The translations under genes were made by a program, and so were the position numbers. The notes beneath the pieces were generated by a model. It was not told the origin of the DNA. It searched no databases and saw only the letters and a program-made list of their open reading frames with translations. Shown here one piece after another: positions 1-64,000 of a stretch of 64,000 bases of DNA. This stretch comes from Catellatospora sp. TT07R-123 (lineage in GTDB: Bacteria; Actinomycetota; Actinomycetes; Mycobacteriales; Micromonosporaceae): the NCBI RefSeq assembly GCF_018327705.1, contig NZ_BNEM01000001.1, forward strand, positions 1,922,001-1,986,000. Reading direction: 5' to 3'. Numbering within the stretch: position 1 is the stretch's first letter; the number at the start of each line of letters is the position of its first letter.

Positions 1-338
1 TGAAGAAGCTGGTCCCGGTCATCCAGAAGTCCCAGGTGGACTACGTCAAGAACGCGGGCGCCACCAACGAGCTGATCATCAAGCTCAACGACGCGTACAA
101 GGGCTTCCCGTACTCCAAGGAGCAGGCCGCCTACAGCGTCGAGCAGCAGCTCAAGCTGAAGATCGTCAGCAACGGCGCCAACACCACGCTGGGCGACTTC
201 GACGTCGACCGGGTCAAGCAGGTCATCGACATCGTGAGCCCGATCTACAGCGGGCAGCGCAAGGAGGTCAAGAGCGGCCTCACGCCGCAGGACCTGGTCA
301 CCAACGAGTTCATCGACCCGTCGATCGGGCTGAGCTGA
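1..338 (+). CDS. ABC transporter substrate-binding protein, C-terminal fragment
   Basis: The reading frame is open from the left edge (codons from base 3) to TGA at 336-338, giving the last 111 or so residues of a longer protein. The helical C-terminus, with a QAAYSVEQQLKLKIV stretch and an ending of the type DLVTNEFIDPSIG, resembles periplasmic or lipoprotein substrate-binding proteins of the nitrate/sulfonate/thiamine-precursor (NMT1/SsuA-like) group. The N-terminus, signal peptide and any transporter partners lie outside the window, so the substrate cannot be inferred. The next gene starts 16 bases downstream on the same strand and may be co-transcribed. Confidence 0.6.
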   Translation, partial: KKLVPVIQKSQVDYVKNAGATNELIIKLNDAYKGFPYSKEQAAYSVEQQLKLKIVSNGANTTLGDFDVDRVKQVIDIVSPIYSGQRKEVKSGLTPQDLVTNEFIDPSIGLS

Positions 339-354
339 AAGCGAAGAACTGACC

Positions 355-1725
355 GTGCCGACACCGCCGTTGGCGCAGGTCGCGCAGCAGGCGAGCCGCC
401 GGGCGCCCGGCCCGGCGGCTCTGTCCGCCTTCCTCGACGACCTGCCCGCCGTGCTCCCCCGCGACCGGTGCTCCACCTCCCCGGCCGCCCGCGCCGCCGC
501 GTCCCGCGACTACGCGTACCTGTCCCCGCTGCTCTCCGCCGTGCTGCCCGACCGGCCCGCCGACGTGGTGGCCCGGCCGGCCACCACCGGGGAACTGGCC
601 GCCGTGCTGCGCCTGGCGCACGCCCACGGCATCCCGGTGGTGCCGCGCGGGCGCGGCACCGGCAACTACGGCCAGGCCGTGCCGCTGGCGGGCGGGCTGG
701 TCATCGACCTGACCCGCGCCGACCGGGTCCTGGAGGTCGGCGACGGCCGGGTCCACGCCCAGGCCGGGGCGACGTTCGTGGCGCTGGAGGCGGCGGCGCG
801 GGCCACCGGGCAGGAGATCGCGATGCTGCCCAGCACCGTCGGCAGCACCATCGGCGGCTTCCTCGCCGGTGGCGCGGGCGGGCTCGGCTCGATCGAGCAC
901 GGCTGGCTCTGGGACGGGTTCGTGCACGCCCTGGACGTGCTCGGCTGCCCGCCCCACGAGCCGTGGCGGGTCACCGGCGCCGACTGCGCGCCGCACCTGC
1001 ACGCGTACGGCGTCACCGGGGTCATCGCCACCGCGACCGTCGCGCTGGCTCCGGCCCGGGTCTGGACGGCGCTGCTCGCCTCGTTCCCGGACTGGGCGCG
1101 GGCGGCGGCCGCCGGGCGGGAGCTGCTGCACCTCGACCCGGCGCCCCGGCTGGTGTCGCTGGACGAGCCCGCGCTGATCGCGACGTACCCGCCCGATCCG
1201 GCCCTGCCCGCCGGGCGGCACAGCCTGCGCGCCGTCGTCACCGCGGGCACGGTCGACACCGCCATGCGCGCGGTGACCGGGCACGGCGGCCACGTGGAGG
1301 CGGTCACGCCGGACGCGGTGGGCTACCTGTCGACGCTGTCGTTCAACCACGTCACGCTGCGGGCCCGCAAGACCCGGCCTGAGCTGTGCCACCTCCAGGT
1401 CGGCGGCGAGCCCCTGGTCGCCGACCCCGACGCGGTACGCGCCTGCCTGCCGGGCGCGATGCTGCACCTGGACGGGCTGCGCGCCTTCCTGGACCCAGCC
1501 GACCCGGCCCGCGGCCGCGGGTTCGCCGGGCTGCTGCTGTCGGAGTTCCGCGACGCGGAAACCCTCTACCGCGGCGTCGAGCGGCTGCGCGAGCTGGGTG
1601 TGCACGTCGTCGACCCGCACACCTGGCAGCTGGGCGGTCCCGCCCTGCCCGCGATCCGGGCCGCGGCCGCCACCGCCGACCCCGACGGCCTCCTCAACCC
1701 GGGCAAACTCCCCGACCCCGCGTGA
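355..1725 (+). CDS. FAD-linked oxidase (GlcD/BBE-like FAD-binding oxidoreductase)
   Basis: This 456-aa protein has the PCMH-type FAD-binding domain in its first half. Residues of the type ARPATTGELAAVLRLA and VVPRGRGTGNYGQ form the nucleotide-binding motif, followed by a second glycine-rich stretch (STVGSTIGGFLAGGAGG). The end, DPDGLLNPGKLPD, is the usual C-terminal FAD-oxidase signature. Such enzymes oxidise 2-hydroxy acids, sugars or alcohols with bound FAD; the substrate is unknown. It has no signal peptide, so it is probably cytoplasmic. The GTG start lies 16 bases after the preceding transporter gene, suggesting an operon. It converges with the signalling operon across a 60-nt hairpin repeat. 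Confidence 0.8.
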   Translation: MPTPPLAQVAQQASRRAPGPAALSAFLDDLPAVLPRDRCSTSPAARAAASRDYAYLSPLLSAVLPDRPADVVARPATTGELAAVLRLAHAHGIPVVPRGRGTGNYGQAVPLAGGLVIDLTRADRVLEVGDGRVHAQAGATFVALEAAARATGQEIAMLPSTVGSTIGGFLAGGAGGLGSIEHGWLWDGFVHALDVLGCPPHEPWRVTGADCAPHLHAYGVTGVIATATVALAPARVWTALLASFPDWARAAAAGRELLHLDPAPRLVSLDEPALIATYPPDPALPAGRHSLRAVVTAGTVDTAMRAVTGHGGHVEAVTPDAVGYLSTLSFNHVTLRARKTRPELCHLQVGGEPLVADPDAVRACLPGAMLHLDGLRAFLDPADPARGRGFAGLLLSEFRDAETLYRGVERLRELGVHVVDPHTWQLGGPALPAIRAAAATADPDGLLNPGKLPDPA

Positions 1726-1748
1726 CGGGTCACGCGGCCTCCTTGGCG

Positions 1749-1808
1749 GCAGTTTCGGGGAAAGTGCAGGAATCATGGTCTCGATTCGTGCACTTTCCCC
1801 GAAACTGC
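1749..1808. repeat. 60-nt intergenic hairpin, family A copy 1
   Basis: The arms gcagtttcggggaaagtgca (1749-1768) and its exact reverse complement (1789-1808) flank a mismatched base, a 5-bp inner stem gaatc/gattc and an 8-nt loop. It lies between convergent genes, where it could end transcription from both sides. The same stem recurs at 29522-29581 and 37798-37857, with a single arm at 35760-35779. Confidence 0.9.
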
Positions 1809-1864
1809 ACGCAACACCGCGCGAGCGCGGAGCGGAGCGCGGGGCGCGGGCGGGCGCGCGGGGG

Positions 1865-2313
1865 TCAGGTGCGGCTGGGCAGGCGGACGACGCTGACGAA
1901 GAAGTCGTCGATCTGCTTGACCACCGAGATGAAGCGCTCGAAGTCGACGGGCTTGGCCACGTACGCGTTGGCGTGCAGCTGGTAGCTGCGCAGCACGTCC
2001 TCCTCGGCCTGCGAGGTGGTCAGCACCACGACCGGGATGCGGCACAGGTCCGGGTCGTTCTTGATCTCGGCGAGCACCTCGCGCCCGTCGCGGCGGGGCA
2101 GGTTGAGGTCGAGCAGGATCAGGTCCGGCGTGGGCGCGCCGGCGAAGTCGCCCTCGCGGCGCAGGAACGCCAGCGCCTCGACCCCGTCGGTGACGACCTC
2201 CAGGGTGTTGCGCATCTTGTATTCCTCGAACGCCTCCCGGGTCATCAGGACGTCACCGGGGTCGTCCTCGACCAGCAGGACCACGATCGGGCGGTCGGCG
2301 TCGGGCAGGGAGA

Positions 2314-2317
<4 letters not shown>
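1865..2317 (-). CDS. Single-domain response regulator (CheY/Rcp1-like)
   Basis: This 150-aa protein is a lone receiver domain with no output domain. The acidic pocket EDD is at 17-19, the phospho-acceptor Asp70 sits in [14 protein letters not shown]100/T101 follow VVVL, and the conserved Lys122 is in VAKPVD. This matches Rcp1-type partners of phytochrome-like kinases. It is the last gene of a three-gene minus-strand operon and its start overlaps the kinase stop by 4 bases (ATGA), so it is probably translated by coupling and phosphorylated by that kinase. With no DNA-binding domain it probably acts by protein contact or as a phosphate sink. Confidence 0.9.
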
Positions 2318-3929
<1,612 letters not shown>

Positions 3930-3933
<4 letters not shown>

Positions 3934-5129
3934 GATGTCGTTTCCCTACTGAGCAGCACGATCGCCACGTCGTCGGCCAGCGGCCCGCCGTTGAGCGCCT
4001 CGGCCGCCTCCACCAGGGCGGCGGGCAGCGCCGACATCGGCACGCCCGCCGCGGTGCGGGCCTGGCACAGCTCGTCGAGCCGGTCATAGCCCAGCCGCTC
4101 GGGACCGTCGCCGGTGCGGCCCTCGACCAGGCCGTCGGTGAACAGCAGCAGCGACCACGGCCCGTCGGGCAGGCCGACCTCGGTGCCGGTGCGGGGCGCG
4201 TCGCCCAGGCCGAGCAGCATCCCGTACGGCACGTCGACCGGCGCGGCCCGGCCGCCGGCCAGCAGCAGCGGCGGCGGATGCCCGGCCAGCCAGCACGCGG
4301 CCCGGCCGGTGTCCAGGTCGATGCGCACGACCGCCATCGTCGCGAACGTGCCCGGGTGGCTGCGCTCGCTGACCAGCACCTGCTCCATCGCGGCCAGGGT
4401 CGGCTCGGGCGCCACCCCGGCCAGCGTCAGCGCCCGCCAGGCGACCCGCAGCTCGACGCCGAGCGCGGCGCCGTCCACGTCGTGCCCACTGACGTCGCCG
4501 ATCGCGGCGTGGACATACCGCGGGCAGGTCTGCACGACGTCGAAGAAGTCGCCGCCCAGCACGCCCTCGTGGCGGCCCGGACGGTAGAAGGTGTGCACGG
4601 CCAGGCGGTCGGTGCTCATCAGCGGCTGCGGCAGCAGGCCGCGCTCCAGCCGGGCCGACTCGGCCTGGCGCAGCTCGACCTCGCGCAGCCGCCCGGCGCT
4701 GACCTCGGCGTGCTTGCGCTCGACGGCGTACTGCACGGAGCGTTCCAGCAGCGCGCCGTCGACCTGGCCCTTGACCAGGTAGTCCTGGGCGCCCTCGGCG
4801 ACGGCGTTGATGCCCACGTGGGCGTCCTGCTGGCCGGTGAGCACGCACACGGCGACCCCGGGCGCCTCGGCGAGCACGCGGCGCAGCCCCTCCATGCCCT
4901 GCGCGTCGGGCAGGCCCAGGTCGAGCAGGATGCAGTCGACGGCGTCGAACAGGGACCGCGCGTCGTTGAGGCTGCGCGCCACGGTCAGCTGGATGGCCGC
5001 CTGCTGCTCCTCCAGCAGCTCCCCCACCAGGTAGGCGTCGCCCTCGTCGTCCTCGACCAGGAGCACGCGCAGCCGGGCAAGCCGTGCCGGTCCGCGCGGC
5101 TGCACCGGCACAGGGGGAGCCGTGAACAT
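3930..5129 (-). CDS. Response regulator fused to PP2C-type (RsbU/SpoIIE) serine phosphatase
   Basis: This 399-aa protein has an N-terminal receiver domain (LLVEDDEGD at 23-31, phospho-acceptor Asp70 in CILLDLGLPD), a short helical linker, then a PP2C/SpoIIE phosphatase domain with GGDFFDV, AIGDVSGHDVDGA and a DGLVEGR-type motif near the end. Proteins of this kind dephosphorylate anti-sigma-factor antagonists in partner-switching pathways, with the receiver domain controlling the phosphatase. It is the first gene of the operon and overlaps the kinase start by 4 bases. No anti-sigma or antagonist gene is nearby, so its target must be encoded elsewhere. Confidence 0.9.
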
Positions 5130-5214
5130 CGGGGTGGCCTACTTCTGGGGGTCGAGAGGGTCGGGGGGTGCCATCGGGGGGTCACGCAACGTACCGATCA
5201 TTTCCTAACCGACC

Positions 5215-5237
5215 CGCTTGCACAACCTGTGCAAGCG
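5215..5237. promoter_or_regulatory. Inverted repeat upstream of the signalling operon
   Basis: The perfect 10-bp arms cgcttgcaca and tgtgcaagcg are separated by acc, about 90 bases before the phosphatase start. It could be an operator for the signalling operon or part of the untranslated leader. The rest of 5130-5383 contains no gene. Confidence 0.4.
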
Positions 5238-5333
5238 TCGCCACCAGCCATGCGACCTATCCGTGATCATGGGAGTGCTCGATATTCCCAGCTCATCCCG
5301 CCCGCAGGGTGGCAGGCGGCCCAGCATGTAACT

Positions 5334-5370
5334 GATTTCGCAGGTCAGCAAGGGCGAAATCGGTTTCGCC
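5334..5370 (-). terminator. Overlapping alternative hairpins after the PHP gene
   Basis: Two mutually exclusive stems share bases: gatttcgc/gcgaaatc (5334-5341 with 5354-5361) and ggcgaaa/tttcgcc (5353-5359 with 5364-5370). On the minus strand the second stem starts 13 bases after the PHP stop, as expected for a terminator. The overlap resembles a terminator/antiterminator pair, but no U-tract follows. Confidence 0.4.
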
Positions 5371-5383
5371 GGCGAGGTGGCTC

Positions 5384-6217
5384 TCAGTCGCGTACCCAGT
5401 AATCGGCCGGGGTCCGGCCCGGCCGGAAGCCCGACGCCCGCGCCCAGGCCATCGCCTCGGTGAACCCCCGGCCGACGTCGCCCGGATCGTGCGCGTCGCT
5501 GCCGAAACTGACCGCCGCGCCGCCGTGGTCGCGCCACCAGCGCAGCACGGGTGCGGCGGGCCACGGCCCGGCGGTGTTCACCTCCAGCACCCGTCCCCCG
5601 GCCGCCAGCGGCTCCAGGACCCGCGCATACTCCTCGCGCAGGGCGTACGGGTCGAACGGCGGCCGGTCGGCGGGCCAGAACAGCGCCGGCAGGTCCAGGT
5701 GCGCCAGCACCTCGAAGACGTCGCACCCGGCCACCATCCGGGCGGTCTCGGCCAGGTGGCGGCGCACCACCTCCAGCGGATCGCCGTCCATGAGCAGCGG
5801 GGAGTACACCAGCCGGTCGCCCTCCGGCAGGCAGTGCACCGAGCCCACGACCCGGTCGAACCCGCCCGCGCGCAGCACCCGCGCGGCCTCGTCCGGGAAC
5901 AGGTGCGGCTCCCCCAACTCGACTCCGGTCAGGATGCGCAGGTCAGGGAAGCGCTCCCGGCACCGCGCCACCGCCGCCAGGTAGCCCGCGACGTCGAGCA
6001 GCCCGCTGGCGGCGTGCGCGCCGATGACGCGGCGGCGGCCGTCGGGGGTGGTGGTCCACGGCGTGAAGTCGGCGTGGTCGGAGAAGACCACGGCGGGCAG
6101 GCCCAGCTCGCGGGCCCGTACGCAGGCGCGCGCCATCGAGCCCGTCGGGGCGTCCCAGGACCATTCGGTGTGCACGTGCCCGTCCGCCGGGACCGGTTCC
6201 GCGATCTCGCTCTCCAT
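5384..6217 (-). CDS. PHP-domain phosphoesterase, histidinol-phosphatase-like
   Basis: The 277-aa protein has the metal-binding PHP motifs: DGHVHTEWSWD near the N-terminus, FSDHAD, GVELGE, GSVHCLP, EVLAHLD and a late GSDAHDP. This set fits HisK-type histidinol-phosphate phosphatases and related phosphoesterases with a trinuclear metal site. The start at 6217 is preferred over 6226 or 6256 because an AGGA sequence lies 9 bases upstream. There are no histidine-biosynthesis neighbours, so the real substrate is uncertain. It is divergent from the secreted peptidase, with only about 45 bases for both promoters. Confidence 0.82.
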   Translation of the reverse strand: MESEIAEPVPADGHVHTEWSWDAPTGSMARACVRARELGLPAVVFSDHADFTPWTTTPDGRRRVIGAHAASGLLDVAGYLAAVARCRERFPDLRILTGVELGEPHLFPDEAARVLRAGGFDRVVGSVHCLPEGDRLVYSPLLMDGDPLEVVRRHLAETARMVAGCDVFEVLAHLDLPALFWPADRPPFDPYALREEYARVLEPLAAGGRVLEVNTAGPWPAAPVLRWWRDHGGAAVSFGSDAHDPGDVGRGFTEAMAWARASGFRPGRTPADYWVRD

Positions 6218-6264
6218 CGAGATCATCCTATTTACATCGACGCTTCGGCATGTCACGATGCGCC

Positions 6265-8169
6265 ATGTCTCTCCGAAGCCGCCTCACGGCCGGGCTGGCA
6301 CTGGCGATCGCCGCCGCCACCCTGGCCGCCCCACCCGCCTCCGCCGCGCCCGCGCAGCTGCTCAGCGACCCGGTGTACGACTACGCCACCGCCATCCGCG
6401 AGGCCGTCTACATCGACACCCCCGTGGACAACGACGGCGACGGCGTCGCCGACAAGGTCGTCGCGGACATCATCCGCCCGAGCGAGGCCGCCACGGCCGG
6501 GGTCAAGGTCCCGGTCATCATGGACGCCTCGCCCTACTACCAGTGCTGCGGCCGCGGCAACGAGTCGGAGAAGAAGGCCTACGCCACCGACGGCACGGTC
6601 ACCAAGTTCCCGCTGTACTACGACAACTACTTCGTGCCGCGCGGCTACGCCTTCATCGCCGCCGACCTGCCCGGCACCAGCAAGTCCAAGGGCTGCGAGG
6701 ACGTCGGCGGCGCCGAGGAGATCGCGGGCGCCAAGGCCGTCATCGACTGGCTCAACGGGCGCGCGGTCGGCCGCACCGCCGCCGGGGCGACCGTCACCGC
6801 GAGCTGGAGCACCGGCAAGGTCGGCATGATCGGCAAGTCGTGGGACGGCACCATCGCCAACGGCGTGGCCGCCACCGGCGTCGACGGGCTGGTCACCATC
6901 GTCCCCATCTCCGCCATCTCCAGCTGGTACGACTACAACCGGGTCAACGGCCTGGTCAACCCGAAGGTCAGCTCGGTGCCGAGCCTGCACTCGCTGGTCA
7001 ACGCCCGCCCCGCGGGCACCTGCACCAGCGTCTCCAACGCGCTGACCACCGGCGCCGACGCGAGCACCGGCAACTACAACTCGTTCTGGGCCGCCCGCAA
7101 CTTCGTCACCAACGCGAGCAGGGTCCGTGCCAGCGTCTTCGTCGTACACGGGCAGAATGATCTGAACGTGCAGGGCGTGCACTTCGGGCAGTGGTGGAGC
7201 GCGCTGGCCGCCAACAACGTCCCGCGCAAGCTCTGGCTGTCGCAGGAGGGCCACGTCGACCCGTTCGACTCGCGCCGCTCCGTCTGGGTCGACACGCTGC
7301 ACCGCTGGTTCGACTACTGGCTGCTGGGCATCGACAACGGCATCATGAGCGAGCCCATGGCCGACGTCGAGCGCGCCGCCGACGTGTGGCAGACCAGCAC
7401 GCAGTGGCCGCCGACCGGCACCTCCACCGCCAACTACGTGCTCCAGGGCACCGGTGACCCCGGCACGCTGGCGGTCGGCACCGGTTCCGGCTCGCTGTCG
7501 CTGACCGACTCGGCGTCGCTGACCGAGGCCAACGCGGTCAGCTCCCCCACCACGGCCCGCACCGGCCGCAAGGTGTACCAGACCGCGGTCCTGACCTCCG
7601 ACCTGCGCATCTCCGGTACGCCGACGATCACGCTGCGGGTGAAGTCGAGCAAGTCCACCACCACGCTGTCGGCGCGGCTGGTCGACTACGGCACCGCGAC
7701 CCGGGTCAACTACCGCAGCTCCGGTGAGGGCATCAGCACGCTGACCTCGCAGACCTGCTGGGGATCGTCGTCGAGCACCGACGACGCCTGCTACAAGGAC
7801 ACCGCCAAGACGGTGGCGTCGGCGGCATACCAGGTGCTGTCCCGCGGCTGGATGGACGGGGCGCACCGCGACTCGCTGACCAGCCCCGCCAACATGTCGA
7901 CCAGCACGTACTACACCATCACCTGGAAGCTGCGGCCGATCGACCAGATCATCCCGGCCGGGCACCGGCTCGGGCTGGTGCTGACCCTCAGCGACGCCGA
8001 GTTCGTCTCCTCGCACTCCACCGGCGCCACGGTCACCGTCGACCAGACCGCCTGCGTCCTGTCCCTGCCCATCGCCCCCGTCGGCGCGCTGGCCGGGCTC
8101 AGCGCCGCCGGTCCGATCACCGTGTACGCGCCGGAGTCCTATGCGGGCACCGGCACCCGCTTCCAGTAG
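6265..8169 (+). CDS. Secreted X-Pro dipeptidyl-peptidase-like serine hydrolase (S15/CocE family)
   Basis: The 634-aa protein begins with a Sec signal peptide (SLRSRLTAGLALAIAAATLA, cleavage near ASAAPA). Counting from an alternative upstream ATG at 6250, the alpha/beta-hydrolase nucleophile is Ser197 in GKSWDGT, the acid probably Asp304 in VHGQNDLN, and the base His335 in QEGHVDPFD. The C-terminal third is the jelly-roll domain typical of X-Pro dipeptidyl-peptidases and cocaine-esterase-like enzymes. It probably removes X-Pro units from peptides outside the cell. No clear ribosome-binding site precedes either start, so a leaderless transcript is possible. Confidence 0.85.
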   Translation: MSLRSRLTAGLALAIAAATLAAPPASAAPAQLLSDPVYDYATAIREAVYIDTPVDNDGDGVADKVVADIIRPSEAATAGVKVPVIMDASPYYQCCGRGNESEKKAYATDGTVTKFPLYYDNYFVPRGYAFIAADLPGTSKSKGCEDVGGAEEIAGAKAVIDWLNGRAVGRTAAGATVTASWSTGKVGMIGKSWDGTIANGVAATGVDGLVTIVPISAISSWYDYNRVNGLVNPKVSSVPSLHSLVNARPAGTCTSVSNALTTGADASTGNYNSFWAARNFVTNASRVRASVFVVHGQNDLNVQGVHFGQWWSALAANNVPRKLWLSQEGHVDPFDSRRSVWVDTLHRWFDYWLLGIDNGIMSEPMADVERAADVWQTSTQWPPTGTSTANYVLQGTGDPGTLAVGTGSGSLSLTDSASLTEANAVSSPTTARTGRKVYQTAVLTSDLRISGTPTITLRVKSSKSTTTLSARLVDYGTATRVNYRSSGEGISTLTSQTCWGSSSSTDDACYKDTAKTVASAAYQVLSRGWMDGAHRDSLTSPANMSTSTYYTITWKLRPIDQIIPAGHRLGLVLTLSDAEFVSSHSTGATVTVDQTACVLSLPIAPVGALAGLSAAGPITVYAPESYAGTGTRFQ

Positions 8170-8176
8170 CAGAAGC

Positions 8177-8216
8177 GCGGATCTCCCCTGGCCAGGGCCG
8201 GTCAGGGGAGATCCGC
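8177..8216 (+). terminator. Hairpin terminator after the X-Pro peptidase gene
   Basis: The arms gcggatctcccctg (8177-8190) and caggggagatccgc (8203-8216) pair perfectly over 14 bp with a 12-nt loop, beginning 7 bases after the stop codon. No U-tract follows, as is usual in GC-rich actinomycetes. Confidence 0.7.
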
Positions 8217-8282
8217 CACTCGTCTGAGGGCACTGCGGACATACCGCTGCCCACTGCCGGTCGTCACTCAGGAGTGGTTCCC

Positions 8283-8888
8283 GTGTCGCAGTCATCTTCG
8301 CCGGGCTGGCACCCGGATCCCGCCGACAGCCCGCATCCGCGCGCCCCGTGGCACGAACCGGCCGCCCTGCCGCCACGCAAGCGCCGCCCCTGGCTGATCG
8401 CCATGATCGTCGCCGCCGTCCTCGGCCTGTGCTGCATCGCCCCCGCCGTCGTCTTCGAGAGAAGCCTCGGCCCGAGCGAGGCCGAGCTCGCGGCAGCCTT
8501 CGACGGTGTGGCCCTGCCGGCCGACGTGCTCCTGGTCAAGAAGACGTCCTCGGGTAACCGGTTGTGCCTGGACGACTGCGTCTCCCTGTACCGGATCTAC
8601 GCGTCCGCCGCACCGCCGCCCGTCCTGTACGACAAGATCACCGATACCCTGCGGCAGGCCGGTTACCGGTGCGTGCCACCGGCTTGGCAGCGACCGGGCG
8701 TCGTCTGGTGCGGGCCGTTCGAGCCGTCGCATGTGAGCTACTGGCAGCGGCGCGACGACCAGCACATCATGCTGGCGGTCAACCCCCTGCCGCCCCCGGG
8801 AGAGCTGCACCGGCTGCCGTCCGACGTCACCGCCGACCCCGCCTGGCAGTCGTTCGCGGACGTCGTCGTGTCCGGCGGACGGCCGTGA
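8283..8888 (+). CDS. Membrane-anchored protein of unknown function
   Basis: The 201-aa protein has a short proline-rich N-terminus with a GWHPDPAD segment like those in actinobacterial DUF2510-type membrane proteins, a basic RKRRPW, one transmembrane helix at about 36-58, and an extracytoplasmic domain. That domain has several cysteines (CLDDC, RCVPP, WCGPF), which suggests disulfides. The GTG at 8283 is chosen because AGGAG lies 8 bases upstream; another GTG at 8274 overlaps that site. No function is recognised. The gene converges with 8933-9274. Confidence 0.7.
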   Translation: MSQSSSPGWHPDPADSPHPRAPWHEPAALPPRKRRPWLIAMIVAAVLGLCCIAPAVVFERSLGPSEAELAAAFDGVALPADVLLVKKTSSGNRLCLDDCVSLYRIYASAAPPPVLYDKITDTLRQAGYRCVPPAWQRPGVVWCGPFEPSHVSYWQRRDDQHIMLAVNPLPPPGELHRLPSDVTADPAWQSFADVVVSGGRP

Positions 8889-8932
8889 GCGGTGCGAAGG
8901 TCACCGCGCACCCGCTCGGGCGCCCCGTCCGG

Positions 8933-9274
8933 TCAGCGGATCGTCAGCGCGGCGGCGGCCCGGCCGAGGGCCAGCAGGAGCAGGACGATCCCGACGACGG
9001 CGGCGCCGACGACCCACGCGCGGTTGCTGCCGGGCAGCTGCTCGCGTGTGGGGTCGGGCGGCGGCGCGGGCAGGGGCAGCCACGTCGGCGGCTTCGCCGC
9101 CCGCCGGGTGATCTCGTCGCGTACGGTCCGGTTGACGATCTCCCAGGTGTCGCGGCGCAGCACGTAGTCCTCGGCCGCGTAGTCGGTCGGGAACCGCTGC
9201 CGGATGCGGATCAGCCTGACGAACAGGGTCTCGTCATCGACTTCCTTGAGGTCGCGCAGCAGAGGGTCCGTCAC
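8933..9274 (-). CDS. Small protein with a C-terminal membrane helix, unknown function
   Basis: The 113-aa protein has a charged N-terminal half (LRDLKEVDDETLFVRLIRIR), a proline-rich stretch (PLPAPPPDP), and one transmembrane helix near the C-terminus (VVGAAVVGIVLLLLALG), so it is probably tail-anchored with its domain in the cytoplasm. The GTG start at 9274 follows GGAAAGG by a suitable spacing; the same frame continues upstream without a better site. A nested palindrome at 9303-9335 lies just upstream and may control it. Confidence 0.65.
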   Translation of the reverse strand: MTDPLLRDLKEVDDETLFVRLIRIRQRFPTDYAAEDYVLRRDTWEIVNRTVRDEITRRAAKPPTWLPLPAPPPDPTREQLPGSNRAWVVGAAVVGIVLLLLALGRAAAALTIR

Positions 9275-9302
9275 CGGCGCACCTTTCCGGGGATGGGATA
9301 GG

Positions 9303-9335
9303 TCCGAAATGAACGGTATCAGCTGATATTTCGGA
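9303..9335. promoter_or_regulatory. Nested palindrome, probable operator
   Basis: The outer arms tccgaaat (9303-9310) and atttcgga (9328-9335) enclose a perfect 12-bp palindrome tatcagctgata (9317-9328). The site is AT-rich against its surroundings and lies between divergent genes starting at 9274 (minus) and 9428 (plus). Confidence 0.5.
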
Positions 9336-9427
9336 TGCACCTTCCCTGAACGGGTGATTGCCTGCCGACGCACAACCCATCCCGGGCGGGTCACCCGGCG
9401 GCAACGTCCACATGGCAGGCTCACCGC

Positions 9428-10021
9428 ATGCTGTTCACGCGAGCCGACTTTCCCCTGGTCCGCAGCGACGAACTGGCCGACGAGGCCCCGTTCTGGACGC
9501 ACTACCTGGCCATGCTGCACGACGAGCAGCAGCTCATGTCCATGCTGGAGGTCGACGGCGCCGACTGGGACGCCATGAACGGCCGGCTGCACGACCCCGA
9601 GCGGTGGCCGGTGCTGCGGGTCGCCCTGGACGAGGGCGGCCACTACGCCGTGTACTGGTGCAACATCCCCGGCGACCAGGGCCTGCACATCGAGCGCCTC
9701 AGCGCGGGCCGGGCGCTGACCCTGGTGGCCGACCTCGCCGACGGCTGCCCGGCGGGCCTGCTGGAATGGGACGACCTGCTGGACATCGCGGTCACCGTGC
9801 CCCGCCGGTCCGGCGTGCTGCCCCGGCTGCGGCGGTTCCTGCTGCTCCTGCCACTGCTCGGCGCCGCGCCCGAGAACGCGGCACTGGTGGTGCGCAAGAC
9901 GTTCCCGCCCCGCAACCGGGCCGACCGGCTGCTGCTCGACGCCGCCGGGGCGATCATGCAGGACTGGTCGCGCTGGGAGTTCGCCGAGGGCGAGCGCAGC
10001 GAGCTGTGGCCTGCGACATGA
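9428..10021 (+). CDS. Protein of unknown function
   Basis: The 197-aa protein is acidic, without signal peptide, and has one hydrophobic stretch in the middle (RRFLLLLPLLGAAPENA) that is probably buried rather than a membrane helix. An N-terminal FWTHYLAMLHDEQQLMSMLE segment and a GGHYAVYWCNIPGDQG segment stand out, but I recognise no family. Codon use fits the neighbours, so it is probably a real gene. It ends 25 bases before the arginase-like gene, and the two may be co-transcribed. Confidence 0.65.
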   Translation: MLFTRADFPLVRSDELADEAPFWTHYLAMLHDEQQLMSMLEVDGADWDAMNGRLHDPERWPVLRVALDEGGHYAVYWCNIPGDQGLHIERLSAGRALTLVADLADGCPAGLLEWDDLLDIAVTVPRRSGVLPRLRRFLLLLPLLGAAPENAALVVRKTFPPRNRADRLLLDAAGAIMQDWSRWEFAEGERSELWPAT

Positions 10022-10046
10022 TCGCGAGGCCGATTAGGATCATGCG

Positions 10047-10793
10047 ATGACGATCATCTCGGTGCCGTACCACCAGGACGAGCAGCTCGCTCCCGACCAC
10101 CTGCCGCTCGCCGGGGACGTCACCGTCGAGGTGCCGTTCGGCGAGGCCACCGACCGCCGGCATCGCCTGGTCCAGGTGCAGGCGGCGGTGGCCGCGGCCG
10201 TGGCGGGCGCCGGACCGGACCCGACCGTCGTCTCCGGAGACTGCCTGGTCGCCCTCGGCGTCGTCGCGGGCCTCCAGCGGGCCGGGCTCGACCCCGGCGT
10301 GGTCTGGTTCGACGCCCACGGCGACGTGCACACCACGGCCTCGTCGACCTCCGGCTACCTCGGCGGCATGGCGCTGCGCTGGCTCGTCGGCGCCGACCCG
10401 GAGCTGGTCACCGGCCCACTGGGGCTGCGCCCGCTGCCCGAGGAGCGGGCCGTGCTCGTCGACGCCCGCGACCTCGACCCGGCCGAACGCGACTACCTGC
10501 GTACGGCCGGGATCGCCCACCGCCAGGTCGCGGCGCTGTCCGCCGCCGACCTACCCGAGGGGCCGCTGCTGCTGCACGTCGACGTCGACGTCATCGACGC
10601 CGCCGAGGTCCCCGGCCTGCGCTTCCCCGTGCCGGGCGGCCCCGGCGGCGACACCGTGCTCGACGCGCTGCGCCGGGTGCTGGCCACCGGCCGGGTCGCC
10701 GCGCTGCACATCGCCTGCCCGTGGCACCCCGCCACCGGCCAGGACGGGCCGGTCCGCGCCCGGCTGCTGGCCGCGCTCGCCGCCCTGCGCTGA
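10047..10793 (+). CDS. Arginase/ureohydrolase-family protein with an altered metal site
   Basis: The 248-aa protein has the ureohydrolase metal motifs WFDAHGDVH (Asp89, His91, Asp93) and HVDVDVID (Asp179, Asp181). The first motif, usually GGDH, reads SGDC, so Cys66 replaces the usual histidine ligand. The C-terminal glutamate that positions guanidinium substrates is not evident (HIACPWHP). Family members hydrolyse arginine, agmatine, formiminoglutamate or related compounds with two Mn ions. Given the altered ligand, the substrate is open. The gene converges with the GNAT gene, leaving only 3 bases between the stops. Confidence 0.8.
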   Translation: MTIISVPYHQDEQLAPDHLPLAGDVTVEVPFGEATDRRHRLVQVQAAVAAAVAGAGPDPTVVSGDCLVALGVVAGLQRAGLDPGVVWFDAHGDVHTTASSTSGYLGGMALRWLVGADPELVTGPLGLRPLPEERAVLVDARDLDPAERDYLRTAGIAHRQVAALSAADLPEGPLLLHVDVDVIDAAEVPGLRFPVPGGPGGDTVLDALRRVLATGRVAALHIACPWHPATGQDGPVRARLLAALAALR

Positions 10794-10796
10794 GCC

Positions 10797-11324
10797 TCAG
10801 CCCACCAGCTGCTTGTAGAAGAAGGTGCAGTCGCGCAGGGTGCCGCCGGGGTCGGCGGCGTAGTCCGGGACCACGCCGTACGCCGTCCAGCCGGTGGCGT
10901 GGTAGAGGAACTCGGCGTCGCTGCCGGTCTCGGTGTCCAGCAGCAGCAGGTCCACCCTCCGCGACCGCGCCTCCTGCTCGGCGGCCGCCATCAGCCGCCG
11001 GGCCACCCCCCGGCCGCGGGCGGCCCGGTGCACCATCAGCTTGACCAGCTCCGCCCGGTGGCGGCCGTTGTCCTTGCGGCCGGGCACGAGGCTGACCGTG
11101 CCGACGACCCGGTCACCGTCGTACGCGGCCCAGACCAGGTGGCTGCCGTCGGCGACGGCGGCCGACAGCTCCCGCCACCACCCGGCCGCCGCCTGCGGCG
11201 CGTACGGGGCGAGGAAGCCGAGCGAGGCGCCGCTGTCGACGGCGTCGGCCAGCAGCTCGGCCAGACCCGGCGCGTCCGTGGCGAACCGCTCGGCGGACAG
11301 CCGGGTGATCGTGATCTGGTGCAT
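10797..11324 (-). CDS. GNAT-family N-acetyltransferase
   Basis: The 175-aa protein has the GNAT fold: WAAYDGDRVVGTVSL on the central strands, the acetyl-CoA loop VHRAARGRGVARRLM at about 117-131, then LLLLDTETGS and FLYHATGWTAYG. The substrate is unknown. The ATG at 11324 is used; the frame runs further upstream but through the regulator gene. It lies 11 bases after the XRE-cupin regulator on the same strand, so the two form an operon of the kind in which regulator and acetyltransferase respond to the same small molecule. Confidence 0.88.
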   Translation of the reverse strand: MHQITITRLSAERFATDAPGLAELLADAVDSGASLGFLAPYAPQAAAGWWRELSAAVADGSHLVWAAYDGDRVVGTVSLVPGRKDNGRHRAELVKLMVHRAARGRGVARRLMAAAEQEARSRRVDLLLLDTETGSDAEFLYHATGWTAYGVVPDYAADPGGTLRDCTFFYKQLVG

Positions 11325-11335
11325 GCGGGCCTCTC

Positions 11336-11908
11336 TCACGGCGCGACGATGAGCACGGCGTACCGGGCGGCCCGGTCGCCGAGGTTGCGGAAACGGGAGC
11401 TGCCCCAGAGGCGGAAGCGCAGGCAGTCGCCGGTGGCAAGCTCGTGCGCCTGCCCGTTGGCAGTGATCTCGACCGCGCCGTCGAGCACCCAGATGTGCTG
11501 CTCCAGGCCGCTGACGGGCGGTGCGTCGTACGGGATGTCCGCGCCCGGCCGCAGCGTGCCCTCGATGACCTCGCCGCGCAGCCCGGCGTGGGGCGGCGAC
11601 ACCGACCGCCGCAGGAACCCCGACTCCTCGTCGTGCCACACCGGCTGGTCGGCGGCGCGCACCACCGGCGACGGCTCCGCCTCGACCTCGGCGAGCAGGC
11701 GCGACATCGTCCGCCCGTACGCGCTGCAGAGCCGGCCGAGCAGCGACGCGGTCGGGCTGATCTCGGCCCGCTCCAGCCGCGACAGCGTCGACCGGCTCAC
11801 CCCCGTCTTGCGCGCCAGCTGGTCGAGCGACCACCCGTGCTCCGCCCGCAACTGCGACAACCGCGCCGCGAGCTGTACCTCCAACAAATCCGGTGCCTCG
11901 TCAACCAT
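11336..11908 (-). CDS. XRE-family regulator with C-terminal cupin sensor domain
   Basis: The 190-aa protein has an N-terminal helix-turn-helix (about 8-62: LSQLRAEHGWSLDQLARKTG, SRSTLSRLERAEISPT), a linker, and a cupin_2 domain from about 105 (PGADIPYDAP, LEQHIWVLDGAVEI, ELATGDCLRF). Such proteins bind a small molecule in the cupin and control the downstream enzyme, here the GNAT protein. The ATG at 11908 agrees with the family's usual N-terminus. A short inverted repeat tatctgggata lies about 20 bases upstream and may be an autoregulatory site. Confidence 0.88.
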   Translation of the reverse strand: MVDEAPDLLEVQLAARLSQLRAEHGWSLDQLARKTGVSRSTLSRLERAEISPTASLLGRLCSAYGRTMSRLLAEVEAEPSPVVRAADQPVWHDEESGFLRRSVSPPHAGLRGEVIEGTLRPGADIPYDAPPVSGLEQHIWVLDGAVEITANGQAHELATGDCLRFRLWGSSRFRNLGDRAARYAVLIVAP

Positions 11909-11993
11909 TCCCACACCGGAGACACTATCCCAGATATGAGACACCCACGTTAACTCCCACCCCCATCCCTCCCCACCCCCCACCCCTCCTCCA

Positions 11994-12054
11994 CGTTGAT
12001 CATGAACTTATGGCCGTGTTCGACGGCGTGTCCCCACCCCGGCACCGTGATCAC
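11994..12054. repeat. Intergenic repeat D, copy 1 (inverted relative to copy 2)
   Basis: Reading on the minus strand, this stretch matches 61086-61145 at most positions. Both contain gatcacgg, a gacac-ccgtcgaac core and an identical ccataagttcatgatcaac end. Coding shadow does not explain the match. Each copy lies next to family C repeats. Confidence 0.8.
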
Positions 12055-12071
12055 CTGCGGGTCTGTGGCGA

Positions 12072-12133
12072 TGATCGCCACTGGCGGTCGAAACCTCAGG
12101 CAGGAGTGCGCCTTCTGACCGCAGACAGCGATC
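12072..12133. repeat. Family C inverted repeat, copy 1
   Basis: The arm gatcgccactggcggtc and the arm gaccgcagacagcgatc are imperfectly complementary around a 27-nt spacer. The 18-mer tgaccgcagacagcgatc (12116-12133) recurs exactly at 39827-39844, and close variants are at 60927 and 60997. Confidence 0.65.
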
Positions 12134-12241
12134 TCGACCCGGCAGACGGCTCGGCCGCCCGCGGCCCTGGGCGGCCCCGCCCAGCGTTCCCGGGGGGCGG
12201 GCGCGGGCCGGCGCGGGCCGGCCGAGCGCTGGGCGGGCGGG

Positions 12242-12308
12242 GGCCAAGTTGCCGGGCAATCGGGCGAAAGGCGGGCCTGATAACGCCCGATTGCCCGGCA
12301 ACTTGGCC
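12242..12308. repeat. Family B hairpin, copy 1
   Basis: Perfect 25-bp arms begin ggccaagttgccgggcaatc (12242-12266 and 12284-12308) with a 17-nt loop. A second copy, with 22-bp arms and also a 17-nt loop, is at 56599-56659. It lies between two minus-strand genes. Confidence 0.9.
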
Positions 12309-12374
12309 GAGGGTGGGTCACGCGCGCCCGGCTGGGCGGAGCGTGAGGGTGGATGGCGGGTGGGTGGGGTGGGG

Positions 12375-14852
12375 TCAGGCGCCGGTGGAGTACAGGGTGG
12401 TGATCTCGGAGGCGGTGAGGACGCGGCTGTACAGGCGGAACGAGTCCACCGCGCCGTCCAGGTACGGGTCCCCGCTGTACTGCGAGCGCCCGATCCAGTT
12501 CTGCGTGGTGCTGCCCAGCGCCCCGGGCGTCAGCGTCATCGAGGAGTTGCGCGCCACCTCGGCACCGTTGACGTACAGGATGCCCACGCCGCCGCCCACG
12601 GTCACCGCGACGTGCGTCCACGCCCCCGTCGCCAGCGCGGCCGGGGCGTTGATCTGCTGCTCGCCCCCGGCCCCCGACGTCGTGATCGCGAACCGGGCCG
12701 TACCGGAGCCGCTGCGCGGCACGAGGAACATGTTCGCCGTCGTGCCGGTGCCGAAGTCGAACAGCCGCGCCCAGTTGGTGATCGTGTCCAGCCGGACCCA
12801 GGTCGCGGCCGTGAGCGCGCTCGCCCCGGCGAGGATGCCCGACGGCGCCGAGACGTACTGCGAGGTGCCGCTGAGGTCGACCGCGTTGCCGGTGCGCCCG
12901 GCGACCCAGGTCGCGCCCCCGGCCACCGACGCGGTCTTGCCGTTGCCGGTGGCGTCGGCGGCGCTGGTGCCGGAGGTCTCGTCGAACTTCCAGTGCGCCA
13001 CGAACTGCGGCAGCGGGGTGGTCGTGGTGACGTTCCAGTACACCGTGTACCGCTGGCCGTGCATCTTGTAGAACGGGAACAGGGTGACCGCACCGGTGGA
13101 GGCGGTCGCGGTGAACTGGAGCGGCGTCGAGGTCGCCGCGAGCGAGGAGGCGGTCAGGGTCGGCAGGGCGGTCAGGTTGGTGGTGCCGTACGCCCCGGCC
13201 AGCACGATCGGGCCGTACTTGACCGCCTGGGTGGTGCTGCTGTCCGGCGTGGACTCGCGGGTCAGCGCCATCGGCAGGCTGATGTCGACCACGTCGCCCG
13301 AGGCCCAGGTGCGGTTGATCGACGCGTACGACCCCGGCGTGACCCCGCTCTGCGTGGTGCCGTTGACCTTGACCGTCGCGCCGGTGGCCCACGCGGGGAC
13401 CCGCACCTTCAGCGTGAACGTGCCCGCGCCCGTGATCGTCAGCTTGCTCGACGGCACCTCCGGGAACGTGGTGTCCTGCCGCACCGTGATCCCCTTGGCG
13501 GCCCAGTTGAGCTGCGAGGCGATGAATAGGTTCACGTACAGCGTGTCGCCGGAGTAGAAGTAGATCGTGTCGGCGTACTTGGTGTTGGTCTCCATCCCGG
13601 TGCCGTGGCAGCAGGTGAAGTTGTCGTAGTCGTTGCTGTAGGTCTTGATGCCGCCCGCGCGCAGCGGGATGTAGTAGCTGTGGAACCCGTGCGTCGAGTT
13701 CGGGTTCTGCGCCCCGAGCAGCTGGTTGTAGAGCGCCTTCTCGTAGTAGTCCAGGTAGTCGGCGCGGTTGGGGTTGGTGAAGAACAGCTGCCGGGACAGC
13801 TTGAGCATGTTGTACACGTTGCAGCACTCGCAGGTGCTGTCCGACAGCTCCGAGGCGATCCGGTCGGGCGCCTTGAAGTACTCGCCGTTGGAGTTGCCGC
13901 CGATGGCGTACGTGTGGTGCCCGATCACGATGTCCCAGAAGTTGCGGGCGATGTCGAGGTACCGGGTGGTGCCGGTGGCGTGGTACTCCCGGATCGCGCC
14001 GATCATCTTCGGGATCTGCGTGTTGGCGTGGTAGTTGTTCAGCGCGTCGGTGTTGGACGCCAGCGGGTCGAACACCTCCGCGTGGTCGAACTGCTGCGCG
14101 GCGGCCAGGTGGTTCGGGTCGCCGGTGAGCTGGTACAGGTTGGCCAGCACCTCGTTCATGCCGCCGAACTCGGTGTCCATCATGTTCTGGCGCTGGGTGA
14201 GGGTGAGCCGGTCGTTGCGGAACTTCACCCACGACGCCATCGCGGTCAGCACCGTCAGCGCCTGGGCGTTGCCGGTGAGCAGGTGCATGTCGAGCAGCCC
14301 GGCCATGATCTTGTGGAGCGTGTAGTACGGCGCCCACACCGACTGGCGCGCCTCGACCCGGTCGATGAAGCTCTCCGGGTATGCCGACAGGTAGCCGGTG
14401 TTGTACCCGGCCGTGGTGGCGCGGGCCTGGCAGGTGGCCAGCTGGGCCACCAGGTAGTCGCCCTTGGTCTTGTAGCTGGTGGTGCCGGTGTTGGCGTACG
14501 CCTGGGCCAGCGCGGACAGCACGTGCCCCATCGAGTGCCCCCGCAGCTCGGTGGTGGGCGACTCCCAGCCGCCGCAGGCGGCCGCCGAGGAGCTGATGCC
14601 GTAGTTGAGCCGGAACGTGTGCAGCAGCCGGTCGGCGTCCAGGAAGCTCAGGTAGCTCTGGGTGCGCCCGGCGTTGCTGAGGAACGGCCCGGCCAGCAGC
14701 GTGACTGCCGACAGCGGGAACGGGTATACCGAGACACCGATGTCGGTGCGCGCGGCGTACGCCGCCTGCCCGGCGGACAGGCCGCCGACGGCCGTCGCGG
14801 CGGCGCCCACGGCACCGGCCCGCAGCACGGCACGGCGGGAGATTGCGGACAT
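12375..14852 (-). CDS. Secreted GH127 (DUF1680) beta-L-arabinofuranosidase-type enzyme with LamG domain
   Basis: The 825-aa protein has a twin-arginine-like signal (ISRRAVLRAG, cleavage near AAYAA), an (alpha/alpha)6 catalytic domain, beta-sandwich modules, and a C-terminal LamG/concanavalin-like domain at about 650-820 (HWKFDETSG, WTHVAVTV, DGAVDSFRLYSR). The GH127 zinc-thiolate site is visible: Glu342 and Cys344 in STCECCN, and Cys414/Cys415 in FTCCHGTG. Characterised relatives cleave beta-linked L-arabinofuranose from plant or hydroxyproline glycans. A second, intracellular-looking family member is at 26401. GAAGGGTGAG supports the start. A partial copy of the LacI-type palindrome found before that second gene is at 14915-14932. 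Confidence 0.88.
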   Translation of the reverse strand: MSAISRRAVLRAGAVGAAATAVGGLSAGQAAYAARTDIGVSVYPFPLSAVTLLAGPFLSNAGRTQSYLSFLDADRLLHTFRLNYGISSSAAACGGWESPTTELRGHSMGHVLSALAQAYANTGTTSYKTKGDYLVAQLATCQARATTAGYNTGYLSAYPESFIDRVEARQSVWAPYYTLHKIMAGLLDMHLLTGNAQALTVLTAMASWVKFRNDRLTLTQRQNMMDTEFGGMNEVLANLYQLTGDPNHLAAAQQFDHAEVFDPLASNTDALNNYHANTQIPKMIGAIREYHATGTTRYLDIARNFWDIVIGHHTYAIGGNSNGEYFKAPDRIASELSDSTCECCNVYNMLKLSRQLFFTNPNRADYLDYYEKALYNQLLGAQNPNSTHGFHSYYIPLRAGGIKTYSNDYDNFTCCHGTGMETNTKYADTIYFYSGDTLYVNLFIASQLNWAAKGITVRQDTTFPEVPSSKLTITGAGTFTLKVRVPAWATGATVKVNGTTQSGVTPGSYASINRTWASGDVVDISLPMALTRESTPDSSTTQAVKYGPIVLAGAYGTTNLTALPTLTASSLAATSTPLQFTATASTGAVTLFPFYKMHGQRYTVYWNVTTTTPLPQFVAHWKFDETSGTSAADATGNGKTASVAGGATWVAGRTGNAVDLSGTSQYVSAPSGILAGASALTAATWVRLDTITNWARLFDFGTGTTANMFLVPRSGSGTARFAITTSGAGGEQQINAPAALATGAWTHVAVTVGGGVGILYVNGAEVARNSSMTLTPGALGSTTQNWIGRSQYSGDPYLDGAVDSFRLYSRVLTASEITTLYSTGA

Positions 14853-14914
14853 GTTCTCACCCTTCTCAAGGACGGGTGCGGCGAGAGCGGAGTCCGTAAT
14901 CGCTGATAGTTGTC

Positions 14915-14932
14915 TATGAAATCCTTTTCGGC
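14915..14932. promoter_or_regulatory. Operator-like half palindrome shared with the second GH127 gene
   Basis: The sequence tatgaaatccttttcggc has the intact right half (ccttttcggc, then aa) of the perfect palindrome at 28361-28378 and a degenerate left half. It lies 63 bases upstream of the GH127 start, so the LacI protein at 28487 may also control this gene. Confidence 0.5.
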
Positions 14933-15058
14933 AACAGTATCGAAACACGCACTCTCCGTGATCGCCATGTCTCACTCGGTGATGCGAGAGTGGCGCGCGC
15001 CACGCCCGGTGCGGCGCGGGGTTGCCGGGTGGCCGACCGCGCTGGCACCTTTGCCGTC

Positions 15059-15697
15059 ATGCAGGCAGAGCAGCTGGCAGGGTTCGCGTGGACCTTCGAC
15101 GTGGTGCACCCCGATCCGGACCGCCGACAGGCGGCGCTGGAGACCGAGCGGATGTACCAGGAGGAATGGTCGCGGCTGAGCTCGCAGGCCCGGATCGTGC
15201 ACCAGCGGGTGGGCGAGCACGACCAGCTGTCGGCGGCCATGCGCGACGCGTACGACCTGATGTTCGCCGCCCCGGTCTGGCACTACATGACCAGCGGCGC
15301 CCCCGCCGAGCGGCTGGCCCCGTTCGCCCGCCACGCCGTGCTCTACCTGCGCTGGGAGACCGAATTCCCGGACGAGTGGGCCGAGCACGGCAGGAGCTGG
15401 ACCGCCAAGCGGCTGATCCTGCGCGCCCTGGCCCAGCACGGCCCGACCCTGGACACGCACGGCGACCTGCTCGCCCTGGTCGACGCGGCGGTGCGGCGCG
15501 AGCACCGGTGCGAGGACCTGGGCTACGTGAAGGTCGCCCGTACGCTGCACGAGCCCTCGGTGCGCTGGCTGATCGAGGCCGCGCTCGGCGACCCCGACCC
15601 GCTGGTCGGCCTGCGCGCCGGATACCTCGCCTGGGCCCTGGACCACCCCCACGCCCCGGTCACCCCCGCCACCTGGCGCGCCTGGCTGCGCGGCTGA
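15059..15697 (+). CDS. Protein of unknown function
   Basis: The 212-aa protein is mostly helical and acidic with many Trp, His and Arg residues (LSSQARIVHQRVGEHDQL, VWHYMTSGAP, YLRWETEFPDEW). It has no signal peptide or membrane helix, and I recognise no family. The ATG at 15059 is preferred; the frame is open back to a GTG at 14990 within the promoter region shared with the divergent GH127 gene. Composition agrees with real coding sequence. It is followed by a strong hairpin at 15708-15761. Confidence 0.6.
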   Translation: MQAEQLAGFAWTFDVVHPDPDRRQAALETERMYQEEWSRLSSQARIVHQRVGEHDQLSAAMRDAYDLMFAAPVWHYMTSGAPAERLAPFARHAVLYLRWETEFPDEWAEHGRSWTAKRLILRALAQHGPTLDTHGDLLALVDAAVRREHRCEDLGYVKVARTLHEPSVRWLIEAALGDPDPLVGLRAGYLAWALDHPHAPVTPATWRAWLRG

Positions 15698-15707
15698 TCC
15701 GCCCGGC

Positions 15708-15761
15708 CGAGATCTTGTGCGTTTTCTGTCGCCCCGGCAGCAGAAAACGCACAAGATCTCG
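15708..15761. terminator. Long perfect hairpin after 15697
   Basis: Arms of 21 bp (15708-15728 and 15741-15761, containing gatcttgtgcgttttctg and its complement) surround a 12-nt loop. It begins 11 bases after the preceding stop. The stem is AT-richer than its surroundings and resembles the family A and B elements in form, but no second copy of its sequence is in the window. Confidence 0.75.
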
Positions 15762-15886
15762 ACGGGCGCCGCGGGCAGTCACGACTGTCGCTATTCCGGT
15801 GGGCGGCGGGTCCGTTGCCGGAGAATGCGGGGTGACGTGGCCGCAGCGGCTCCGGCTGGGCGGCAGCCTTAGCGGAGGAGGTCGTC

Positions 15887-16387
15887 ATGGCCGTGGAGAA
15901 CACCCTGACAGAGGCAGAGCGCCTGCTGGTACGCGATACCGCGGTGGACCAGCTGGCGGGGCTGGACGAGGACCAGCTGCTGGACCTGCACGCACGGGTG
16001 CGGCGGGCCCGTAACAAGTACACCGGCCTCTACCGGCGCCAGGGCGCCGCCAAGGTCTCCACCGTCGGCGGCCGCGGCAAGGCGGCCGAGAAGAACACCC
16101 GCAACCGCGACAAGGCCGAGGCGTTCGAGGACGCCCTCGCCCGGGTGAGCCGCCGCCTCGCGGTGGTGGCGCGGGAGAGCGCGCTGGCGCTGAAGGCCGA
16201 GCGCCTGGAGTCCGCCCGCGCCGCCCGCAACACCGCCCCGCCCGCCGCCGCCCGCAAGCCCGCCGCGACGCCGCGCCGGTCCCAGCGGACGCAGCCGACG
16301 CCCGCCTCGGCCCCGGCGGCGCGCAAGCGGCACGCGTCCACCCGGGCCACCGGCGCCCGCCGCCAGGCCGCCCGCGACACCCGCTGA
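15887..16387 (+). CDS. Basic protein with lysine/arginine/alanine-rich tail, unknown function
   Basis: The 166-aa protein has a helical N-terminal domain (LTEAERLLVRDTAVDQLAGL) and, from about residue 70, a strongly basic, low-complexity tail rich in Ala, Arg, Lys and Pro. This suggests nucleic-acid binding, as in histone-like tails, but no known family is recognised. GGAGGAGG lies just upstream of the ATG. It converges with the S41 peptidase gene. Confidence 0.7.
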   Translation: MAVENTLTEAERLLVRDTAVDQLAGLDEDQLLDLHARVRRARNKYTGLYRRQGAAKVSTVGGRGKAAEKNTRNRDKAEAFEDALARVSRRLAVVARESALALKAERLESARAARNTAPPAAARKPAATPRRSQRTQPTPASAPAARKRHASTRATGARRQAARDTR

Positions 16388-16400
16388 CCCGGGCCGGCCG

Positions 16401-17333
16401 TCAGGCCAGCGCGGCCAGCGCCTCCTGCGCCTGCTCGACCACCAGCCGGTCGCCCGCCGAGGCGACCACGTGCTCCAGCGCCCGCCGGTACGCCACCGCG
16501 TACGCCTGTTCGGCGGACACCTCGACGTCGGGCTGCACGCCGACCCCTTCCCAGTTCGTCTCCGTCACCGGGTTGACCGAGCGGGCGAACGGGACGGTGA
16601 TCTCCACCGTGTCCGACAGCGGGTAGCGGTCGGTCGGGTGCGCGCCGCCCCGGGTCGTCTGCCCGATGAGCACCGCGCGCCGCTGCGCCTGGAGGTTGTA
16701 GGCGATCTCCTCGCCGCCGGAGAAGGTGGTGTCGCTGGTCAGCGCATAGACCGGCCGGTCCAGGTAGCGGCGGCCGGGCACCCACGCCAGGCTCCAGTAC
16801 TGCCTGGTCTGCCGGGTCGTGCCGTCGTAGATGCTGTTGAGGTGCGTCTGCTCGTCCTTGAAGAAGTAGCTGCACCAGAAGATCGCGCCGTCAGGCGAGC
16901 CGCCGCGGTTGCGCCGCAGATCGATGATCAGGGCCTCGGTGTGCTCGACCAGCTGCATCGCGGCGGCGATCGCCGACGCGCCCACGTCCGGGCTGGTGAC
17001 GTTGTGCAGGTCGAGGTAGCCGATGTTGCCCGCCAGCCGCTCGGCGCGGGCGATGCCGAAGTTGTTGACCCGCAGGTAGTCCCGCCAGGCGGCCTCGGCC
17101 GCCTCCTCGCTCTGGCCGCTCTCCTGGAGCTCGACAGGCCGGATGCGGACCCGCAGGTGCTTGTCGGCGAAGATCTCGAACAGGTCTTCGGTGAGGCGGA
17201 CGCACAGGTCCGCCTCGGACAGTCCGGTGTAGTCGCGCGAGCGGATGATCTCCGCACCCGCGAGAGCCCTGTCGGGGAACACGTAGTGCTTGCACAGCTG
17301 CTCCAGGGCAGCCTCGACCAGAGGGGTTGTCAC
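16401..17333 (-). CDS. S41-family serine peptidase (tail-specific protease/IRBP-like)
   Basis: The 310-aa protein has an N-terminal helical cap and an S41 core: NIGYLDLHNV (about 103), EALIIDLRRNRGGSPDG (about 133-149), and the catalytic segment TSDTTFSGGEE with Ser205 and Glu208 in its vicinity. It ends with GVGVQPDVEV, also typical. No PDZ domain and no signal peptide are visible, so it resembles the short IRBP-like branch found in bacteria. It probably works in the cytoplasm; the substrate is unknown. It starts at GTG. Confidence 0.88.
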   Translation of the reverse strand: MTTPLVEAALEQLCKHYVFPDRALAGAEIIRSRDYTGLSEADLCVRLTEDLFEIFADKHLRVRIRPVELQESGQSEEAAEAAWRDYLRVNNFGIARAERLAGNIGYLDLHNVTSPDVGASAIAAAMQLVEHTEALIIDLRRNRGGSPDGAIFWCSYFFKDEQTHLNSIYDGTTRQTRQYWSLAWVPGRRYLDRPVYALTSDTTFSGGEEIAYNLQAQRRAVLIGQTTRGGAHPTDRYPLSDTVEITVPFARSVNPVTETNWEGVGVQPDVEVSAEQAYAVAYRRALEHVVASAGDRLVVEQAQEALAALA

Positions 17334-17354
17334 CGCCGAGACGGTACCTGATCT

Positions 17355-18383
17355 TCACCGGCGCGGCGGGGCCGCGCTGCTCGCGCGGGCGACCAGGGTC
17401 GGCGCGACGCGCGGATGGGTGGGCGCCGCCGGGGGCTCGTCGGCGTCGAGCAGCTCCAGCAGCGCCGCCAGGCAGCGGCGGCCGACCTCGTCGAAGTCCT
17501 GCCGGACCGTGGTCAGGGGCGGGGACAGGTATTCGGCCTCGGGGATGTCGTCGAAGCCGACCACGCTCACGTCCTCCGGCACCCGGACGCCGCCCTCGTG
17601 CAGGGCGCGCAGCAGCCCCAGGGCCTGCTGGTCGTTGGCGCAGAAGACGGCGGTGACGTCGGCGCGGGCGGCCAGCTGCCGGCCGGCCTCGTACCCGGAG
17701 CGCGGGCTCCAGTCGCCGACGATCACCGGCGGAACGCGCCGGTCGGCGGCCTCCAGGGTCTGCCGCCAGCCGTCGACCCGGTCGCGGGCCTCGACCCAGT
17801 CCCGGGGCCCGGAGATGTGCCAGACCGTCTCGTGGCCGAGGTCGAGCAGGTGCTGGACGGCCAGCCGCGCGCCCGCGACCTGGTCCACCGAGACGGTGGG
17901 CAGCTCGCCGGCGGCGTCGGCCTCGACCACGATCGCGGGCACGCCCCTGGGCAGGCTGTGCACCGCGGCGGCCGCCGTCATCAGCGGCGCGATGATCACG
18001 ACTCCGGCGACGGACTGCTCGGTGAGCGAGTCCACCGCCGCGGCGACCCCGGCGCGGTCGAGCTGCTCCAGGGCCACGATGCTGATGCCGTATCCGGCCC
18101 GCCGCGCCGCCCGCTCGACGCCGAGCAGGGTCGCGGCGGGACCGTACAGGATGGTGTCGAAGCTGACCACGCCGATGACGCGCGAGCGCCGCCCGGCCAG
18201 CCCCCGGGCCAGCGCGTTGGGCCGGTAGTTGAGCTGGGCCACCGCGCGCAGGACCCGCTCACGGGTCTCCTCGCGCACACTCGGGTGGTTGTTGAGGACC
18301 CGGGACACCGTCTGGTGCGACACGCCCGCGAGCCGGGCCACGTCGTTCATGACCGCGGCGCGCGCGGCCGGCTGCTGGCTCAT
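17355..18383 (-). CDS. LacI-family transcriptional regulator
   Basis: The 342-aa protein has the N-terminal LacI helix-turn-helix (MNDVARLAGVSHQTVSRVLN at 12-31), hinge NALARGLAGRRS, and a periplasmic-binding-protein-like effector domain (VIGVVSFD, VFCANDQQALGLLRAL, VSVVGFDDIPEA, PPLTTVRQDF). The ATG at 18383 is preceded by AGGGA. It stands alone: neighbours are a peptidase and an unknown membrane protein. Its target cannot be read from context; the two glycan clusters have their own LacI proteins. Confidence 0.92.
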   Translation of the reverse strand: MSQQPAARAAVMNDVARLAGVSHQTVSRVLNNHPSVREETRERVLRAVAQLNYRPNALARGLAGRRSRVIGVVSFDTILYGPAATLLGVERAARRAGYGISIVALEQLDRAGVAAAVDSLTEQSVAGVVIIAPLMTAAAAVHSLPRGVPAIVVEADAAGELPTVSVDQVAGARLAVQHLLDLGHETVWHISGPRDWVEARDRVDGWRQTLEAADRRVPPVIVGDWSPRSGYEAGRQLAARADVTAVFCANDQQALGLLRALHEGGVRVPEDVSVVGFDDIPEAEYLSPPLTTVRQDFDEVGRRCLAALLELLDADEPPAAPTHPRVAPTLVARASSAAPPRR

Positions 18384-18529
18384 ACCGCCCTCCCTAGCCG
18401 CCATCCTAGATCCTCGGTGTCTCCATGCGGGGTGGGCTCTGCGGCCTTGATCGACGTCGGCCTCCATGCGGTGAGAGCGCCATCCCCGCCCGCCCCCACC
18501 AGCACGTCCGAAGATGGCACCATGCTGCG

Positions 18530-19738
18530 GTGACCAGATCCCTGCAACGCTCGACCATCCTGATCGGACTGCTGACGGGCGCGGTCCTGGCGGTCGGCGC
18601 CATCGCGATCGCGCAGCGCGTGGACGCCAGGCCCGAGACGGCGGTGCTCGTGGTGCTCGCCGCATCGGCGGCGCTGCTGCTGCACCAACCGTTGAGCCTG
18701 CTCGGCTACCTCGGCGCCGCCCTGCTGCTGCGGCTGCCGGTCGTCACGGTGAAGCTCTCGCCGCTGAGACGCAGCTTCGTGCGGGTCGGCCCGGCGGCCG
18801 ACGCACCGCGGCTGCGGCTGCGCATGCCGCTGTTCAACCTCGCCGGCCCGGCGATGAGCCTGATCATCGCGTATGGAACATGGCTGCTCGCCCGCCACCG
18901 GACGGGCCCGGTCCAGGCCGCGCTGGACGCGGCCGCGCTGGGCGGGCTGCTGTTCGCCGGGCAGAACCTGATCCCGGTGCGGTACGGCGCCCACCGCTCC
19001 AGCGGCCGCAACGCCCTGCGCTGGCTGCTGCGGCCCGACCTGGCCCGCAGCGACGTCGCCCTGGTGCGCGAGTCCGTCGAGGACCGCGCCCTGCTCGACG
19101 ACGTCACCAGCGGCCGGCTGGAGCCCGCCGCCCTGTACGCGCTCGTCGCCGACCCGAGCCGCTCGCCGAAAGTGCTGCTCACCGCCTCCGCCCAGCTCAT
19201 CAGCCAGGCCGTACGGGCCGGGCACGACGAGACCACGCGCGCCCTGGGCAGCATCGCCGACCTCGCCCGGTCGCCCGACGTCGACCGCCGCACGGGCGGG
19301 CTGCTCGCCACGACCGTGGCGAACGCGGCCGGGCTGATCTACCTGAAAGGTCTGCGTGATCCGGCCGCCGCAGCGACGGCCGAGGACATCGCGGAGGTCG
19401 CCGAGCTCGCGCGGCTCGGGCTCGACTCCGGGCATCGGCAGGTGCTGGCGGCGCACAACGCCCTGGCCGTGGCGCAGCTCCTCCAGGGGCGCCCCGCCGA
19501 GGTGGCCGTGCTGCTGACCCCCGAGGTGGTGCGCCTGCCCGCACCGGCCCAGCACCAGGGCACGGCCATGGCCCTGCGCACGATCGCCCAGTCCTACCTC
19601 GGCGCCACCCCCGGGGCCGAGCGGGTGCTCGCCACCGCACGGTCGTACGGCTGCCCGCCCTCGCTGTGCGACCTGGCCGAGCAGCTCGTCGCCGACTCCC
19701 GCGGCCCCGGCCCGGAGCAGCCGGAATCCGGCCGGTGA
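18530..19738 (+). CDS. Membrane protein resembling M50 site-2 proteases but lacking HEXXH
   Basis: The 402-aa protein starts at GTG and has about five hydrophobic helices in its first 170 residues, with NLAGPAMSLII and NLIPVRYGAHRSSGR. These recall the GP-x-N and NL-x-P...DG motifs of M50 metalloproteases. The zinc motif HEXXH is absent; the equivalent region reads LLLHQPLSLLGYL. The C-terminal 230 residues form a helical, repeat-like cytoplasmic domain. It may be a catalytically dead M50 relative, but the assignment is tentative. It converges with the large hydrolase gene across a strong hairpin. Confidence 0.65.
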   Translation: MTRSLQRSTILIGLLTGAVLAVGAIAIAQRVDARPETAVLVVLAASAALLLHQPLSLLGYLGAALLLRLPVVTVKLSPLRRSFVRVGPAADAPRLRLRMPLFNLAGPAMSLIIAYGTWLLARHRTGPVQAALDAAALGGLLFAGQNLIPVRYGAHRSSGRNALRWLLRPDLARSDVALVRESVEDRALLDDVTSGRLEPAALYALVADPSRSPKVLLTASAQLISQAVRAGHDETTRALGSIADLARSPDVDRRTGGLLATTVANAAGLIYLKGLRDPAAAATAEDIAEVAELARLGLDSGHRQVLAAHNALAVAQLLQGRPAEVAVLLTPEVVRLPAPAQHQGTAMALRTIAQSYLGATPGAERVLATARSYGCPPSLCDLAEQLVADSRGPGPEQPESGR

Positions 19739-19742
19739 ACAT

Positions 19743-19787
19743 GGCGGGGCCGGGCGCTCGCGGACTCGTCGAGCGCCCGGCCCCGCC
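19743..19787. terminator. Bidirectional hairpin terminator
   Basis: Perfect 18-bp arms (ggcggggccgggcgctcg, 19743-19760, and its complement, 19770-19787) surround a 9-nt loop. It sits between convergent stops at 19738 and 19815, so it probably serves both genes. Confidence 0.85.
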
Positions 19788-19814
19788 GGTCGGCGGATCA
19801 GCCGGTCAAGCGGG

Positions 19815-22800
19815 TCAGGCGAACGCCTTGACCTCCAGCAGGCCGACCGAGCTGGTGCCGGTGCTGGTCAGCGCCACCCGTAGCCGGGTCGTGCTGACCC
19901 CGGTGAAGGTGACCGTGTTGTAGGCGTTCTTGGTGAGCGTGTACGCACTGGCTCCTGGCACGTCGACGTAGGCGCTGCCGTTCCAGTACTGGAGCTTCCA
20001 CGAGGACGGCATGTCGATCCCGCCCTCGTCGTCGAAGAAGTAGACGTCGGCCTTGGTCAGCGTCTGCGCCGACGACCACTGCAGCTCCGCCCACTGGGCG
20101 CCGCTGTTGGGCCAGGTGCCCCAGCGGTTGCCCGCGTTGGTGGCGCCCCAGTTGGAGCTGGTCGGCTCGTCCCCGTTGTTGATCGCCGCGCAGCTCTCCC
20201 ACGAGGACGTGTACGAGCAGCTCGGCGCGGCCGCCAGGGCCAGGTTGGTGGAGACCGGCGGCTGTACGCCCCCGCGGTTGAAGATCTTGATCTCGGTGAG
20301 GCCGGTCTTGGCACCCGAGGCGTTGGTGGCCAGCACCCGCACCCGCGTGGCGGTGACCGCCGGGAACGTGACCAGGTTGTAGTTGCCCTTCGGGGTGCTG
20401 GGCGTCTTGGCCTGGCTGGCGACGCTGACCCACGCGCTGCCGTTGTAGTACTGGACGTCGTACGACGACGGCGCCCGGTAGGTGGCCGAGGCCGGACGGC
20501 TGTCCTTGAAGAAGAGCCGCACCTCGTTGAAGGTCTTGGCGGTGCCGAGGTTGAGCTCCAGCCAGTCCTGGCTGTTGGCCGAACCGCCGGCGCCCCAGAA
20601 CGGCTCGTTCGTGGGGAAGCCGTCGACCGCACCGGCGGTGGTGGTGCCGGAGCCGGTGAACGACGCGGTGGCGGTGGCGCCGGAGGCCAGGTTGGTCAGG
20701 GCCGGCAGGGTGGTGTCGACACCGGCCTTGGCCAGCTCGTCCAGCACCCGGGCGTCGGTCTGCACGACCTGGTTCGGGGCCTGCAGGCCGGACACCGCGG
20801 TGTTGTAGGTGACCGTGCCGGTGGTGGTGACCGCGCCGGTCGCCGGGTCCCAGGTGAAGGGCACCAGCGAGCTGACCGTGGCCGCCCGGCTGCCGTTGAT
20901 GTAGATCGAGTAGCCCTCGGGCACCCCGGGGTAGCGGACCACGCCGTCGGCCGGGTCGTCCCAGACGATGGTGAGGTCGGCGTTGCGGTAGCGGATGTTG
21001 TTGACCGTGAAGTACGGCCAGTTGATGTTGATCGGGTTGAGCTCGACCTTCGCGTCGCTGCGCGGGCGCAGGCCGGCGACGTCCTCGATCAGCGTCCAGT
21101 TGCTGCTGCCGAGGATGTTGTGGTGGATCCAGGAGCGGTACGTGATCGACGAGCCGTTCCAGTCCGCCCAGAACTCGTTGGCGTCCGGCCACGACGTGTT
21201 GCCGTTGACGTACTGCGCCCAGACGTTCCAGTACAGCAGCTTCTTGTACCAGTCGGCGGTGATCCACGAGTTGGGGTAGTTGCGCAGCACCGAGCCGATG
21301 AGCCGGAACTGCACCGTGGAGTTGATGGTCGAGAAGTTGTTGCTGCCGGTGCCCGACGCCGCCTTGTCGGCCTGGTTGGCCGTGTAGAACGGGAAGATCG
21401 GGTACTGCGCCGGGTCGTCGAACAGCCGCAGCGCCTGCTTGTAGGTGGTGGTGTTCGGGATGGCGTTCACCGCGAACGGGTAGTAGATGTTGATCTCTTT
21501 CCAGGGGTTGAACGCCCCGTCGGAGGCCATCCGGTTCTGGAAGAGCTGCGTGCTGGGGTTCCACAGCACGTTGACGAACGCGGCCTGGATCTGGTCGGCC
21601 AGCGTGTTCATCTCGTTGGCCTTGGCCGTGTTGCCGACCGCGGCGTACGCCTGGGCGGCGGCGCGGGCGCCGCTGTACTGGTAGGCGGCCTCACCCCGGT
21701 CCATGTTGCCCGCGCGCCAGTGGAACGACACCGCGTCGGCGTCGTTGCCGGTGAGCGCGCCCCAGTCGTACTCGATGAGCTTGTTGTTGTTGGTGTCGTA
21801 GAACGACAGCTGGCCCTTGACGTCACCTTCGGCGTACTTGGCCAGGTTGGCCGCGATCGCGGGCTGGCCGCCGTGGATCTGGTAGCTCTTCCACGCCGCC
21901 TCGGCGATGTACTGGGTGTAGCTGTTGGACCAGTTCTCCGGGTCGCCCGGGTTGTCGACGAACCGGCCGTTCTTGGAGGTCTGCCCGACGCTGAGCCAGT
22001 CGCCGTACGCGTACAGCGGCGTGCGCAGGTACTTCAGGTCGTCGATGTGCATCGGCTGGGTCAGCGCGATCGCGTTGTTGTAGCCGAGCGCGCCCTCGAC
22101 CGACGTCGGGAACTGGAACGTCTGGCCGGGGATGTTGGCGTCGAGGTTGTTGAACCTCATCAGCCACCAGCGGTAGTAGTAGTTCTTGTTGATCGCCGGT
22201 TCGGGCGAGTTGAAGTACGGCACGTTCTGCGCCCACCACAGGTTGTAGGCCCGCACGTGGGTGGCGAACGCGGTCGCGTTGGAGTAACCGGCGTAGGCGG
22301 TGTAGTCCGTCGACGACTCGGGGATCTCGGCGGCGATGAAGCCCATGACCACCTTGGCCGTGGCCGTGGCCCCGGCGGCGATGGTGATCGACCGGTTCAG
22401 GCCGCCGCTGGAGACGGCGAACCCGTCACCGGTCAGCTTGGTGGTCAGCGTGGTCAGGCTGTTCTTCGTGCCCGCCGTGCCGGTCAGCTCGCTGCCGCTG
22501 CCGCTGGTCGCGTACGGCGACACCGCCCGCAGCGTGATCGTGGTCGAGGCCGAGCCGCTGTTGGTGATCGACAGGTTCGTGACCGCGACGTTGTTCTCGG
22601 TGATGAACTTCTGCTGCGTGATCGACACCGAGCCGCTGGTGTGCACGCTCTTGAAGTAGCTCGGACCCTGCCAGCGCTGCGCGGTCTGCTCGGTGAACGT
22701 CCCCGGGCTGGCCGTGATGGTGTAGGCGTTGTTGTCGCTGATGCTCTCCCAGTAGGCGACGTGCCCGGCGAAGCCGAGCGTGCCCGGGGTGTAGGTCTTC

Positions 22801-23117
22801 ATGAACAGGGCCCGGCCGCGGGTCATCAGGATCGCGCCGTCGGCGTCGGAGGGGTCGCTGCCGCCGGACCGGCCGAGCATCCGGTCCAGCCAGAAGTCCG
22901 TGCCGCCGGACTCCGCGTTGTAGGCGGCCTGCATCATGTTGCCCGGCGTGTAGCTCGCCGGGGCCGTGGGGACGGCCGGCCCGTTGAACGTGGGATAGCC
23001 GATGCTCTGGGCCGCCAGGGCCGGGGACTGTGCCTGTACGGCACCAACCCCGGCGGCGAGCACGACGCAGAGCCCGGCTGCCAGCGATCTGCGCTTGGCG
23101 CGCCAGATGGATGGCAT
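19815..23117 (-). CDS. Large secreted (alpha/alpha)6-type glycoside hydrolase with two F5/8C domains
   Basis: The 1100-aa protein has a signal peptide (SLAAGLCVVLAAGVGAVQAQ), a beta-rich N-terminal domain, and an alpha/alpha-barrel-like domain with many aromatic residues and EYDWGALTGNDADAVSFHW, resembling MGH1-like or GH63/65-type hydrolases. It ends with two discoidin/F5/8C carbohydrate-binding domains (from about 815 and 965; WLELNLGTAKTFNEVRLFF, WAELQWSSAQTLTKADVYFF). I cannot assign a CAZy family with confidence. GGAGGTGA precedes the ATG at 23117. It is the last gene of the arabinoside-type operon and probably releases sugars outside the cell for the upstream transporter. Confidence 0.75.
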   Translation of the reverse strand: MPSIWRAKRRSLAAGLCVVLAAGVGAVQAQSPALAAQSIGYPTFNGPAVPTAPASYTPGNMMQAAYNAESGGTDFWLDRMLGRSGGSDPSDADGAILMTRGRALFMKTYTPGTLGFAGHVAYWESISDNNAYTITASPGTFTEQTAQRWQGPSYFKSVHTSGSVSITQQKFITENNVAVTNLSITNSGSASTTITLRAVSPYATSGSGSELTGTAGTKNSLTTLTTKLTGDGFAVSSGGLNRSITIAAGATATAKVVMGFIAAEIPESSTDYTAYAGYSNATAFATHVRAYNLWWAQNVPYFNSPEPAINKNYYYRWWLMRFNNLDANIPGQTFQFPTSVEGALGYNNAIALTQPMHIDDLKYLRTPLYAYGDWLSVGQTSKNGRFVDNPGDPENWSNSYTQYIAEAAWKSYQIHGGQPAIAANLAKYAEGDVKGQLSFYDTNNNKLIEYDWGALTGNDADAVSFHWRAGNMDRGEAAYQYSGARAAAQAYAAVGNTAKANEMNTLADQIQAAFVNVLWNPSTQLFQNRMASDGAFNPWKEINIYYPFAVNAIPNTTTYKQALRLFDDPAQYPIFPFYTANQADKAASGTGSNNFSTINSTVQFRLIGSVLRNYPNSWITADWYKKLLYWNVWAQYVNGNTSWPDANEFWADWNGSSITYRSWIHHNILGSSNWTLIEDVAGLRPRSDAKVELNPININWPYFTVNNIRYRNADLTIVWDDPADGVVRYPGVPEGYSIYINGSRAATVSSLVPFTWDPATGAVTTTGTVTYNTAVSGLQAPNQVVQTDARVLDELAKAGVDTTLPALTNLASGATATASFTGSGTTTAGAVDGFPTNEPFWGAGGSANSQDWLELNLGTAKTFNEVRLFFKDSRPASATYRAPSSYDVQYYNGSAWVSVASQAKTPSTPKGNYNLVTFPAVTATRVRVLATNASGAKTGLTEIKIFNRGGVQPPVSTNLALAAAPSCSYTSSWESCAAINNGDEPTSSNWGATNAGNRWGTWPNSGAQWAELQWSSAQTLTKADVYFFDDEGGIDMPSSWKLQYWNGSAYVDVPGASAYTLTKNAYNTVTFTGVSTTRLRVALTSTGTSSVGLLEVKAFA

Positions 23118-23181
23118 GTGGTTCACCTCCACAAGTGGGGGACGGGTGTGGGGAACTGGGCTGCGGTGAGAGGTCTGTGGG

Positions 23182-23226
23182 CCCGGCCGTGCCCGCGCGG
23201 GTAGGCGGTCGCTGGGCACGGCCGGG
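23182..23226 (-). terminator. Intercistronic hairpin between permease and hydrolase genes
   Basis: Perfect 13-bp arms cccggccgtgccc (23182-23194) and gggcacggccggg (23214-23226) form a hairpin in the 131-bp gap. It may attenuate read-through into the hydrolase gene or stabilise the upstream message. Confidence 0.55.
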
Positions 23227-23248
23227 AGCTGGTACGGCTACGTCGCGG

Positions 23249-24058
23249 TCATCCCTTGAGGGCTCCCGAGGTGAAGCCGCGTACGTAGCTGCGCTGCATG
23301 AACGCGAACAGCAGCAGGCACGGCACCGCCATGAACACCACGCCCGCCTCCAGGGCGGCGTAGTCGATGGAGCCGTGGCTGGCCGTACGCATGTTCACCA
23401 CCGCCAGGGTGGTGGTGAACTTGTCGGTGGAGTTGAGCAGGATCAGCGGGGCGAAGAACTCGCTCCACGAGGTCAGGAACGCGAACAGCCCGACGGTGAC
23501 CAGGCCCGGCTTGACCGCCGGGAGCATGATCCGCAGCAGCGCCGTGAAGGTGGTGCAGCCGTCGACCTGGGCCGACTCCTCCAGCTCGCGCGGCACCGCC
23601 TCGAACGAGTTGCGCATCATGAAGATCGAGAAGGGCAGCTGGAACATGATCAGCACCAGGCTCAGGCCGATCAGGCTGTCCTGCAGGCCGATCCAGCCCA
23701 GCAGCACGTAGAGCGCGATCAGGATGGTCGCGTAGGGCACCATCAGGATCGCCAGGGTCAGCAGGAACAGCAGGTCGCGGCCGGGGAACTGGAAGCGGCC
23801 GAAGGCGTACCCGCCGAGGGTGGAGACCAGCAGGGTGCCGCCGACGGTCAGCGCGCTGACCGTGACGCTGTTGACGATGTGCTCCAGGCGGATGCCGTTG
23901 TCCGAGGTGAACAGCCGGTCGTAGTTCTCCAGCCCGAAGCCGCTCGGCGTGCGCAGCGAGGCCCAGCCGCTCCAGAGCAGCGGCGACAGGAACAGGATCG
24001 CCAGCGCGGCACCGGTGATGTAGAAGCTCCACCGGCTCACGGCGTTCGACGAGTTCAT
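23249..24058 (-). CDS. Carbohydrate ABC transporter permease (MalG type)
   Basis: The 269-aa protein has six predicted membrane helices and the EAA loop of sugar permeases at about 170-190 (EESAQVDGCTTFTALLRIMLP). The ending YVRGFTSGALKG is typical of MalG-type subunits. Together with the upstream permease and lipoprotein it forms an importer of the CUT1 class. It starts 12 bases after the MalF-type gene's stop. No ATPase gene is present in the cluster, so a shared MsmK/UgpC-type ATPase encoded elsewhere is probably used. Confidence 0.93.
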   Translation of the reverse strand: MNSSNAVSRWSFYITGAALAILFLSPLLWSGWASLRTPSGFGLENYDRLFTSDNGIRLEHIVNSVTVSALTVGGTLLVSTLGGYAFGRFQFPGRDLLFLLTLAILMVPYATILIALYVLLGWIGLQDSLIGLSLVLIMFQLPFSIFMMRNSFEAVPRELEESAQVDGCTTFTALLRIMLPAVKPGLVTVGLFAFLTSWSEFFAPLILLNSTDKFTTTLAVVNMRTASHGSIDYAALEAGVVFMAVPCLLLFAFMQRSYVRGFTSGALKG

Positions 24059-24070
24059 GCGGGGCCTTTC

Positions 24071-24958
24071 CTAACCGCGCCGGCGCAGGACGCCGAGCTG
24101 GACGACGTTGAACACGATGAGCACGGCCAGCAGGGCCACCGAGATCGCCGAGGCGGAGCCGAGGTCGAGGCGGATGAACGCCTCCCGGTAGATCAGCATC
24201 ACCAGCGAGGTGGTGCTGTTGTCGGGGCCGCCCCGGGTCAGGATCCAGAACTGGTCGAAGGCCAGCAGCGAGCCGGTCACCATCATGGTCAGCACCAGCG
24301 CGATGGTGGGGCGCATCAGCGGGATCGTCACCCGGCGGAAGGTCTGCCAGCGGGTGGCGCCGTCGATGCGGGCGGCCTCGTACACCTCCAGCGGGATGGC
24401 CTGGAGCCCGGTGAGGATGATCAGCATGTTGAACCCGGCGAAGCGCCACAGCACCAGCACGACCGTGGAGCCCAGCGCCGAGGTGGAGCTGCCGCTGGTC
24501 CACGAGACGTAGCCGTCGATGACGCCGATGCTGCGCAGCAGGTCGCTGACCGGACCGATCTCGTCCGACAGCAGGCCCAGGAACAGCAGCGAGGCGCTGG
24601 CGAACCCGACCGCCATGGGCAGCAGGAACGACGTACGCAGGAAGCCGACCCCCGGGCGCCGGTGCTGCACCAGCAGCGCCAGCCCGAACGCCACCACGAA
24701 CAGCAGCACCGTCATCACGACCGTGTAGCGCAGGGTGAACCACACCGCCGAGCCGACCAGGTCGTTGTCGGCGATGCGGGTGTAGTTGTCCGGGACGTTC
24801 ATGGTGGGCACGCCCAGCAGCGGCCACTTGTGCAGTGACATCCAGCCCACCAGCAGCAGCGGGGCGAGGAAGAACACCACGACCATGACCGCGGTCGGAG
24901 CGGCGTACGCGGCGCCGGTCAGGGCCCGCATCCGGCTGCGGCTTGCCTTCGAGGACAT
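24071..24958 (-). CDS. Carbohydrate ABC transporter permease (MalF type)
   Basis: The 295-aa protein has six predicted helices, with the EAA loop YEAARIDGATRWQTFRRVTIPLM in its second half, which contacts the ATPase. Its N-terminus is short and basic, as in CUT1 MalF-type subunits. The ATG at 24958 follows GGAG; upstream sequence in the same frame belongs to another reading of the lipoprotein gene. A strong hairpin separates it from the solute-binding gene, which would favour excess binding protein over permease. Confidence 0.92.
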   Translation of the reverse strand: MSSKASRSRMRALTGAAYAAPTAVMVVVFFLAPLLLVGWMSLHKWPLLGVPTMNVPDNYTRIADNDLVGSAVWFTLRYTVVMTVLLFVVAFGLALLVQHRRPGVGFLRTSFLLPMAVGFASASLLFLGLLSDEIGPVSDLLRSIGVIDGYVSWTSGSSTSALGSTVVLVLWRFAGFNMLIILTGLQAIPLEVYEAARIDGATRWQTFRRVTIPLMRPTIALVLTMMVTGSLLAFDQFWILTRGGPDNSTTSLVMLIYREAFIRLDLGSASAISVALLAVLIVFNVVQLGVLRRRG

Positions 24959-24992
24959 CGACTCTCCGGTTCGGGGGGTGGTTCGGGGGTGT

Positions 24993-25023
24993 GGCCCGGC
25001 CGCCGAGCGGCGGCGGCCGGGCC
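24993..25023 (-). terminator. Intercistronic hairpin after the solute-binding gene
   Basis: Arms ggcccggccgccg (24993-25005) and cggcggccgggcc (25011-25023) pair perfectly with a 5-nt loop, starting 10 bases after the lipoprotein stop. A comparable hairpin lies in the same place in the uronate transporter operon. Confidence 0.65.
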
Positions 25024-25032
25024 GGGGTGGGA

Positions 25033-26322
25033 TCAGCCCTGCTGGAGGGACTTGGTGATGGCGGTGTTGCCGTCGGTCAGCGACTTGGCCGCGTCCCCGA
25101 ACAGGGCGCCGCGGACCGTCTGGAGCCAGGGGCTCTGCGGGTCGTTGAACGAGGCGTTGAAGTTCTTCGCGTACGGCGTGACGCCCTTGGCGACCAGGCT
25201 GTTGATGGTCACGATGCGCGGGTCGGCTGCGGAGTACTTGTTCGACGCGAGGTCGGTGCGGATCGGCACGCCCTTGTTCTTGGCGATGACCTCGACCTGC
25301 GCCTCCTCGGACATGGTCCACTTGAGGAAGTCCCAGGCCTGGGCGGCCTTGGTGCTGGTGGCGCCGATGCCGATCGAGTCGCCGCCGATGAAGGTGGAGT
25401 CGCCACCGTCCGGGCCGCTGATCGGCGCGACGCCCATCTTCACGCCCTTCTCCTCGATGAGGCCCAGCCACACCGACGGGCCGGGGGCGATGCCGATCTT
25501 GCCACTCTGGAGCGCGCCGAGCCAGGTCGGACCGGCTTCGTCCTTGGATGCCGGGGCCGCCACACCCTCCTCGTAGAGGGCGCGGTAGATGCCGAAGACG
25601 TCGGCCATCTCCTTAGAGTCGATCTTGGCGTTCTTGCCGTCGGCGTCGAGGACGTTGCCGCCCGCGCCCCAGACCGAGGGCCAGAAGGTGAACTCGACGC
25701 AGCCGCCGCAGTTGCCGCCGAAGTACGTGCCGTGCACGCCCCCGCCCAGCTTGTTGATCGCGCGGGCCTGCTCGGCGAACTCCTTGAGCGACTTCGGGCC
25801 CTTCTCCGGGTCCAGCCCCGCCTTGGCGTAGAGGTCCTTGTTGTAGAGCATCACCGACATGTCGACCGTGTGCGGGACGGCGTAGTTCTTGCCCTCCCAG
25901 GTGCCGGCCCGCACGTGTCCGGGCGACACCTTGTCCTTCAGCCCGCTGGCGGCGAACTTGTCGGTGATGTCGGCCCACAGACCCTGCGAGGCGTACTGCG
26001 GGGCGAACACCACGTCGGAACCGAACAGGTCCGGCAGCGCCTTGGCGCCCGCGGCCGAGGCCAGCTTCGCCGGGTACTCCTCGTTCGGGTACGAGGTGAC
26101 GGTGACCTTGTTCTTGTGAGTGGCGTTGTAGGCCTCGGCGTACGCCTTGGACACCGACTCTGTCGCCGCCCGGGTCCACAGCGTCAGCTGGGCACCGTCG
26201 TCGACGCCGTCGGTGCCCGACGCGCCCGGCGCCGCCGGGTCGTCACCGCCGCACGCGGTCACCGATGCCAGCAGCAGCGCGACCGCGCCCAGGGCCAGGC
26301 CGCGCAGCTTCCTCACTCTCAT
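25033..26322 (-). CDS. Sugar ABC transporter solute-binding lipoprotein
   Basis: The 429-aa protein has a basic N-terminus, a hydrophobic core and a lipobox ending LASVTAC followed by GGDD, so it is a lipoprotein. The mature part is a family 1 extracellular solute-binding protein (QLTLWTRAATES, SYPNEEYPAKLASAAG, AWDFLKWTMSEEAQ). AGGAG five bases before the ATG at 26322 sets the start. Gene order behind a GH127 enzyme and before two permeases suggests an arabinose-containing oligosaccharide as ligand; this is inference. Confidence 0.93.
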   Translation of the reverse strand: MRVRKLRGLALGAVALLLASVTACGGDDPAAPGASGTDGVDDGAQLTLWTRAATESVSKAYAEAYNATHKNKVTVTSYPNEEYPAKLASAAGAKALPDLFGSDVVFAPQYASQGLWADITDKFAASGLKDKVSPGHVRAGTWEGKNYAVPHTVDMSVMLYNKDLYAKAGLDPEKGPKSLKEFAEQARAINKLGGGVHGTYFGGNCGGCVEFTFWPSVWGAGGNVLDADGKNAKIDSKEMADVFGIYRALYEEGVAAPASKDEAGPTWLGALQSGKIGIAPGPSVWLGLIEEKGVKMGVAPISGPDGGDSTFIGGDSIGIGATSTKAAQAWDFLKWTMSEEAQVEVIAKNKGVPIRTDLASNKYSAADPRIVTINSLVAKGVTPYAKNFNASFNDPQSPWLQTVRGALFGDAAKSLTDGNTAITKSLQQG

Positions 26323-26400
26323 GAGCACTCCTAATCGGTCAATTGAGCGGATTCAAGGGTGTTACCTATGGTGTTGCGTCAGGTGGTGCGTCTGAGGGGA

Positions 26401-28302
26401 TCAGGCTGTCGGCAGCCAGATCCGCATCGTCGAGGGCCCGGAGCGGGCCCAGCGGTGGTACGGCACCAGCGGCACCGCGAGCGGATCGCGCCGCCCGACC
26501 GGCCCCGCGTCGGCGTACGGCCACGGCTGCTCGGGCAGGTCCTCGGTGTGCCCGAGCACCGTCACCGCCTCGCCGTCGGCCGGCGCGGTGTCCACGTCGA
26601 CCCGCAGCGCGTCGAGGTCCAGCTCGCCGCCGGGCGACTCGGCGCACAGCACCAGCGGGCCCTGCTCGACCGCGACGCAGCCGCGCACCGCGTCGATGCG
26701 CGGGTCGGGGCGGGTGAACCGGGGCCGCATCGGCAGCTCCAGCACGACCACGTCGCCCGCGGCGAACTCGCGGGTCAGCACGGCCCGGTCCCCCGCGACC
26801 GGCTGCGGCTGCCCGTTCACGGTCACCGTCGCCCCGGCCGCCCAGGCGGGCAGGCGCAGCGCCAGCGTCCACGTGCCGCCGGGCGCGGCCAGCACGTCCA
26901 GCCGCACCGTGCCGTTGTCCGGGTAGCCGGTGGCCATCCGCACCGCGACCCGGCGGCCGTCGCCCAGCGCCGTGTCGATCTCGGCGTCGGCGAACTGGTG
27001 CACCCGCAGCGCGTCGCCCTCGACGCTGGCCGTGTACGTCGACAGGCTGGACAGCAGCCGGCCCAGGTTGGCCAGGCAGCAGGACACCTCGAACCACGGC
27101 GCCCGCGGCCCGCCCCCGAAGCCGAGCTGCTCCACATCGGTCGGCAGGACCCGCGTCGGCGTGCGCTGGTGCAGCGTGTGCGCGTAGAAGAACGAGCGGC
27201 CGTCGTCGCCGACCGCCGTGGCGACCACGTTGAAAAGGATCCGCTCGATCACGTCGGCGTACCGCTCGCGGCCGGTGGCCAGCATCAGCCGCCAGGCCAC
27301 CATGATCGCCGCGATCCCGGCACAGGTCTCCGAGTACGCCCGGTCGGCCGGCAGCACGAAGTCGTCGCTGAACGCCTCGTCCAGGTGCCGCGAGCCCATC
27401 CCGCCGGTCAGGTACGTGCGCCGGGCCAGGGTCCGGTCGAACTGCGCCGCCACCGTCTCCAGCAGCTCGTCGTCGCCCGTCTCCACCGCCACGTCGATCA
27501 CGCCCGCGGCCAGGTACAGCGCCCGCACCGCGTGCCCGCGCAGCACCGTCGCCTCGCGCACCGGGATGTCGTCGCTGAAGTACGACCAGCCGAACTCGTG
27601 CGGCGGCAGGCTGCGCTGCCCGCGCCGCGCCACGAACAGGGCCGCCTGGTCCAGGTAGCGGCGCTCGCCGGTCACCCGGTACAGCTCCACCAGCGCCGGC
27701 TCGATCTCCGGGTGCCCGCAGACCGCGTCGCGCCCGGCCGGGCCGAACTCCTCGCACACGTGGTCGGCCACGCGCCGCGCCACGTCGAGCAGCGCCTCTC
27801 CCCCGCCGGTGCGGGCCCGGGCGACAGCCGCCTGCAGCAGGTGCCCGGCGCAGTAGAGCTCGTGCCCCCAGGCCAGGTCCTCGTAGCGGGCCCGCTGCCC
27901 GGCCCCGCCGAACGCGGTGTGCAGGTAGCCGTCGGCCGCCTGCGCTCCCGCGATCATCGCGGTCAGCTCGTCGAGCTGCGCGTCGCGCGCCGGGTCGGCC
28001 ACCCGCCCGGTCTCCCACGACATCGCCTCGACCAGCTTGTAGACCTCCGAGTCGGAGAACTCGCGGCCGCGCCGCTCCCGGCTGCCCTGGCCCGCTTCGG
28101 CGGTGAAGTTGCCGGTCCAGCCGAGCTTGTCCAACCACTCGCGGTGGTGGTCGAGGGTCTGGCGGCCGTTCACCTGCTGACGCTGCGCCCAGAAGCCCCC
28201 GGTGATGCGAACCTCTCCCAGGCCCAGCGGTCGCAGGACTCCCCGCGACGGCACCACGGGCCGACCTCCGGTCAGGTCGGCGGTCCGCGCCGTCACCGTC
28301 AT
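26401..28302 (-). CDS. GH127 (DUF1680) beta-L-arabinofuranosidase-type enzyme, cytoplasmic
   Basis: The 633-aa protein lacks a signal peptide. It matches GH127 through GEVRITGGFWAQRQ near the N-terminus, HELYCAGHLLQAA, and the zinc-cysteine site: Glu325 and Cys327 in SETCAGIAA, and Cys408/Cys409 in EVSCCLANLGR. In HypBA1-type enzymes the equivalent cysteine is the nucleophile. It would act on imported oligosaccharides. GGAGG precedes the ATG at 28302. As the first gene of the operon it is directly downstream of the divergent LacI gene and a perfect palindromic operator. Confidence 0.92.
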   Translation of the reverse strand: MTVTARTADLTGGRPVVPSRGVLRPLGLGEVRITGGFWAQRQQVNGRQTLDHHREWLDKLGWTGNFTAEAGQGSRERRGREFSDSEVYKLVEAMSWETGRVADPARDAQLDELTAMIAGAQAADGYLHTAFGGAGQRARYEDLAWGHELYCAGHLLQAAVARARTGGGEALLDVARRVADHVCEEFGPAGRDAVCGHPEIEPALVELYRVTGERRYLDQAALFVARRGQRSLPPHEFGWSYFSDDIPVREATVLRGHAVRALYLAAGVIDVAVETGDDELLETVAAQFDRTLARRTYLTGGMGSRHLDEAFSDDFVLPADRAYSETCAGIAAIMVAWRLMLATGRERYADVIERILFNVVATAVGDDGRSFFYAHTLHQRTPTRVLPTDVEQLGFGGGPRAPWFEVSCCLANLGRLLSSLSTYTASVEGDALRVHQFADAEIDTALGDGRRVAVRMATGYPDNGTVRLDVLAAPGGTWTLALRLPAWAAGATVTVNGQPQPVAGDRAVLTREFAAGDVVVLELPMRPRFTRPDPRIDAVRGCVAVEQGPLVLCAESPGGELDLDALRVDVDTAPADGEAVTVLGHTEDLPEQPWPYADAGPVGRRDPLAVPLVPYHRWARSGPSTMRIWLPTA

Positions 28303-28360
28303 CTCCGCCTCCAACAACTTCCGTGACCGTGGTCACTTGAACGTTGGAGCCACTGTGGAT

Positions 28361-28378
28361 GCCGAAAACCTTTTCGGC
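28361..28378. promoter_or_regulatory. Perfect palindrome, probable LacI operator
   Basis: The arms gccgaaaa and ttttcggc meet across cc in the 184-bp space between the divergent GH127 operon and the LacI gene. It is 59 bases from the GH127 start. Its right half, plus the following aa, is repeated before the secreted GH127 gene at 14915-14932. Confidence 0.7.
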
Positions 28379-28486
28379 AAGAGACCCGTTGTGTTACATC
28401 TCGATAACGTGGATCGAGACTAGCCAAGGTCGACGTGCACGCGTACTCTTCGACCCACTGTCGAAACGCGATCGAAAGGCTTTCAG

Positions 28487-29512
28487 TTGGGCAGGCGGCG
28501 ATCCCAGTCGGTCACCCTCACCGACGTGGCCAGGCTGGCCGGGGTGTCGGTGGCCACGGCCTCCAAGGCGCTCAACGCGCGCGCGGAGGTCGCCGCCGAC
28601 ACCAGGCTGCGGGTGCTCCAGGCGGCCAACCAGCTGTCGTTCCAGCCCAATGTGCTGGCCCGCGGCCTCATCTCCGGGCGCACCCGGACCATCGGGCTGC
28701 TCACCGACGAGCTCGGCGGCCGCTTCTCCATCCCGATCCTGCTCGGCGCCGAGAACGCGCTGGGCAACGAGCAGATGTCGGTGCTGCTGTGCGACGCGCG
28801 CGGCGACGCCATCCGGCGCCAGCACTACATCCGCACCCTGCTCGCCCGCCAGGTCGACGGGTTCATCATCCTCGGCGACAGCAACGACCTGCGGCCCTCG
28901 CTCAGCCGCGACATCCCGGTGCCGGTCGTGTACGTCTACGGCCAGTCCACCGACCCCGCCGACCTGTCCGTGCTCGCCGACGACGAGGGCGGCGCCCGGC
29001 TGGCCGGCGAGCACCTGGTGTCGCTGCGGCGGCGCAACATCGCCCACATCACCGGCCCGCAGAGCTACCGGGCCGCCCGCGACCGGGTCACCGGTCTCAA
29101 GGCGGTGCTGGCCGAGTCCGGGCTGACCCTGGTCGGCGGCGAACCGCAGTACGGCGAATGGTCGCAGCGCTGGGGCCGGCACGCGGCGCGCACCCTCGTC
29201 AACGCCCATCCCGAGGTCGACGCCATCTTCTGCGGCAACGACCAGATCGCGGCCGGGGTGGCCCAGGCGCTGCTCGACCACGGCTGCCGCATCCCCGACG
29301 ACGTGGCGATCGTCGGCTACGACAACTGGGAGGAGATGGCCGCCGACTGCCGCCCCCCGCTGACCACGGTGGACCTCAACCTGGAGCAGCTCGGCGCGAC
29401 GGCCGTCATGCACCTGTTCGCGGCCCTGGACGGCACGCCGTCGTCCGGCGTCATCCGCCAGCCCTGCCGCCTGGTCGTCCGCGAATCCACCGGGCCCGCC
29501 CAGCAGCCCTGA
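28487..29512 (+). CDS. LacI-family regulator of the GH127/ABC operon
   Basis: The 341-aa protein has the HTH VTLTDVARLAGVSVATASKALN, hinge NVLARGLISGRTRTIGLL, and a sugar-binding effector domain (AIFCGNDQIAAGVAQALL, VAIVGYDNWEEMAADCRPPLTTVDL). The only suitable start is TTG at 28487 with AAAGG upstream; no ATG or GTG lies between it and the upstream in-frame stop at 28421. It diverges from the GH127 operon and probably represses it through the palindrome at 28361-28378, released by an arabinoside-derived sugar. Confidence 0.9.
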   Translation: MGRRRSQSVTLTDVARLAGVSVATASKALNARAEVAADTRLRVLQAANQLSFQPNVLARGLISGRTRTIGLLTDELGGRFSIPILLGAENALGNEQMSVLLCDARGDAIRRQHYIRTLLARQVDGFIILGDSNDLRPSLSRDIPVPVVYVYGQSTDPADLSVLADDEGGARLAGEHLVSLRRRNIAHITGPQSYRAARDRVTGLKAVLAESGLTLVGGEPQYGEWSQRWGRHAARTLVNAHPEVDAIFCGNDQIAAGVAQALLDHGCRIPDDVAIVGYDNWEEMAADCRPPLTTVDLNLEQLGATAVMHLFAALDGTPSSGVIRQPCRLVVRESTGPAQQP

Positions 29513-29521
29513 GGTCTTGGT

Positions 29522-29581
29522 GCAGTTTCGGGGAAAGTGCAGGAATTCGGCGCAAGATTCCTGCACTTTCCCCGAAACTGC
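29522..29581. repeat. 60-nt intergenic hairpin, family A copy 2
   Basis: The same 20-bp stem as at 1749-1808, here extended to a 25-bp perfect arm (29521-29545 with 29558-29582) and with a different loop. It lies 9 bases after the LacI stop and upstream of a co-directional gene. Confidence 0.9.
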
Positions 29582-29702
29582 AGCCTCTTTCCCTGAGCCC
29601 TACCCATGGCTGGGGTTTCCCCTACTACCTGCTGCCGGCCTCGGGCCGCAGGGTGGAGACACCACACCCGAGCGCTTCGGGGGGCTGGACGGGAGAAATG
29701 CT

Positions 29703-30494
29703 GTGAAGAAAGTTCTGGCCAGACTGGCGGTCGTCGGGGCCGCGACGGTGCTCGCCGGCGGGCTGGCCGTGGGCGTCGCCCCGGGCGCGGCCCTGGCCGC
29801 AGGCTGCGTCGGCACCAACAACACCGACGTGAACGTCCCCGACCTCGGCACGGCGGAGAGCACCATCGTGATCAGCGGCTGCGCCGGCAACGCGGCGGCG
29901 GCCTCGACGGTCGAGGTGCACATCGTGCACGCCTACCGGGGCGACCTGGTCGTGAGCCTGGTGGCGCCGAGCGGCACCGTCTACGTGCTGCAGAGCCGTC
30001 AGGGCGGGTCGGCCGACAACGTCGACCAGACCTATACGGCGAACCTGTCGGCGCAGGCGGCGAACGGCACCTGGCGGCTGCGGGTGCAGGATGCGGCCGC
30101 CACCGACGCCGGGTTCGTCAACACCTGGACGCTGACGCTGGCCGTGACACCGCTGTGCTCGCGGACCAACGACACCGACACCACGGTCCCCGACAACGGC
30201 ACCGTCACCTCGACCCTGGCCGTGGCGGGGTGTGCGGGCAACGCGTCGGCGACCGCGACGGTGGCGCTCAACATCGTCCACACCTACTCCGGCGACCTGG
30301 TGGTCAGCCTGGTGGCGCCGGACGGCAGCGTCTACGTGCTGCAGAACCGCCAGGGCGGGTCGGCCGACAACATCGTCAAGACCTTGACGGTGAACCTGTC
30401 GAGCGAGGTCCGCAACGGCACCTGGAGCCTGCGGGTGCAGGACGCCTCTCCGGCTGACAAGGGATACCTCAACAGCTGGACGCTGTCGCTCTGA
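29703..30494 (+). CDS. Secreted protein of two tandem proprotein-convertase P-domains
   Basis: The 263-aa protein has a signal peptide (KKVLARLAVVGAATVLAGG, cleavage after ALAAG) and then two similar domains of about 110 residues. Each has a conserved opening (NTDVNVPDLGT / DTDTTVPDNGT), the core YRGDLVVSLVAPSGTVYVLQ and the closing NGTWRLRVQDA...WTLTL. These are P-domains (PF01483), normally attached to subtilisin-like proteases, where they stabilise the fold or bind substrate. No protease domain is present. The GTG start follows GGGAG. It is followed by a strong hairpin. Confidence 0.88.
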   Translation: MKKVLARLAVVGAATVLAGGLAVGVAPGAALAAGCVGTNNTDVNVPDLGTAESTIVISGCAGNAAAASTVEVHIVHAYRGDLVVSLVAPSGTVYVLQSRQGGSADNVDQTYTANLSAQAANGTWRLRVQDAAATDAGFVNTWTLTLAVTPLCSRTNDTDTTVPDNGTVTSTLAVAGCAGNASATATVALNIVHTYSGDLVVSLVAPDGSVYVLQNRQGGSADNIVKTLTVNLSSEVRNGTWSLRVQDASPADKGYLNSWTLSL

Positions 30495-30503
30495 CGGCGA
30501 CCG

Positions 30504-30540
30504 CGCGGACGGCCCCTCCACCGCGGAGGGGCCGTCCGCG
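30504..30540. terminator. Bidirectional hairpin terminator
   Basis: Perfect 16-bp arms cgcggacggcccctcc (30504-30519) and its complement (30525-30540) with a 5-nt loop lie between convergent stops at 30494 and 30557. Confidence 0.85.
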
Positions 30541-30556
30541 TTCACGGTGCCGGAAG

Positions 30557-31126
30557 CTAGTCCTGGATCCGGTCCGGCAGGGCGAGCAGGCGGCAGCCCC
30601 GGGCCAGCGGATGCACCCGCAGGACGTCGGCCGCCAGCTCGCGCATCCGCTGCTCGGACGGGCCGTAGAAGTACAGCGCCAGCTCCGTCGGCCCGGACCA
30701 GTACGACTGCATCCGGCCCGCGTCGCCCAGGCTCTCGTGCAACTGCCCGATCAGCTCGTTGATGTCGTTGTCGGCGTAGACCTCGGCGGGCAGGCCGGTG
30801 CCGTCGAGATACACGGCGAGCCCGTCGAACCGGCCGAACACGACGGTCTCCCGGTCGTCGAGGTCGGCCGTGGAGCCCTTGGGCGCGCCCAGCGACTCCA
30901 GGGTCTCGATCACCACGGCCATGCCCTCGTCGGGGTCGCCCGCCAGCTCGACGTCGAGGTCGCAGAACGACACCTCGCCGGTGGCCGACATCAGGGTGCC
31001 ACCGCCGTCGATCTCGCTGCCGGGGCAGCGGGCGTCGAGCACCTCCTGCAGCGGGTCCTCGTAGACATCGCCGCGGTCCATCGGCCGCAGGCGGGCGTTC
31101 AGAGTGATGGAAAGACGGCTCGACAT
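30557..31126 (-). CDS. Protein of unknown function
   Basis: The 189-aa protein is acidic and soluble, with an alpha/beta pattern (EVSFCDLDVELAGDPDEG, AVVIETLESLGAPKGS, ETVVFGRFDGLAVYLDG). Its ending is ELALYFYGPSEQRMRELAADVLRVHPLARG. It looks like a single-domain protein of the kind that accompanies immunity or DUF-type small proteins in actinomycetes, but I cannot name a family. The ATG at 31126 (MSSRLSITLN) is a more natural start than the GTG at 31150. Confidence 0.65.
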   Translation of the reverse strand: MSSRLSITLNARLRPMDRGDVYEDPLQEVLDARCPGSEIDGGGTLMSATGEVSFCDLDVELAGDPDEGMAVVIETLESLGAPKGSTADLDDRETVVFGRFDGLAVYLDGTGLPAEVYADNDINELIGQLHESLGDAGRMQSYWSGPTELALYFYGPSEQRMRELAADVLRVHPLARGCRLLALPDRIQD

Positions 31127-31171
31127 GGCGGCGATGCTAGCCACCGGCACCGACAGCCGGCGCCGGCCGGC

Positions 31172-31786
31172 TCAGCCGAAAGCTGCCAGCAGGCCTTCGG
31201 TGGTGGTGATGTGGTGCGCGAAGGCGGGGCCGTTGACCTCGTGGGCGGCGTGCATGGCCTCGGGGGTGAACGCGGCGGTGGCGTCGCGGACGAGGGTGAC
31301 GTGGTAGCCGAGCTCCATGCCGTACCGGCCGGTGGACTCGACGCAGGTGTTGGCGACCATCCCGACGATGATGATCTTCTGGACGCCGTGCTGCTTCAGC
31401 TGGAGGTCCAGGTCGGTGTTGGCGAAGCCGCTCTGCGCCCAGTGCTCGTGGACCAGCACGTCGCCGGGTTGCGGCTCGAAGTCCGGGTGCCACTGCCCGC
31501 CCCAGGTCCCCGCCGCGAACAGCTGGTTGGTCGCGCTGCGCAGCTGCGTCTGCGTCGGATGAGACCAGGTCTCGTAGTCGCCGGGCTGCCAGCGCCGGTG
31601 CCGGGAGTAGAACACCCGGATGCCCGCCTCGCGGGCCGCCGCCGCGACCTGCCGCATGTGCCCGATCGCGCCGACCGCCTCGGCGACCTCCCTCACCCGG
31701 GGCCACAGCTTGCCGCCCTCGCTGAGGAAGTCGTTGTACGGGTCGCTGATGATCAGCCCCGTCGTCGCGCTGCCGTACCGCTCCAT
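31172..31786 (-). CDS. Isochorismatase-family cysteine hydrolase
   Basis: The 204-aa protein has the family fold: IISDPYNDF with catalytic Asp15, and IIIVGMVANTCVESTGRYG with nucleophile Cys148. The usual catalytic lysine precedes a motif of the type EHW-QSGFANTDLD; here the segment reads VLVHEHWAQSGFANTDLD, so His113 stands where lysine is expected. Members hydrolyse nicotinamide, isochorismate, amides or ureides; this substrate is unknown. It is a single gene, divergent from the PmoA-like gene. Confidence 0.83.
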   Translation of the reverse strand: MERYGSATTGLIISDPYNDFLSEGGKLWPRVREVAEAVGAIGHMRQVAAAAREAGIRVFYSRHRRWQPGDYETWSHPTQTQLRSATNQLFAAGTWGGQWHPDFEPQPGDVLVHEHWAQSGFANTDLDLQLKQHGVQKIIIVGMVANTCVESTGRYGMELGYHVTLVRDATAAFTPEAMHAAHEVNGPAFAHHITTTEGLLAAFG

Positions 31787-31940
31787 CCGCCACCGCCCCC
31801 GCCCGCAGACCCCGAGGTCAGCCTAGGGTCGGGAGGGGCACCTTCTACCTCGAATAGCGACAAGAGGGTGTCCTTCCTTACCGCCGGGGCGGCGGGGTGG
31901 GACGGCGTTGACGGTGAACGTGAGGCGGGCTAGCGTTGCC

Positions 31941-31954
31941 GCAAACGTTTGTCG
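31941..31954. promoter_or_regulatory. LacI-type operator upstream of the PmoA-like gene
   Basis: The sequence cgcaaacgtttgtc contains the perfect 10-bp palindrome caaacgtttg (31943-31952), 46 bases before the gene start. The same palindrome is at 44979-44988 before the uronate operon, linking this gene to that regulon. Confidence 0.75.
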
Positions 31955-31998
31955 TGATGTGCACCGCCATGTCCGGGTAGCCCCCGCGAAGGGACGTC

Positions 31999-32754
31999 AT
32001 GAGGCTGAAGGTCGGCGGCGTGACCGTCGCGGAGTACGTGATCGCGCCGGACCTGGACCCGACCCTGTCGCCGCGGCCGTACCTGCATCCGATCCGCACG
32101 CTGGCCGGGGCGGTGGTGACCGACGCGCTGCCGGAGGACCACCGCTGGCACCTGGGCCTGTCGCTGGCGGTGCAGGACGTCAACGGCACCAACCTGTGGG
32201 GCGGCCGCACGTACGTGCGCGACCAGGGCTACACCTGGCTCGACGACCACGGCACCATCACCCACGAGGGCTTCGACGAGGCCGCCGACGACCGCCTGGT
32301 GCAGCGGCTGGCCTGGCGCGACCGCGACGGCGAGGTGCTGCTGCACGAGCGTCGCGAGATCACCGCGACGCTGGTGCACTCCGAGGCGTGGCGGCTGGGG
32401 CTGAGCTGGGAGCTGACCGCGACACGGCAGGTGGCGCTGGGCAGCCCGGCGACCAACGGCCGCCCCGACGGCGCCGGCTACGGCGGCTGCTTCCTGCGGT
32501 TCGCACCGGTGCCCGACCCGAAGGTCAGCGCGGGCGAGCTGCGCGGCGAGAAGCAGGTCAACGGGTGTACGCGGGAGCGGGTCGACTGGGCCGTGCCGGG
32601 CTGGCGGGCCACGCTGACCGGGGCGTCGCGCTGGTTCGTGCGCACCGGCATCTACCCGGGCGTCTGCGCCGCGTGGGCCTACGACAAGATCCAGGTCGTC
32701 GAGGCGGGGGTGCCGTGGCGCGGCCGGTTCACCGCCGAGTTCGCCGACACCTGA
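31999..32754 (+). CDS. PmoA-like (DUF6807) protein
   Basis: The 251-aa protein begins with a beta strand pair and continues with motifs seen in DUF6807/PmoA proteins: PRPYLHPIRTLAG, LPEDHRWHLGLSLAVQDVNG, and GGCFLRFAP. Members usually sit among carbohydrate-oxidation genes with Gfo/Idh proteins and LacI regulators; their biochemical role is poorly known. Here the gene stands alone, but a LacI-type operator identical in core to that of the uronate operon lies just upstream. Convergent with the methionine aminopeptidase gene, with 4 bases between stops. Confidence 0.8.
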   Translation: MRLKVGGVTVAEYVIAPDLDPTLSPRPYLHPIRTLAGAVVTDALPEDHRWHLGLSLAVQDVNGTNLWGGRTYVRDQGYTWLDDHGTITHEGFDEAADDRLVQRLAWRDRDGEVLLHERREITATLVHSEAWRLGLSWELTATRQVALGSPATNGRPDGAGYGGCFLRFAPVPDPKVSAGELRGEKQVNGCTRERVDWAVPGWRATLTGASRWFVRTGIYPGVCAAWAYDKIQVVEAGVPWRGRFTAEFADT

Positions 32755-32758
32755 GCCG

Positions 32759-33526
32759 CTAGGGCACGGTCAGCACCACCGGCCCGTCGGCGGTGACGGC
32801 GATGGTGTGCTCCGCGTGCGCGGCGCGGCTGCCGTCGCGGGTGAGCACGGTCCAGCCGTCGGCGCCGGTGCGGCTGTCGTCGCTGCCGCTCTCCACGAGC
32901 ATCGGCTCGATCGCGATGACGAGGCCCTCGCGCAGCACCAGGCCCCGGCCGGGACGGCCGGTGTTGGGCACGTCGGGATCCTCGTGCATGGCGGTGCCGA
33001 CACCGTGCCCGCCGAGCCCTTCGGGCAGGCCGTATCCGGCGGCTCGGGCCGTCGACTCGACCGCGTGGGAGATGTCGCCCAGACGCGCTCCGGGCATCGC
33101 GGCCGCGATGCCCGCGGCCAGGGCCTGCGCCGCGGTCCGGGCCAGCCGCTGCGCGGCCTGGTCGACCTGGCCGACCCCGACGGTGACGGCCGCGTCGGCG
33201 TGGTAGCCGTCGATGTGGGCGCCGCAGTCGATGCTCAGCAGGTCACCGGCGCGCAGGGCGCGGCGGCCGGGGATGCCGTGCACGATCGCGTCGTCGACCG
33301 ACAGGCACAGCACCGCCGGGTACGGCATCGGCGCCCAGCGCGGGTGGTAGCCGAGGAACGAGGACTTGGCGCCGCTGGCGGCGATGAGGTCGGCGGCCAG
33401 CACGTCCAGCTCGTCCAGGCGTACGCCCGGACGGGCGGCGGCCGCGACGGCGGCCAGCACGGTGGCGACGACCCGGCCCGACTCGCGGACGGCTTCGATC
33501 TCGGCGGCGGTTCTCAGGACGACCAT
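32759..33526 (-). CDS. map: Methionine aminopeptidase, type I
   Basis: The 255-aa protein has all five metal ligands of type I MetAP in their normal motifs: SIDCGAHIDGYHADAAVT (two Asp), GGHGVGTAMHEDP (His), IAIEPML (Glu) and AHAEHTIAV (Glu). It removes initiator methionine in the cytoplasm. It lacks the N-terminal zinc-finger extension. It is probably an extra copy, since the usual housekeeping gene sits beside adenylate kinase in actinomycetes. It diverges from a small XRE gene across an AT-rich palindrome, suggesting joint control. Confidence 0.92.
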   Translation of the reverse strand: MVVLRTAAEIEAVRESGRVVATVLAAVAAAARPGVRLDELDVLAADLIAASGAKSSFLGYHPRWAPMPYPAVLCLSVDDAIVHGIPGRRALRAGDLLSIDCGAHIDGYHADAAVTVGVGQVDQAAQRLARTAAQALAAGIAAAMPGARLGDISHAVESTARAAGYGLPEGLGGHGVGTAMHEDPDVPNTGRPGRGLVLREGLVIAIEPMLVESGSDDSRTGADGWTVLTRDGSRAAHAEHTIAVTADGPVVLTVP

Positions 33527-33530
33527 GGCT

Positions 33531-33552
33531 GGTATTTTAATACCAGTATTAT
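33531..33552. promoter_or_regulatory. AT-rich palindrome between map and XRE genes
   Basis: The palindrome ggtattttaatacc (33531-33544; arms ggtatt/aatacc) overlaps a second one, aataccagtatt. It begins 4 bases from the map start, where a bound protein would block both promoters. The XRE protein encoded alongside is the likely ligand. Confidence 0.65.
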
Positions 33553-33580
33553 CATCGGCGCCAGCGGTATGATGGGCCCC

Positions 33581-33838
33581 ATGGTGCGCACCCCCCTGAC
33601 CGACGACGAGCGCCGCCGCGGCGCGGCCCTGGGCCGCACGCTGCAACTGGCCCGGGGCGACCGCAGCGCCGCCGAGGTGGCCGCCGAGGCCGGGATCTCC
33701 CTGGACACACTGCGCAAGATCGAGCAGGGCGTGATCTGCACCCCGGCCTTCTTCACCGTCGCCGCCCTGGCCAGAGTGCTCGACCTCGATCTGAACACCC
33801 TTGCCGAAGCCCTCGCCGCGACGGCCGGCGCGCGCTAA
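33581..33838 (+). CDS. Small XRE-family regulator
   Basis: The 85-aa protein is essentially one helix-turn-helix domain (LGRTLQLARGDRSAAEVAAEAG, then LDTLRKIEQGVICTPAFFTVAALARVLDL). Three in-frame ATGs (33569, 33572, 33581) could start it; none has a convincing ribosome-binding site, and a leaderless message is possible. It lies divergent from map, an arrangement that suggests autoregulation and control of map from the palindrome between them. Confidence 0.82.
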   Translation: MVRTPLTDDERRRGAALGRTLQLARGDRSAAEVAAEAGISLDTLRKIEQGVICTPAFFTVAALARVLDLDLNTLAEALAATAGAR

Positions 33839-33927
33839 ACCCGTTGCGGGCACGGGATCGTCGCCGGCGCGAGATCCTGCGCGCCGAGCTGCCCTGATCC
33901 ACTCCACCCGCCTGGCCCGATCGCGGG

Positions 33928-34539
33928 TCAGGCGCGTTCTGCGTGCCCGAGCCAGGGTGCGAACACGAAGTCGGTCGCCCGCCGGACGGCCGCCTGCAAC
34001 GCGGCCGGATCGCCGGGCCGCTCCGGATCTTCGAGCAGCACCTGGAGCGCGCCGGTGATCGCGCCGACGAACGCGCCGGTCAGCGCAGCCGCACCGACCG
34101 CGTCCAGCCGGTCGCCGAACGCGTCGGCCAGGTGCCGGGCGATCTCCCGCTGGGCGTCGAGCTGTAGCTGAAGGCCCCGGCCGCGCACGGCGGGCACCGT
34201 CTGGATCAGCCGCAGCCGCAGCGCGGCAAGCGGGCTGACCAGGTCGTCGCTGTCCTGCGCCGTCTGCCGCAGGGCACGCAGCAGCACGTCGGCCGGGCCG
34301 TCGTCCGGCCCCCGCGCCGCTATCGCGTCGAGCACCGCCGCCACCCGCGCATCGCCCTGCGGGAAGAGCACGTCCTCCTTGGTGGCGAAGTAGCTGAAGA
34401 AGGTGCGGGTGCCGATCTCGGCGGCCGCCGCGATGTCGGCGACAGTGGTCGCCTCGTAGCCACGCTGCTCGAACAGCTCGGTCGCGGCGTCGACGAGGGC
34501 CTGGCGGGTGCGTTCGCGCTTGCGGTCACGGAGGGACAC
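33928..34539 (-). CDS. TetR-family regulator
   Basis: The 203-aa protein has a standard TetR DNA-binding domain in residues 8-58 (QALVDAATELFEQRGYEATTVADIAAAAEIGTRTFF region, read in two parts) and a helical ligand domain. The GTG at 34539 follows a GAGGGA-type site. It is divergent from an FAD monooxygenase 74 bases away. The space between contains inverted repeats around tgca, so it probably represses that gene and itself and is released by the monooxygenase's substrate. Confidence 0.9.
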   Translation of the reverse strand: MSLRDRKRERTRQALVDAATELFEQRGYEATTVADIAAAAEIGTRTFFSYFATKEDVLFPQGDARVAAVLDAIAARGPDDGPADVLLRALRQTAQDSDDLVSPLAALRLRLIQTVPAVRGRGLQLQLDAQREIARHLADAFGDRLDAVGAAALTGAFVGAITGALQVLLEDPERPGDPAALQAAVRRATDFVFAPWLGHAERA

Positions 34540-34566
34540 GCGATCAGCATACGGCAGTCAGCGCAA

Positions 34567-34602
34567 AACTGCATCGGTTGCAATTCTGCATTGAGTGCAG
34601 TT
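34567..34602. promoter_or_regulatory. Probable TetR operator between regulator and monooxygenase
   Basis: The outer arms aactgca (34567-34573) and tgcagtt (34596-34602) enclose tgcaattctgca (34579-34590). The site starts 27 bases from the regulator start and ends 11 bases before the monooxygenase start. Confidence 0.55.
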
Positions 34603-34613
34603 ATGGTTCCGCC

Positions 34614-35735
34614 ATGACCTCTCGCACCGTGCTCATCTCCGGCGCCGGCGTCGCCGGGCCCACTCTCGCCTTCTGGCTGGCCAGGCACGGGTTCCAGCCG
34701 ACCGTCGTCGAACGGGCCCAGGGCCTGCGCTCCAGCGGCAACCCCGTCGACGTACGCGGCCCGGCCCTGCCGGTCGCCGAGGCGATGGGCGTCATGGACC
34801 GGCTGCGCGACGCGGCCACCCACGCCACCGCGCTGCGCCTCCTCAGCCCCGACGGCCGCCCCGTGGCCCGGCTGCCCCTGGGCGGCAGGCGCAGCGCCGC
34901 CGGGAACACCGAGGTCGAACTCCCGCGCGGCGACCTCGCCGCGGTGCTGCACGAGGCGGCCCGCGACCGCGCCGAGTTCCTGTTCGACGACACCGTCACC
35001 GAGCTGCGCCAGGACCCCGGCGGCGTCGACGTCGTCTTCGACCGGGCCCGGCCGCGCCGGTTCGACCTGGTCGTCGGCGCCGACGGCCTGCACTCGGCCA
35101 CCCGGCGGCTCGCCTTCGGCCCCGAACCCGACTTCGTCGTCCACCTGGGCGTCTACGTCGCGACGATGCCGCTGGGCGGCCCGGTCGACCACCCGCACGA
35201 CGTGCTGATCCACAACGAACCCGGCCGCATGGTCTCCATCCACCCCGGACGCGGGCAGGCCCTGGCCGCGTTCATCTTCCGCCACCCGCAGGTGCCCGGA
35301 TTCGACCACCGCGACACCGGGCAGCACCGCCGCATCGTCACCGACGCGTACGCCGGAGCCCGCTGGCGGGTGCCGGAACTGCTCGCCCGGCTGCACGACA
35401 CCGACGAGCTCTACTTCGACTCCGTCAGCCGGGTCGACCTGCCGACGTGGTCGCGCGGCCGGATCACGCTGCTCGGCGACGCGGCCTCGTGCGTGTCCCT
35501 GTTCGGCGACGGCTCCAGCCTCGCCATGGCCGGGGCGCACACCCTGGCCGGCGCGCTGGCCGCCGATCCGGACGACCACGACCTGGCCCTGCGCCGGTAC
35601 GAGTCCACGCACCGCAGGCTCGTCGAGCCGAAACAGCGCGGCATGGGCCGGGCGGCGGCGCTGCTCGTCCCGAAGACCGCGCTCGGCATCACCGCCCGCA
35701 ACCTGGCCGCGCGAGCGTGGCCCGGCAGGGTCTGA
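34614..35735 (+). CDS. FAD-dependent monooxygenase (PHBH-like)
   Basis: The 373-aa protein has the Rossmann motif VLISGAGVAGPTLAFWLARHG at its N-terminus, the DG segment LVVGADGLHS in the middle, and the FAD-contact motif ITLLGDAASCVSLFGDGSS near 290. This is the group A flavin monooxygenase plan. The substrate is probably an aromatic compound or antibiotic. The ATG at 34614 fits the family's N-terminus. Divergent TetR control suggests induction by substrate. It ends before a single arm of the family A repeat. Confidence 0.88.
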   Translation: MTSRTVLISGAGVAGPTLAFWLARHGFQPTVVERAQGLRSSGNPVDVRGPALPVAEAMGVMDRLRDAATHATALRLLSPDGRPVARLPLGGRRSAAGNTEVELPRGDLAAVLHEAARDRAEFLFDDTVTELRQDPGGVDVVFDRARPRRFDLVVGADGLHSATRRLAFGPEPDFVVHLGVYVATMPLGGPVDHPHDVLIHNEPGRMVSIHPGRGQALAAFIFRHPQVPGFDHRDTGQHRRIVTDAYAGARWRVPELLARLHDTDELYFDSVSRVDLPTWSRGRITLLGDAASCVSLFGDGSSLAMAGAHTLAGALAADPDDHDLALRRYESTHRRLVEPKQRGMGRAAALLVPKTALGITARNLAARAWPGRV

Positions 35736-35750
35736 CCCGCGCGTACGCAG

Positions 35751-35785
35751 GTGCGTGCGTGCACTTTCCCCGAAACTGCACGCAC
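35751..35785. repeat. Family A single arm inside a new hairpin (copy 3)
   Basis: Bases 35760-35779 match the right arm tgcactttccccgaaactgc of the family A hairpin, with no left arm. Flanking arms gtgcgtgc (35751-35758) and gcacgcac (35778-35785) form a different hairpin. It lies between convergent genes, so it is either a decayed copy or half an element. Confidence 0.75.
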
Positions 35786-35808
35786 CCGGACGTTCGATGC
35801 GAGGGGCG

Positions 35809-36306
35809 TCAGGGGGAGAGGGTCAGGGCGGCGGCCAGGCAGAGGGCTGCGGCCGTGGTGGCGACCGCGCGGATCGTGTTCCAGCGCGCCCAGCGCGCCT
35901 CGGCGAACCGGGCCCGCACGGCGGCGAGGTCGGCGATCTCGCCGGGGTCGCCCGCCGCCTTGAGCGCGTTGTTGAGCGGCAGGTGCACCGCGGTGGTGAT
36001 GAAGAAGGCGACCAGGTACAGCACGAACGCGGCGAGGATCCACCACAGCGCGGTCTGGTCCGCGACGGGCAGTTGCAGCAGCGCGGCGACCCCGGTGAGC
36101 AGTAGGGCGCCGAGGAAGCCGCCGCCCAGGAACCAGCCGTTGAGGATCGCGCGGTCGATCGCCTGGAACGCCCCGACGAAGGTCCGGTCGTCGGTGCGGC
36201 GCAGACCGGGCATGATCGTGTGTGCGTACAGGCCGAACACTCCCGCCATGATCCCCATCGCGACGGTCGCGGCGATCAGGACCACCTCCCGCACCAGGCT
36301 CACCAC
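35809..36306 (-). CDS. DUF1772-type membrane protein (anthrone-oxygenase-like family)
   Basis: The 165-aa protein has four predicted transmembrane helices (VLIAATVAMGIMAGVFG, LGGGFLGALLLTGVAALL, LWWILAAFVLYLVAFFITT, a C-terminal one). Motifs PGLRRTDDRTFVGAFQAIDRAI and the loop HLPLNNALKAAGDP are characteristic of DUF1772. Some family members oxygenate anthrones, but most are uncharacterised. It starts at GTG (36306 or 36303) and overlaps the upstream gene by 7 bases, so the two are coupled. Confidence 0.85.
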   Translation of the reverse strand: MVSLVREVVLIAATVAMGIMAGVFGLYAHTIMPGLRRTDDRTFVGAFQAIDRAILNGWFLGGGFLGALLLTGVAALLQLPVADQTALWWILAAFVLYLVAFFITTAVHLPLNNALKAAGDPGEIADLAAVRARFAEARWARWNTIRAVATTAAALCLAAALTLSP

Positions 36307-36593
36307 GCCTGCGCCACCGACGGGAAGTACGGCCGGCTGAGCCCGCGCTCGGCCAGCGTCCGCTCGTAGAACTCCAGCATCTCGGTCATGTCCCGGATGC
36401 CGTGGTCCAGGTCGTCCAGCGCGTCCGCGTCACCGGGCCGCTCCCGCAGCGTCCGCGCGGCCCGCAGGAACACCCCGCGCAGTTCGGCGAAGGTGTCACC
36501 CTGCACGTGCAGGCCGGGGAAGTTCCGGTCCGGCAGATGCGTCACCGCCCAGTTGCCGCCGTGCCGCAACAGCTCCACGTCGCTTCGCTCCAC
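36300..36593 (-). CDS. Small protein of unknown function (DUF6959-like)
   Basis: The 97-aa acidic protein opens with VELLRHGGNWAVTHLPDRNFPGLHVQGDTF and ends in a helical segment (MLEFYERTLAERG). This resembles small actinobacterial proteins grouped as DUF6959, sometimes described as immunity-like; the role is unknown and the assignment tentative. It starts at GTG and overlaps the DUF1772 gene, with which it forms a two-gene operon. Confidence 0.7.
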   Translation of the reverse strand: MERSDVELLRHGGNWAVTHLPDRNFPGLHVQGDTFAELRGVFLRAARTLRERPGDADALDDLDHGIRDMTEMLEFYERTLAERGLSRPYFPSVAQAW

Positions 36594-36644
36594 CCGACGA
36601 TGATCCCACTCGCGCGGCGGGACGGCTGCGGCGCGTCCGGACGC

Positions 36645-37199
36645 CTACCAGGACTGGCGCTCGGTGAGCCAGGTGTCGATACGGCGCAGCTGGCGGGCGG
36701 TGAGACCCGACTCGACCGGCGGCGCCACGACCAGGGCCCACGCGCCCCAGCCCGCCCGGTCCCGGCGGCGCAGCTGGTGCCGGGCGTCGTCGTCGGTCCA
36801 CAGCAGCGGCCGGCCCTCGTCGAGCACCCGCTGCGCGGTGGGCAGCTTCCACCAGTGGTGCCGCACCACGATCAGCGGAGACGCGATCTCGGCGTCGCCG
36901 TCCTCGGCGAACTCCGGGCACTCGGCCACCGGCCAGCGCGGCAGCCCCAGCGCCGTGCCGACGTTCACCGCGTACGACTGCCAGGTGCTGTGCCAGCGGA
37001 TCTCCGCGCGGCCCTCGGCGTGCACCCGGTGCAGGAAGTCCAGCACCGGGCGGGCGGCCAGCAGCGGCCACTCGATCCCGTGGGCGCTGACCGCCGAGGC
37101 GCGCACCCACTGGTCGCGCGGCCACACCCGCAGGTCCGGCTCGTGGGTGACCGCGTTGATCACCCCGTCGATGTCGAGCAGCCAGACCGGTTTCGCCAC
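36645..37199 (-). CDS. HAD-like hydrolase domain protein
   Basis: The 184-aa protein begins VWLLDIDGVINAV, the HAD motif I with its DxD pair. Next come WHSTWQSYAV (motif II-like position) and LWTDDDARHQL (acidic motif IV-like). It probably is a small HAD-family phosphatase or relative with unknown substrate. GTG start with GGAGG upstream. No functional link with neighbours is apparent. Confidence 0.78.
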   Translation of the reverse strand: MAKPVWLLDIDGVINAVTHEPDLRVWPRDQWVRASAVSAHGIEWPLLAARPVLDFLHRVHAEGRAEIRWHSTWQSYAVNVGTALGLPRWPVAECPEFAEDGDAEIASPLIVVRHHWWKLPTAQRVLDEGRPLLWTDDDARHQLRRRDRAGWGAWALVVAPPVESGLTARQLRRIDTWLTERQSW

Positions 37200-37257
37200 C
37201 GCCGCCTCCTCGTCCGATCCCGACGTGCCGGGAAGTCTACGCCGCTGCGCCGGCCGG

Positions 37258-37767
37258 TCACCCGATGCGACGGTCCCGGTGTCCGAGCAGGATGGACCGG
37301 GTGGAGCCCATCCCGTAGCGGTCGATGTCGCTGGAGATCGCCGCCACCTCCGCCAGCAGCGCGTCGACGTCGACCCCGGCCCGGCGGGCGCGATCGCACA
37401 GGTCCCGCAGGCCCAGGATCTCGTCGCGGGTGTCGCTGCCCTGGTCGCGGGCGGAGAACAGAATCAGCTCCGCGCGGACCGCGTCGACGTCGTCGGCGTA
37501 CGGCAGCTGCGCCGCCCACCGGAACGAGGGGTACCGGTCGAACAGCTCCCGGACCGCCGCCCGAGTGCCCCCGTCGCCCGCCGCATACAGCTCGACCATC
37601 TCGCCCAGCACTGCCTCGGCCCGGTCGCCCACGTCAAGGGCCGACAACGCCGCCGCGACGTCCTCCCCGAGCTGCGGCAATCGCTCCAGGTCGACCGGCG
37701 CGTTCGCCACCGGCCGGTACACGGCGTCGAGCTCGGCCACCGCCGCCTCAACCTCCGCCAGCTCCAC
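37258..37767 (-). CDS. Helical protein of unknown function
   Basis: The 169-aa protein is acidic and almost entirely helical (LERLPQLGEDVAAALSALD, ELFDRYPSFRWAAQLPYADD, LGLRDLCDRARRAGVDVDALL). No family is recognised. The frame continues upstream into the family A hairpin, but the GTG at 37767 is preferred because GGGAGAGGA lies 7 bases before it and the extra 17 residues would be translated from repeat sequence. Confidence 0.65.
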   Translation of the reverse strand: MELAEVEAAVAELDAVYRPVANAPVDLERLPQLGEDVAAALSALDVGDRAEAVLGEMVELYAAGDGGTRAAVRELFDRYPSFRWAAQLPYADDVDAVRAELILFSARDQGSDTRDEILGLRDLCDRARRAGVDVDALLAEVAAISSDIDRYGMGSTRSILLGHRDRRIG

Positions 37768-37797
37768 GCTCCGGTCCTCTCCCGCGTCGGGGATTCT

Positions 37798-37857
37798 GCA
37801 GTTTCGGGGAAAGTGCACGAATCGCGTTCAAGATTCCAGCACTTTCCCCGAAACTGC
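37798..37857. repeat. 60-nt intergenic hairpin, family A copy 4
   Basis: It has the same outer arms gcagtttcggggaaagtgc and complement, the same gaatc/gattc inner stem, a mismatch step between them, and another different 8-nt loop. It lies upstream of 37258-37767 and downstream of 37895-38827, both minus-strand. Confidence 0.9.
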
Positions 37858-37894
37858 ACGCGCCCAGCTCACTCCCCCGGCCACCGCGGACGGG

Positions 37895-38827
37895 TCAGCG
37901 GTAGGGCATCTTCGGGAACCAGCCGTAGCCGAACATCGCGGGCAGGCGGATGTCCCAGTAGACGAAGGTGAACACGCCCAGTGCGATCAGCAGCGCCCCG
38001 GTCACCGCGGCGGTCCGGGCGGGCTTGGCGGCCAGCCACCGTACGAAGCCGCCGCGGGTGACCAGCACCACCACCGCGAACAGCACCGACACGATCAGGA
38101 TGTTGCCCAGCGACTGGAGCACGAACGCGCCCGCGCCGTACAGCGGGTTGCCGGTGTCGACAGCCCAGTGGAACAGCTTGTTGAACAGCGGATACGGCCG
38201 TCCGATGAGGAAGCCGCCGACCAGCGCCCCGAGCAGCACCACCCGCCCGACAGGACGGCGCGCGAACGGGTCCGGCAGCACTCCGATCGCGGCCAGGCCG
38301 AGGTAGACGAAGGCCAGCCCGATCACGCCGAACGCCACCATCGACTGGATCAGGCGCACCGGCAGGCCGCCGACGACGTCGGTGGACAGCTGCGGCAGGC
38401 GGTCGCCGAGCAGCACGCCGACGAAGCCGTACACGGCAGAGACCGTGACCATGCCCAGCGTGAGCCAGCCGACCGGCCGCAGCAGCCCGCGCAGCCCGGA
38501 CCGGGTGGCGCTCGCGCCGCCCGCCTGGCTCATCGGGCCGATCGAGGCGGCCATCGCGATGTTGCACGCCGTGAAGGTGCCCGCCAGCCCGGACACGAAC
38601 GCGAAGACCAGGCCCGCCACGGTGCCGCCGATCGCCGTCGCCTTGGCGTCGTGGCCGAGCAGCGTGTTGGCGACGTTGTCGCCGATGACGTGGTCGACGA
38701 ACTCGAACGACCAGAGCACCGCCAGCGCGAGCCCGGCCACGATGCTGCCGACGATGAGCGCGCCGCGCCGCGCGGGGCGCGCCGGTTCGGGCGGCGCGAT
38801 CAGTGATCTTTCTTCAGTGAGAGCCAT
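37895..38827 (-). CDS. Multi-pass membrane protein, possibly DsbD/CcdA-like
   Basis: The 310-aa protein has about eight predicted helices. A conserved-looking GTFTACNIAMAASIGPM segment after helix 2 carries one cysteine, recalling DsbD/CcdA-type membrane proteins, but a partner cysteine is not seen. The role is unknown and the assignment weak. It has no operon partner; the promoter region is 38828-38931, and family A copy 4 follows it. Confidence 0.55.
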   Translation of the reverse strand: MALTEERSLIAPPEPARPARRGALIVGSIVAGLALAVLWSFEFVDHVIGDNVANTLLGHDAKATAIGGTVAGLVFAFVSGLAGTFTACNIAMAASIGPMSQAGGASATRSGLRGLLRPVGWLTLGMVTVSAVYGFVGVLLGDRLPQLSTDVVGGLPVRLIQSMVAFGVIGLAFVYLGLAAIGVLPDPFARRPVGRVVLLGALVGGFLIGRPYPLFNKLFHWAVDTGNPLYGAGAFVLQSLGNILIVSVLFAVVVLVTRGGFVRWLAAKPARTAAVTGALLIALGVFTFVYWDIRLPAMFGYGWFPKMPYR

Positions 38828-38931
38828 GAATGGATTGTTTGAGCTGATCCAGGCCCTGTCTTCTTCGAAAGTGCGACCGATGAAGCTTCTTCACGATTGC
38901 GCCCGACGGGCACCGGGCGGTCGCCGCCTGT

Positions 38932-39627
38932 TCAGGTCCAGATCGCGGCGGGCAGGCCGTCGCTGAACACCTCCGGCTCGGCGGGCAGGCACGCGGCGGT
39001 GCCCGCCGCCACCCGCCGGGCCGACCAGGCCGCCGCCGCGGCGTCGAGCACGTCGTCGACCCGGGCGAGGCGACCCACCGGCCCCAGCTCGCTCGCCAGC
39101 ACGATCCCGGCCTCGACCAGCAGCGCTCGCCGCTGCTCCGCCCCCGCCCAGGTCGTCTTGCCCGACGGCAGCGGACCACCGGCCATCGCCGCGAAGGACA
39201 GCTCCGGGTGCACCTCGACGACGCGGCGATGCTGGTCGCGCACCCACCCGTCCACATCGAGGATTCGTTCGCGCAGCCCGTAGGCCTGGGCTGAGATTCC
39301 TTCGGCTGAGGGGGTCGCGGCGCGGTTGCGCTGGACCGCCTCGGCGTGGTCGGCGGCGAGCAGCGCGTGCCGCACGGGCGTCATGAACACGGACGCCCGG
39401 CGCACTCCGGCCTGCACTCGGGCCAGCTCGTCGGCGCTGCGGCGGCCGCTGTCGGGCAGTCCGATCGGGATGTCCACGCCGACGACCGCCACGGACCCAC
39501 CCGTCTCGGCCGCCGCGAGCAGCTCCGCGATCGTCGCGCCGAACCAGGCCTCGACCCGGGTCCCGTCAAGCACGATCCCGACCCAGCCCGCCTTGCAGGC
39601 GTCGGCCCCGAGCACACGTACCGCCAT
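38932..39627 (-). CDS. DUF429 protein (predicted RNase H-like nuclease)
   Basis: The 231-aa protein matches DUF429: VRVLGADACKAGWVGIVLD at the N-terminus, VVGVDIPIGLPDSGRRSADELAR with the acidic pair, and VEVHPELSFAAMAGGPLPSGK in the second half. The family is predicted to have an RNase H fold; its activity is not established. The ATG at 39627 is preferred to far-upstream starts that run through the 281-bp repeat region. Confidence 0.88.
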   Translation of the reverse strand: MAVRVLGADACKAGWVGIVLDGTRVEAWFGATIAELLAAAETGGSVAVVGVDIPIGLPDSGRRSADELARVQAGVRRASVFMTPVRHALLAADHAEAVQRNRAATPSAEGISAQAYGLRERILDVDGWVRDQHRRVVEVHPELSFAAMAGGPLPSGKTTWAGAEQRRALLVEAGIVLASELGPVGRLARVDDVLDAAAAAWSARRVAAGTAACLPAEPEVFSDGLPAAIWT

Positions 39628-39908
39628 GCCGGCGACGATACCGGCCGGGCCGCCGCTACCGCGCCCGGTTGACGCCCGATGTCCGGCACCGCCGGTAGCA
39701 TCGCCGCCGAACCGCATGTGAAGGAGCACCGCATGACCACGCCCACACCCTCCAGGAGGACAAGCCCGCCTGACGGCCGCGAAGATCGGCGGTTGCGGTC
39801 CGAAGACGACACCAGAGGGCGGTTCATGACCGCAGACAGCGATCATGCCTTCCGCCCCGCGCCCGCTGGCCGTGCCCGGCCCGCCGCGGACCCGGCCGCG
39901 GGTGTGAG
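39628..39908. other. 281-bp intergenic region with a family C repeat and a small reading frame
   Basis: The region holds a strong ribosome-binding site and short frame beginning at 39733 and a family C inverted repeat at 39783-39844. Nothing else is supported. Confidence 0.6.
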
Positions 39909-39954
39909 TCAGCGGGTGCGGGCGGCCACGGCGTGCAGGGCTAGCAGGACGTAG
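39733..39954 (+). pseudogene. Short frame with strong ribosome-binding site, possible remnant or small gene
   Basis: AAGGAG stands six bases before the ATG, and the frame encodes 73 residues (start TTPTPSRRTSPPDGRED, rich in Arg and Pro). From about residue 17 it reads through the family C repeat, and it ends 46 bases inside the convergent YesL-like gene. This looks like the start of a gene broken by repeat insertion, or a chance frame. No protein family is recognised. Confidence 0.3.
39783..39844. repeat. Family C inverted repeat, copy 2
   Basis: The arm agatcggcggttgcggtc (39783-39800) and the arm tgaccgcagacagcgatc (39827-39844) flank a 26-nt spacer. The second arm is identical over 18 bases with 12116-12133. 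Confidence 0.65.
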
Positions 39955-40472
39955 CCGAGCAGGAGTGGGGCGGTCACCGGGAGCAGGGTGGCGAGCAGGG
40001 CCGCGAGCAGGGTGATCCCGGCGGCGGCGGCGAGCGCGGCCGGGCGGGTGAGAGCGGTGCGCAGGGCCTGGCGGTAGCCGTACCCGCGGCCGAGCAGGGG
40101 GATGCTGAGGGCGACCGCGCCGGTCAGCGCGACCCCGACGGCGCCGGTCGCCAGCAGCAGCGGCCCGCCGCCCGGGACCGCGCCCGAGCGCAGCCACCAG
40201 GCGTTCAGGGCGAGCAGCAGCGCGGCCGCGAGGACGGTGAGGACGGCGGCCGCGCCGGGCAGCAGGCGGCGGCCGAAGGTGCGCACCAGGTCGCCGAGGG
40301 CCGGCCAGCGGCCCTCGGCGAAACGCAGGTGCACGGCCTCGGCCCCGACGGCCAGCGCCGCCCCCGCGGTGAGCAGGGGCAGCGCGGCGACGGTCACGGC
40401 GATCCCGGCCAGGGCCAGGTCCGCGGCGTCGCGCAGGGTGTCGCGCCAGTCGGTGCCGGTCGTGGTGTCCAT
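39909..40472 (-). CDS. YesL/DUF624-like membrane protein
   Basis: The 187-aa protein has four to five predicted helices and the segment VAALPLLTAGAALAVGAEAVHLRFAEG, which resembles DUF624 (YesL) proteins. In Bacillus and relatives these accompany ABC importers for rhamnogalacturonan or other plant oligosaccharides; the molecular role is unknown. Here it is the last gene of the LacI-SBP-permease-permease operon, beginning 2 bases before the MalG-type stop. That position supports the family call. Confidence 0.75.
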   Translation of the reverse strand: MDTTTGTDWRDTLRDAADLALAGIAVTVAALPLLTAGAALAVGAEAVHLRFAEGRWPALGDLVRTFGRRLLPGAAAVLTVLAAALLLALNAWWLRSGAVPGGGPLLLATGAVGVALTGAVALSIPLLGRGYGYRQALRTALTRPAALAAAAGITLLAALLATLLPVTAPLLLGYVLLALHAVAARTR

Positions 40473-40474
40473 GG

Positions 40475-41308
40475 TCAGCCCTTGAGCCCGCTGGTGCTGA
40501 TGCCCTGGACCAGGAACCGTTGGAAGGCCAGGAAGAACAGGAACACCGGCAGCAGCGACAGCACCGACATGGCCAGCATCGGCCCGAGCGAGGTCTGGCC
40601 GCTGGAGTCGACGAACAGCCGCAGCGCGATCGGCACGGTGTAGCTGCGCACGCTGGGCAGGTAGACCAGTTGGGCGAAGAAGTCGTTCCAGGTCCAGATG
40701 AACGAGAAGATCGCCGTCGTGATCAGGGCCGGTCGCGCCAGCGGCGCGATGACGTGCCAGAAGATGCGGTACGGGCCGCTGCCGTCGATCTTCGCCGCGT
40801 CGTCGAGCTCGCGCGGGATGCCCCGCATGAACTGGACCATGAGGAACACGAAGAACGCCTCGGTGGCCAGCAGTTTGGGCACGATCAGCGGCAGCGGGGT
40901 GTCGACCCAGCCGAACTCGTGGAACATCACGTACTGCGGGATGATCAGGACGTGGCCCGGCAGCAGCAGGGTCACGATCATCAGGGCGAACCAGCCGCGC
41001 CGCCCGAAGAACTTCAGCCGCGCGAAGGCGTACGCGGTGAGCAGGCACGACACGCAGTTGGCCAGCACCGACGCCCCGGCGATGAGGAAGCTGTTCCAGA
41101 AGAACCGGCCGAAGCTGACGCCGGGGATGTAGCCCCAGCCGACGGTGAAGTTGGACCAGGTCACCTCCTCCGGCCAGACCGACTGGTTGCTGGTGATCTC
41201 GGTGGGCGACTTCAGCGCCGAGCCGAGCACCCAGACCAGCGGGTACAGCACCACTGCCAGCACGAGCACCAGCATCACCACGCGGGACAGGGCGCGCAGG
41301 CGGGTCAT
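40475..41308 (-). CDS. Carbohydrate ABC transporter permease (MalG type)
   Basis: The 277-aa protein has six predicted helices, the EAA loop ELDDAAKIDGSGPYRIFWHVIAPL, and the ending FLVQGISTSGLKG characteristic of CUT1 MalG-type subunits. GGAGGCG precedes the ATG, which overlaps the MalF-type stop by 4 bases. It is part of the importer next to the uronate operon and probably carries oligogalacturonides or related uronate oligomers. No ATPase gene accompanies it. Confidence 0.93.
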   Translation of the reverse strand: MTRLRALSRVVMLVLVLAVVLYPLVWVLGSALKSPTEITSNQSVWPEEVTWSNFTVGWGYIPGVSFGRFFWNSFLIAGASVLANCVSCLLTAYAFARLKFFGRRGWFALMIVTLLLPGHVLIIPQYVMFHEFGWVDTPLPLIVPKLLATEAFFVFLMVQFMRGIPRELDDAAKIDGSGPYRIFWHVIAPLARPALITTAIFSFIWTWNDFFAQLVYLPSVRSYTVPIALRLFVDSSGQTSLGPMLAMSVLSLLPVFLFFLAFQRFLVQGISTSGLKG

Positions 41309-42285
41309 GATTCGCCTCCGTCGGAGTAGTGCACCCAGAACCGGCCGGTGCTGAAGAAGACCACCGTGATCAGGCCGATCGCGGCCAGGAAGATCCAGGC
41401 CAGCGCGGAGGCATAGCCCATCTGGAAGTCGGTGAAGCCCTTGTCGTAGATCATCAGCGTGTAGATCTTGGTGGAGTAGACCGGGCCGCCGGTGCCGTTG
41501 CTGATGACGTACGCCGAGGTGAAGCCCTGGAAGCCGTGGATGGTCTCCAGCACCAGGTTGAAGAAGATCACCGGCGACAGCATGGGCAGCGTGACGTGGA
41601 AGAACTGGCGCACGCGGCTGGCGCCGTCGACGGAGGCGGCCTCGTACAGCTCGGTCGGCACCTGCTTGAGCCCGGCCAGGAAGATGACCATCGGGCCGCC
41701 GAACTGCCACACCGACAGCACCATCAGGGTGCCCAGCGCCCAGTCCGGGTCGTTGATCCACGGCTCGCCCTGGAGGCCGAACAGTGACAGGAAGCTGTTG
41801 AACGAGCCCTCGCCGTTGAAGATGGCCACCCACACCAGGGCGAGGGCCACCGAGCCGCCCAGCAGCGACGGCAGGTAGAACGCGCTGCGGAACAGGCCGA
41901 TCCCCCGGCGTTCCCGGTTGAGCAGCAGTGCCACGCCCAGCGACGCGGTGAGCTTGAGCGGGATGGCGATCAGCGCGTAGGTCAGGGTGACCCGCACCGA
42001 CTTCCAGAAGATCGGGTCGGTGGTGAAGATCTTCTCGTAGTTGGCGGTGCCGACCCAGTTCAGCATGTCCCAGCTGGACAGGATGTCGTAGTCGGTGAAG
42101 CTGAGGTAGAGCGAGAACAGCACCGGGAACGCGGTGACCGCCATCAGGCCGATCAGCCACGGGGACAGGAACACGTACCCGGCCAGGCCTTCCTGGCGGC
42201 GGCCCGCATTCCGGCGCGATCGCCGTCGGGGCGGCGCGGGTGGGGCCGCAGCGGCCTCGGGCCGCGTCGCCGTGGTGAGCACCAC
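41305..42285 (-). CDS. Carbohydrate ABC transporter permease (MalF type)
   Basis: The 326-aa protein has a basic Pro/Ala/Arg-rich N-terminus (about 40 residues), six predicted helices and the EAA loop YEAASVDGASRVRQFFHVTLPML. The GTG at 42285 is chosen because AAGGAG lies 7 bases upstream; an ATG at 42309 precedes that site. It pairs with the MalG-type subunit immediately downstream. Confidence 0.92.
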   Translation of the reverse strand: MVLTTATRPEAAAAPPAPPRRRSRRNAGRRQEGLAGYVFLSPWLIGLMAVTAFPVLFSLYLSFTDYDILSSWDMLNWVGTANYEKIFTTDPIFWKSVRVTLTYALIAIPLKLTASLGVALLLNRERRGIGLFRSAFYLPSLLGGSVALALVWVAIFNGEGSFNSFLSLFGLQGEPWINDPDWALGTLMVLSVWQFGGPMVIFLAGLKQVPTELYEAASVDGASRVRQFFHVTLPMLSPVIFFNLVLETIHGFQGFTSAYVISNGTGGPVYSTKIYTLMIYDKGFTDFQMGYASALAWIFLAAIGLITVVFFSTGRFWVHYSDGGES

Positions 42286-42323
42286 GTCGCCTCTCCTTCC
42301 TAGGAACATGGGACAGCGGACTC

Positions 42324-42370
42324 CCCTGGTCGGCCGCGGCCCGTAGGGAAAGGGTCGCGGCCGGCCAGGG
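42324..42370 (-). terminator. Intercistronic hairpin after the solute-binding gene
   Basis: Arms ccctggtcggccgcg (42324-42338) and cgcggccggccaggg (42356-42370) pair over 15 positions with one G-T step and a 17-nt loop. It lies 7 bases after the solute-binding stop, the same place as the hairpin in the GH127 operon, and probably lowers permease expression relative to binding protein. Confidence 0.65.
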
Positions 42371-42377
42371 TGGCGGC

Positions 42378-43736
42378 TCAGGCCAGCTTCGCGGCGGCCT
42401 CGGTGAAGAACTGCTTCGCGGCGGCCTCAGGGGTCTGCTTGCCGTACGTCACCGTCTCGGCGATGTCGCGCAGCGTGTTGCGCAGCCCGCTGTGGCCCTT
42501 CGGCGGCGGCGCCGGGGCCGGGCCGAACTTGGGCGCGATCTCGTTCTCGAACGCGACCGTGTCCTTCATCTTCTGGTCGGTCAGGCCGTCGGAGACGGCC
42601 TTGCGCACGTCCAGGTTGTTGGGCAGCCCGCGGTCCACGCCGAGGACCTTGCCCGCCTCCACGTCGTTGACCAGGAAGTTGATGATGTCGGCGACCACGT
42701 CGGGCGACTTGGTCGTGCGCGAGCCCGCCCAGTACGTCGACGCGCGCGCCCACTGCCCCTTCGGGTCGCCCGGGTACGCCGTCATCGCCAGGTCGGCCTT
42801 GGTGGCCTTCTGCATCTCCGACAGCTGGTTGGACCACATGAACGACACCGCCGCCTTGCCGGTGACCACGAGCTGCTTGGTCACGCTGCCGTCGACGGCC
42901 TCGTGCACGATGTCGGCCGGGGGCGTGGCGCCCTTGGCGCGGGCGTCGACCCACAGCTTGAACCAGGAGGCCAGGTCGGCCTCGCCGAAGGCGAGCTTCG
43001 GGCCGTCGTAGAACTCCTTGCCCTGCGAGCGCAGCCACAGCCACAGCGCCTTGTAGTCGGCGCTGGGGTCCATCATCCCGTAGTAGCCGGGCTTCTTGGC
43101 GGTGATGCCCGCCGCCCAGGTGATGATCTGGTCGTAGCTCCAGCCGATCTGGGGCGCGTCCACGCCGAGCGCGGCCAGGGCGGTCTTGTCGTACACGATC
43201 GCCGGGGTGTTCTCGCCGGTGGCGATGGCGACCTGCTTGCCGGCGAGCTGGCCGTACTTGGTGAGGCTGTCGGGGTGCTTGGTCACGTCGATCTTGCCGT
43301 TGCCGGTGTACTTCGACAGGTCCAGGGTGACGTTGCGGCCCGCGTACTCGGCCAGGCCGTTGTCGTCGAGCTGGAAGATGTCGGGGGCGTTGCCGCCCGC
43401 GGCGATCGTGGCCAGCTTGTCGTAGTAGCCGGTGAACGCCTGCCAGGTGGGCGTGATGGTGACGTTCGGGTGCTTGGCGGTGTAGAGCTTCAGCGCCTGC
43501 TCGGTGAGCTTGGCGCGGGACTCGCCGCCCCACCAGAAGAACGAGATGTTGACCGGGGCGTTCGGGTCCGCGGCGGGCTCGTCGTCGCCGCACGCGGCCA
43601 GCAGCCCCGCCGCCGGGACGGCCAGAGCCGCGCCGCCGAGCGTACGCAGCAGGTGGCGGCGATTCCATCCGGCTGCGGGCAGGCTACCGTGGTGCTGCGC
43701 CGGCGTACCGGCCGGCGCGGGTGTCGCTGGGTGCAT
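42378..43736 (-). CDS. Sugar ABC transporter solute-binding lipoprotein
   Basis: The 452-aa protein has a long N-terminal region with NRRHLLRTLGG (twin-arginine-like) and the lipobox LLAAC at about 45-49 followed by GDDEP, so it may be a Tat-exported lipoprotein. The mature domain is a family 1 solute-binding protein (ISFFWWGGESRAKLTEQALK, PDIFQLDDNGLAEYAGR). AGGGAG precedes the ATG. It lies 6 bases after the LacI gene, so regulator and transporter are one operon. The ligand is probably a pectin-derived oligomer, inferred from context. Confidence 0.93.
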   Translation of the reverse strand: MHPATPAPAGTPAQHHGSLPAAGWNRRHLLRTLGGAALAVPAAGLLAACGDDEPAADPNAPVNISFFWWGGESRAKLTEQALKLYTAKHPNVTITPTWQAFTGYYDKLATIAAGGNAPDIFQLDDNGLAEYAGRNVTLDLSKYTGNGKIDVTKHPDSLTKYGQLAGKQVAIATGENTPAIVYDKTALAALGVDAPQIGWSYDQIITWAAGITAKKPGYYGMMDPSADYKALWLWLRSQGKEFYDGPKLAFGEADLASWFKLWVDARAKGATPPADIVHEAVDGSVTKQLVVTGKAAVSFMWSNQLSEMQKATKADLAMTAYPGDPKGQWARASTYWAGSRTTKSPDVVADIINFLVNDVEAGKVLGVDRGLPNNLDVRKAVSDGLTDQKMKDTVAFENEIAPKFGPAPAPPPKGHSGLRNTLRDIAETVTYGKQTPEAAAKQFFTEAAAKLA

Positions 43737-43742
43737 TAGCTG

Positions 43743-44789
43743 TCACTCCCTGCTTGTCAGGGCGACACCGTCAGGTGGCGGCCCCTGCCGCCGACCCGGG
43801 CCCGCAGTGCGATGCGGGCCCGGGCCTGACGAATCGCGGATGACCAATTCGGTCTGCAGCGTTACCAGTGCGGTGGTGCGGCGGTCGTCGCCATGCTGGA
43901 GCAGCATGTCGACGGCCGCCCGTCCGGCGGCCGCCGTGGGGGTGGCCACCGTCGTCAGCATGGGGCGGATGCGCCGGCTCAGCGCCGTGTCGTCGATGCC
44001 GACGACGCTGATCTGGTCGGGCACCTTCACCCCGTTGTGGTCGAGGGCGTCGATGAGGCCCACCGCCATCAGGTCGTTGTAGGCGAGCACCGCCGTGGCC
44101 CCGGCCCGCAGGACGGCGTCGGCCTGGGCCGCGCCGCCCTCCTCCGTCGGCGGGTTCGGGCCGAAGACGGTCAGCTCGGCGCCCGCCGTGCGCGCGGCCA
44201 GGGTCGCGGCGCGGCGGATCTCGCGGTTGGTCCACGAGCCGCGCGGGCCGCCCAGCAGCGCGATGTTCCGATGTCCCAGGGCCACGAGGTGCTCCACGGC
44301 CAGCCGGGCGCCCTGGCCGAGGTCCATCACCACGGCGGGCAGGCCCGGCACCGGCCGGTTGACCACGACCAGCGGGACCTCGCGCGACAGCTGCTCGATC
44401 TGGGTGTTGCTCATGCGCGGGCTGCACAGCAGGATGCCGTCGACCTGCTTGGCCAGCGCCAGCACCAGCTCCTCCTCGACGCCCGCGTCCTCGCTGGTGT
44501 CGGCGACGAACACGTGGTAGTCGCGGCTGCGGGCGTGGCTCTCCGCCGCCTTGATGAGCGGCGGGAAGAACGGGTTGGCGATGTCGGCCACGATGAGGCC
44601 GATGTTGTGCGTGCGGCCCGTGATCAGCGCGCGGGCGGCCCGGTTGGGCCGGTAGCCCAGCTCCTCGGCCACGGCCAGCACATGGGTGCGCGTCTCCGGG
44701 TTGACCAGGTGCGGTGCGGAGAAGGCCCGCGACACGGTGGAGACGTGCACCCCGCTGGCCCGGGCGACGTCGCGGATCGTGACCGGCAC
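43743..44789 (-). CDS. LacI-family regulator of the pectin/hexuronate genes
   Basis: The 348-aa protein has the LacI HTH (VTIRDVARASGVHVSTVSRA at 3-22), hinge NRAARALITGRTHNIGLI, and an effector domain (VDGILLCSPRMSN, ALLGGPRGSWTNREI, ISVVGIDDTALSRRIRPMLTTV). The GTG at 44789 is set by AAGGAG five bases upstream; the longer frame would translate through the operator. It heads the transporter operon and diverges from the uronate operon. A GCAAACGGTTGC-type site 35 bases upstream of its start suggests autoregulation. Confidence 0.93.
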   Translation of the reverse strand: MPVTIRDVARASGVHVSTVSRAFSAPHLVNPETRTHVLAVAEELGYRPNRAARALITGRTHNIGLIVADIANPFFPPLIKAAESHARSRDYHVFVADTSEDAGVEEELVLALAKQVDGILLCSPRMSNTQIEQLSREVPLVVVNRPVPGLPAVVMDLGQGARLAVEHLVALGHRNIALLGGPRGSWTNREIRRAATLAARTAGAELTVFGPNPPTEEGGAAQADAVLRAGATAVLAYNDLMAVGLIDALDHNGVKVPDQISVVGIDDTALSRRIRPMLTTVATPTAAAGRAAVDMLLQHGDDRRTTALVTLQTELVIRDSSGPGPHRTAGPGRRQGPPPDGVALTSRE

Positions 44790-44823
44790 TGGGGCTCCTT
44801 CGCTCTCGGTGGGTGCCCTAATG

Positions 44824-44838
44824 TTGCAAACGGTTGCT
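44824..44838. promoter_or_regulatory. LacI operator 1 (regulator/transporter side)
   Basis: The sequence ttgcaaacggttgct is an imperfect palindrome 35 bases upstream of the LacI start. It shares gcaaacg-ttg with sites at 31941, 44977, 51578 and, more loosely, 61211. Confidence 0.75.
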
Positions 44839-44887
44839 CCCATGTCAACGGTCGAGAATGTCAATCCCGTTGCGGGAGTGGACCTTC

Positions 44888-44897
44888 GGAGCGCTCC
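44888..44897. promoter_or_regulatory. Perfect palindrome ggagcgctcc
   Basis: This 10-bp palindrome resembles the core of CebR/CelR cellulose-sugar operators in actinomycetes. It lies midway between the divergent LacI and Gfo/Idh genes and may be a second control point. A single short palindrome in GC-rich DNA could be chance. Confidence 0.35.
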
Positions 44898-44976
44898 CAG
44901 ATGGACTAAAACGGTGAAATAGGACCGTTTCGGCGCGGGGCATTGACAGGCCTGCGGGGGCGGTGGTTGGTTCTGC

Positions 44977-44990
44977 TGCAAACGTTTGTA
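44977..44990. promoter_or_regulatory. LacI operator 2 (uronate operon side)
   Basis: The sequence tgcaaacgtttgta contains the perfect palindrome caaacgtttg, 24 bases before the Gfo/Idh start, where binding would block transcription or early elongation. Confidence 0.78.
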
Positions 44991-45013
44991 GCCGTCCATG
45001 ACGGGGAGGCCGG

Positions 45014-46339
45014 ATGTCCCAGCGGTACGCGATCGTCGGCACCGGGGCGCGGGCGCAGATGTTCGCCCAGGCCCTGTCCCGATACGGCGAGCTCGTCGCG
45101 CTCGCCGACGTCAACCCGGCCCGCATCGCCGCCCAGCAGCGGCGCCTGACCGCCGCCGGGGCGCCGCCCGCCACGGCGTACCACGCCGATGACGTGCCGG
45201 AGATGCTGGCCGAGGAGCGGGTGGACACCCTCGTGGTGTGCTCGGTCGACGCCACGCACGACACGTACGTGGTGGCCGCGCTGGAGGCGGGGTGCTCGGT
45301 GGTCACCGAGAAGCCGATGACCGTCGACGTGCCGCGCTGCCGCCGCATCCTCGACGCGGCCAAGCGCACCGGCGGCGGCGTCCAGGTGGCGTTCAACTAC
45401 CGGTTCCACCCGGTGCACGAGCAGGTGCGGGGGCTGCTGGCCGCCGGTGAGATCGGCGAGATCGGGTCGGTCCACTTCGAGTGGCTGCTCGACGTGCGCC
45501 ACGGCGCGGACTACTTCCGCCGCTGGCACCGCGACAAGGCCAACTCCGGCGGGCTGCTGGTGCACAAGGCCACCCACCACTTCGACCTGGTCAACTGGTG
45601 GCTGGACAGCACCCCGGCCCGGGTCACCGCCGAGGGGCGGCTGTTCCTGTACGGCACCGCCGGCACCCGCCACGGCTACGCCCGCGACTACGCCCGCGCC
45701 CACGGCGCGGACGCGGCCGTCGGCGACCCGTTCGCACTGCACCTGGCCGACAACCCGGCCCTGGCCGAGCTCTACCTCGACGCCGAGTCCCACGACGGCT
45801 ACCACCGCGACGTCAACGTGTTCGCGCCCGGGGTGTCCATCGAGGACGACATGGCGGTGCTGGTCCGCTACCGCAGCGGCGCGACGATGTCGTACCACCT
45901 CACCGCGTACGCGCCGTGGGAGGGCTACCGGGTCGCGTTCAACGGCAGCCGGGGCCGGCTGGAGCTGGACGTGGTCGAGTCCGACCATGTGGCGCCGGGG
46001 GTGGCCGGGGCGGTCAAGGGGCACAGCGCCGCGCTGCACGGCGCCGAGGCCGCCGCCGAGTCCGGCGCGGTGTCGCTGCGGCTGCGGCGGTACTGGGAGA
46101 AGCCGGTGGAGGTGCCGGTGCCCGCGTACGACCGCGCAGGCCACGGCGGCGCCGACGCCCGGATGACCGCGGTGCTGTTCGGCGGCGCCGCCGACCCGCT
46201 GGCCCGCTCGGCGACCCAGCTCGACGGGGCCCGCTCGCTGCTGACGGGACTGGCCGCCAACGAGTCCATCGCCACCGGCCGGCGCGTGGACGTCGCCGAC
46301 CTGCTCGACCTCGATGAATGGGAACCACGTAATGGCTGA
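45014..46339 (+). CDS. Gfo/Idh/MocA-family oxidoreductase
   Basis: The 441-aa protein has the NAD(P) Rossmann motif YAIVGTGARAQMFAQAL at the N-terminus, TEKPMTVD (the EKP motif) at about 103, and a C-terminal alpha/beta domain with GLLVHKATHHFDLVNWWL carrying catalytic His candidates. At 441 residues it is longer than the usual 330-390. Members oxidise or epimerise sugars and inositols. GGGGAGG sets the ATG. It heads the uronate operon and overlaps the next gene by 8 bases. Its exact substrate is unknown. Confidence 0.9.
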   Translation: MSQRYAIVGTGARAQMFAQALSRYGELVALADVNPARIAAQQRRLTAAGAPPATAYHADDVPEMLAEERVDTLVVCSVDATHDTYVVAALEAGCSVVTEKPMTVDVPRCRRILDAAKRTGGGVQVAFNYRFHPVHEQVRGLLAAGEIGEIGSVHFEWLLDVRHGADYFRRWHRDKANSGGLLVHKATHHFDLVNWWLDSTPARVTAEGRLFLYGTAGTRHGYARDYARAHGADAAVGDPFALHLADNPALAELYLDAESHDGYHRDVNVFAPGVSIEDDMAVLVRYRSGATMSYHLTAYAPWEGYRVAFNGSRGRLELDVVESDHVAPGVAGAVKGHSAALHGAEAAAESGAVSLRLRRYWEKPVEVPVPAYDRAGHGGADARMTAVLFGGAADPLARSATQLDGARSLLTGLAANESIATGRRVDVADLLDLDEWEPRNG

Positions 46340-47795
46340 GCTGCTGCTGCCCGACCTCGACGACGACGCCGACACGGGCGCCGACCTGCTGCTGCCCGCC
46401 GAGCCGCGGACCCGGGCCATCGCCCGCGAGCTGTACGCCCAGGCTCGCGACCTGCCGCTGATCAGCCCGCACGGGCACGTCGACCCGGGCATCCTGGCCG
46501 ATGACGCCGCGTTCCCGGACCCGGCCCGGCTGATCATCGTGCCCGACCACTACGTGACGCGGATGCTGCTCAGCCAGGGCATCGGCCCGGAGGAGCTGGG
46601 CGTGCCGCGCGTCGACGGCGGTGCCACCGAGGCCGACCCGCGCCAGGTGTGGCGGCTGTTCGCCCGGCACTGGCACCTGTTCCGGGGCACCCCGTCGCGG
46701 CTGTGGCTGGAGCAGACCTTCCGCACCGTCTTCGACGTGCACACCCCGCTGGGCCCGGACACCGCCGACCGGGTGTACGACGAGCTGGCCGCGCGCCTGG
46801 CGGAGCCGGACTTCCGGCCCCGGGCGCTGTTCACCCGGTTCAACCTGGAGGTGCTGGCCACCACCGAGTCGCCGCTGGACGACCTGTCCCGGCACGCCCG
46901 GCTGGCGGCCGACGGCTGGGGCGGCCCGGCCGGGCGGGTGATCACCACGTTCCGGCCCGACGACATGGTCGACATCGAGTGGCCCGGCTGGCCCGAGCGG
47001 GTGGCGCGGCTCGGGGCGATGACCGGGGTGGACACCGGCACGTACGCGGGGTTCCTGGAGGCGCTGCGGTCGCGGCGGCTCGACTTCATCGCGGCGGGCG
47101 CGACCTGCTCCGACCACGGGCACCTGACCGCCGCCACCGGCGGAGCCGACCCGGCCGAGGCCGCCGCGATCTTCGACCGGGCGCTGCGGACCGGTGCGGC
47201 GAGCGCGGCCGAGGCGGAGGCGTTCCGGGCCCGGATGCTGCTGGAGTTCGCGGCGATGTCGGTCGACGACGGCCTGGTCATGCAGCTGCACCCGGGTGCG
47301 GTGCGCAACCACAACCGGACCCTGCACACCAGGCACGGCCGCGACGTGGGCGGCGACATCCCGCAGGCGACCGAGTACACGCACGCGCTGCGGCCGCTGC
47401 TGGAGCGGTTCGGGCACCACCCCGACTTCCGGGTCGTGGTGTACACGCTGGACGAGCACACGTTCAGCCGCGAGCTCGGGCCGCTGGCCGGCGGCTACCC
47501 GGCGATGTTCGTCGGGGCGCCGTGGTGGTTCCTGGACGCACCCGAGGCGCTGCGCCGCTGGCGGGAGGCGGTGACCGAGACCGCCGGCTTCTACAACACG
47601 GCCGGTTTCGTCGACGACACCCGCGCCTACTGCTCGATCCCGGTGCGCCACGACGTGGCCCGGCGCGTGGACGCCGGGTTCCTGGCCCGGCTGGTCGCCG
47701 AGCACCGGCTCGGCCTCGACGAGGCCGCCGAGACCATCGCCGACCTGGCCTACCACCTGCCCAAGAAGATCTTCAAGATTGGACCGCGCGCATGA
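46332..47795 (+). CDS. uxaC: Uronate isomerase
   Basis: The 487-aa protein matches glucuronate/galacturonate isomerase (amidohydrolase superfamily). It has the metal motif SPHGHVDPGILADD near residue 45, IIVPDHYVTRMLLSQGI, VITTFRPDDMVDIEWPGW, and MQLHPGAVRNHNR with the late MFVGAPWWFLDAPEA. It interconverts D-glucuronate/D-fructuronate and D-galacturonate/D-tagaturonate in the cytoplasm. The ATG at 46332 lies inside the end of the Gfo/Idh gene, and its stop overlaps the next start (ATGA). It is the anchor for reading this operon as hexuronate catabolism. Confidence 0.95.
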   Translation: MAELLLPDLDDDADTGADLLLPAEPRTRAIARELYAQARDLPLISPHGHVDPGILADDAAFPDPARLIIVPDHYVTRMLLSQGIGPEELGVPRVDGGATEADPRQVWRLFARHWHLFRGTPSRLWLEQTFRTVFDVHTPLGPDTADRVYDELAARLAEPDFRPRALFTRFNLEVLATTESPLDDLSRHARLAADGWGGPAGRVITTFRPDDMVDIEWPGWPERVARLGAMTGVDTGTYAGFLEALRSRRLDFIAAGATCSDHGHLTAATGGADPAEAAAIFDRALRTGAASAAEAEAFRARMLLEFAAMSVDDGLVMQLHPGAVRNHNRTLHTRHGRDVGGDIPQATEYTHALRPLLERFGHHPDFRVVVYTLDEHTFSRELGPLAGGYPAMFVGAPWWFLDAPEALRRWREAVTETAGFYNTAGFVDDTRAYCSIPVRHDVARRVDAGFLARLVAEHRLGLDEAAETIADLAYHLPKKIFKIGPRA

Positions 47796-49072
47796 AGATC
47801 ACCGAAGCCGTCGTGCACGACGTACGGTTCCCCACCGCCGCCGCCGGGGACGGCTCCGACGCCATCAACCGCGGCGACTACTCGGCCGCGTACGTCGAGC
47901 TGCACACCGACGGCGGCCCGGTCGGCACCGGGTTCACCTTCACCAACGGACGCGGCAACGAGATCGCCTGCGCCGCGATCCGGGCCCTGGCGCACCACGT
48001 GGTCGGGCGGACCCTGGAGGAGATCTTCGCCGAGCCGGTGGCGTTCTGGCGGTCGCTGTCGGCCGACGTGCAGCTGCGCTGGCTGGGGCCGGAGAAGGGC
48101 GTCATCCACATGGCGACCGGCGCGCTGGTCAACGCGGTGTGGGACCTGCGCGCCAAGGCCGAGGGCAAGCCGATGTGGCGGCTGCTGGCCGAGCTGAGCC
48201 CGGAGGAGCTGGTCGCCAGCGTCGACTTCCACCACATCAGCGACGCGATCACCCCGGCGGAGGCCCTGGAGCTGCTGCGGGTCGACGACGGGTACGCCGA
48301 CCGGCTGGCGGTGCTGGAGCGCGACGGGTTCCCGTCGTACACCACGTCGGTGGGGTGGCTGGGATACCCGGACGAGCAGGTGCGGGAGCTGACCCGGGCG
48401 GCGTACGCGCAGGGGTGGCGGGCGATGAAGATGAAGGTCGGCGGGCCGATCGAGGACGACCTGCGCCGGGCGCGGCTGATCCGGGCCGAGATCGGGCCGG
48501 ACGCGCTGCTGATGATGGACGCGAACCAGGTGTGGGACGTGGACGAGGCGGTCGCGAACATGGCGGTGCTGGCCGAGGTCGACCCGTACTGGATCGAGGA
48601 GCCCACGCACGCCGACGACGTGCTCGGCCACGCGGCCGTGGCCAGGGCGGTCGCGCCCGTCCGCGTCGCCACGGGCGAGGTCGCGGCCAACCGGGTCATC
48701 TTCAAGCAGCTCATGCAGGCCGGGGCGATCCAGGTGTGCCAGGTGGACGCGTGCCGCGTCGGCGGCGTCAACGAGGTGCTGTCGATCCTGCTGCTGGCGG
48801 CCAAGTTCGGCGTGCCGGTCTGCCCGCACGCGGGCGGCGTCGGCCTGTGCGAGTACGTCCAGCACCTGTCGGTCTTCGACTACCTGCGCCTCGGCCGCTC
48901 GCTGGACGGCCGGATGGTGGAGTACGTCGACCACCTGCACGAGCACTTCGAGGACCCGATCACGGTCATCGAGGGCCGCTACCGGCTGCCGCGGCAGCCC
49001 GGCTACTCGGTCACGCTGAAGGCGTCGTCGATCGCGGAGTTCTCGTTCCCCGACGGGCCGGTGTGGCGGTGA
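47792..49072 (+). CDS. Enolase-superfamily sugar-acid dehydratase, L-fuconate dehydratase-like
   Basis: The 426-aa protein resembles L-fuconate dehydratases: SDAINRGDYSAAYVEL at the N-terminus, catalytic KMK (Lys213, Lys215), metal ligands Asp243 (MMDANQVW), Glu269/270 (WIEEPTH) and Glu296 (ATGEVAANR), and His346 in CPHAGGVGLCEY. L-fuconate dehydratase gives 2-keto-3-deoxy-L-fuconate. In this operon the step expected after isomerase and reductase is dehydration of mannonate or altronate to 2-keto-3-deoxygluconate, so the enzyme may have that specificity instead. The 4-base overlaps on both sides show translational coupling. Confidence 0.88.
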   Translation: MKITEAVVHDVRFPTAAAGDGSDAINRGDYSAAYVELHTDGGPVGTGFTFTNGRGNEIACAAIRALAHHVVGRTLEEIFAEPVAFWRSLSADVQLRWLGPEKGVIHMATGALVNAVWDLRAKAEGKPMWRLLAELSPEELVASVDFHHISDAITPAEALELLRVDDGYADRLAVLERDGFPSYTTSVGWLGYPDEQVRELTRAAYAQGWRAMKMKVGGPIEDDLRRARLIRAEIGPDALLMMDANQVWDVDEAVANMAVLAEVDPYWIEEPTHADDVLGHAAVARAVAPVRVATGEVAANRVIFKQLMQAGAIQVCQVDACRVGGVNEVLSILLLAAKFGVPVCPHAGGVGLCEYVQHLSVFDYLRLGRSLDGRMVEYVDHLHEHFEDPITVIEGRYRLPRQPGYSVTLKASSIAEFSFPDGPVWR

Positions 49073-50478
49073 GCGCCCGGCTCGGCCGGGCCGCGCTGGC
49101 CCGGCTGCCCGAACACGCCCGCCCGCTGATCGAGCCGGGCGCGGCCCGCACCGGCGTGGTCCACTTCGGCCTGGGCGCTTTCCACCGCGCCCACCAGGCC
49201 GTCTACACGGAACTCGCGATGGCGCGCGGCGGCGGCGACTGGGCCGTCACCGCGATCGCCCCCAGCTCCCGCACCGTCCTGGACGCCCTGCGCGCCCAGG
49301 ACCACCTCTTCAGCGTCGTGACGCTCAGCGCCGACCAGGCAGGTGCAGTCCAGCGTCCACACCACATGCGGTGTGACGACACCACAGGTGGTGTGGACGC
49401 TGCACGGACCCGGGTGGTCGGGGCGATCGCGGACAGCGTGCTCGCGGCCGAGGATCCGCAGGCGGTGGTCGCGCTGCTGGCAGATCCGGGGGTACGGGTG
49501 GTGACGCTGACGGTCACCGAGAAGGCCTACCGCGCCGAGGCGGCCGTGCCGCGACTGCTGATCGCCGGGCTGGCGGCCCGCGCCCGCGCCGACGCGGGGC
49601 CGATCACACTGCTGAGCTGCGACAACCTGCCGTCCAACGGACGGACCCTGGACCGCCTGCTGAGCGGGATGCTCCCCGGCGACCTGCGCGACTGGTACGC
49701 CGACAGCGTCACGTGCCCGTCCAGCATGGTCGACCGGATCGTGCCGGCCACCACCGCGCAGACCCTCGGCCTGGCCCGCGCCGACCTCGGCGTCGACGAC
49801 CTGGCCGCCGTGGCGGCCGAGCCGTTCTCGCAGTGGGTGATCGAGGACCGGTTCGCCGCCGGACGCCCCGACTGGGCGGCGGCGGGAGCCGTGTTCACGG
49901 ACGACGTCACCGCCTGGGAGCACCTGAAACTGCGCGCGCTCAACGGCGTGCACAGCGCCCTGGCGTACCTGGGCGCACTGGCGGGCTGCGAGGCCATCGC
50001 CGACGCGCTGGCCCTGCCCGGCGCGGCCGCCCTGCTGCGCCGCTACGTCGCCACCGAGGTCGCGGCCTCGATGACTCCCCCACCCGGCGTCGACGTCACC
50101 GCATACGGCGACCAGGCACGGGAACGGTTCGCCAATCACGCGCTCGGGCACCGGTGCCTACAGGTGGCGATGGACGGCACGCAGAAACTCCCCCAGCGGG
50201 TGCTGCCCATGCTCGCCGCGCCCGACCCGAACCTGACCTGCCTGATCCTCGCGGCATGGGCCAGGTTCGCCGAGGGTACGGCCGACGACGGCACCCCGCT
50301 GCCGCTGAACGATCCGCTGGCCGCAACGGTCCGCGCCGACCTCACCACCGAGGCCCTGTTCGGCCCCGGCGGCGTGCTCCCGGTGCCCGACCCGGCCCAC
50401 CGCAAGCTGATCGACTCCTGGCGCACCGCCCTGGCCCGCCACGGCGCCGCCGCCCTCCTCGCGGCGGAGGCCCGGTGA
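49069..50478 (+). CDS. Mannitol dehydrogenase-family oxidoreductase (fructuronate/tagaturonate reductase type)
   Basis: The 469-aa protein has the family N-terminus VVHFGLGAFHRAHQAVYTE, VTLTVTEKAYR, LLSCDNLPSNGRTLDRLL, MVDRIVPATT and the catalytic-type segment LKLRALNGVHSALAYLG. Members reduce fructuronate to mannonate or tagaturonate to altronate with NADH, the step following UxaC. The GTG start overlaps the dehydratase stop (GTGA). Between HLFSVVTLSAD and ARTRVVGAIAD lies an extra stretch of about 20 residues encoded by a nearly perfect nested palindrome (49351-49402), absent from the usual family pattern. Confidence 0.9.
   Translation: MSARLGRAALARLPEHARPLIEPGAARTGVVHFGLGAFHRAHQAVYTELAMARGGGDWAVTAIAPSSRTVLDALRAQDHLFSVVTLSADQAGAVQRPHHMRCDDTTGGVDAARTRVVGAIADSVLAAEDPQAVVALLADPGVRVVTLTVTEKAYRAEAAVPRLLIAGLAARARADAGPITLLSCDNLPSNGRTLDRLLSGMLPGDLRDWYADSVTCPSSMVDRIVPATTAQTLGLARADLGVDDLAAVAAEPFSQWVIEDRFAAGRPDWAAAGAVFTDDVTAWEHLKLRALNGVHSALAYLGALAGCEAIADALALPGAAALLRRYVATEVAASMTPPPGVDVTAYGDQARERFANHALGHRCLQVAMDGTQKLPQRVLPMLAAPDPNLTCLILAAWARFAEGTADDGTPLPLNDPLAATVRADLTTEALFGPGGVLPVPDPAHRKLIDSWRTALARHGAAALLAAEAR
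49351..49402. repeat. Palindromic insertion inside the dehydrogenase gene
   Basis: The outer arms cagcgtccacaccac (49351-49365) and its complement (49388-49402) enclose a second stem ggtgt/acacc (49370-49374 with 49379-49383). The 52-bp element is in frame and adds residues around VQRPHHMRCDDTTGGVDA. Confidence 0.85.
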
Positions 50479-51590
50479 TGCGGGCGGCGACGGTGGCGCT
50501 GGTGGGAGCCAACGGGCACGGGCTGCACCATCGGCGGGTGCTGGCGGGGCTGGCGGAGCGCGGCGTCGCGCGGCTGGCGGGTCTGGCCGATCCGGCGCCG
50601 GTGGTCGACGCCCCGGCGGACGTGCCGGTGTTCACCGACCACCGGGCGATGCTGGAGCGGATCCGGCCCGACGTGGTGATCGTGTGCACTCCCCCGCACA
50701 CGCATCTCGCCCTGGCCCGCGACGTGCTGCGCGCCGGGGCGGACCTGCTGCTGGAGAAGCCGCCGGTGCTGGACCGGGACGAGCACGACGCGCTGGTCGC
50801 GGCCCGCGACGGCACCCGGCGCGCGGTGCAGATCGGGTTCCAGGCACTGGCGTCGCCCGCGCTGACCCGGCTGCGGGCGGCGGTGGCGGCGGGCGCGCTG
50901 GGCGCGGTGCGGCAGGTGTCGGTGGTCGGCGCATGGCAGCGCGACGACGCGTACTGGGGGCGCTCGGCGTGGTCGGGGCGGCGCGTGCTCGGCGGGCGGC
51001 CGACGCTCGACGGGGCGCTGGCCAACCCGTTCGCGCACGCGGTGATGCAGGCCCTGGCCGTGGTCGACGCGGAACCGACCGGGGTGGAGGTGTCCTGGCT
51101 GCGGGTGCGCCCGATCGAGGTCGAGGACACGGCCACGCTGCGGGTCACCCTCGCCGGCGGGGTGCGGGTGCTGGTCGCGGTGACGCTGGCGGGTGAGGAG
51201 TTCGTCGACGGCGACCTCACCGTGTACGGCAGCCACGGCCGGGCGGAACTGACCTTCCGCGACGACCTGCTGCGGCTGCCCGGCGGCCCGGCCGAACCGG
51301 TGCCGGGCCGGATCACCCTGCTGGAGAACCTGATCGAGCACCGGCGGGCGGGGGTGCCCCTGCTGGCACCACCGGAGCGCACCGCCGGTTTCACCGCCGT
51401 CGTCGAGGCGCTGCGCACCGCCCCGGCGCCGGTCGAGGTGGCCGGAGCTGCCGTATCGGTCGACGGCGGCACCCGCGTCCTGCGCGGCGTCAACGGCGCG
51501 CTGCGCCGCTGCGCGGAGGCGGGCGCCCTTTTCGACGAGGTTCCGGTGCCGTGGTCTGCAACAGTCCGGGGTGTTCCTGCAAACAGTTGA
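50478..51590 (+). CDS. Gfo/Idh/MocA-family oxidoreductase
   Basis: The 370-aa protein has the nucleotide-binding N-terminus VALVGANGHGLHHRRVLAGL, VVIVCTPPHTHLALARDVL, and the LLEKPPVLD (EKP) motif at about 97. The C-terminal domain is of the usual type. It is the last gene of the uronate operon, its ATG overlapping the previous stop by 1 base. A role in oxidising or reducing a uronate derivative is inferred only from position. Its last codons overlap a LacI-type operator that probably belongs to the following PL1 gene. Confidence 0.88.
   Translation: MRAATVALVGANGHGLHHRRVLAGLAERGVARLAGLADPAPVVDAPADVPVFTDHRAMLERIRPDVVIVCTPPHTHLALARDVLRAGADLLLEKPPVLDRDEHDALVAARDGTRRAVQIGFQALASPALTRLRAAVAAGALGAVRQVSVVGAWQRDDAYWGRSAWSGRRVLGGRPTLDGALANPFAHAVMQALAVVDAEPTGVEVSWLRVRPIEVEDTATLRVTLAGGVRVLVAVTLAGEEFVDGDLTVYGSHGRAELTFRDDLLRLPGGPAEPVPGRITLLENLIEHRRAGVPLLAPPERTAGFTAVVEALRTAPAPVEVAGAAVSVDGGTRVLRGVNGALRRCAEAGALFDEVPVPWSATVRGVPANS
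51578..51590. promoter_or_regulatory. LacI-type operator upstream of the PL1 lyase gene
   Basis: The sequence tgcaaacagttga matches the operators at 44824 and 44977 except at the centre. It overlaps the stop of the uronate operon and lies 110 bases before the promoter of the pectate lyase gene. Confidence 0.5.
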
Positions 51591-51699
51591 GAATGCACCG
51601 CGCGACCTATTCGAATAGTCGCTCGATATCCGGCTGAGGGCGGTCGGAGCAGGCGATACTGCGCTCGAATCGCTGCAACAAACCTGCTGTCCCCATCCA

Positions 51700-51729
51700 T
51701 TGACTTCAGCATTCCCCGCTTTCTATGTT
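51700..51729 (+). promoter_or_regulatory. Sigma-70-like promoter of the PL1 lyase gene
   Basis: TTGACT (51700-51705) and TATGTT (51724-51729) are separated by 18 bases and lie 41 bases before the ATG. The surrounding sequence is notably AT-richer than the window average. Confidence 0.6.
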
Positions 51730-51770
51730 GCCTGATGGCGTAACACATCGGACACATCATGGGAGCAGCG

Positions 51771-53090
51771 ATGCGAATGCGAATGACAGCCGCGGTCGCG
51801 GTGCTGGCGGTGCTGCTGCCGGCGCCCGCCGCGGCCGCCGCGCCGGGCACCTCGGGCGCCCCGGGCCCGCTGACCCTGCGGACGGCCCGGCAGGCGCTGG
51901 CCGCCGGGGACGGCTGGGGCGCGGCGGGGACGGGCACCACCGGCGGAGCGGCGGCGGACGAGGCGCACGTCTTCGTCGTACACGATCGGGACGGGCTGGC
52001 GGCGGCACTGGCCGGCGCCGAGCCGAAGATCGTGTTCGTGGCCGGGACCATCGACGGCCTGACCGGCGCCGACGGCACCGCCGTGACCTGCGCCGACCTG
52101 GCCGACCCGGGCTACACCCTGGACAGCTACCTCGCCGCGTACGACCCCGCCGTCTGGGGCCGCGCCACCGACCCGGCCGGGCCGATCGAGCAGGCCCGGG
52201 TGCGCTCGGTGGCCACCCAGCGGGCCCGCACCGAGCTGCGCGTCGGCCCCAACACGACCGTGTTCGGCCTGCCCGGCGCCACCCTGCGCCACCTCACCCT
52301 GATGATCGACACCGCGCCGAACGTGATCGTGCGCAACCTGACCCTGCTCGACGCCGCCGACTGCTTCCCGCGCTGGCGCCCCACCGACGGCGCCGAGGGC
52401 AACTGGAACAGCGAGTACGACCTGGTCTCGGTGCGCCGCTCCACCAACGTGTGGATCGACCACAACACGTTCAGCGACGGCGACAACCCCGACTCCACCC
52501 AGCCGGTCTACTTCGGCCGCCCGTGGCAGGTCCACGACGGCGCCCTGGACGTCACGCACACCTCCGACCTGGTCACCGTATCGGCCAACGTGTTCACCCG
52601 GCACGACAAGACCATGCTGATCGGCTCCTCCGACACGGTCGGCCCCGACGTCGGCAAGCTGCGGGTGACGGTGCGCCACAACGTGTTCGACGGCGTCGGC
52701 CAGCGCGCCCCGCGCGTGCGGTTCGGCCAGGTCGACGTCTACAACAACACGTTCTCCGTCCGCGAGCCGTACGACTACAGCGTCGGCCTCGGCATCCAGT
52801 CGGCCGTGTACCTGGAGGACAACTTCTTCGACCTGCGCGACGGCATCACCGCCGACAAGGTGCTCAAGGACTGGAAGGGCACCGCGGTCACCGAACTCGG
52901 CAGCTGGGTGCGCGCCGGGAACGGCCTCGGCGGCCCGGTGAGCCTGCTCGCGGCATACAACGGCGCCCACGACCCGGACTTCGGGCCCGACGCGGGCTGG
53001 ACGCCCGCGCTGCGCGCCCACCGCCCGGCCCCGGCGGCCCTGGTGCCACTGCTGACCCTGTTCTCCGGCGCCGGGCGCATCGTGCCCTGA
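51771..53090 (+). CDS. Secreted pectate lyase, family PL1
   Basis: The 439-aa protein has a signal peptide (RMTAAVAVLAVLLPAPAAAA) and the PL1 beta-helix signatures: FVAGTIDGLTGADG, NVWIDHNTFSDG, TRHDKTMLIGSSD, and RAPRVRFGQVDVYNN with the catalytic arginine region. It cleaves de-esterified polygalacturonate by beta-elimination, with calcium, outside the cell. GGGAG before 51771 favours this ATG over 51759. It follows the uronate operon and is probably controlled by the same LacI protein. A PL3 gene follows 89 bases downstream. Confidence 0.93.
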   Translation: MRMRMTAAVAVLAVLLPAPAAAAAPGTSGAPGPLTLRTARQALAAGDGWGAAGTGTTGGAAADEAHVFVVHDRDGLAAALAGAEPKIVFVAGTIDGLTGADGTAVTCADLADPGYTLDSYLAAYDPAVWGRATDPAGPIEQARVRSVATQRARTELRVGPNTTVFGLPGATLRHLTLMIDTAPNVIVRNLTLLDAADCFPRWRPTDGAEGNWNSEYDLVSVRRSTNVWIDHNTFSDGDNPDSTQPVYFGRPWQVHDGALDVTHTSDLVTVSANVFTRHDKTMLIGSSDTVGPDVGKLRVTVRHNVFDGVGQRAPRVRFGQVDVYNNTFSVREPYDYSVGLGIQSAVYLEDNFFDLRDGITADKVLKDWKGTAVTELGSWVRAGNGLGGPVSLLAAYNGAHDPDFGPDAGWTPALRAHRPAPAALVPLLTLFSGAGRIVP

Positions 53091-53179
53091 CCCCCGGCGC
53101 AGGACCGCACGACCGCACCCGGTGGCGCCCTCCGGCACGCCGTGCCGGACCACCGGGTGCGCAACCTCAAGGAGGTCCC

Positions 53180-54598
53180 ATGAAACACGGGTACATCCCC
53201 GGCCATCGACGGGCCAGACGGCTCGGCACGGCCGCGGCGGGCGGCACCGCGCTGCTGGCGCTGCTGCTCGCGGCCCTGATGAGCCTCACCGGCGGGGTCG
53301 CGCTGGCCGCGACCCTGTTCTCGGACAACTTCGACGACGGGGAGGCGTCGGGCTGGACCAAGTCCGGCGGCGACTGGTCGGTCGTGTCCGACGGCTCATC
53401 GGTGTTCCAGCAGGGCAAGGTCGACAGCGAGCTGGCCCGGCAGTTCGGCGGCAGCACCTCGTGGACGAACTACACCGTCAGCGCCCGGGTGAAGCCGACC
53501 GGCTTCAGCGGCTCGGGCCGGTACGCGGCACTGGGCGCCCGGTCCACCGGCTCGTCCACCCGCTACCAGCTCGCGCTGCTCAACAGCGGGCGCGCCGAAC
53601 TCCAGGTGGTCGACGGCAGCGCCGTCACGGTGATCGGCGGGGTGAACCTGGCCGTCTCCACCGGCACCTGGTACACGCTCCAGCTCACCGTCAGCGGCTC
53701 CACGCTGACCGGCTGGGTCAACGGGCAGCAGGTCGGCTCGGGCAGCAGCTCGCAGTTCGCCTCGGGGCGGATCGTGCTGGTCACCTCGTACGCCACGGCC
53801 CGCTTCGACGACGTCGTGGTCTCCGACGCGGGCGGCCCCGCCCCGACCACCGCCGGTCCGGCGCCGAGCGCGTCGCGTACGCCGGGCACCTCGCCGTCCC
53901 CGGCCCCGTCGTCCAACCCGGGCACCGTCCCGACGTGGCCGACGAAGTCCGGTGACGCCGGCCTGCCCAACGGCACCATCCAGGTCAGCGGCGTGTTCGA
54001 CGGCGGCATGAAACGCTACTGCTGCATCGGCGACGGCGGACAATCCGAAAGCCAAGACCCCATGTTCGAACTCGCCAACGGCGCCACCATCAAAAACGTC
54101 ATCCTCGGCTCCCCCGCCGGAGACGGCATCCACTGCCTGGGCACCTGCACCATCCAAAACGTCTGGTGGGAAGACGTCGGCGAAGACGCCGCCACCTTCC
54201 TCCAGACCAACGGCGGCACCTCCTACATCATCGGCGGCGGCGCCAAATCCGCCTCCGACAAGGTGTTCCAGCACAACGGCAACGGCACCGTCAACATCAG
54301 CGGCTTCTACGTCGAAAACGCCGGCAAGCTCTACCGCGCCTGCGGCAACTGCACCAACAGCTACCAGCGCAACGTCGTCATCGACAACGTCTGGGTCAAA
54401 AGCACCAGCGTCGTAGCCGGCATCAACACCAACTGGGGCGACACCGCCCGCTTCACCCGCATCAACGTCTACAGCACCAGCACCATCATCTGCGACAAAT
54501 ACAAAGGCGCACCCAAGGGCAGCGAACCCACCCACATCGGCAGCGGCGCCGACGGCGTCAACTGCTTCTACAACCCCACCGACATCATCCAGCGGTAA
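53180..54598 (+). CDS. Secreted pectate lyase, family PL3, with N-terminal lectin-like domain
   Basis: The 472-aa protein has a signal peptide (to about residue 44), a concanavalin/LamG-like domain at about 45-216 (FSDNFDDGEASGWTKSGGDW, TGTWYTLQLTVSG), a Pro/Thr/Ser linker (217-245), and a PL3 domain at about 248-472 (MKRYCCIGDGGQSESQDPMF, GDGIHCLGTCTIQNVWWEDV, KVFQHNGNGTVNISGFYVEN, SYQRNVVIDNV). PL3 enzymes cleave polygalacturonate with calcium. AAGGAGG precedes the ATG. The catalytic module's DNA is over 99% identical with that at 61852-62543, and it uses many A-ending Lys/Glu/Gln codons unlike its neighbours. Confidence 0.93.
   Translation: MKHGYIPGHRRARRLGTAAAGGTALLALLLAALMSLTGGVALAATLFSDNFDDGEASGWTKSGGDWSVVSDGSSVFQQGKVDSELARQFGGSTSWTNYTVSARVKPTGFSGSGRYAALGARSTGSSTRYQLALLNSGRAELQVVDGSAVTVIGGVNLAVSTGTWYTLQLTVSGSTLTGWVNGQQVGSGSSSQFASGRIVLVTSYATARFDDVVVSDAGGPAPTTAGPAPSASRTPGTSPSPAPSSNPGTVPTWPTKSGDAGLPNGTIQVSGVFDGGMKRYCCIGDGGQSESQDPMFELANGATIKNVILGSPAGDGIHCLGTCTIQNVWWEDVGEDAATFLQTNGGTSYIIGGGAKSASDKVFQHNGNGTVNISGFYVENAGKLYRACGNCTNSYQRNVVIDNVWVKSTSVVAGINTNWGDTARFTRINVYSTSTIICDKYKGAPKGSEPTHIGSGADGVNCFYNPTDIIQR
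53904..54595 (+). repeat. 692-bp direct repeat (PL3 catalytic module), copy 1
   Basis: Compared by eye with 61852-62543, this stretch differs at only about four positions (53917, one synonymous Gly codon, and two bases in a Lys-Ser/Lys-Thr pair). Both copies are in the same orientation, 7948 bases apart. Confidence 0.9.
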
Positions 54599-54606
54599 CC
54601 GTCTCG

Positions 54607-54640
54607 GTGCCGCCGACCGGGCTGACCCGGTCGGCGGCAC
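54607..54640. terminator. Bidirectional hairpin terminator
   Basis: Perfect 15-bp arms gtgccgccgaccggg (54607-54621) and its complement (54626-54640) with loop ctga lie between convergent stops at 54598 and 54644. Confidence 0.85.
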
Positions 54641-54643
54641 CGG

Positions 54644-55771
54644 TCAGCCCAGCTGCGCGAACATGTCGAGCAGGCCCTGCGGGGCATCCGGGGCGAAGCA
54701 GAGCTCCAGGTTGGCGGCCGACTGGGCGGCGGACTGCTCGCTGCGCGGGAACAGCGCCGCCTCGTACGCCGCCAGCGCCGCCTCCACCTCGCCCGGGTGC
54801 GCGACCAGTGCCGTGGCGAGCTGGGCACCGTCGAGCATGGCCAGGTTGGCGCCCTCCCCCGCGAACGGCGACATCAGGTGCGCGGCGTCGCCGAGCAGGG
54901 TCACCCCGGGCACCCGGTCCCAGCGGTGGCCGACCGGCAGCGCGTGGATGGGCCGGGGCACCAGCTCGCCGTCGGCGCGCTCGATCAGCGCCCGCAGCCG
55001 TGCGTCCCACCCGTCGAACCGCTCCAGCAGCAGCTTCTTGACGGTGTCCGGAGCGCTGAAGTCGATGCTGCCCGCCCAGTCGGCGGGGGTGCGCAGCGCC
55101 GCGTAGACCTCCAGCGTGCCGTCGGGCTCGCGGTGCGACAGCAGGCCGCGGCCGTCGTCGAGCGCGAAGGTCAGCCCCGGGCTGAGCAGGTCGAAGCTGT
55201 CGGGGTACCGGTTGCGGGCATCCTCGATACGGACCTCGACGAAGGACAGTCCGGAGTAGACCGGCGCGGCGGCCGACACCAGCGGGCGCACCCGCGACCA
55301 GGCGCCGTCGGCCCCGACCAGCAGGTCCGTGGTGAACGCGGTGCCGTCGGCCAGCGTCACCTCGTGGCGGCCGCCGTGCAGCGGCCGGACGGCGACGGCC
55401 TTGGCGCCCCACCGGACGGTGCCCGCGGGCAGGCTGTTCAGCAGCAGGTCGCGCAGGTCGCCCCGGCTGACCTCGGGACGGCCGATCTCGCCGGAGTCCT
55501 CGTGGTGCAGGAAGCCGTGGCGGTCGTAGACGCGCATCGCCTCGGCGCCGGGGTGGATGATCTGCTGGAACGGGTCCATGAGTCCCGCGGCGGCCAGCGC
55601 CGCCTGCCCGGAGTCCTCGTGGATGTCGAGCACGCCGCCCTGGCGGCGGGCGTGCGGTCCGGCGTCGAGGTCGAAGACGGCCGCCTCGACGCCGTTGACG
55701 TGCAGGACGCGGGCGAGGGTGAGGCCGCCGAGACCGGCGCCGACGATCGCGATGGGGTGGTGTGCGGTCAT
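54644..55771 (-). CDS. TetX-like FAD monooxygenase
   Basis: The 375-aa protein has the FAD motif IAIVGAGLGGLTLARVLHVNG, GGVLDIHEDSGQAALAAAGL (closely parallel to the GGTLDLHKGSGQ segment of TetX), VSRGDLRDLLLNSLPAGTV, and VTLLGDAAHLMSPFAGEGANLAMLDG. TetX enzymes inactivate tetracyclines by hydroxylation; related proteins act on other aromatics. Resistance is therefore possible but not shown. It lies 17 bases after a TetR gene on the same strand, so the pair forms an operon with a regulator that may sense the substrate. Confidence 0.87.
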   Translation of the reverse strand: MTAHHPIAIVGAGLGGLTLARVLHVNGVEAAVFDLDAGPHARRQGGVLDIHEDSGQAALAAAGLMDPFQQIIHPGAEAMRVYDRHGFLHHEDSGEIGRPEVSRGDLRDLLLNSLPAGTVRWGAKAVAVRPLHGGRHEVTLADGTAFTTDLLVGADGAWSRVRPLVSAAAPVYSGLSFVEVRIEDARNRYPDSFDLLSPGLTFALDDGRGLLSHREPDGTLEVYAALRTPADWAGSIDFSAPDTVKKLLLERFDGWDARLRALIERADGELVPRPIHALPVGHRWDRVPGVTLLGDAAHLMSPFAGEGANLAMLDGAQLATALVAHPGEVEAALAAYEAALFPRSEQSAAQSAANLELCFAPDAPQGLLDMFAQLG

Positions 55772-55788
55772 GTCGTGCTACTTCCTGT

Positions 55789-56490
55789 TCAGTGGTGGTC
55801 GTCGCCGTCGGGCAGGTCCGTGTGCAGCACGCCGTTGATCTGGACGCGCAGGCCCCAGCGCAGGCGGTCGCCGCCCGAGCCGGACAGCAGTTCGGTGCCC
55901 AGCGCGGCCAGGCGCGGGTGGGTGTCGGCGGACACGCCGCGCAGCGCGACGGTGAGCTCGTCCCAGTCGTGCTCGGTGGTGCCCGCGCGGGTGCGGGTGG
56001 CGTGTTCGGCGGCGTTGGCGGTGGCGTACAGCAGCAGCACGTCGACGGCCCAGGCGGCCCGCGCCGGGGCGACGCCGCCCGCGTCGAGCAGCGCCAGCAG
56101 CCCCTCGATCAGGTTGAGGTAGTGCGGCCCGGTGGGCCGGGTGACCAGCGCCGACTGCGCCAGCCCCGGATGGTCGAACAGCACCCGGGTGTACGACAGC
56201 AGCACCCGCTCCAGCCGCTCCCGCCAGTCGCCCCGCTCCGCCACCGGTCCGAGGTCGACGACGCCGAGGCGCTCGTCGAGCACGGCCGCGTGCAGCTCGG
56301 CGGTGTTGCGCACGTAGACGTACAGCGAGGCGGCGCCTGTGTCGAGTTCCTCGGCCAGCCGCCGCATCGTGACCCGCTCCAGACCCTCGGCCCGCATCAG
56401 CGCCACCGCGGTGGCGACGATGCCGTCCCTGGTCAGGGCGGCTTTCGCCGGGCGTTCCCGGCGGCTGCGCCGGGCTGGTGTCTCTGCCAT
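55789..56490 (-). CDS. TetR-family regulator of the TetX-like gene
   Basis: The 233-aa protein has an N-terminal arginine-rich extension, a TetR HTH (TRDGIVATAVALMRAEGLERVTMRRLAEELDTG region, read in parts, with ASLYVYVRN) and a C-terminal ligand domain resembling the TetR_C class. The ATG at 56490 is chosen because earlier starts would be translated from operator and repeat sequence. Three palindromes just upstream (56503-56547) are its probable binding sites, giving autoregulation of the two-gene operon. Confidence 0.9.
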   Translation of the reverse strand: MAETPARRSRRERPAKAALTRDGIVATAVALMRAEGLERVTMRRLAEELDTGAASLYVYVRNTAELHAAVLDERLGVVDLGPVAERGDWRERLERVLLSYTRVLFDHPGLAQSALVTRPTGPHYLNLIEGLLALLDAGGVAPARAAWAVDVLLLYATANAAEHATRTRAGTTEHDWDELTVALRGVSADTHPRLAALGTELLSGSGGDRLRWGLRVQINGVLHTDLPDGDDHH

Positions 56491-56502
56491 GCCCACCACG
56501 TT

Positions 56503-56547
56503 AACGAACATGTTCGTTCCGAACAAGTTCGTAGCGAACATGTTCGC
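56503..56547. promoter_or_regulatory. Triple palindromic operator, 15-bp spacing
   Basis: Three palindromes follow each other: aacgaacatgttcgtt (56503-56518), cgaacaagttcg (56520-56531) and gcgaacatgttcgc (56534-56547). Their centres are exactly 15 bases apart. They begin 13 bases from the TetR start. Confidence 0.85.
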
Positions 56548-56598
56548 CACATCACCAGCGCCGCCACCCCTCAAGATCGGCCAAGTGCCAAGATCGGC

Positions 56599-56659
56599 CA
56601 AGTTGCCGGGCAATCGGGCGTTCCGCAGGTCGCGATACGCCCGATTGCCCGGCAACTTG
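56599..56659. repeat. Family B hairpin, copy 2
   Basis: Perfect 22-bp arms (caagttgccgggcaatcggg plus cg, 56599-56620, and complement 56638-56659) with a 17-nt loop match the element at 12242-12308. A partial direct duplication aagatcggccaagt precedes it. Confidence 0.9.
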
Positions 56660-56715
56660 CGGCGCGCTCTCACGCCTCGCGGGCGCGAGCGGTGGCGGGG
56701 TGGGTGGGGGTGGGG

Positions 56716-57312
56716 TCAGGAGAGGAGGAGGCCGAGGGCGATGGCGGTCATGGTCAGGGCGATGACGCCGTCCAGGACGCGCCAGGTGATCGGGCGGGCC
56801 AGGACGGGGGCCAGCCGGTGGGCGCCCGCGCCGAGGCCGGTGAACCAGACCGCGCTGGCCAGAGCCGCCCCGGCCGCGAACAGCCAGCGGAAGTCCTGCT
56901 GGCTGGCCAGGCCGCCGAGCAGCAGCACGGTGTCCAGGTACACGTGCGGGTTGAGGAAGGTGAAGGCCAGGCAGGCGAGCATGGTGGCGCGCAGGGTGCT
57001 GCCCGCGCCGTCGCGGGCCCGCAGCGTCCCGGGGCGCAGCGCGCGGCGGGCGGCCAGCACGGCGTACCCGAGCAGGAACGCCGCTCCGCCCCAGCGGACC
57101 GCGGCCAGCAGCCCCGGCGCGGCGGCCACGGCCGCGCCCAGCCCGCCGACTCCGACAGTGATCAGCAGCGCGTCCGACAGCGCGCAGGTCAGCACGACCG
57201 CCAGCACGTGCTCGCGGCGCAGCCCCTGGCGCAGCACGAAGGCGTTCTGGCTGCCGATGGCGACGATCAGCGCCATCGATGAGGTGAACCCGGCCAGCAG
57301 CGAAGCGATCAT
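56716..57312 (-). CDS. LysE/ArgO-family amino acid exporter
   Basis: The 198-aa protein has five to six predicted helices and the LysE motifs GFTSSMALIVAIGSQNAFVLRQG at the N-terminus and ACLAFTFLNPHVYLDT in the middle, with a final helix VLDGVIALTMTAIALGLLL. It exports basic amino acids (lysine, arginine). The ATG at 57312 fits the family start. It is divergent from an ArgP/LysG-type LysR gene, the classic pairing in which the regulator activates export when amino acid accumulates. Confidence 0.93.
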   Translation of the reverse strand: MIASLLAGFTSSMALIVAIGSQNAFVLRQGLRREHVLAVVLTCALSDALLITVGVGGLGAAVAAAPGLLAAVRWGGAAFLLGYAVLAARRALRPGTLRARDGAGSTLRATMLACLAFTFLNPHVYLDTVLLLGGLASQQDFRWLFAAGAALASAVWFTGLGAGAHRLAPVLARPITWRVLDGVIALTMTAIALGLLLS

Positions 57313-57348
57313 GCGTTCGACGGTACGGACCAGCACCGCCACACTCCA

Positions 57349-57374
57349 GCTAATGATTCTTACCAACCATTAGC
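57349..57374. promoter_or_regulatory. Inverted repeat at the LysG/LysE divergent promoter
   Basis: Arms gctaatg (57349-57355) and cattagc (57368-57374) are separated by 12 bases, fitting a LysR-type binding site. It is 36 bases from the exporter start and 9 bases from the regulator start. Confidence 0.65.
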
Positions 57375-57383
57375 ATCGCTTAT

Positions 57384-58271
57384 GTGACCCTGGACTCGGC
57401 GCAGCTGGAGACGTTCGCGGCCGTGGTGCGGGAGGGCAGCTTCGACGCCGCCGCCCGCGCGCTCAGCCTCACCCCGTCGGCGGTGAGCCAGCGCATCAAG
57501 GCGCTGGAGCAGGCGGCGGGCCAGGTGCTGGTGCGCCGGGCAAAGCCCTGCCGGGCGACCGAGGCGGGCGAGCCGCTGCTGCGCCTGGCGGGGCAGCTGG
57601 CCCTGCTGGAGCGGGAGGCGCTGGACACCGCGCGCGGCGGCGGGGGCGCCGACTGGACCCGGGTGCCGATCGTCGTCAACGCCGACTCGCTGGCCACCTG
57701 GTTCCTGCCCGCGCTGGCCGCGCTGCCGCCGGGGCTGCGGCTGCTGTTCGACGTGCACCAGGACGACCAGGAGTACACCGCCGACCTGCTGCGCGGCGGC
57801 ACGGCGATGGCGGCGGTGACCGCCCAGCACGTGCCGGTGCAGGGGTGCCGGGTCCAACGGCTGGGCACGATGCACTACGTGGCGGTGGCCAGCCCGGCGC
57901 TGCGCGCGGCCTGGTTCGCCGACGGCGTGACCGAGCAGGCCCTGGCAGCCGCGCCGATGCTGGTGCTCAACCGGCGCGACCAGCTCCAGCACCGCTTCCT
58001 GCGTACGGTGACCCGGCGGCGGCTGGACCCGCCGGTCCACTACGTCCCGGCGGTGGGCGCCTTCAACGAGGCGATCCGGCTCGGCCTGGGCTGGGGGATG
58101 GCGCCCGAGCGCTTCTGCGGCGACGACCTCGCCGCCGGGCGCTACGAGCAGCTGACGCCCGGACGCCGGGTGAGCGTGCCGCTGTACTGGCAGCACTGGC
58201 GCCTGGAGTCGGCGGCGCTGACCGCCCTCACCGGGGCGGTGCGGGCGGTCGCGGCCACCGCCCTGGACTGA
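57384..58271 (+). CDS. LysR-family regulator, ArgP/LysG type
   Basis: The 295-aa protein has the N-terminal LysR HTH (LETFAAVVREGSFDAAARAL, LTPSAVSQRIKALEQAAGQV) and an effector domain (VPIVVNADSLATWFLPALAA, AVTAQHVPVQGCRVQRLGTM, RLGLGWGMAPE) characteristic of ArgP/LysG. These sense lysine or arginine and activate the divergent exporter. The GTG at 57384 starts it, without a strong ribosome-binding site. It converges with a small membrane-protein gene, 1 base between stops. Confidence 0.92.
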   Translation: MTLDSAQLETFAAVVREGSFDAAARALSLTPSAVSQRIKALEQAAGQVLVRRAKPCRATEAGEPLLRLAGQLALLEREALDTARGGGGADWTRVPIVVNADSLATWFLPALAALPPGLRLLFDVHQDDQEYTADLLRGGTAMAAVTAQHVPVQGCRVQRLGTMHYVAVASPALRAAWFADGVTEQALAAAPMLVLNRRDQLQHRFLRTVTRRRLDPPVHYVPAVGAFNEAIRLGLGWGMAPERFCGDDLAAGRYEQLTPGRRVSVPLYWQHWRLESAALTALTGAVRAVAATALD

Positions 58272-58272
58272 C

Positions 58273-58584
58273 TCAGCGGACCTCGATGACGGGCTGCGGC
58301 TCGGCGACGGCCGCGACCCTGTCCGCCGCACGGGCGCGCAGACCGCGCCAGGCGGCGTACCCGATGAGCGCGGCGCCCAGGCCGGCCGTGACACCGGCGA
58401 GCAGCGTCTTGCCGCCCGCGGCGTACAGCAGCATGGCCGGGCTGGGCAGCATGATCATGCCGCCCCGGTGCTCCTGCTGGTCGAGGTAGTCGTACAGGTA
58501 CGCCGCACCGCCGATGGCGGCCAAACCGAGCAGCACGAGCTGCCACCACGGCACCACGGTCAGGATCAGCCGCAGCCGCGACAT
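58273..58584 (-). CDS. Small membrane protein of unknown function
   Basis: The 103-aa protein has two predicted helices (WWQLVLLGLAAIGGAAYLYDYL and LLAGVTAGLGAALIGYAAW) joined by a loop with QEHRGGMIMLPSP. No family is recognised. It lies 10 bases after the 58595-58909 gene on the same strand, so they are probably co-transcribed. Confidence 0.65.
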   Translation of the reverse strand: MSRLRLILTVVPWWQLVLLGLAAIGGAAYLYDYLDQQEHRGGMIMLPSPAMLLYAAGGKTLLAGVTAGLGAALIGYAAWRGLRARAADRVAAVAEPQPVIEVR

Positions 58585-58594
58585 GTACGTCTCC

Positions 58595-58909
58595 TCAGGT
58601 TCTCGGGGCGGTCAGACCATACCGAAGGGCGTCGGCGCGCCCGTCTGCCCCCGGGACCGCCGCGGCGCGGGCCGGGCGGGCCGGGTCGGCTTCGCGGGCC
58701 GGGTCGGCTTCGTAGCGGGCGAAGGCGACGGCGTCGACGGCCTTGCGGGCGTCCTTGCCCTTCTCCCGGATCTCCTCCTCGACCGCCGAGGCCCAGACCG
58801 CGTACCCGGCCATCTCCCAGTGCGTGTTGCCGGTGATCACCCCGGCCAGGTGCGTGGCGCGACCGGCCAGGCGCCGGGACACATTGCTCAGCTTCTCGTC
58901 GAACCCCAT
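58595..58909 (-). CDS. Small helical protein, possibly CsbD-like
   Basis: The 104-aa protein opens MGFDEKLSNVSRRLAGRATHL and continues with GNTHWEMAGYAVWASAVEEEIREKG; the spacing of helix and Gly-Asn/Thr recalls CsbD-like general stress proteins, but the match is weak. The tail is Ala/Arg/Pro-rich. Co-transcribed with the small membrane protein downstream. Confidence 0.5.
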   Translation of the reverse strand: MGFDEKLSNVSRRLAGRATHLAGVITGNTHWEMAGYAVWASAVEEEIREKGKDARKAVDAVAFARYEADPAREADPARPARAAAVPGADGRADALRYGLTAPRT

Positions 58910-59224
58910 GACCGGACCCCCTCACCATCCCCGCCGGGCTCGACCCCGGCCGACACGGGCTTCACCTGCATCGTCGGACTCCGGCGAGCAGGCTGGCGGC
59001 CGAATCGAAAAATTGCGTCGATTCATGCGTCGAAAATCTTCCGGCCGGGGCCGCAACCGTACGGGCGGGGATGCCGTGTAGTCCGCGACCGGCCCAGCGG
59101 GGGCCGGCGGGGATCGGACGGGACGGGCGCCGTGGACGTGACAGCAGGGGTGGTGCCGCCCCCGGTGGGCGGTAGCCTCCATCGGCCTGGGCCGGTGCCG
59201 CTCCGCGACCCGGGGAGGGCAGGC
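58910..59224. other. 315-bp intergenic region upstream of the sigma factor gene
   Basis: No gene is supported. The AT-rich part at 59001-59040 has a short inverted repeat gaatcg/cgattc and a 12-base-spaced duplication of gcgtcga, which may be promoter or operator for one of the divergent units. Confidence 0.5.
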
Positions 59225-59719
59225 ATGGGGCACGACTTCGACGCGCTGTACGCGGCGCACTTCACCTCGCTGACGGCGCAGCTTTACGCGTACCTCGGGG
59301 ACCGGCAGGAGGCGCAGGACGTCACCCAGGAGGCGTTCTGCCGGGCGCTGGCCCGCTGGCGCGACGTCAGCGCGTACGACGACCCGGTCGCCTGGGTGCG
59401 CCGGGTCGCCTGGAACCTCGCCACCTCGCACTTCCGGCGGCTGAAGGTCGCCGCGGCGTTCCGGCGCAGGCACCGGGAGGAGCAGGTCCCGGCGCCGAGC
59501 CCGGACCGCGTCGCGCTGTTCGCCGCGCTGCGCACGCTGTCGCCGCAGCCCCGGCAGGCGGTGGTGCTGCACTACCTGGCCGACCAGTCGGTGGCCGACA
59601 TCGCCGTGTCGATGCAGGTGTCGACCGGCACCGTGAAGTCGTGGCTGCACCGGGCGCGTACCGCGCTGGCCGGGCAGCTCCAGCCCGCCCCGGACGCCGA
59701 GGAGGCCCGCGATGCCTGA
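59225..59719 (+). CDS. ECF sigma factor, SigE-like subfamily
   Basis: The 164-aa protein has sigma region 2 (FDALYAAHFTSLTAQLYAYL, DRQEAQDVTQEAFCRALARW) and region 4 (LRTLSPQPRQAVVLHYLADQ, VADIAVSMQVSTGTVKSWLH). This is the compact SigE-type ECF factor of actinomycetes. GGGAGGG before the ATG at 59225 sets the start. The following gene overlaps it by 8 bases and encodes a membrane protein, which is the usual position of a regulator of the sigma factor. Confidence 0.93.
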   Translation: MGHDFDALYAAHFTSLTAQLYAYLGDRQEAQDVTQEAFCRALARWRDVSAYDDPVAWVRRVAWNLATSHFRRLKVAAAFRRRHREEQVPAPSPDRVALFAALRTLSPQPRQAVVLHYLADQSVADIAVSMQVSTGTVKSWLHRARTALAGQLQPAPDAEEARDA

Positions 59720-60671
59720 GCAGACCGACCCGATGACCGAGGCGTTCTTCCAGTTCCGGCTGGAGGCGCCGCACGAGGTCGTGGTGCCGGGGGCGGCGGC
59801 GGCCCGGCGCACCGTGCAGCGGCGCCGTACCGCCCGTACCGGCGTGCTCGCCGCGATCGCCGCGATCGCGCTGGCCGCGGGCGCCTATACCGCGGGCGTA
59901 CGGGCGACCCGCACCACCGAGCCCGCCGGGCCGTCGGCTGCGCCGTCGTCCCCGCCCCTGACCGACGAGCAGCTACAGCCGCTCGGCGTGCGGGCGCTGC
60001 GCATCCTCGGCTACCTTCCGGAGCAGGCACGACCCGGCATGCTCTTCGGGCCGGTCGGTGCCGGGGTCAGCGGCTTCAGCTACTCGTTCGGCACCCCGCA
60101 GGACCCGCTGCCGCTCGGCGAGTACACCCTGCGGGCGGTCTGCGTCGGCGGCGCCGGGCAGGTCCGGCTGCGCTGGGAGGCCGCCGACAGCCACCGTTAC
60201 GTGTCCGTGCCCTGCGACGAGACGGTCACCCAGTTGACGGTCGCGCTGACCGCGGTCAGCGCGGCCACCATCACGTTCAGCGGAGACGATCGGGCGGGCG
60301 GGCACTCAGGCATCGCCGTCACCGTGACCAACCCCAACCTCATCCGTGCCGAGCAGGCCTTCCTGTCCGCGACCGGACCGTTCCTGAGCCGCGGCTCGGG
60401 TGAGCTGAACGCGACTCGCCGCGACGTCGACGAGGCGGTGACGTCCGGGTCGTTGCGCCTGGACGTAGCCTGCGCCGGGGCGGGCGTCGTCACCGTCCGG
60501 CTGATCCTCGGCGGCTCGACGGACACGGCCGAGGTGCCTTGCACGTCGTCTCCGCAGCTGGTCACGCTGCGCCTGGATGATGCGCGGGGCGGGCCGCTGA
60601 CCGTCGAACTCGACCCGGACCAGGAGGCGTTCAAGGTGTCGGCCGCCGCCTACCGGGTACGCCGGGCGTGA
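59712..60671 (+). CDS. Membrane protein coupled to the ECF sigma factor
   Basis: The 319-aa protein has a short cytoplasmic N-terminus (about 45 residues, ending in RRTVQRRRTARTG), one transmembrane helix (about 44-62), a Pro/Ser/Thr linker and a large extracellular beta-rich part with two similar segments, each containing a cysteine pair (CVGGAGQVRLRWE...VPC; CAGAGVVTVRLIL...VPC). The N-terminus lacks a recognisable zinc anti-sigma domain, so an anti-sigma role is inferred from gene order only. Confidence 0.75.
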   Translation: MPEQTDPMTEAFFQFRLEAPHEVVVPGAAAARRTVQRRRTARTGVLAAIAAIALAAGAYTAGVRATRTTEPAGPSAAPSSPPLTDEQLQPLGVRALRILGYLPEQARPGMLFGPVGAGVSGFSYSFGTPQDPLPLGEYTLRAVCVGGAGQVRLRWEAADSHRYVSVPCDETVTQLTVALTAVSAATITFSGDDRAGGHSGIAVTVTNPNLIRAEQAFLSATGPFLSRGSGELNATRRDVDEAVTSGSLRLDVACAGAGVVTVRLILGGSTDTAEVPCTSSPQLVTLRLDDARGGPLTVELDPDQEAFKVSAAAYRVRRA

Positions 60672-60750
60672 ACCGCCGACGGGACCGGCCGCGCACCGGG
60701 GGCGGGCCCTCCGCCATCCCGACCCACCCCCAGCCCCAACCCACCCCTCC

Positions 60751-60863
60751 TTCATAGACCACCCACCCCTTCTTCATAGACCGCCCACCTCTTCTTCATA
60801 GACGCTGGCCTATTACATAGAAGATGATCTTCTTGGAGTCGACGTAATTGGCCAGCGTCTATG
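60751..60863. repeat. 22-bp tandem repeats leading into a nested hairpin
   Basis: ttcatagac begins at 60751, 60773 and 60795, exactly 22 bases apart. The third unit forms the left arm catagacgctggcctattac (60797-60816), which pairs with 60844-60863 except for one base. Inside lies agaagatgatcttct (60819-60833), itself a hairpin. The block is much AT-richer than its surroundings. Confidence 0.85.
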
Positions 60864-60926
60864 GATCGCGCCACAGGGAGACGCCTTCCCCCCGGACCCT
60901 GCGGAGATCCTGGCGGCCAGCTCCGA

Positions 60927-61040
60927 CCGCAGCCAGCGATCTTCGCGCAGAGATCGCAGTTTCCGGTCACCCCCAGCGGTCCACGCCCAGGTCTTGACCG
61001 ACGACAGCGATCTTCACGCGGAGATCGCCGCCTGCGGTCA
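60927..61040. repeat. Two direct copies of a family C hairpin
   Basis: The units at 60927-60970 and 60997-61040 each read gaccg...gcgatct...agatcgc...cggtc, so each can fold with an outer gaccg/cggtc and an inner gcgatct/agatcgc stem. They are 70 bases apart and related to the family C arms at 12116 and 39827. Confidence 0.75.
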
Positions 61041-61085
61041 CCTTCTGCGGTCGGGCCCGGCCCCACCACCCCATCCAGCCGAGTC

Positions 61086-61145
61086 GATCACGGCGCCAGG
61101 GTGGCGACACACCGTCGAACCCCGCCATAAGTTCATGATCAACGG
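61086..61145. repeat. Intergenic repeat D, copy 2
   Basis: This 60-bp stretch (gatcacggcgccagggtggc to ccataagttcatgatcaac) is the inverted counterpart of 11994-12054, and it is also next to family C repeats. Confidence 0.8.
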
Positions 61146-61210
61146 GTGGGGGCGGGGCCAGGGTCGGGGCGGGGGCGGGGGCGCGGGAGGGCGATGTGGG
61201 CCTTCCCGGT

Positions 61211-61224
61211 GGAAAACGCTTGCC
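61211..61224. promoter_or_regulatory. LacI-type operator upstream of the CBM2-PL3 gene
   Basis: The sequence ggaaaacgcttgcc shares aaacg-ttgc with the uronate operators. It lies about 140 bases upstream of the gene start. The match is weaker than at the other four sites. Confidence 0.45.
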
Positions 61225-61361
61225 GTACGATGCATTGCAGGGAGCCGTATCGATGTCTCAGCGCCCTGCCGGCAGCCGCCGCCGACCCCTGGGCAGGGGA
61301 GTCGAAGCGCCCGTCCGGCAGACGGGCGGGCGCACCCCCACTCACCTCGGGAGACTCCCCC

Positions 61362-62546
61362 ATGTACCCACGACGGCGCCGTACGGCGCTGCTCGCCTCA
61401 GCCGCGGCACTGCTGACAGCCCTGACCGCCGGGGCGCTCATGGCCGCCCCCGCCGCCCAGGCCGCCAGCGGCTGCCAGGTCGCCTACTCGGTCACGTCCC
61501 AGTGGCCGGGCGGGTTCAGCGCCAACATCGCCATCACCAACCTCGGCTCGGCCGTCAACGGCTGGACCCTGAACTGGACGTTCACCGCGGGCCAGGCCGT
61601 GACCCAGGCGTGGGGGTTCACCGCGAACCCCGCCAGCGGCGCGGTCACCGCCCGCAACGTCGACTACACCGCCGCCATCCCGACCAACGGCACGGTCAGC
61701 GTCGGGTTCAACGGCTCCTGGAACAACTCGGCCAACCCGGTGCCCGCCTCGTTCACCCTCAACGGGACGGTCTGCACCGGATCGGTGACCAGCCCGGCGC
61801 CGAGCGCCACCCGCAGCACGGCCCCCAGCCCGTCGCGCTCGGTGACGCCTTCCCCGTCGTCCAATCCGGGCACCGTCCCGACGTGGCCGACGAAGTCCGG
61901 TGACGCCGGCCTGCCCAACGGCACCATCCAGGTCAGCGGCGTGTTCGACGGCGGCATGAAACGCTACTGCTGCATCGGCGACGGCGGACAATCCGAAAGC
62001 CAAGACCCCATGTTCGAACTCGCCAACGGCGCCACCATCAAAAACGTCATCCTCGGCTCCCCCGCCGGAGACGGCATCCACTGCCTGGGCACCTGCACCA
62101 TCCAAAACGTCTGGTGGGAAGACGTCGGCGAAGACGCCGCCACCTTCCTCCAGACCAACGGCGGCACCTCCTACATCATCGGCGGAGGCGCCAAATCCGC
62201 CTCCGACAAGGTGTTCCAGCACAACGGCAACGGCACCGTCAACATCAGCGGCTTCTACGTCGAAAACGCCGGCAAGCTCTACCGCGCCTGCGGCAACTGC
62301 ACCAACAGCTACCAGCGCAACGTCGTCATCGACAACGTCTGGGTCAAGACCACCAGCGTCGTAGCCGGCATCAACACCAACTGGGGCGACACCGCCCGCT
62401 TCACCCGCATCAACGTCTACAGCACCAGCACCATCATCTGCGACAAATACAAAGGCGCACCCAAGGGCAGCGAACCCACCCACATCGGCAGCGGCGCCGA
62501 CGGCGTCAACTGCTTCTACAACCCCACCGACATCATCCAGCGGTAG
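61362..62546 (+). CDS. Secreted pectate lyase, family PL3, with N-terminal CBM2
   Basis: The 394-aa protein has a signal peptide (RRRRTALLASAAALLTALTA, cleavage near AAQAA), a cellulose-binding CBM2 at about 36-140 with the Cys38-Cys138 pair and aromatic WPGGFSANIAITNLG and NGWTLNWTF segments, a Ser/Pro/Thr linker (141-168), and a PL3 domain (170-394) nearly identical with that of the 53180 gene. The CBM would hold the enzyme on cellulose in plant cell walls while it cuts nearby pectin. GGGAG precedes the ATG. Confidence 0.94.
   Translation: MYPRRRRTALLASAAALLTALTAGALMAAPAAQAASGCQVAYSVTSQWPGGFSANIAITNLGSAVNGWTLNWTFTAGQAVTQAWGFTANPASGAVTARNVDYTAAIPTNGTVSVGFNGSWNNSANPVPASFTLNGTVCTGSVTSPAPSATRSTAPSPSRSVTPSPSSNPGTVPTWPTKSGDAGLPNGTIQVSGVFDGGMKRYCCIGDGGQSESQDPMFELANGATIKNVILGSPAGDGIHCLGTCTIQNVWWEDVGEDAATFLQTNGGTSYIIGGGAKSASDKVFQHNGNGTVNISGFYVENAGKLYRACGNCTNSYQRNVVIDNVWVKTTSVVAGINTNWGDTARFTRINVYSTSTIICDKYKGAPKGSEPTHIGSGADGVNCFYNPTDIIQR
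61852..62543 (+). repeat. 692-bp direct repeat (PL3 catalytic module), copy 2
   Basis: This copy matches 53904-54595 except at about four bases. The sequences upstream and downstream are unrelated, so the duplicated unit is the tip of the linker plus catalytic domain, ending at the stop codon (TAA in copy 1, TAG here). Confidence 0.9.
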
Positions 62547-62553
62547 ATGCTGA

Positions 62554-62590
62554 CCGCGGCCGGGCGTCCGCCTCGGGCGCCCGGCCGCGG
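62554..62590. terminator. Bidirectional hairpin terminator
   Basis: Perfect 13-bp arms ccgcggccgggcg (62554-62566) and cgcccggccgcgg (62578-62590) with an 11-nt loop lie between convergent stops at 62546 and 62599. Confidence 0.8.
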
Positions 62591-62598
62591 GACGCGGT

Positions 62599-63372
62599 TC
62601 AGCGCGGCAGTTCCTGTCCGGTCAGCTCCGCGCACAGGGCCAGCAGGCGGTCCTGCACCGACAGGTCGTACGCGGCCGGGTTGGCCTTGAGGTCCCGGCG
62701 GCGCTTGAGATAGCGGCCGGTGAACCCGACCTCCGACTCCGGCGCCGCGGCCAGCCACACCTGCGTCTCGGCGCCGTCGGGCAGCTCGTCGACGGCGTTC
62801 TGGCCGCCCATCCGGGTCTTGATCCAGCCCGGGTCGACGGCGTTGCTGAGGGTGCCCGGCCACAGCCGGGCGACGGCGAACGCGAGCGCGACGTCGTACA
62901 GCTTGGAGTCGCTGTAGGCCTGCATGCCGTCCCAGGGCCTGCGCGCGTACTGCGGGTCGTCGAGGTCGGCGCGGCCGCCCGCCTCCAGGCCCGAGGTCAG
63001 GTAGACCAGGCGGCCCGGCGCGGGCATCAGGGCCGTCAGCAGGTACGGCGCCAGCACGTTGACGGCGAATATCCGCTCGATGCCGTCGGGGGTCACCTCG
63101 CGGTGCGCCGCCCCGCCGCCGACGCCCACGTTGTGGACCACGCTGTCGTACGGCCCGAGCGCGTTAGCCGCGAGCGCCAGCGCCCGGGTCTGGGTAAGCT
63201 CGGAGACGTCGCCCACCACGACCGCGGCCGCGTCCGGCACCGCCGCGCGCACCTGGTCGGCCCGGGCCTCGTTCCGGGCGTGCAGGACGACGCGGTGGCC
63301 GTCGCGCGCAAGCGTGCGGGCGGTCTCCAGGCCGATGCCGTCGGCCGATCCGGTCACGAAGATGCTGCTCAT
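62599..63372 (-). CDS. Short-chain dehydrogenase/reductase
   Basis: The 257-aa protein has the SDR cofactor motif FVTGSADGIGLETARTLARDG, VVVGDVSELTQTR, VVHNVGVGGGAAH (in place of NNAG), the catalytic YSDSK with LVYLTSG upstream, and VDPGWIKTRMGG. The second half is short and variable as in many uncharacterised SDRs. GGAGGAAG sets the ATG at 63372. The substrate is unknown. It is divergent from the last gene in the window. Confidence 0.9.
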   Translation of the reverse strand: MSSIFVTGSADGIGLETARTLARDGHRVVLHARNEARADQVRAAVPDAAAVVVGDVSELTQTRALALAANALGPYDSVVHNVGVGGGAAHREVTPDGIERIFAVNVLAPYLLTALMPAPGRLVYLTSGLEAGGRADLDDPQYARRPWDGMQAYSDSKLYDVALAFAVARLWPGTLSNAVDPGWIKTRMGGQNAVDELPDGAETQVWLAAAPESEVGFTGRYLKRRRDLKANPAAYDLSVQDRLLALCAELTGQELPR

Positions 63373-63490
63373 GACTTCCTCCACTGTCTGGAGTGAAAAC
63401 GCTACCCACGTGGTTTAGGCGTCGCGGACGCCGGGTACGCGATCGCTCGCGTCTATGCGGACGCGGCCACGACAACCCCCGGGAGGCACG

Positions 63491-64000
63491 ATGAGGGGCG
63501 AGCACCGCAACCGCACCGCGGTGGCGCAGCACGAGCGCCGCGAACCCGTTCCGGAACCCGGCGACCTGCTCGCCGACTGGGCCGCCGACGGCGGCTGCGT
63601 GTGCGTACGTGTGCTCACCTGCGGCGACGTGGTCGCCGTACACAGCCTCTATCCGAACATGGGTCCCGGTTTCGTGGGCTTCGACATCTTCCGGATGGCC
63701 GACGGGGTGCCCGCCGAGCACTGGAGCGTGCTCCAGCCGCTGGCCCGGCCGGGTGGCCAGGACGAGATCGGCGGCCCGCGTACGGTCAGCCAGCCGCGCC
63801 AGTCGTCGACCAGCCGCCGCGTGGTCGACTACCTGGTCGACAACGTGCTGGTGCCGCGCGACTTCGAGCACCTGTGCCGGTTCGTGACGACCGGCCTGAA
63901 GCAGCACCGCCCCGGCGTGGCCGACGGCATCGGCGGGTGGTGGGAGCAGCTGCGCGACCAGGACGTCCGCTACGAGCGGCGGCACCTGACCGTGGCCGAC
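63491..64000 (+). CDS. SnoaL-like protein, cut by the window end
   Basis: The frame starts at ATG 63491 with GGGAGG upstream and stays open for 170 codons to the edge. The segment VVAVHSLYPNMGPGFVGFDIFRMADGVPAEHWSVLQPL is the signature of SnoaL-like (NTF2-fold) proteins, and a second similar domain may begin at the end. Members cyclise polyketides or act as small-molecule enzymes; this one's role is unknown. The N-terminal 20 residues are basic and not part of the fold. Confidence 0.75.
   Translation, partial: MRGEHRNRTAVAQHERREPVPEPGDLLADWAADGGCVCVRVLTCGDVVAVHSLYPNMGPGFVGFDIFRMADGVPAEHWSVLQPLARPGGQDEIGGPRTVSQPRQSSTSRRVVDYLVDNVLVPRDFEHLCRFVTTGLKQHRPGVADGIGGWWEQLRDQDVRYERRHLTVAD

Follow-up and report, generated by a model that had tools for sequence, protein, structure and literature searches.

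The window analyzed here, a 64,000-nucleotide stretch of the genome of Catellatospora sp. TT07R-123, carries two genes for pectate lyases of polysaccharide lyase family 3 (PL3, PF03211), both on the forward strand. Gene A (53180..54598, 472 aa) combines a jelly-roll, LamG-like N-terminus (PF06439/PF13385) with the PL3 module; judging from its N-terminal sequence, the product is probably secreted. Gene B (61362..62546, 394 aa), the product of which is probably secreted as well, combines a CBM2 domain (PF00553) with the PL3 module. The two modules scored 256.7 and 256.5 bits against PF03211 (curated cut-off 25) and were the only PF03211 matches in the whole genome (9.17 Mb, two contigs). Compared with the solved PL3 structures, the module matched 13 distinct chains, with the best match to 1ee6 (E 5e-35), and its DKVFQ and GKLxR stretches aligned with this chain. 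Residues K283, K305, and R308 of gene B, which we take to be the conserved basic active-site residues (Lys, Lys, Arg) of PL3, were invariant across 16 aligned sequences and were aligned in 1ee6 too. The catalytic module matches the known family (PF03211; solved members 1ee6, 3t9g, 4ew9, 4z05) with scores far above the cut-off, and genes A and B would, by their families, encode polygalacturonate-cutting lyases. The modules themselves are ordinary by sequence, and their history alone is unusual.

Directly upstream of gene A lies a gene for a PL1-type pectate lyase (PF00544, 51759..53090, forward strand). The other genes preceding gene A encode a UxaC glucuronate isomerase (PF02614, 46314..47795, forward strand), a protein whose 3′-encoded part belongs to the mannitol dehydrogenase family (PF01232/PF08125; ORF 47779..50478, forward strand) and which is perhaps a fructuronate reductase, and a Gfo/Idh protein. 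Because these uronate and pectin genes precede it, gene A appears to sit within a pectin/uronate cluster. Gene B is found in a stretch (60672..62598) between two convergent genes, one without assigned function on the left (59712..60671, forward strand) and an SDR gene on the right (62599..63384, reverse strand). Upstream of gene B, positions 60781-61200 belong to a dispersed repeat. When 60672-61853 was compared with the genome, 57 matches were listed, a number that includes the query and CBM2 genes; more than 20 of these fell around 61075-61200, mostly at 75-94% identity. An Rfam search over the 50-64 kb part of the window gave no match at the gathering score.

The catalytic halves of the two genes were almost identical. 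Pairwise comparison of 53904-54595 with 61852-62543 revealed differences at exactly 4 of 692 bases (99.4% identity), in agreement with the approximate count in the initial annotation. The differing bases (gene A/gene B) were 53917 C/T, 54238 C/A, 54400 A/G, and 54402 G/C, amounting to three silent changes and one S/T exchange. Two of them fall into the same hexanucleotide (54398..54403, forward strand), which reads AAA AGC (K-S) in gene A and AAG ACC (K-T) in gene B. The outer edges of the match were located at 53904 and 54597 in gene A and at 61852 and 62545 in gene B; the shared tract (53904..54597 and 61852..62545, both on the forward strand) thus begins in the linker and extends two bases into the stop codon. 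Its edges are sharp, as the 100 flanking bases showed an ungapped identity of 41% on one side and 29% on the other. The stop codons are TAA in gene A (54596-54598), TAG in gene B (62544-62546), and TGA in the C. tritici orthologue.

Outside of the tract, Pfam bore out the earlier description of the N-terminal halves as unrelated, lectin-like in one gene and CBM2 in the other, with the lectin-like half assigned as a LamG-like jelly-roll. Whole-gene duplication as the source of the pair was ruled out, because the N-termini and the flanks are unrelated. The two copies are direct repeats, as had been proposed, with 7948 bases from start to start and 7254 bases between them. Recombination between the repeats, which would delete or duplicate the 7.9 kb between the copies, is plausible.

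The codon usage changed within the tract. The last 195 codons form a segment that is poor in G at third positions (G3) and rich in A- and C-ending codons, both in gene A (54011..54595, forward strand; change point 53948, support interval 53945-54014) and in gene B (61959..62543, forward strand; change point 61950, support interval 61893-61983). The gene A copy had a C3 of 0.83 and a G3 of 0.08, and 15 of 22 of its Lys, Glu, and Gln (K/E/Q) codons ended in A (14 of 22 in gene B), compared with a G3 of 0.43 and 89 of 1269 A-ending K/E/Q codons in the other window ORFs (Fisher p 1.6e-12), which came from a simple gene caller, some of them perhaps called in a wrong frame. At its 5′ end (53903-54010), the shared stretch has 36 codons of ordinary style (G3 0.36, A-ending 0/2). 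The enrichment in AAA, GAA, and CAA that had been ascribed to the entire module is therefore confined to these last 195 codons. The segment was also extreme at a larger scale. The two PL3 segments had the lowest G3 (0.072 and 0.082) among 2620 coding-like bins in a sample of 703 kb, which comprised the window and 32 further stretches and covered 7.7% of the genome. The lowest bin outside genes A and B had a G3 of 0.205; a codon scan thus shows that the codon use of the module does not match the genome sample. A-rich K/E/Q codons (13/21 in one scanning window) were also observed in a transposase-like gene (L197:12293-13186, C1:2712293-2713186), the style of which is near that of the PL3 segment, with a higher G3. 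Two further ORFs with A-rich K/E/Q windows were found in L189 and L214.

Comparison within the genus indicated which of the two genes is older at its site. All 11 genus genomes examined carry PL3, with 17 PF03211 matches, two of them in the genome of the window. The other 15 comprise 7 LamG-like + PL3 genes, 7 ricin-type + PL3 genes, and 1 gene cut by a contig end, where LamG-like denotes a match to the gene A N-terminus and the ricin-type class is our own assignment, with Pfam run on two of its members. None of the 14 readable PL3 genes in the other 10 genus genomes had a CBM2 N-terminus. The ricin-type PL3, found in 7 of these 10 genomes, is missing from the genome studied here. C. tritici (G009, L133) keeps the gene order idh - PL1 - LamG-PL3 - FAD monooxygenase - TetR - ArgO - LysR - sigma factor - 59712 gene - SDR. 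It lacks gene B, and the convergent neighbors end ~67 bp apart, compared with 1.9 kb here. Gene B is absent from G008 (L147) as well, where the same two neighbors lie ~60 bp apart; in this genome, a PL3 3′ end lies at the contig end beyond ArgO. The stretch that carries gene B is thus reduced to ~60 bp in both relatives in which the site was read, and the other eight genus genomes were read around their PL3 genes. The conserved gene order in C. tritici and the two empty gene B sites indicate that gene A is the resident PL3 of the lineage. Gene B is either a gain in this lineage or a loss elsewhere, probably a gain. The 59712-60671 gene, located beside the sigma-factor gene, evolves fast, with 56% protein identity to C. 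tritici compared with 89% for its neighbor.

To trace the front half of gene B, residues 1-160 were searched against a large protein set, in which scores were computed for the 7994 candidates with the most words in common. The top match was the CBM2-PL3 protein P0002 from a metagenome (239 bits, the next 209), followed at ranks 2-5 by two CBM2-PL3 proteins (P0004, P0003) and two proteins with CBM2 and PF22842 (209 and 207 bits). The gene B N-terminus was 74% identical to P0002, whereas no other match within its own genome exceeded 59% (over 154 residues). Many among the best 120 proteins listed for the whole of gene B were actinomycete CBM2-PL3 proteins. The front half of gene B therefore looks like that of an existing CBM2-PL3 gene. 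A recent within-genome duplication of this half was rejected, as no close copy was found (best 59% protein identity).

The reading that we favor, at somewhat better than even confidence, is that gene A recently converted a CBM2-PL3 gene (B), and that the odd 3′ piece had earlier come in from an unsampled donor. Gene A would be the old resident PL3 of the pectin/uronate cluster and gene B a CBM2-PL3 gene that was probably gained. At an earlier stage, a homologous PL3 piece of a donor with other codon habits would have taken the place of the last 195 codons. Recently, homologous recombination, presumably of the RecA type, would have copied the gene A module, beginning in the Ser/Pro-rich linker and ending at the stop codon, over a module that gene B would already have possessed. 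Such a stretch would comprise the entire homology between two genes of this kind, with the repair having run to both ends. The odd 3′ part would have been in place before the conversion or been spread by the same process. The outcome would be a pair of secreted lyases that have virtually the same active site, of which B would be anchored to cellulose through its CBM2 domain and A to another wall polymer through its jelly-roll domain. Because conversions normally end inside the homology and this tract fills all of it, several rounds of conversion or a fresh fusion are also possible.

In such a fusion, a copy of the gene A module, from linker to stop codon, would have been joined to a CBM2 N-terminus by illegitimate or short-homology recombination. 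We regard this as possible but doubtful. The site of gene B is empty in both relatives that were read, no readable PL3 gene elsewhere in the genus has a CBM2 domain, and CBM2 is plentiful in this genome, with a large set of 55 matches, all of which a fusion would readily accommodate. CBM2 proteins with other pectin-type catalytic families also follow close behind in the search with the front half of gene B, namely at the 209 and 207 bits given above. However, the nearest relative of the gene B N-terminus belongs to a CBM2-PL3 protein by a margin of 30 bits, the genome holds no recent source copy of this N-terminus, and a border inside the stop codon would need a coincidence. The initial annotation had offered domain shuffling and gene conversion side by side. 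Conversion is now the better choice of the two, and fresh shuffling the less likely one, because the nearest relative of the signal peptide, CBM2, and linker start of gene B is a CBM2-PL3 protein that already exists, and because the borders of the identical tract coincide with the expected limits of homology between two such genes.

The odd 3′ segment was compared with gene A of C. tritici. Synonymous third-position changes in the segment were G>C 23, G>A 16, T>C 3, T>A 2, and C>G 1, so that 39 of the 40 changes that gain or lose G lose it. In the N-terminal part of gene A, the exchange was balanced (G>C 11, C>G 11). The segment had a dS of 0.47, compared with 0.18-0.34 in six neighbors and the N-terminal part of gene A, and with 0.51 in one fast-evolving neighbor; its excess over seven pooled genes was significant (p 0.0015). 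The 33 codons preceding the segment were raised too (dS 0.40), although they look ordinary in codon usage. The dN of the segment (0.070) was like that of the flanks. Of the codons that specify the same residue, 126/173 were identical to those of the C. tritici orthologue, with 119 expected if the two were unlinked (z 2.9, reached by 4/2000 shuffles). This link was confined to the first third of the segment (z 2.5, -0.1, and -0.1 by thirds). Expressed as the share of the possible codon-match excess, it amounted to 13%, compared with 35% in the linker and module start, 49% in the N-terminal part of gene A, and 36-60% in the six neighbors. For comparison, the share was 16% between C. tritici A and G010, which belongs to a different LamG-PL3 group. 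Such a low codon link is consistent with a homologous piece of divergent origin. The odd codon style and the few synonymous choices in common with the orthologue suggest import of the 3′ segment, and it was from these two features that the earlier replacement of the last 195 codons was inferred.

Searches for a donor covered proteins and DNA. With residues 249-472 of gene A, C. tritici was the closest among the best 120 proteins listed (91% protein identity, the next 88%). DNA searches found matches in 201 of 300 family genomes, with C. tritici the best outside the own genome (87%), and in 99 of 394 genomes of the class, with 79% as the best outside the family. A donor nearer than C. tritici was found neither in these 300 and 394 genomes nor among the best 120 proteins. 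The codon style of the segment was likewise not seen in other PL3 genes. Across 139 locus rows, many of which represent one gene twice, G3 did not fall below 0.19, and at most 4/22 K/E/Q codons ended in A in the 60 rows of lowest G3. A further 17 PL3 rows, 8 of them overlapping the 139, had a G3 of 0.21-0.35 and at most 2 A-ending codons. A PL3 phylogeny had been proposed as a route to the donor group. In the best tree of 65 chosen sequences, the module adjoined mostly Dactylosporangium LamG-PL3 proteins (support 87/88), whereas the AU test was neutral: a clade with C. tritici A, though absent from the best tree, was not rejected (p 0.37), and no donor emerged. The earlier proposal that the module was recently acquired can apply to the 3′ 585 bases only, on the grounds of their codon style and synonymous choices. 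Codon usage is ordinary in the 5′ part, the protein tree favors neither side, and the searches above did not yield a donor.

Alternatively, the 3′ segment could be native and have been recoded in place by mutation or selection, through loss of third-position G, with no import at all. This we consider unlikely. The dN equal to that of the flanks, the vertical descent left unrejected by the protein tree, the codon link to the orthologue above nil, and the empty-handed family, class, and protein searches all speak for it. On the other side stand the sharp change point within one gene, the small codon link that vanishes in the last two thirds of the segment, and the fact that no other bin in 703 kb had a G3 <0.2. 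Moreover, we know of no process that recodes 195 codons in this way. The codon segment is unusual, and perhaps it was imported.

The direction of the transfer can be read in part from the two ends of the tract. Over its first 33 residues, C. tritici A shared 29/33 residues with the shared stretch, compared with 26/33 for P0002, 23/33 for P0003, and 24/33 for P0004; among the rows listed, the two LamG-PL3 proteins P0112 and P0117 reached 27/33. The motif PSS.PGT.PTWPTKSGDAGLPNGTI was common to the shared stretch and C. tritici A and was not found in P0002-P0004. For the 5′ part, the direction from gene A to gene B is thus favored by a small margin. At 54398-54403, C. tritici A reads AAG AGC (compare AAA AGC in gene A and AAG ACC in gene B). 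Of P0002-P0004, P0002 alone shares the K-T-T of gene B, which is weak evidence that this site may be a remnant of the former gene B module.

For the 3′ part, both a grouping with C. tritici A (p 0.37) and a grouping with the CBM2-PL3 proteins P0002-P0004 (p 0.34) withstood the AU test, so the 3′ sequence alone fixes no direction. This leaves room for a reverse order of events, in which the 3′ piece arrived with gene B and converted the 3′ part of gene A, after which the linker and 5′ part of gene A converted gene B. Such an order would account for the entry of the odd piece into the genome. Nevertheless, we judge it improbable, as it requires two opposite conversions, the N-terminus of gene B is itself not odd in style (G3 0.34, A-ending K/E/Q 0/5), and the A-ending codon at 54400 belongs to gene A and not to gene B. 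An assembly artefact, in which the true gene B module was overwritten by that of gene A during consensus building or polishing, is very improbable. Although only one contig is known to encode each protein, there are four differences between the copies, their flanks are dissimilar, and both lie on a single 4.69 Mb contig.

Conversion of gene B by gene A would not be an isolated case if other PL3 pairs carry similar traces. On the tree of 65 sequences, the type of binding domain changed 15 times, where 3 changes would suffice. Exact runs were called overlong when reached by at most 4/2000 codon shuffles. Such runs were found in 5 of 27 within-genome PL3 pairs, taken from 25 other genomes, and in 6 of 260 between-genome controls (Fisher p 0.0016, a guide only, since sequences recur among the controls and runs can also arise from conserved stretches of protein). 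The contrast faded at looser cut-offs (6/27 vs 12/260 at 10/2000 and 6/27 vs 22/260 at 20/2000), and the median identity of the controls was ~0.71, compared with 0.85-0.92 in the three strongest within-genome pairs. In a smaller run with more similar controls (identity 0.87-0.96, 25 of 120 eligible), none was at or below 2/1000 and the lowest was at 8. Two pairs were left out: that of G088, in which a contig end truncates one of the copies, and that of G119, which is the D. vinaceum pair again.

The longest exact runs were observed in Dactylosporangium AC04546 (143 bp; PL3 proteins P0118, given as ricin-type, and P0122, given as LamG-like), D. vinaceum (142 bp; LamG-like vs ricin-type), and Streptosporangium KLBMP 9127 (125 bp). 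One control pair, two ricin-type genes from Catellatospora, had a run of 123 bp. Loci with long exact PL3 runs were L069:5001-5660/L124:5001-5660, L240/L241, and L072/L125, and the binding domains differ within each of the first two pairs. The window pair itself reached its longest run in 1211/2000 shuffles, which is uninformative since the copies are near-identical throughout; with 99.6% identity over 678 bp, it was the most alike of the PL3 pairs compared (the next 94%). The excess of overlong runs within genomes indicates that conversion between PL3 paralogues may recur.

The D. vinaceum pair of LamG-PL3 and ricin-PL3 genes (L069, L124) is the closest parallel. Its modules are 92% identical, with the 142-bp exact run, its N-termini are unrelated, and the homology begins in the linker and ends at the stop codon. 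In contrast to the window pair, its match is patchier, and the event is therefore probably older. Ectopic gene conversion and concerted evolution between bacterial paralogues are known phenomena, and genes A and B resemble them in having a near-identical tract within otherwise unrelated genes, with borders at the ends of the homology. They depart from them in that the binding domains of the partners are not the same and that the tract is in part odd in codons. Domain shuffling is likewise a general notion for carbohydrate-active enzymes, and it is reflected here in one catalytic module that occurs with LamG-like, ricin-type, or CBM2 partners; the difference is that the event probably overwrote a gene already in place and did not assemble a new one. 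No literature on PL3 gene conversion was found among titles and the openings of abstracts. Genes A and B are an ordinary PL3 enzyme pair with a clear recent shared tract, most likely produced by gene conversion, and not a new kind of system.

In the favored history, a catalytic module was refreshed beneath two different substrate-targeting domains, in a direction that is partly readable from synteny. A broader view, which we put forward tentatively and hold to be less probable than not, is that actinomycete PL3 modules behave as interchangeable cassettes, where the differing binding domains would be kept, recurrent intragenomic conversion would spread one catalytic sequence, and foreign pieces would be passed on. 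For researchers working on modular enzymes, the two genes are of interest as a natural enzyme pair, the modules of which differ by one residue and three silent changes, and which offers a clean test of the role of the binding domain.
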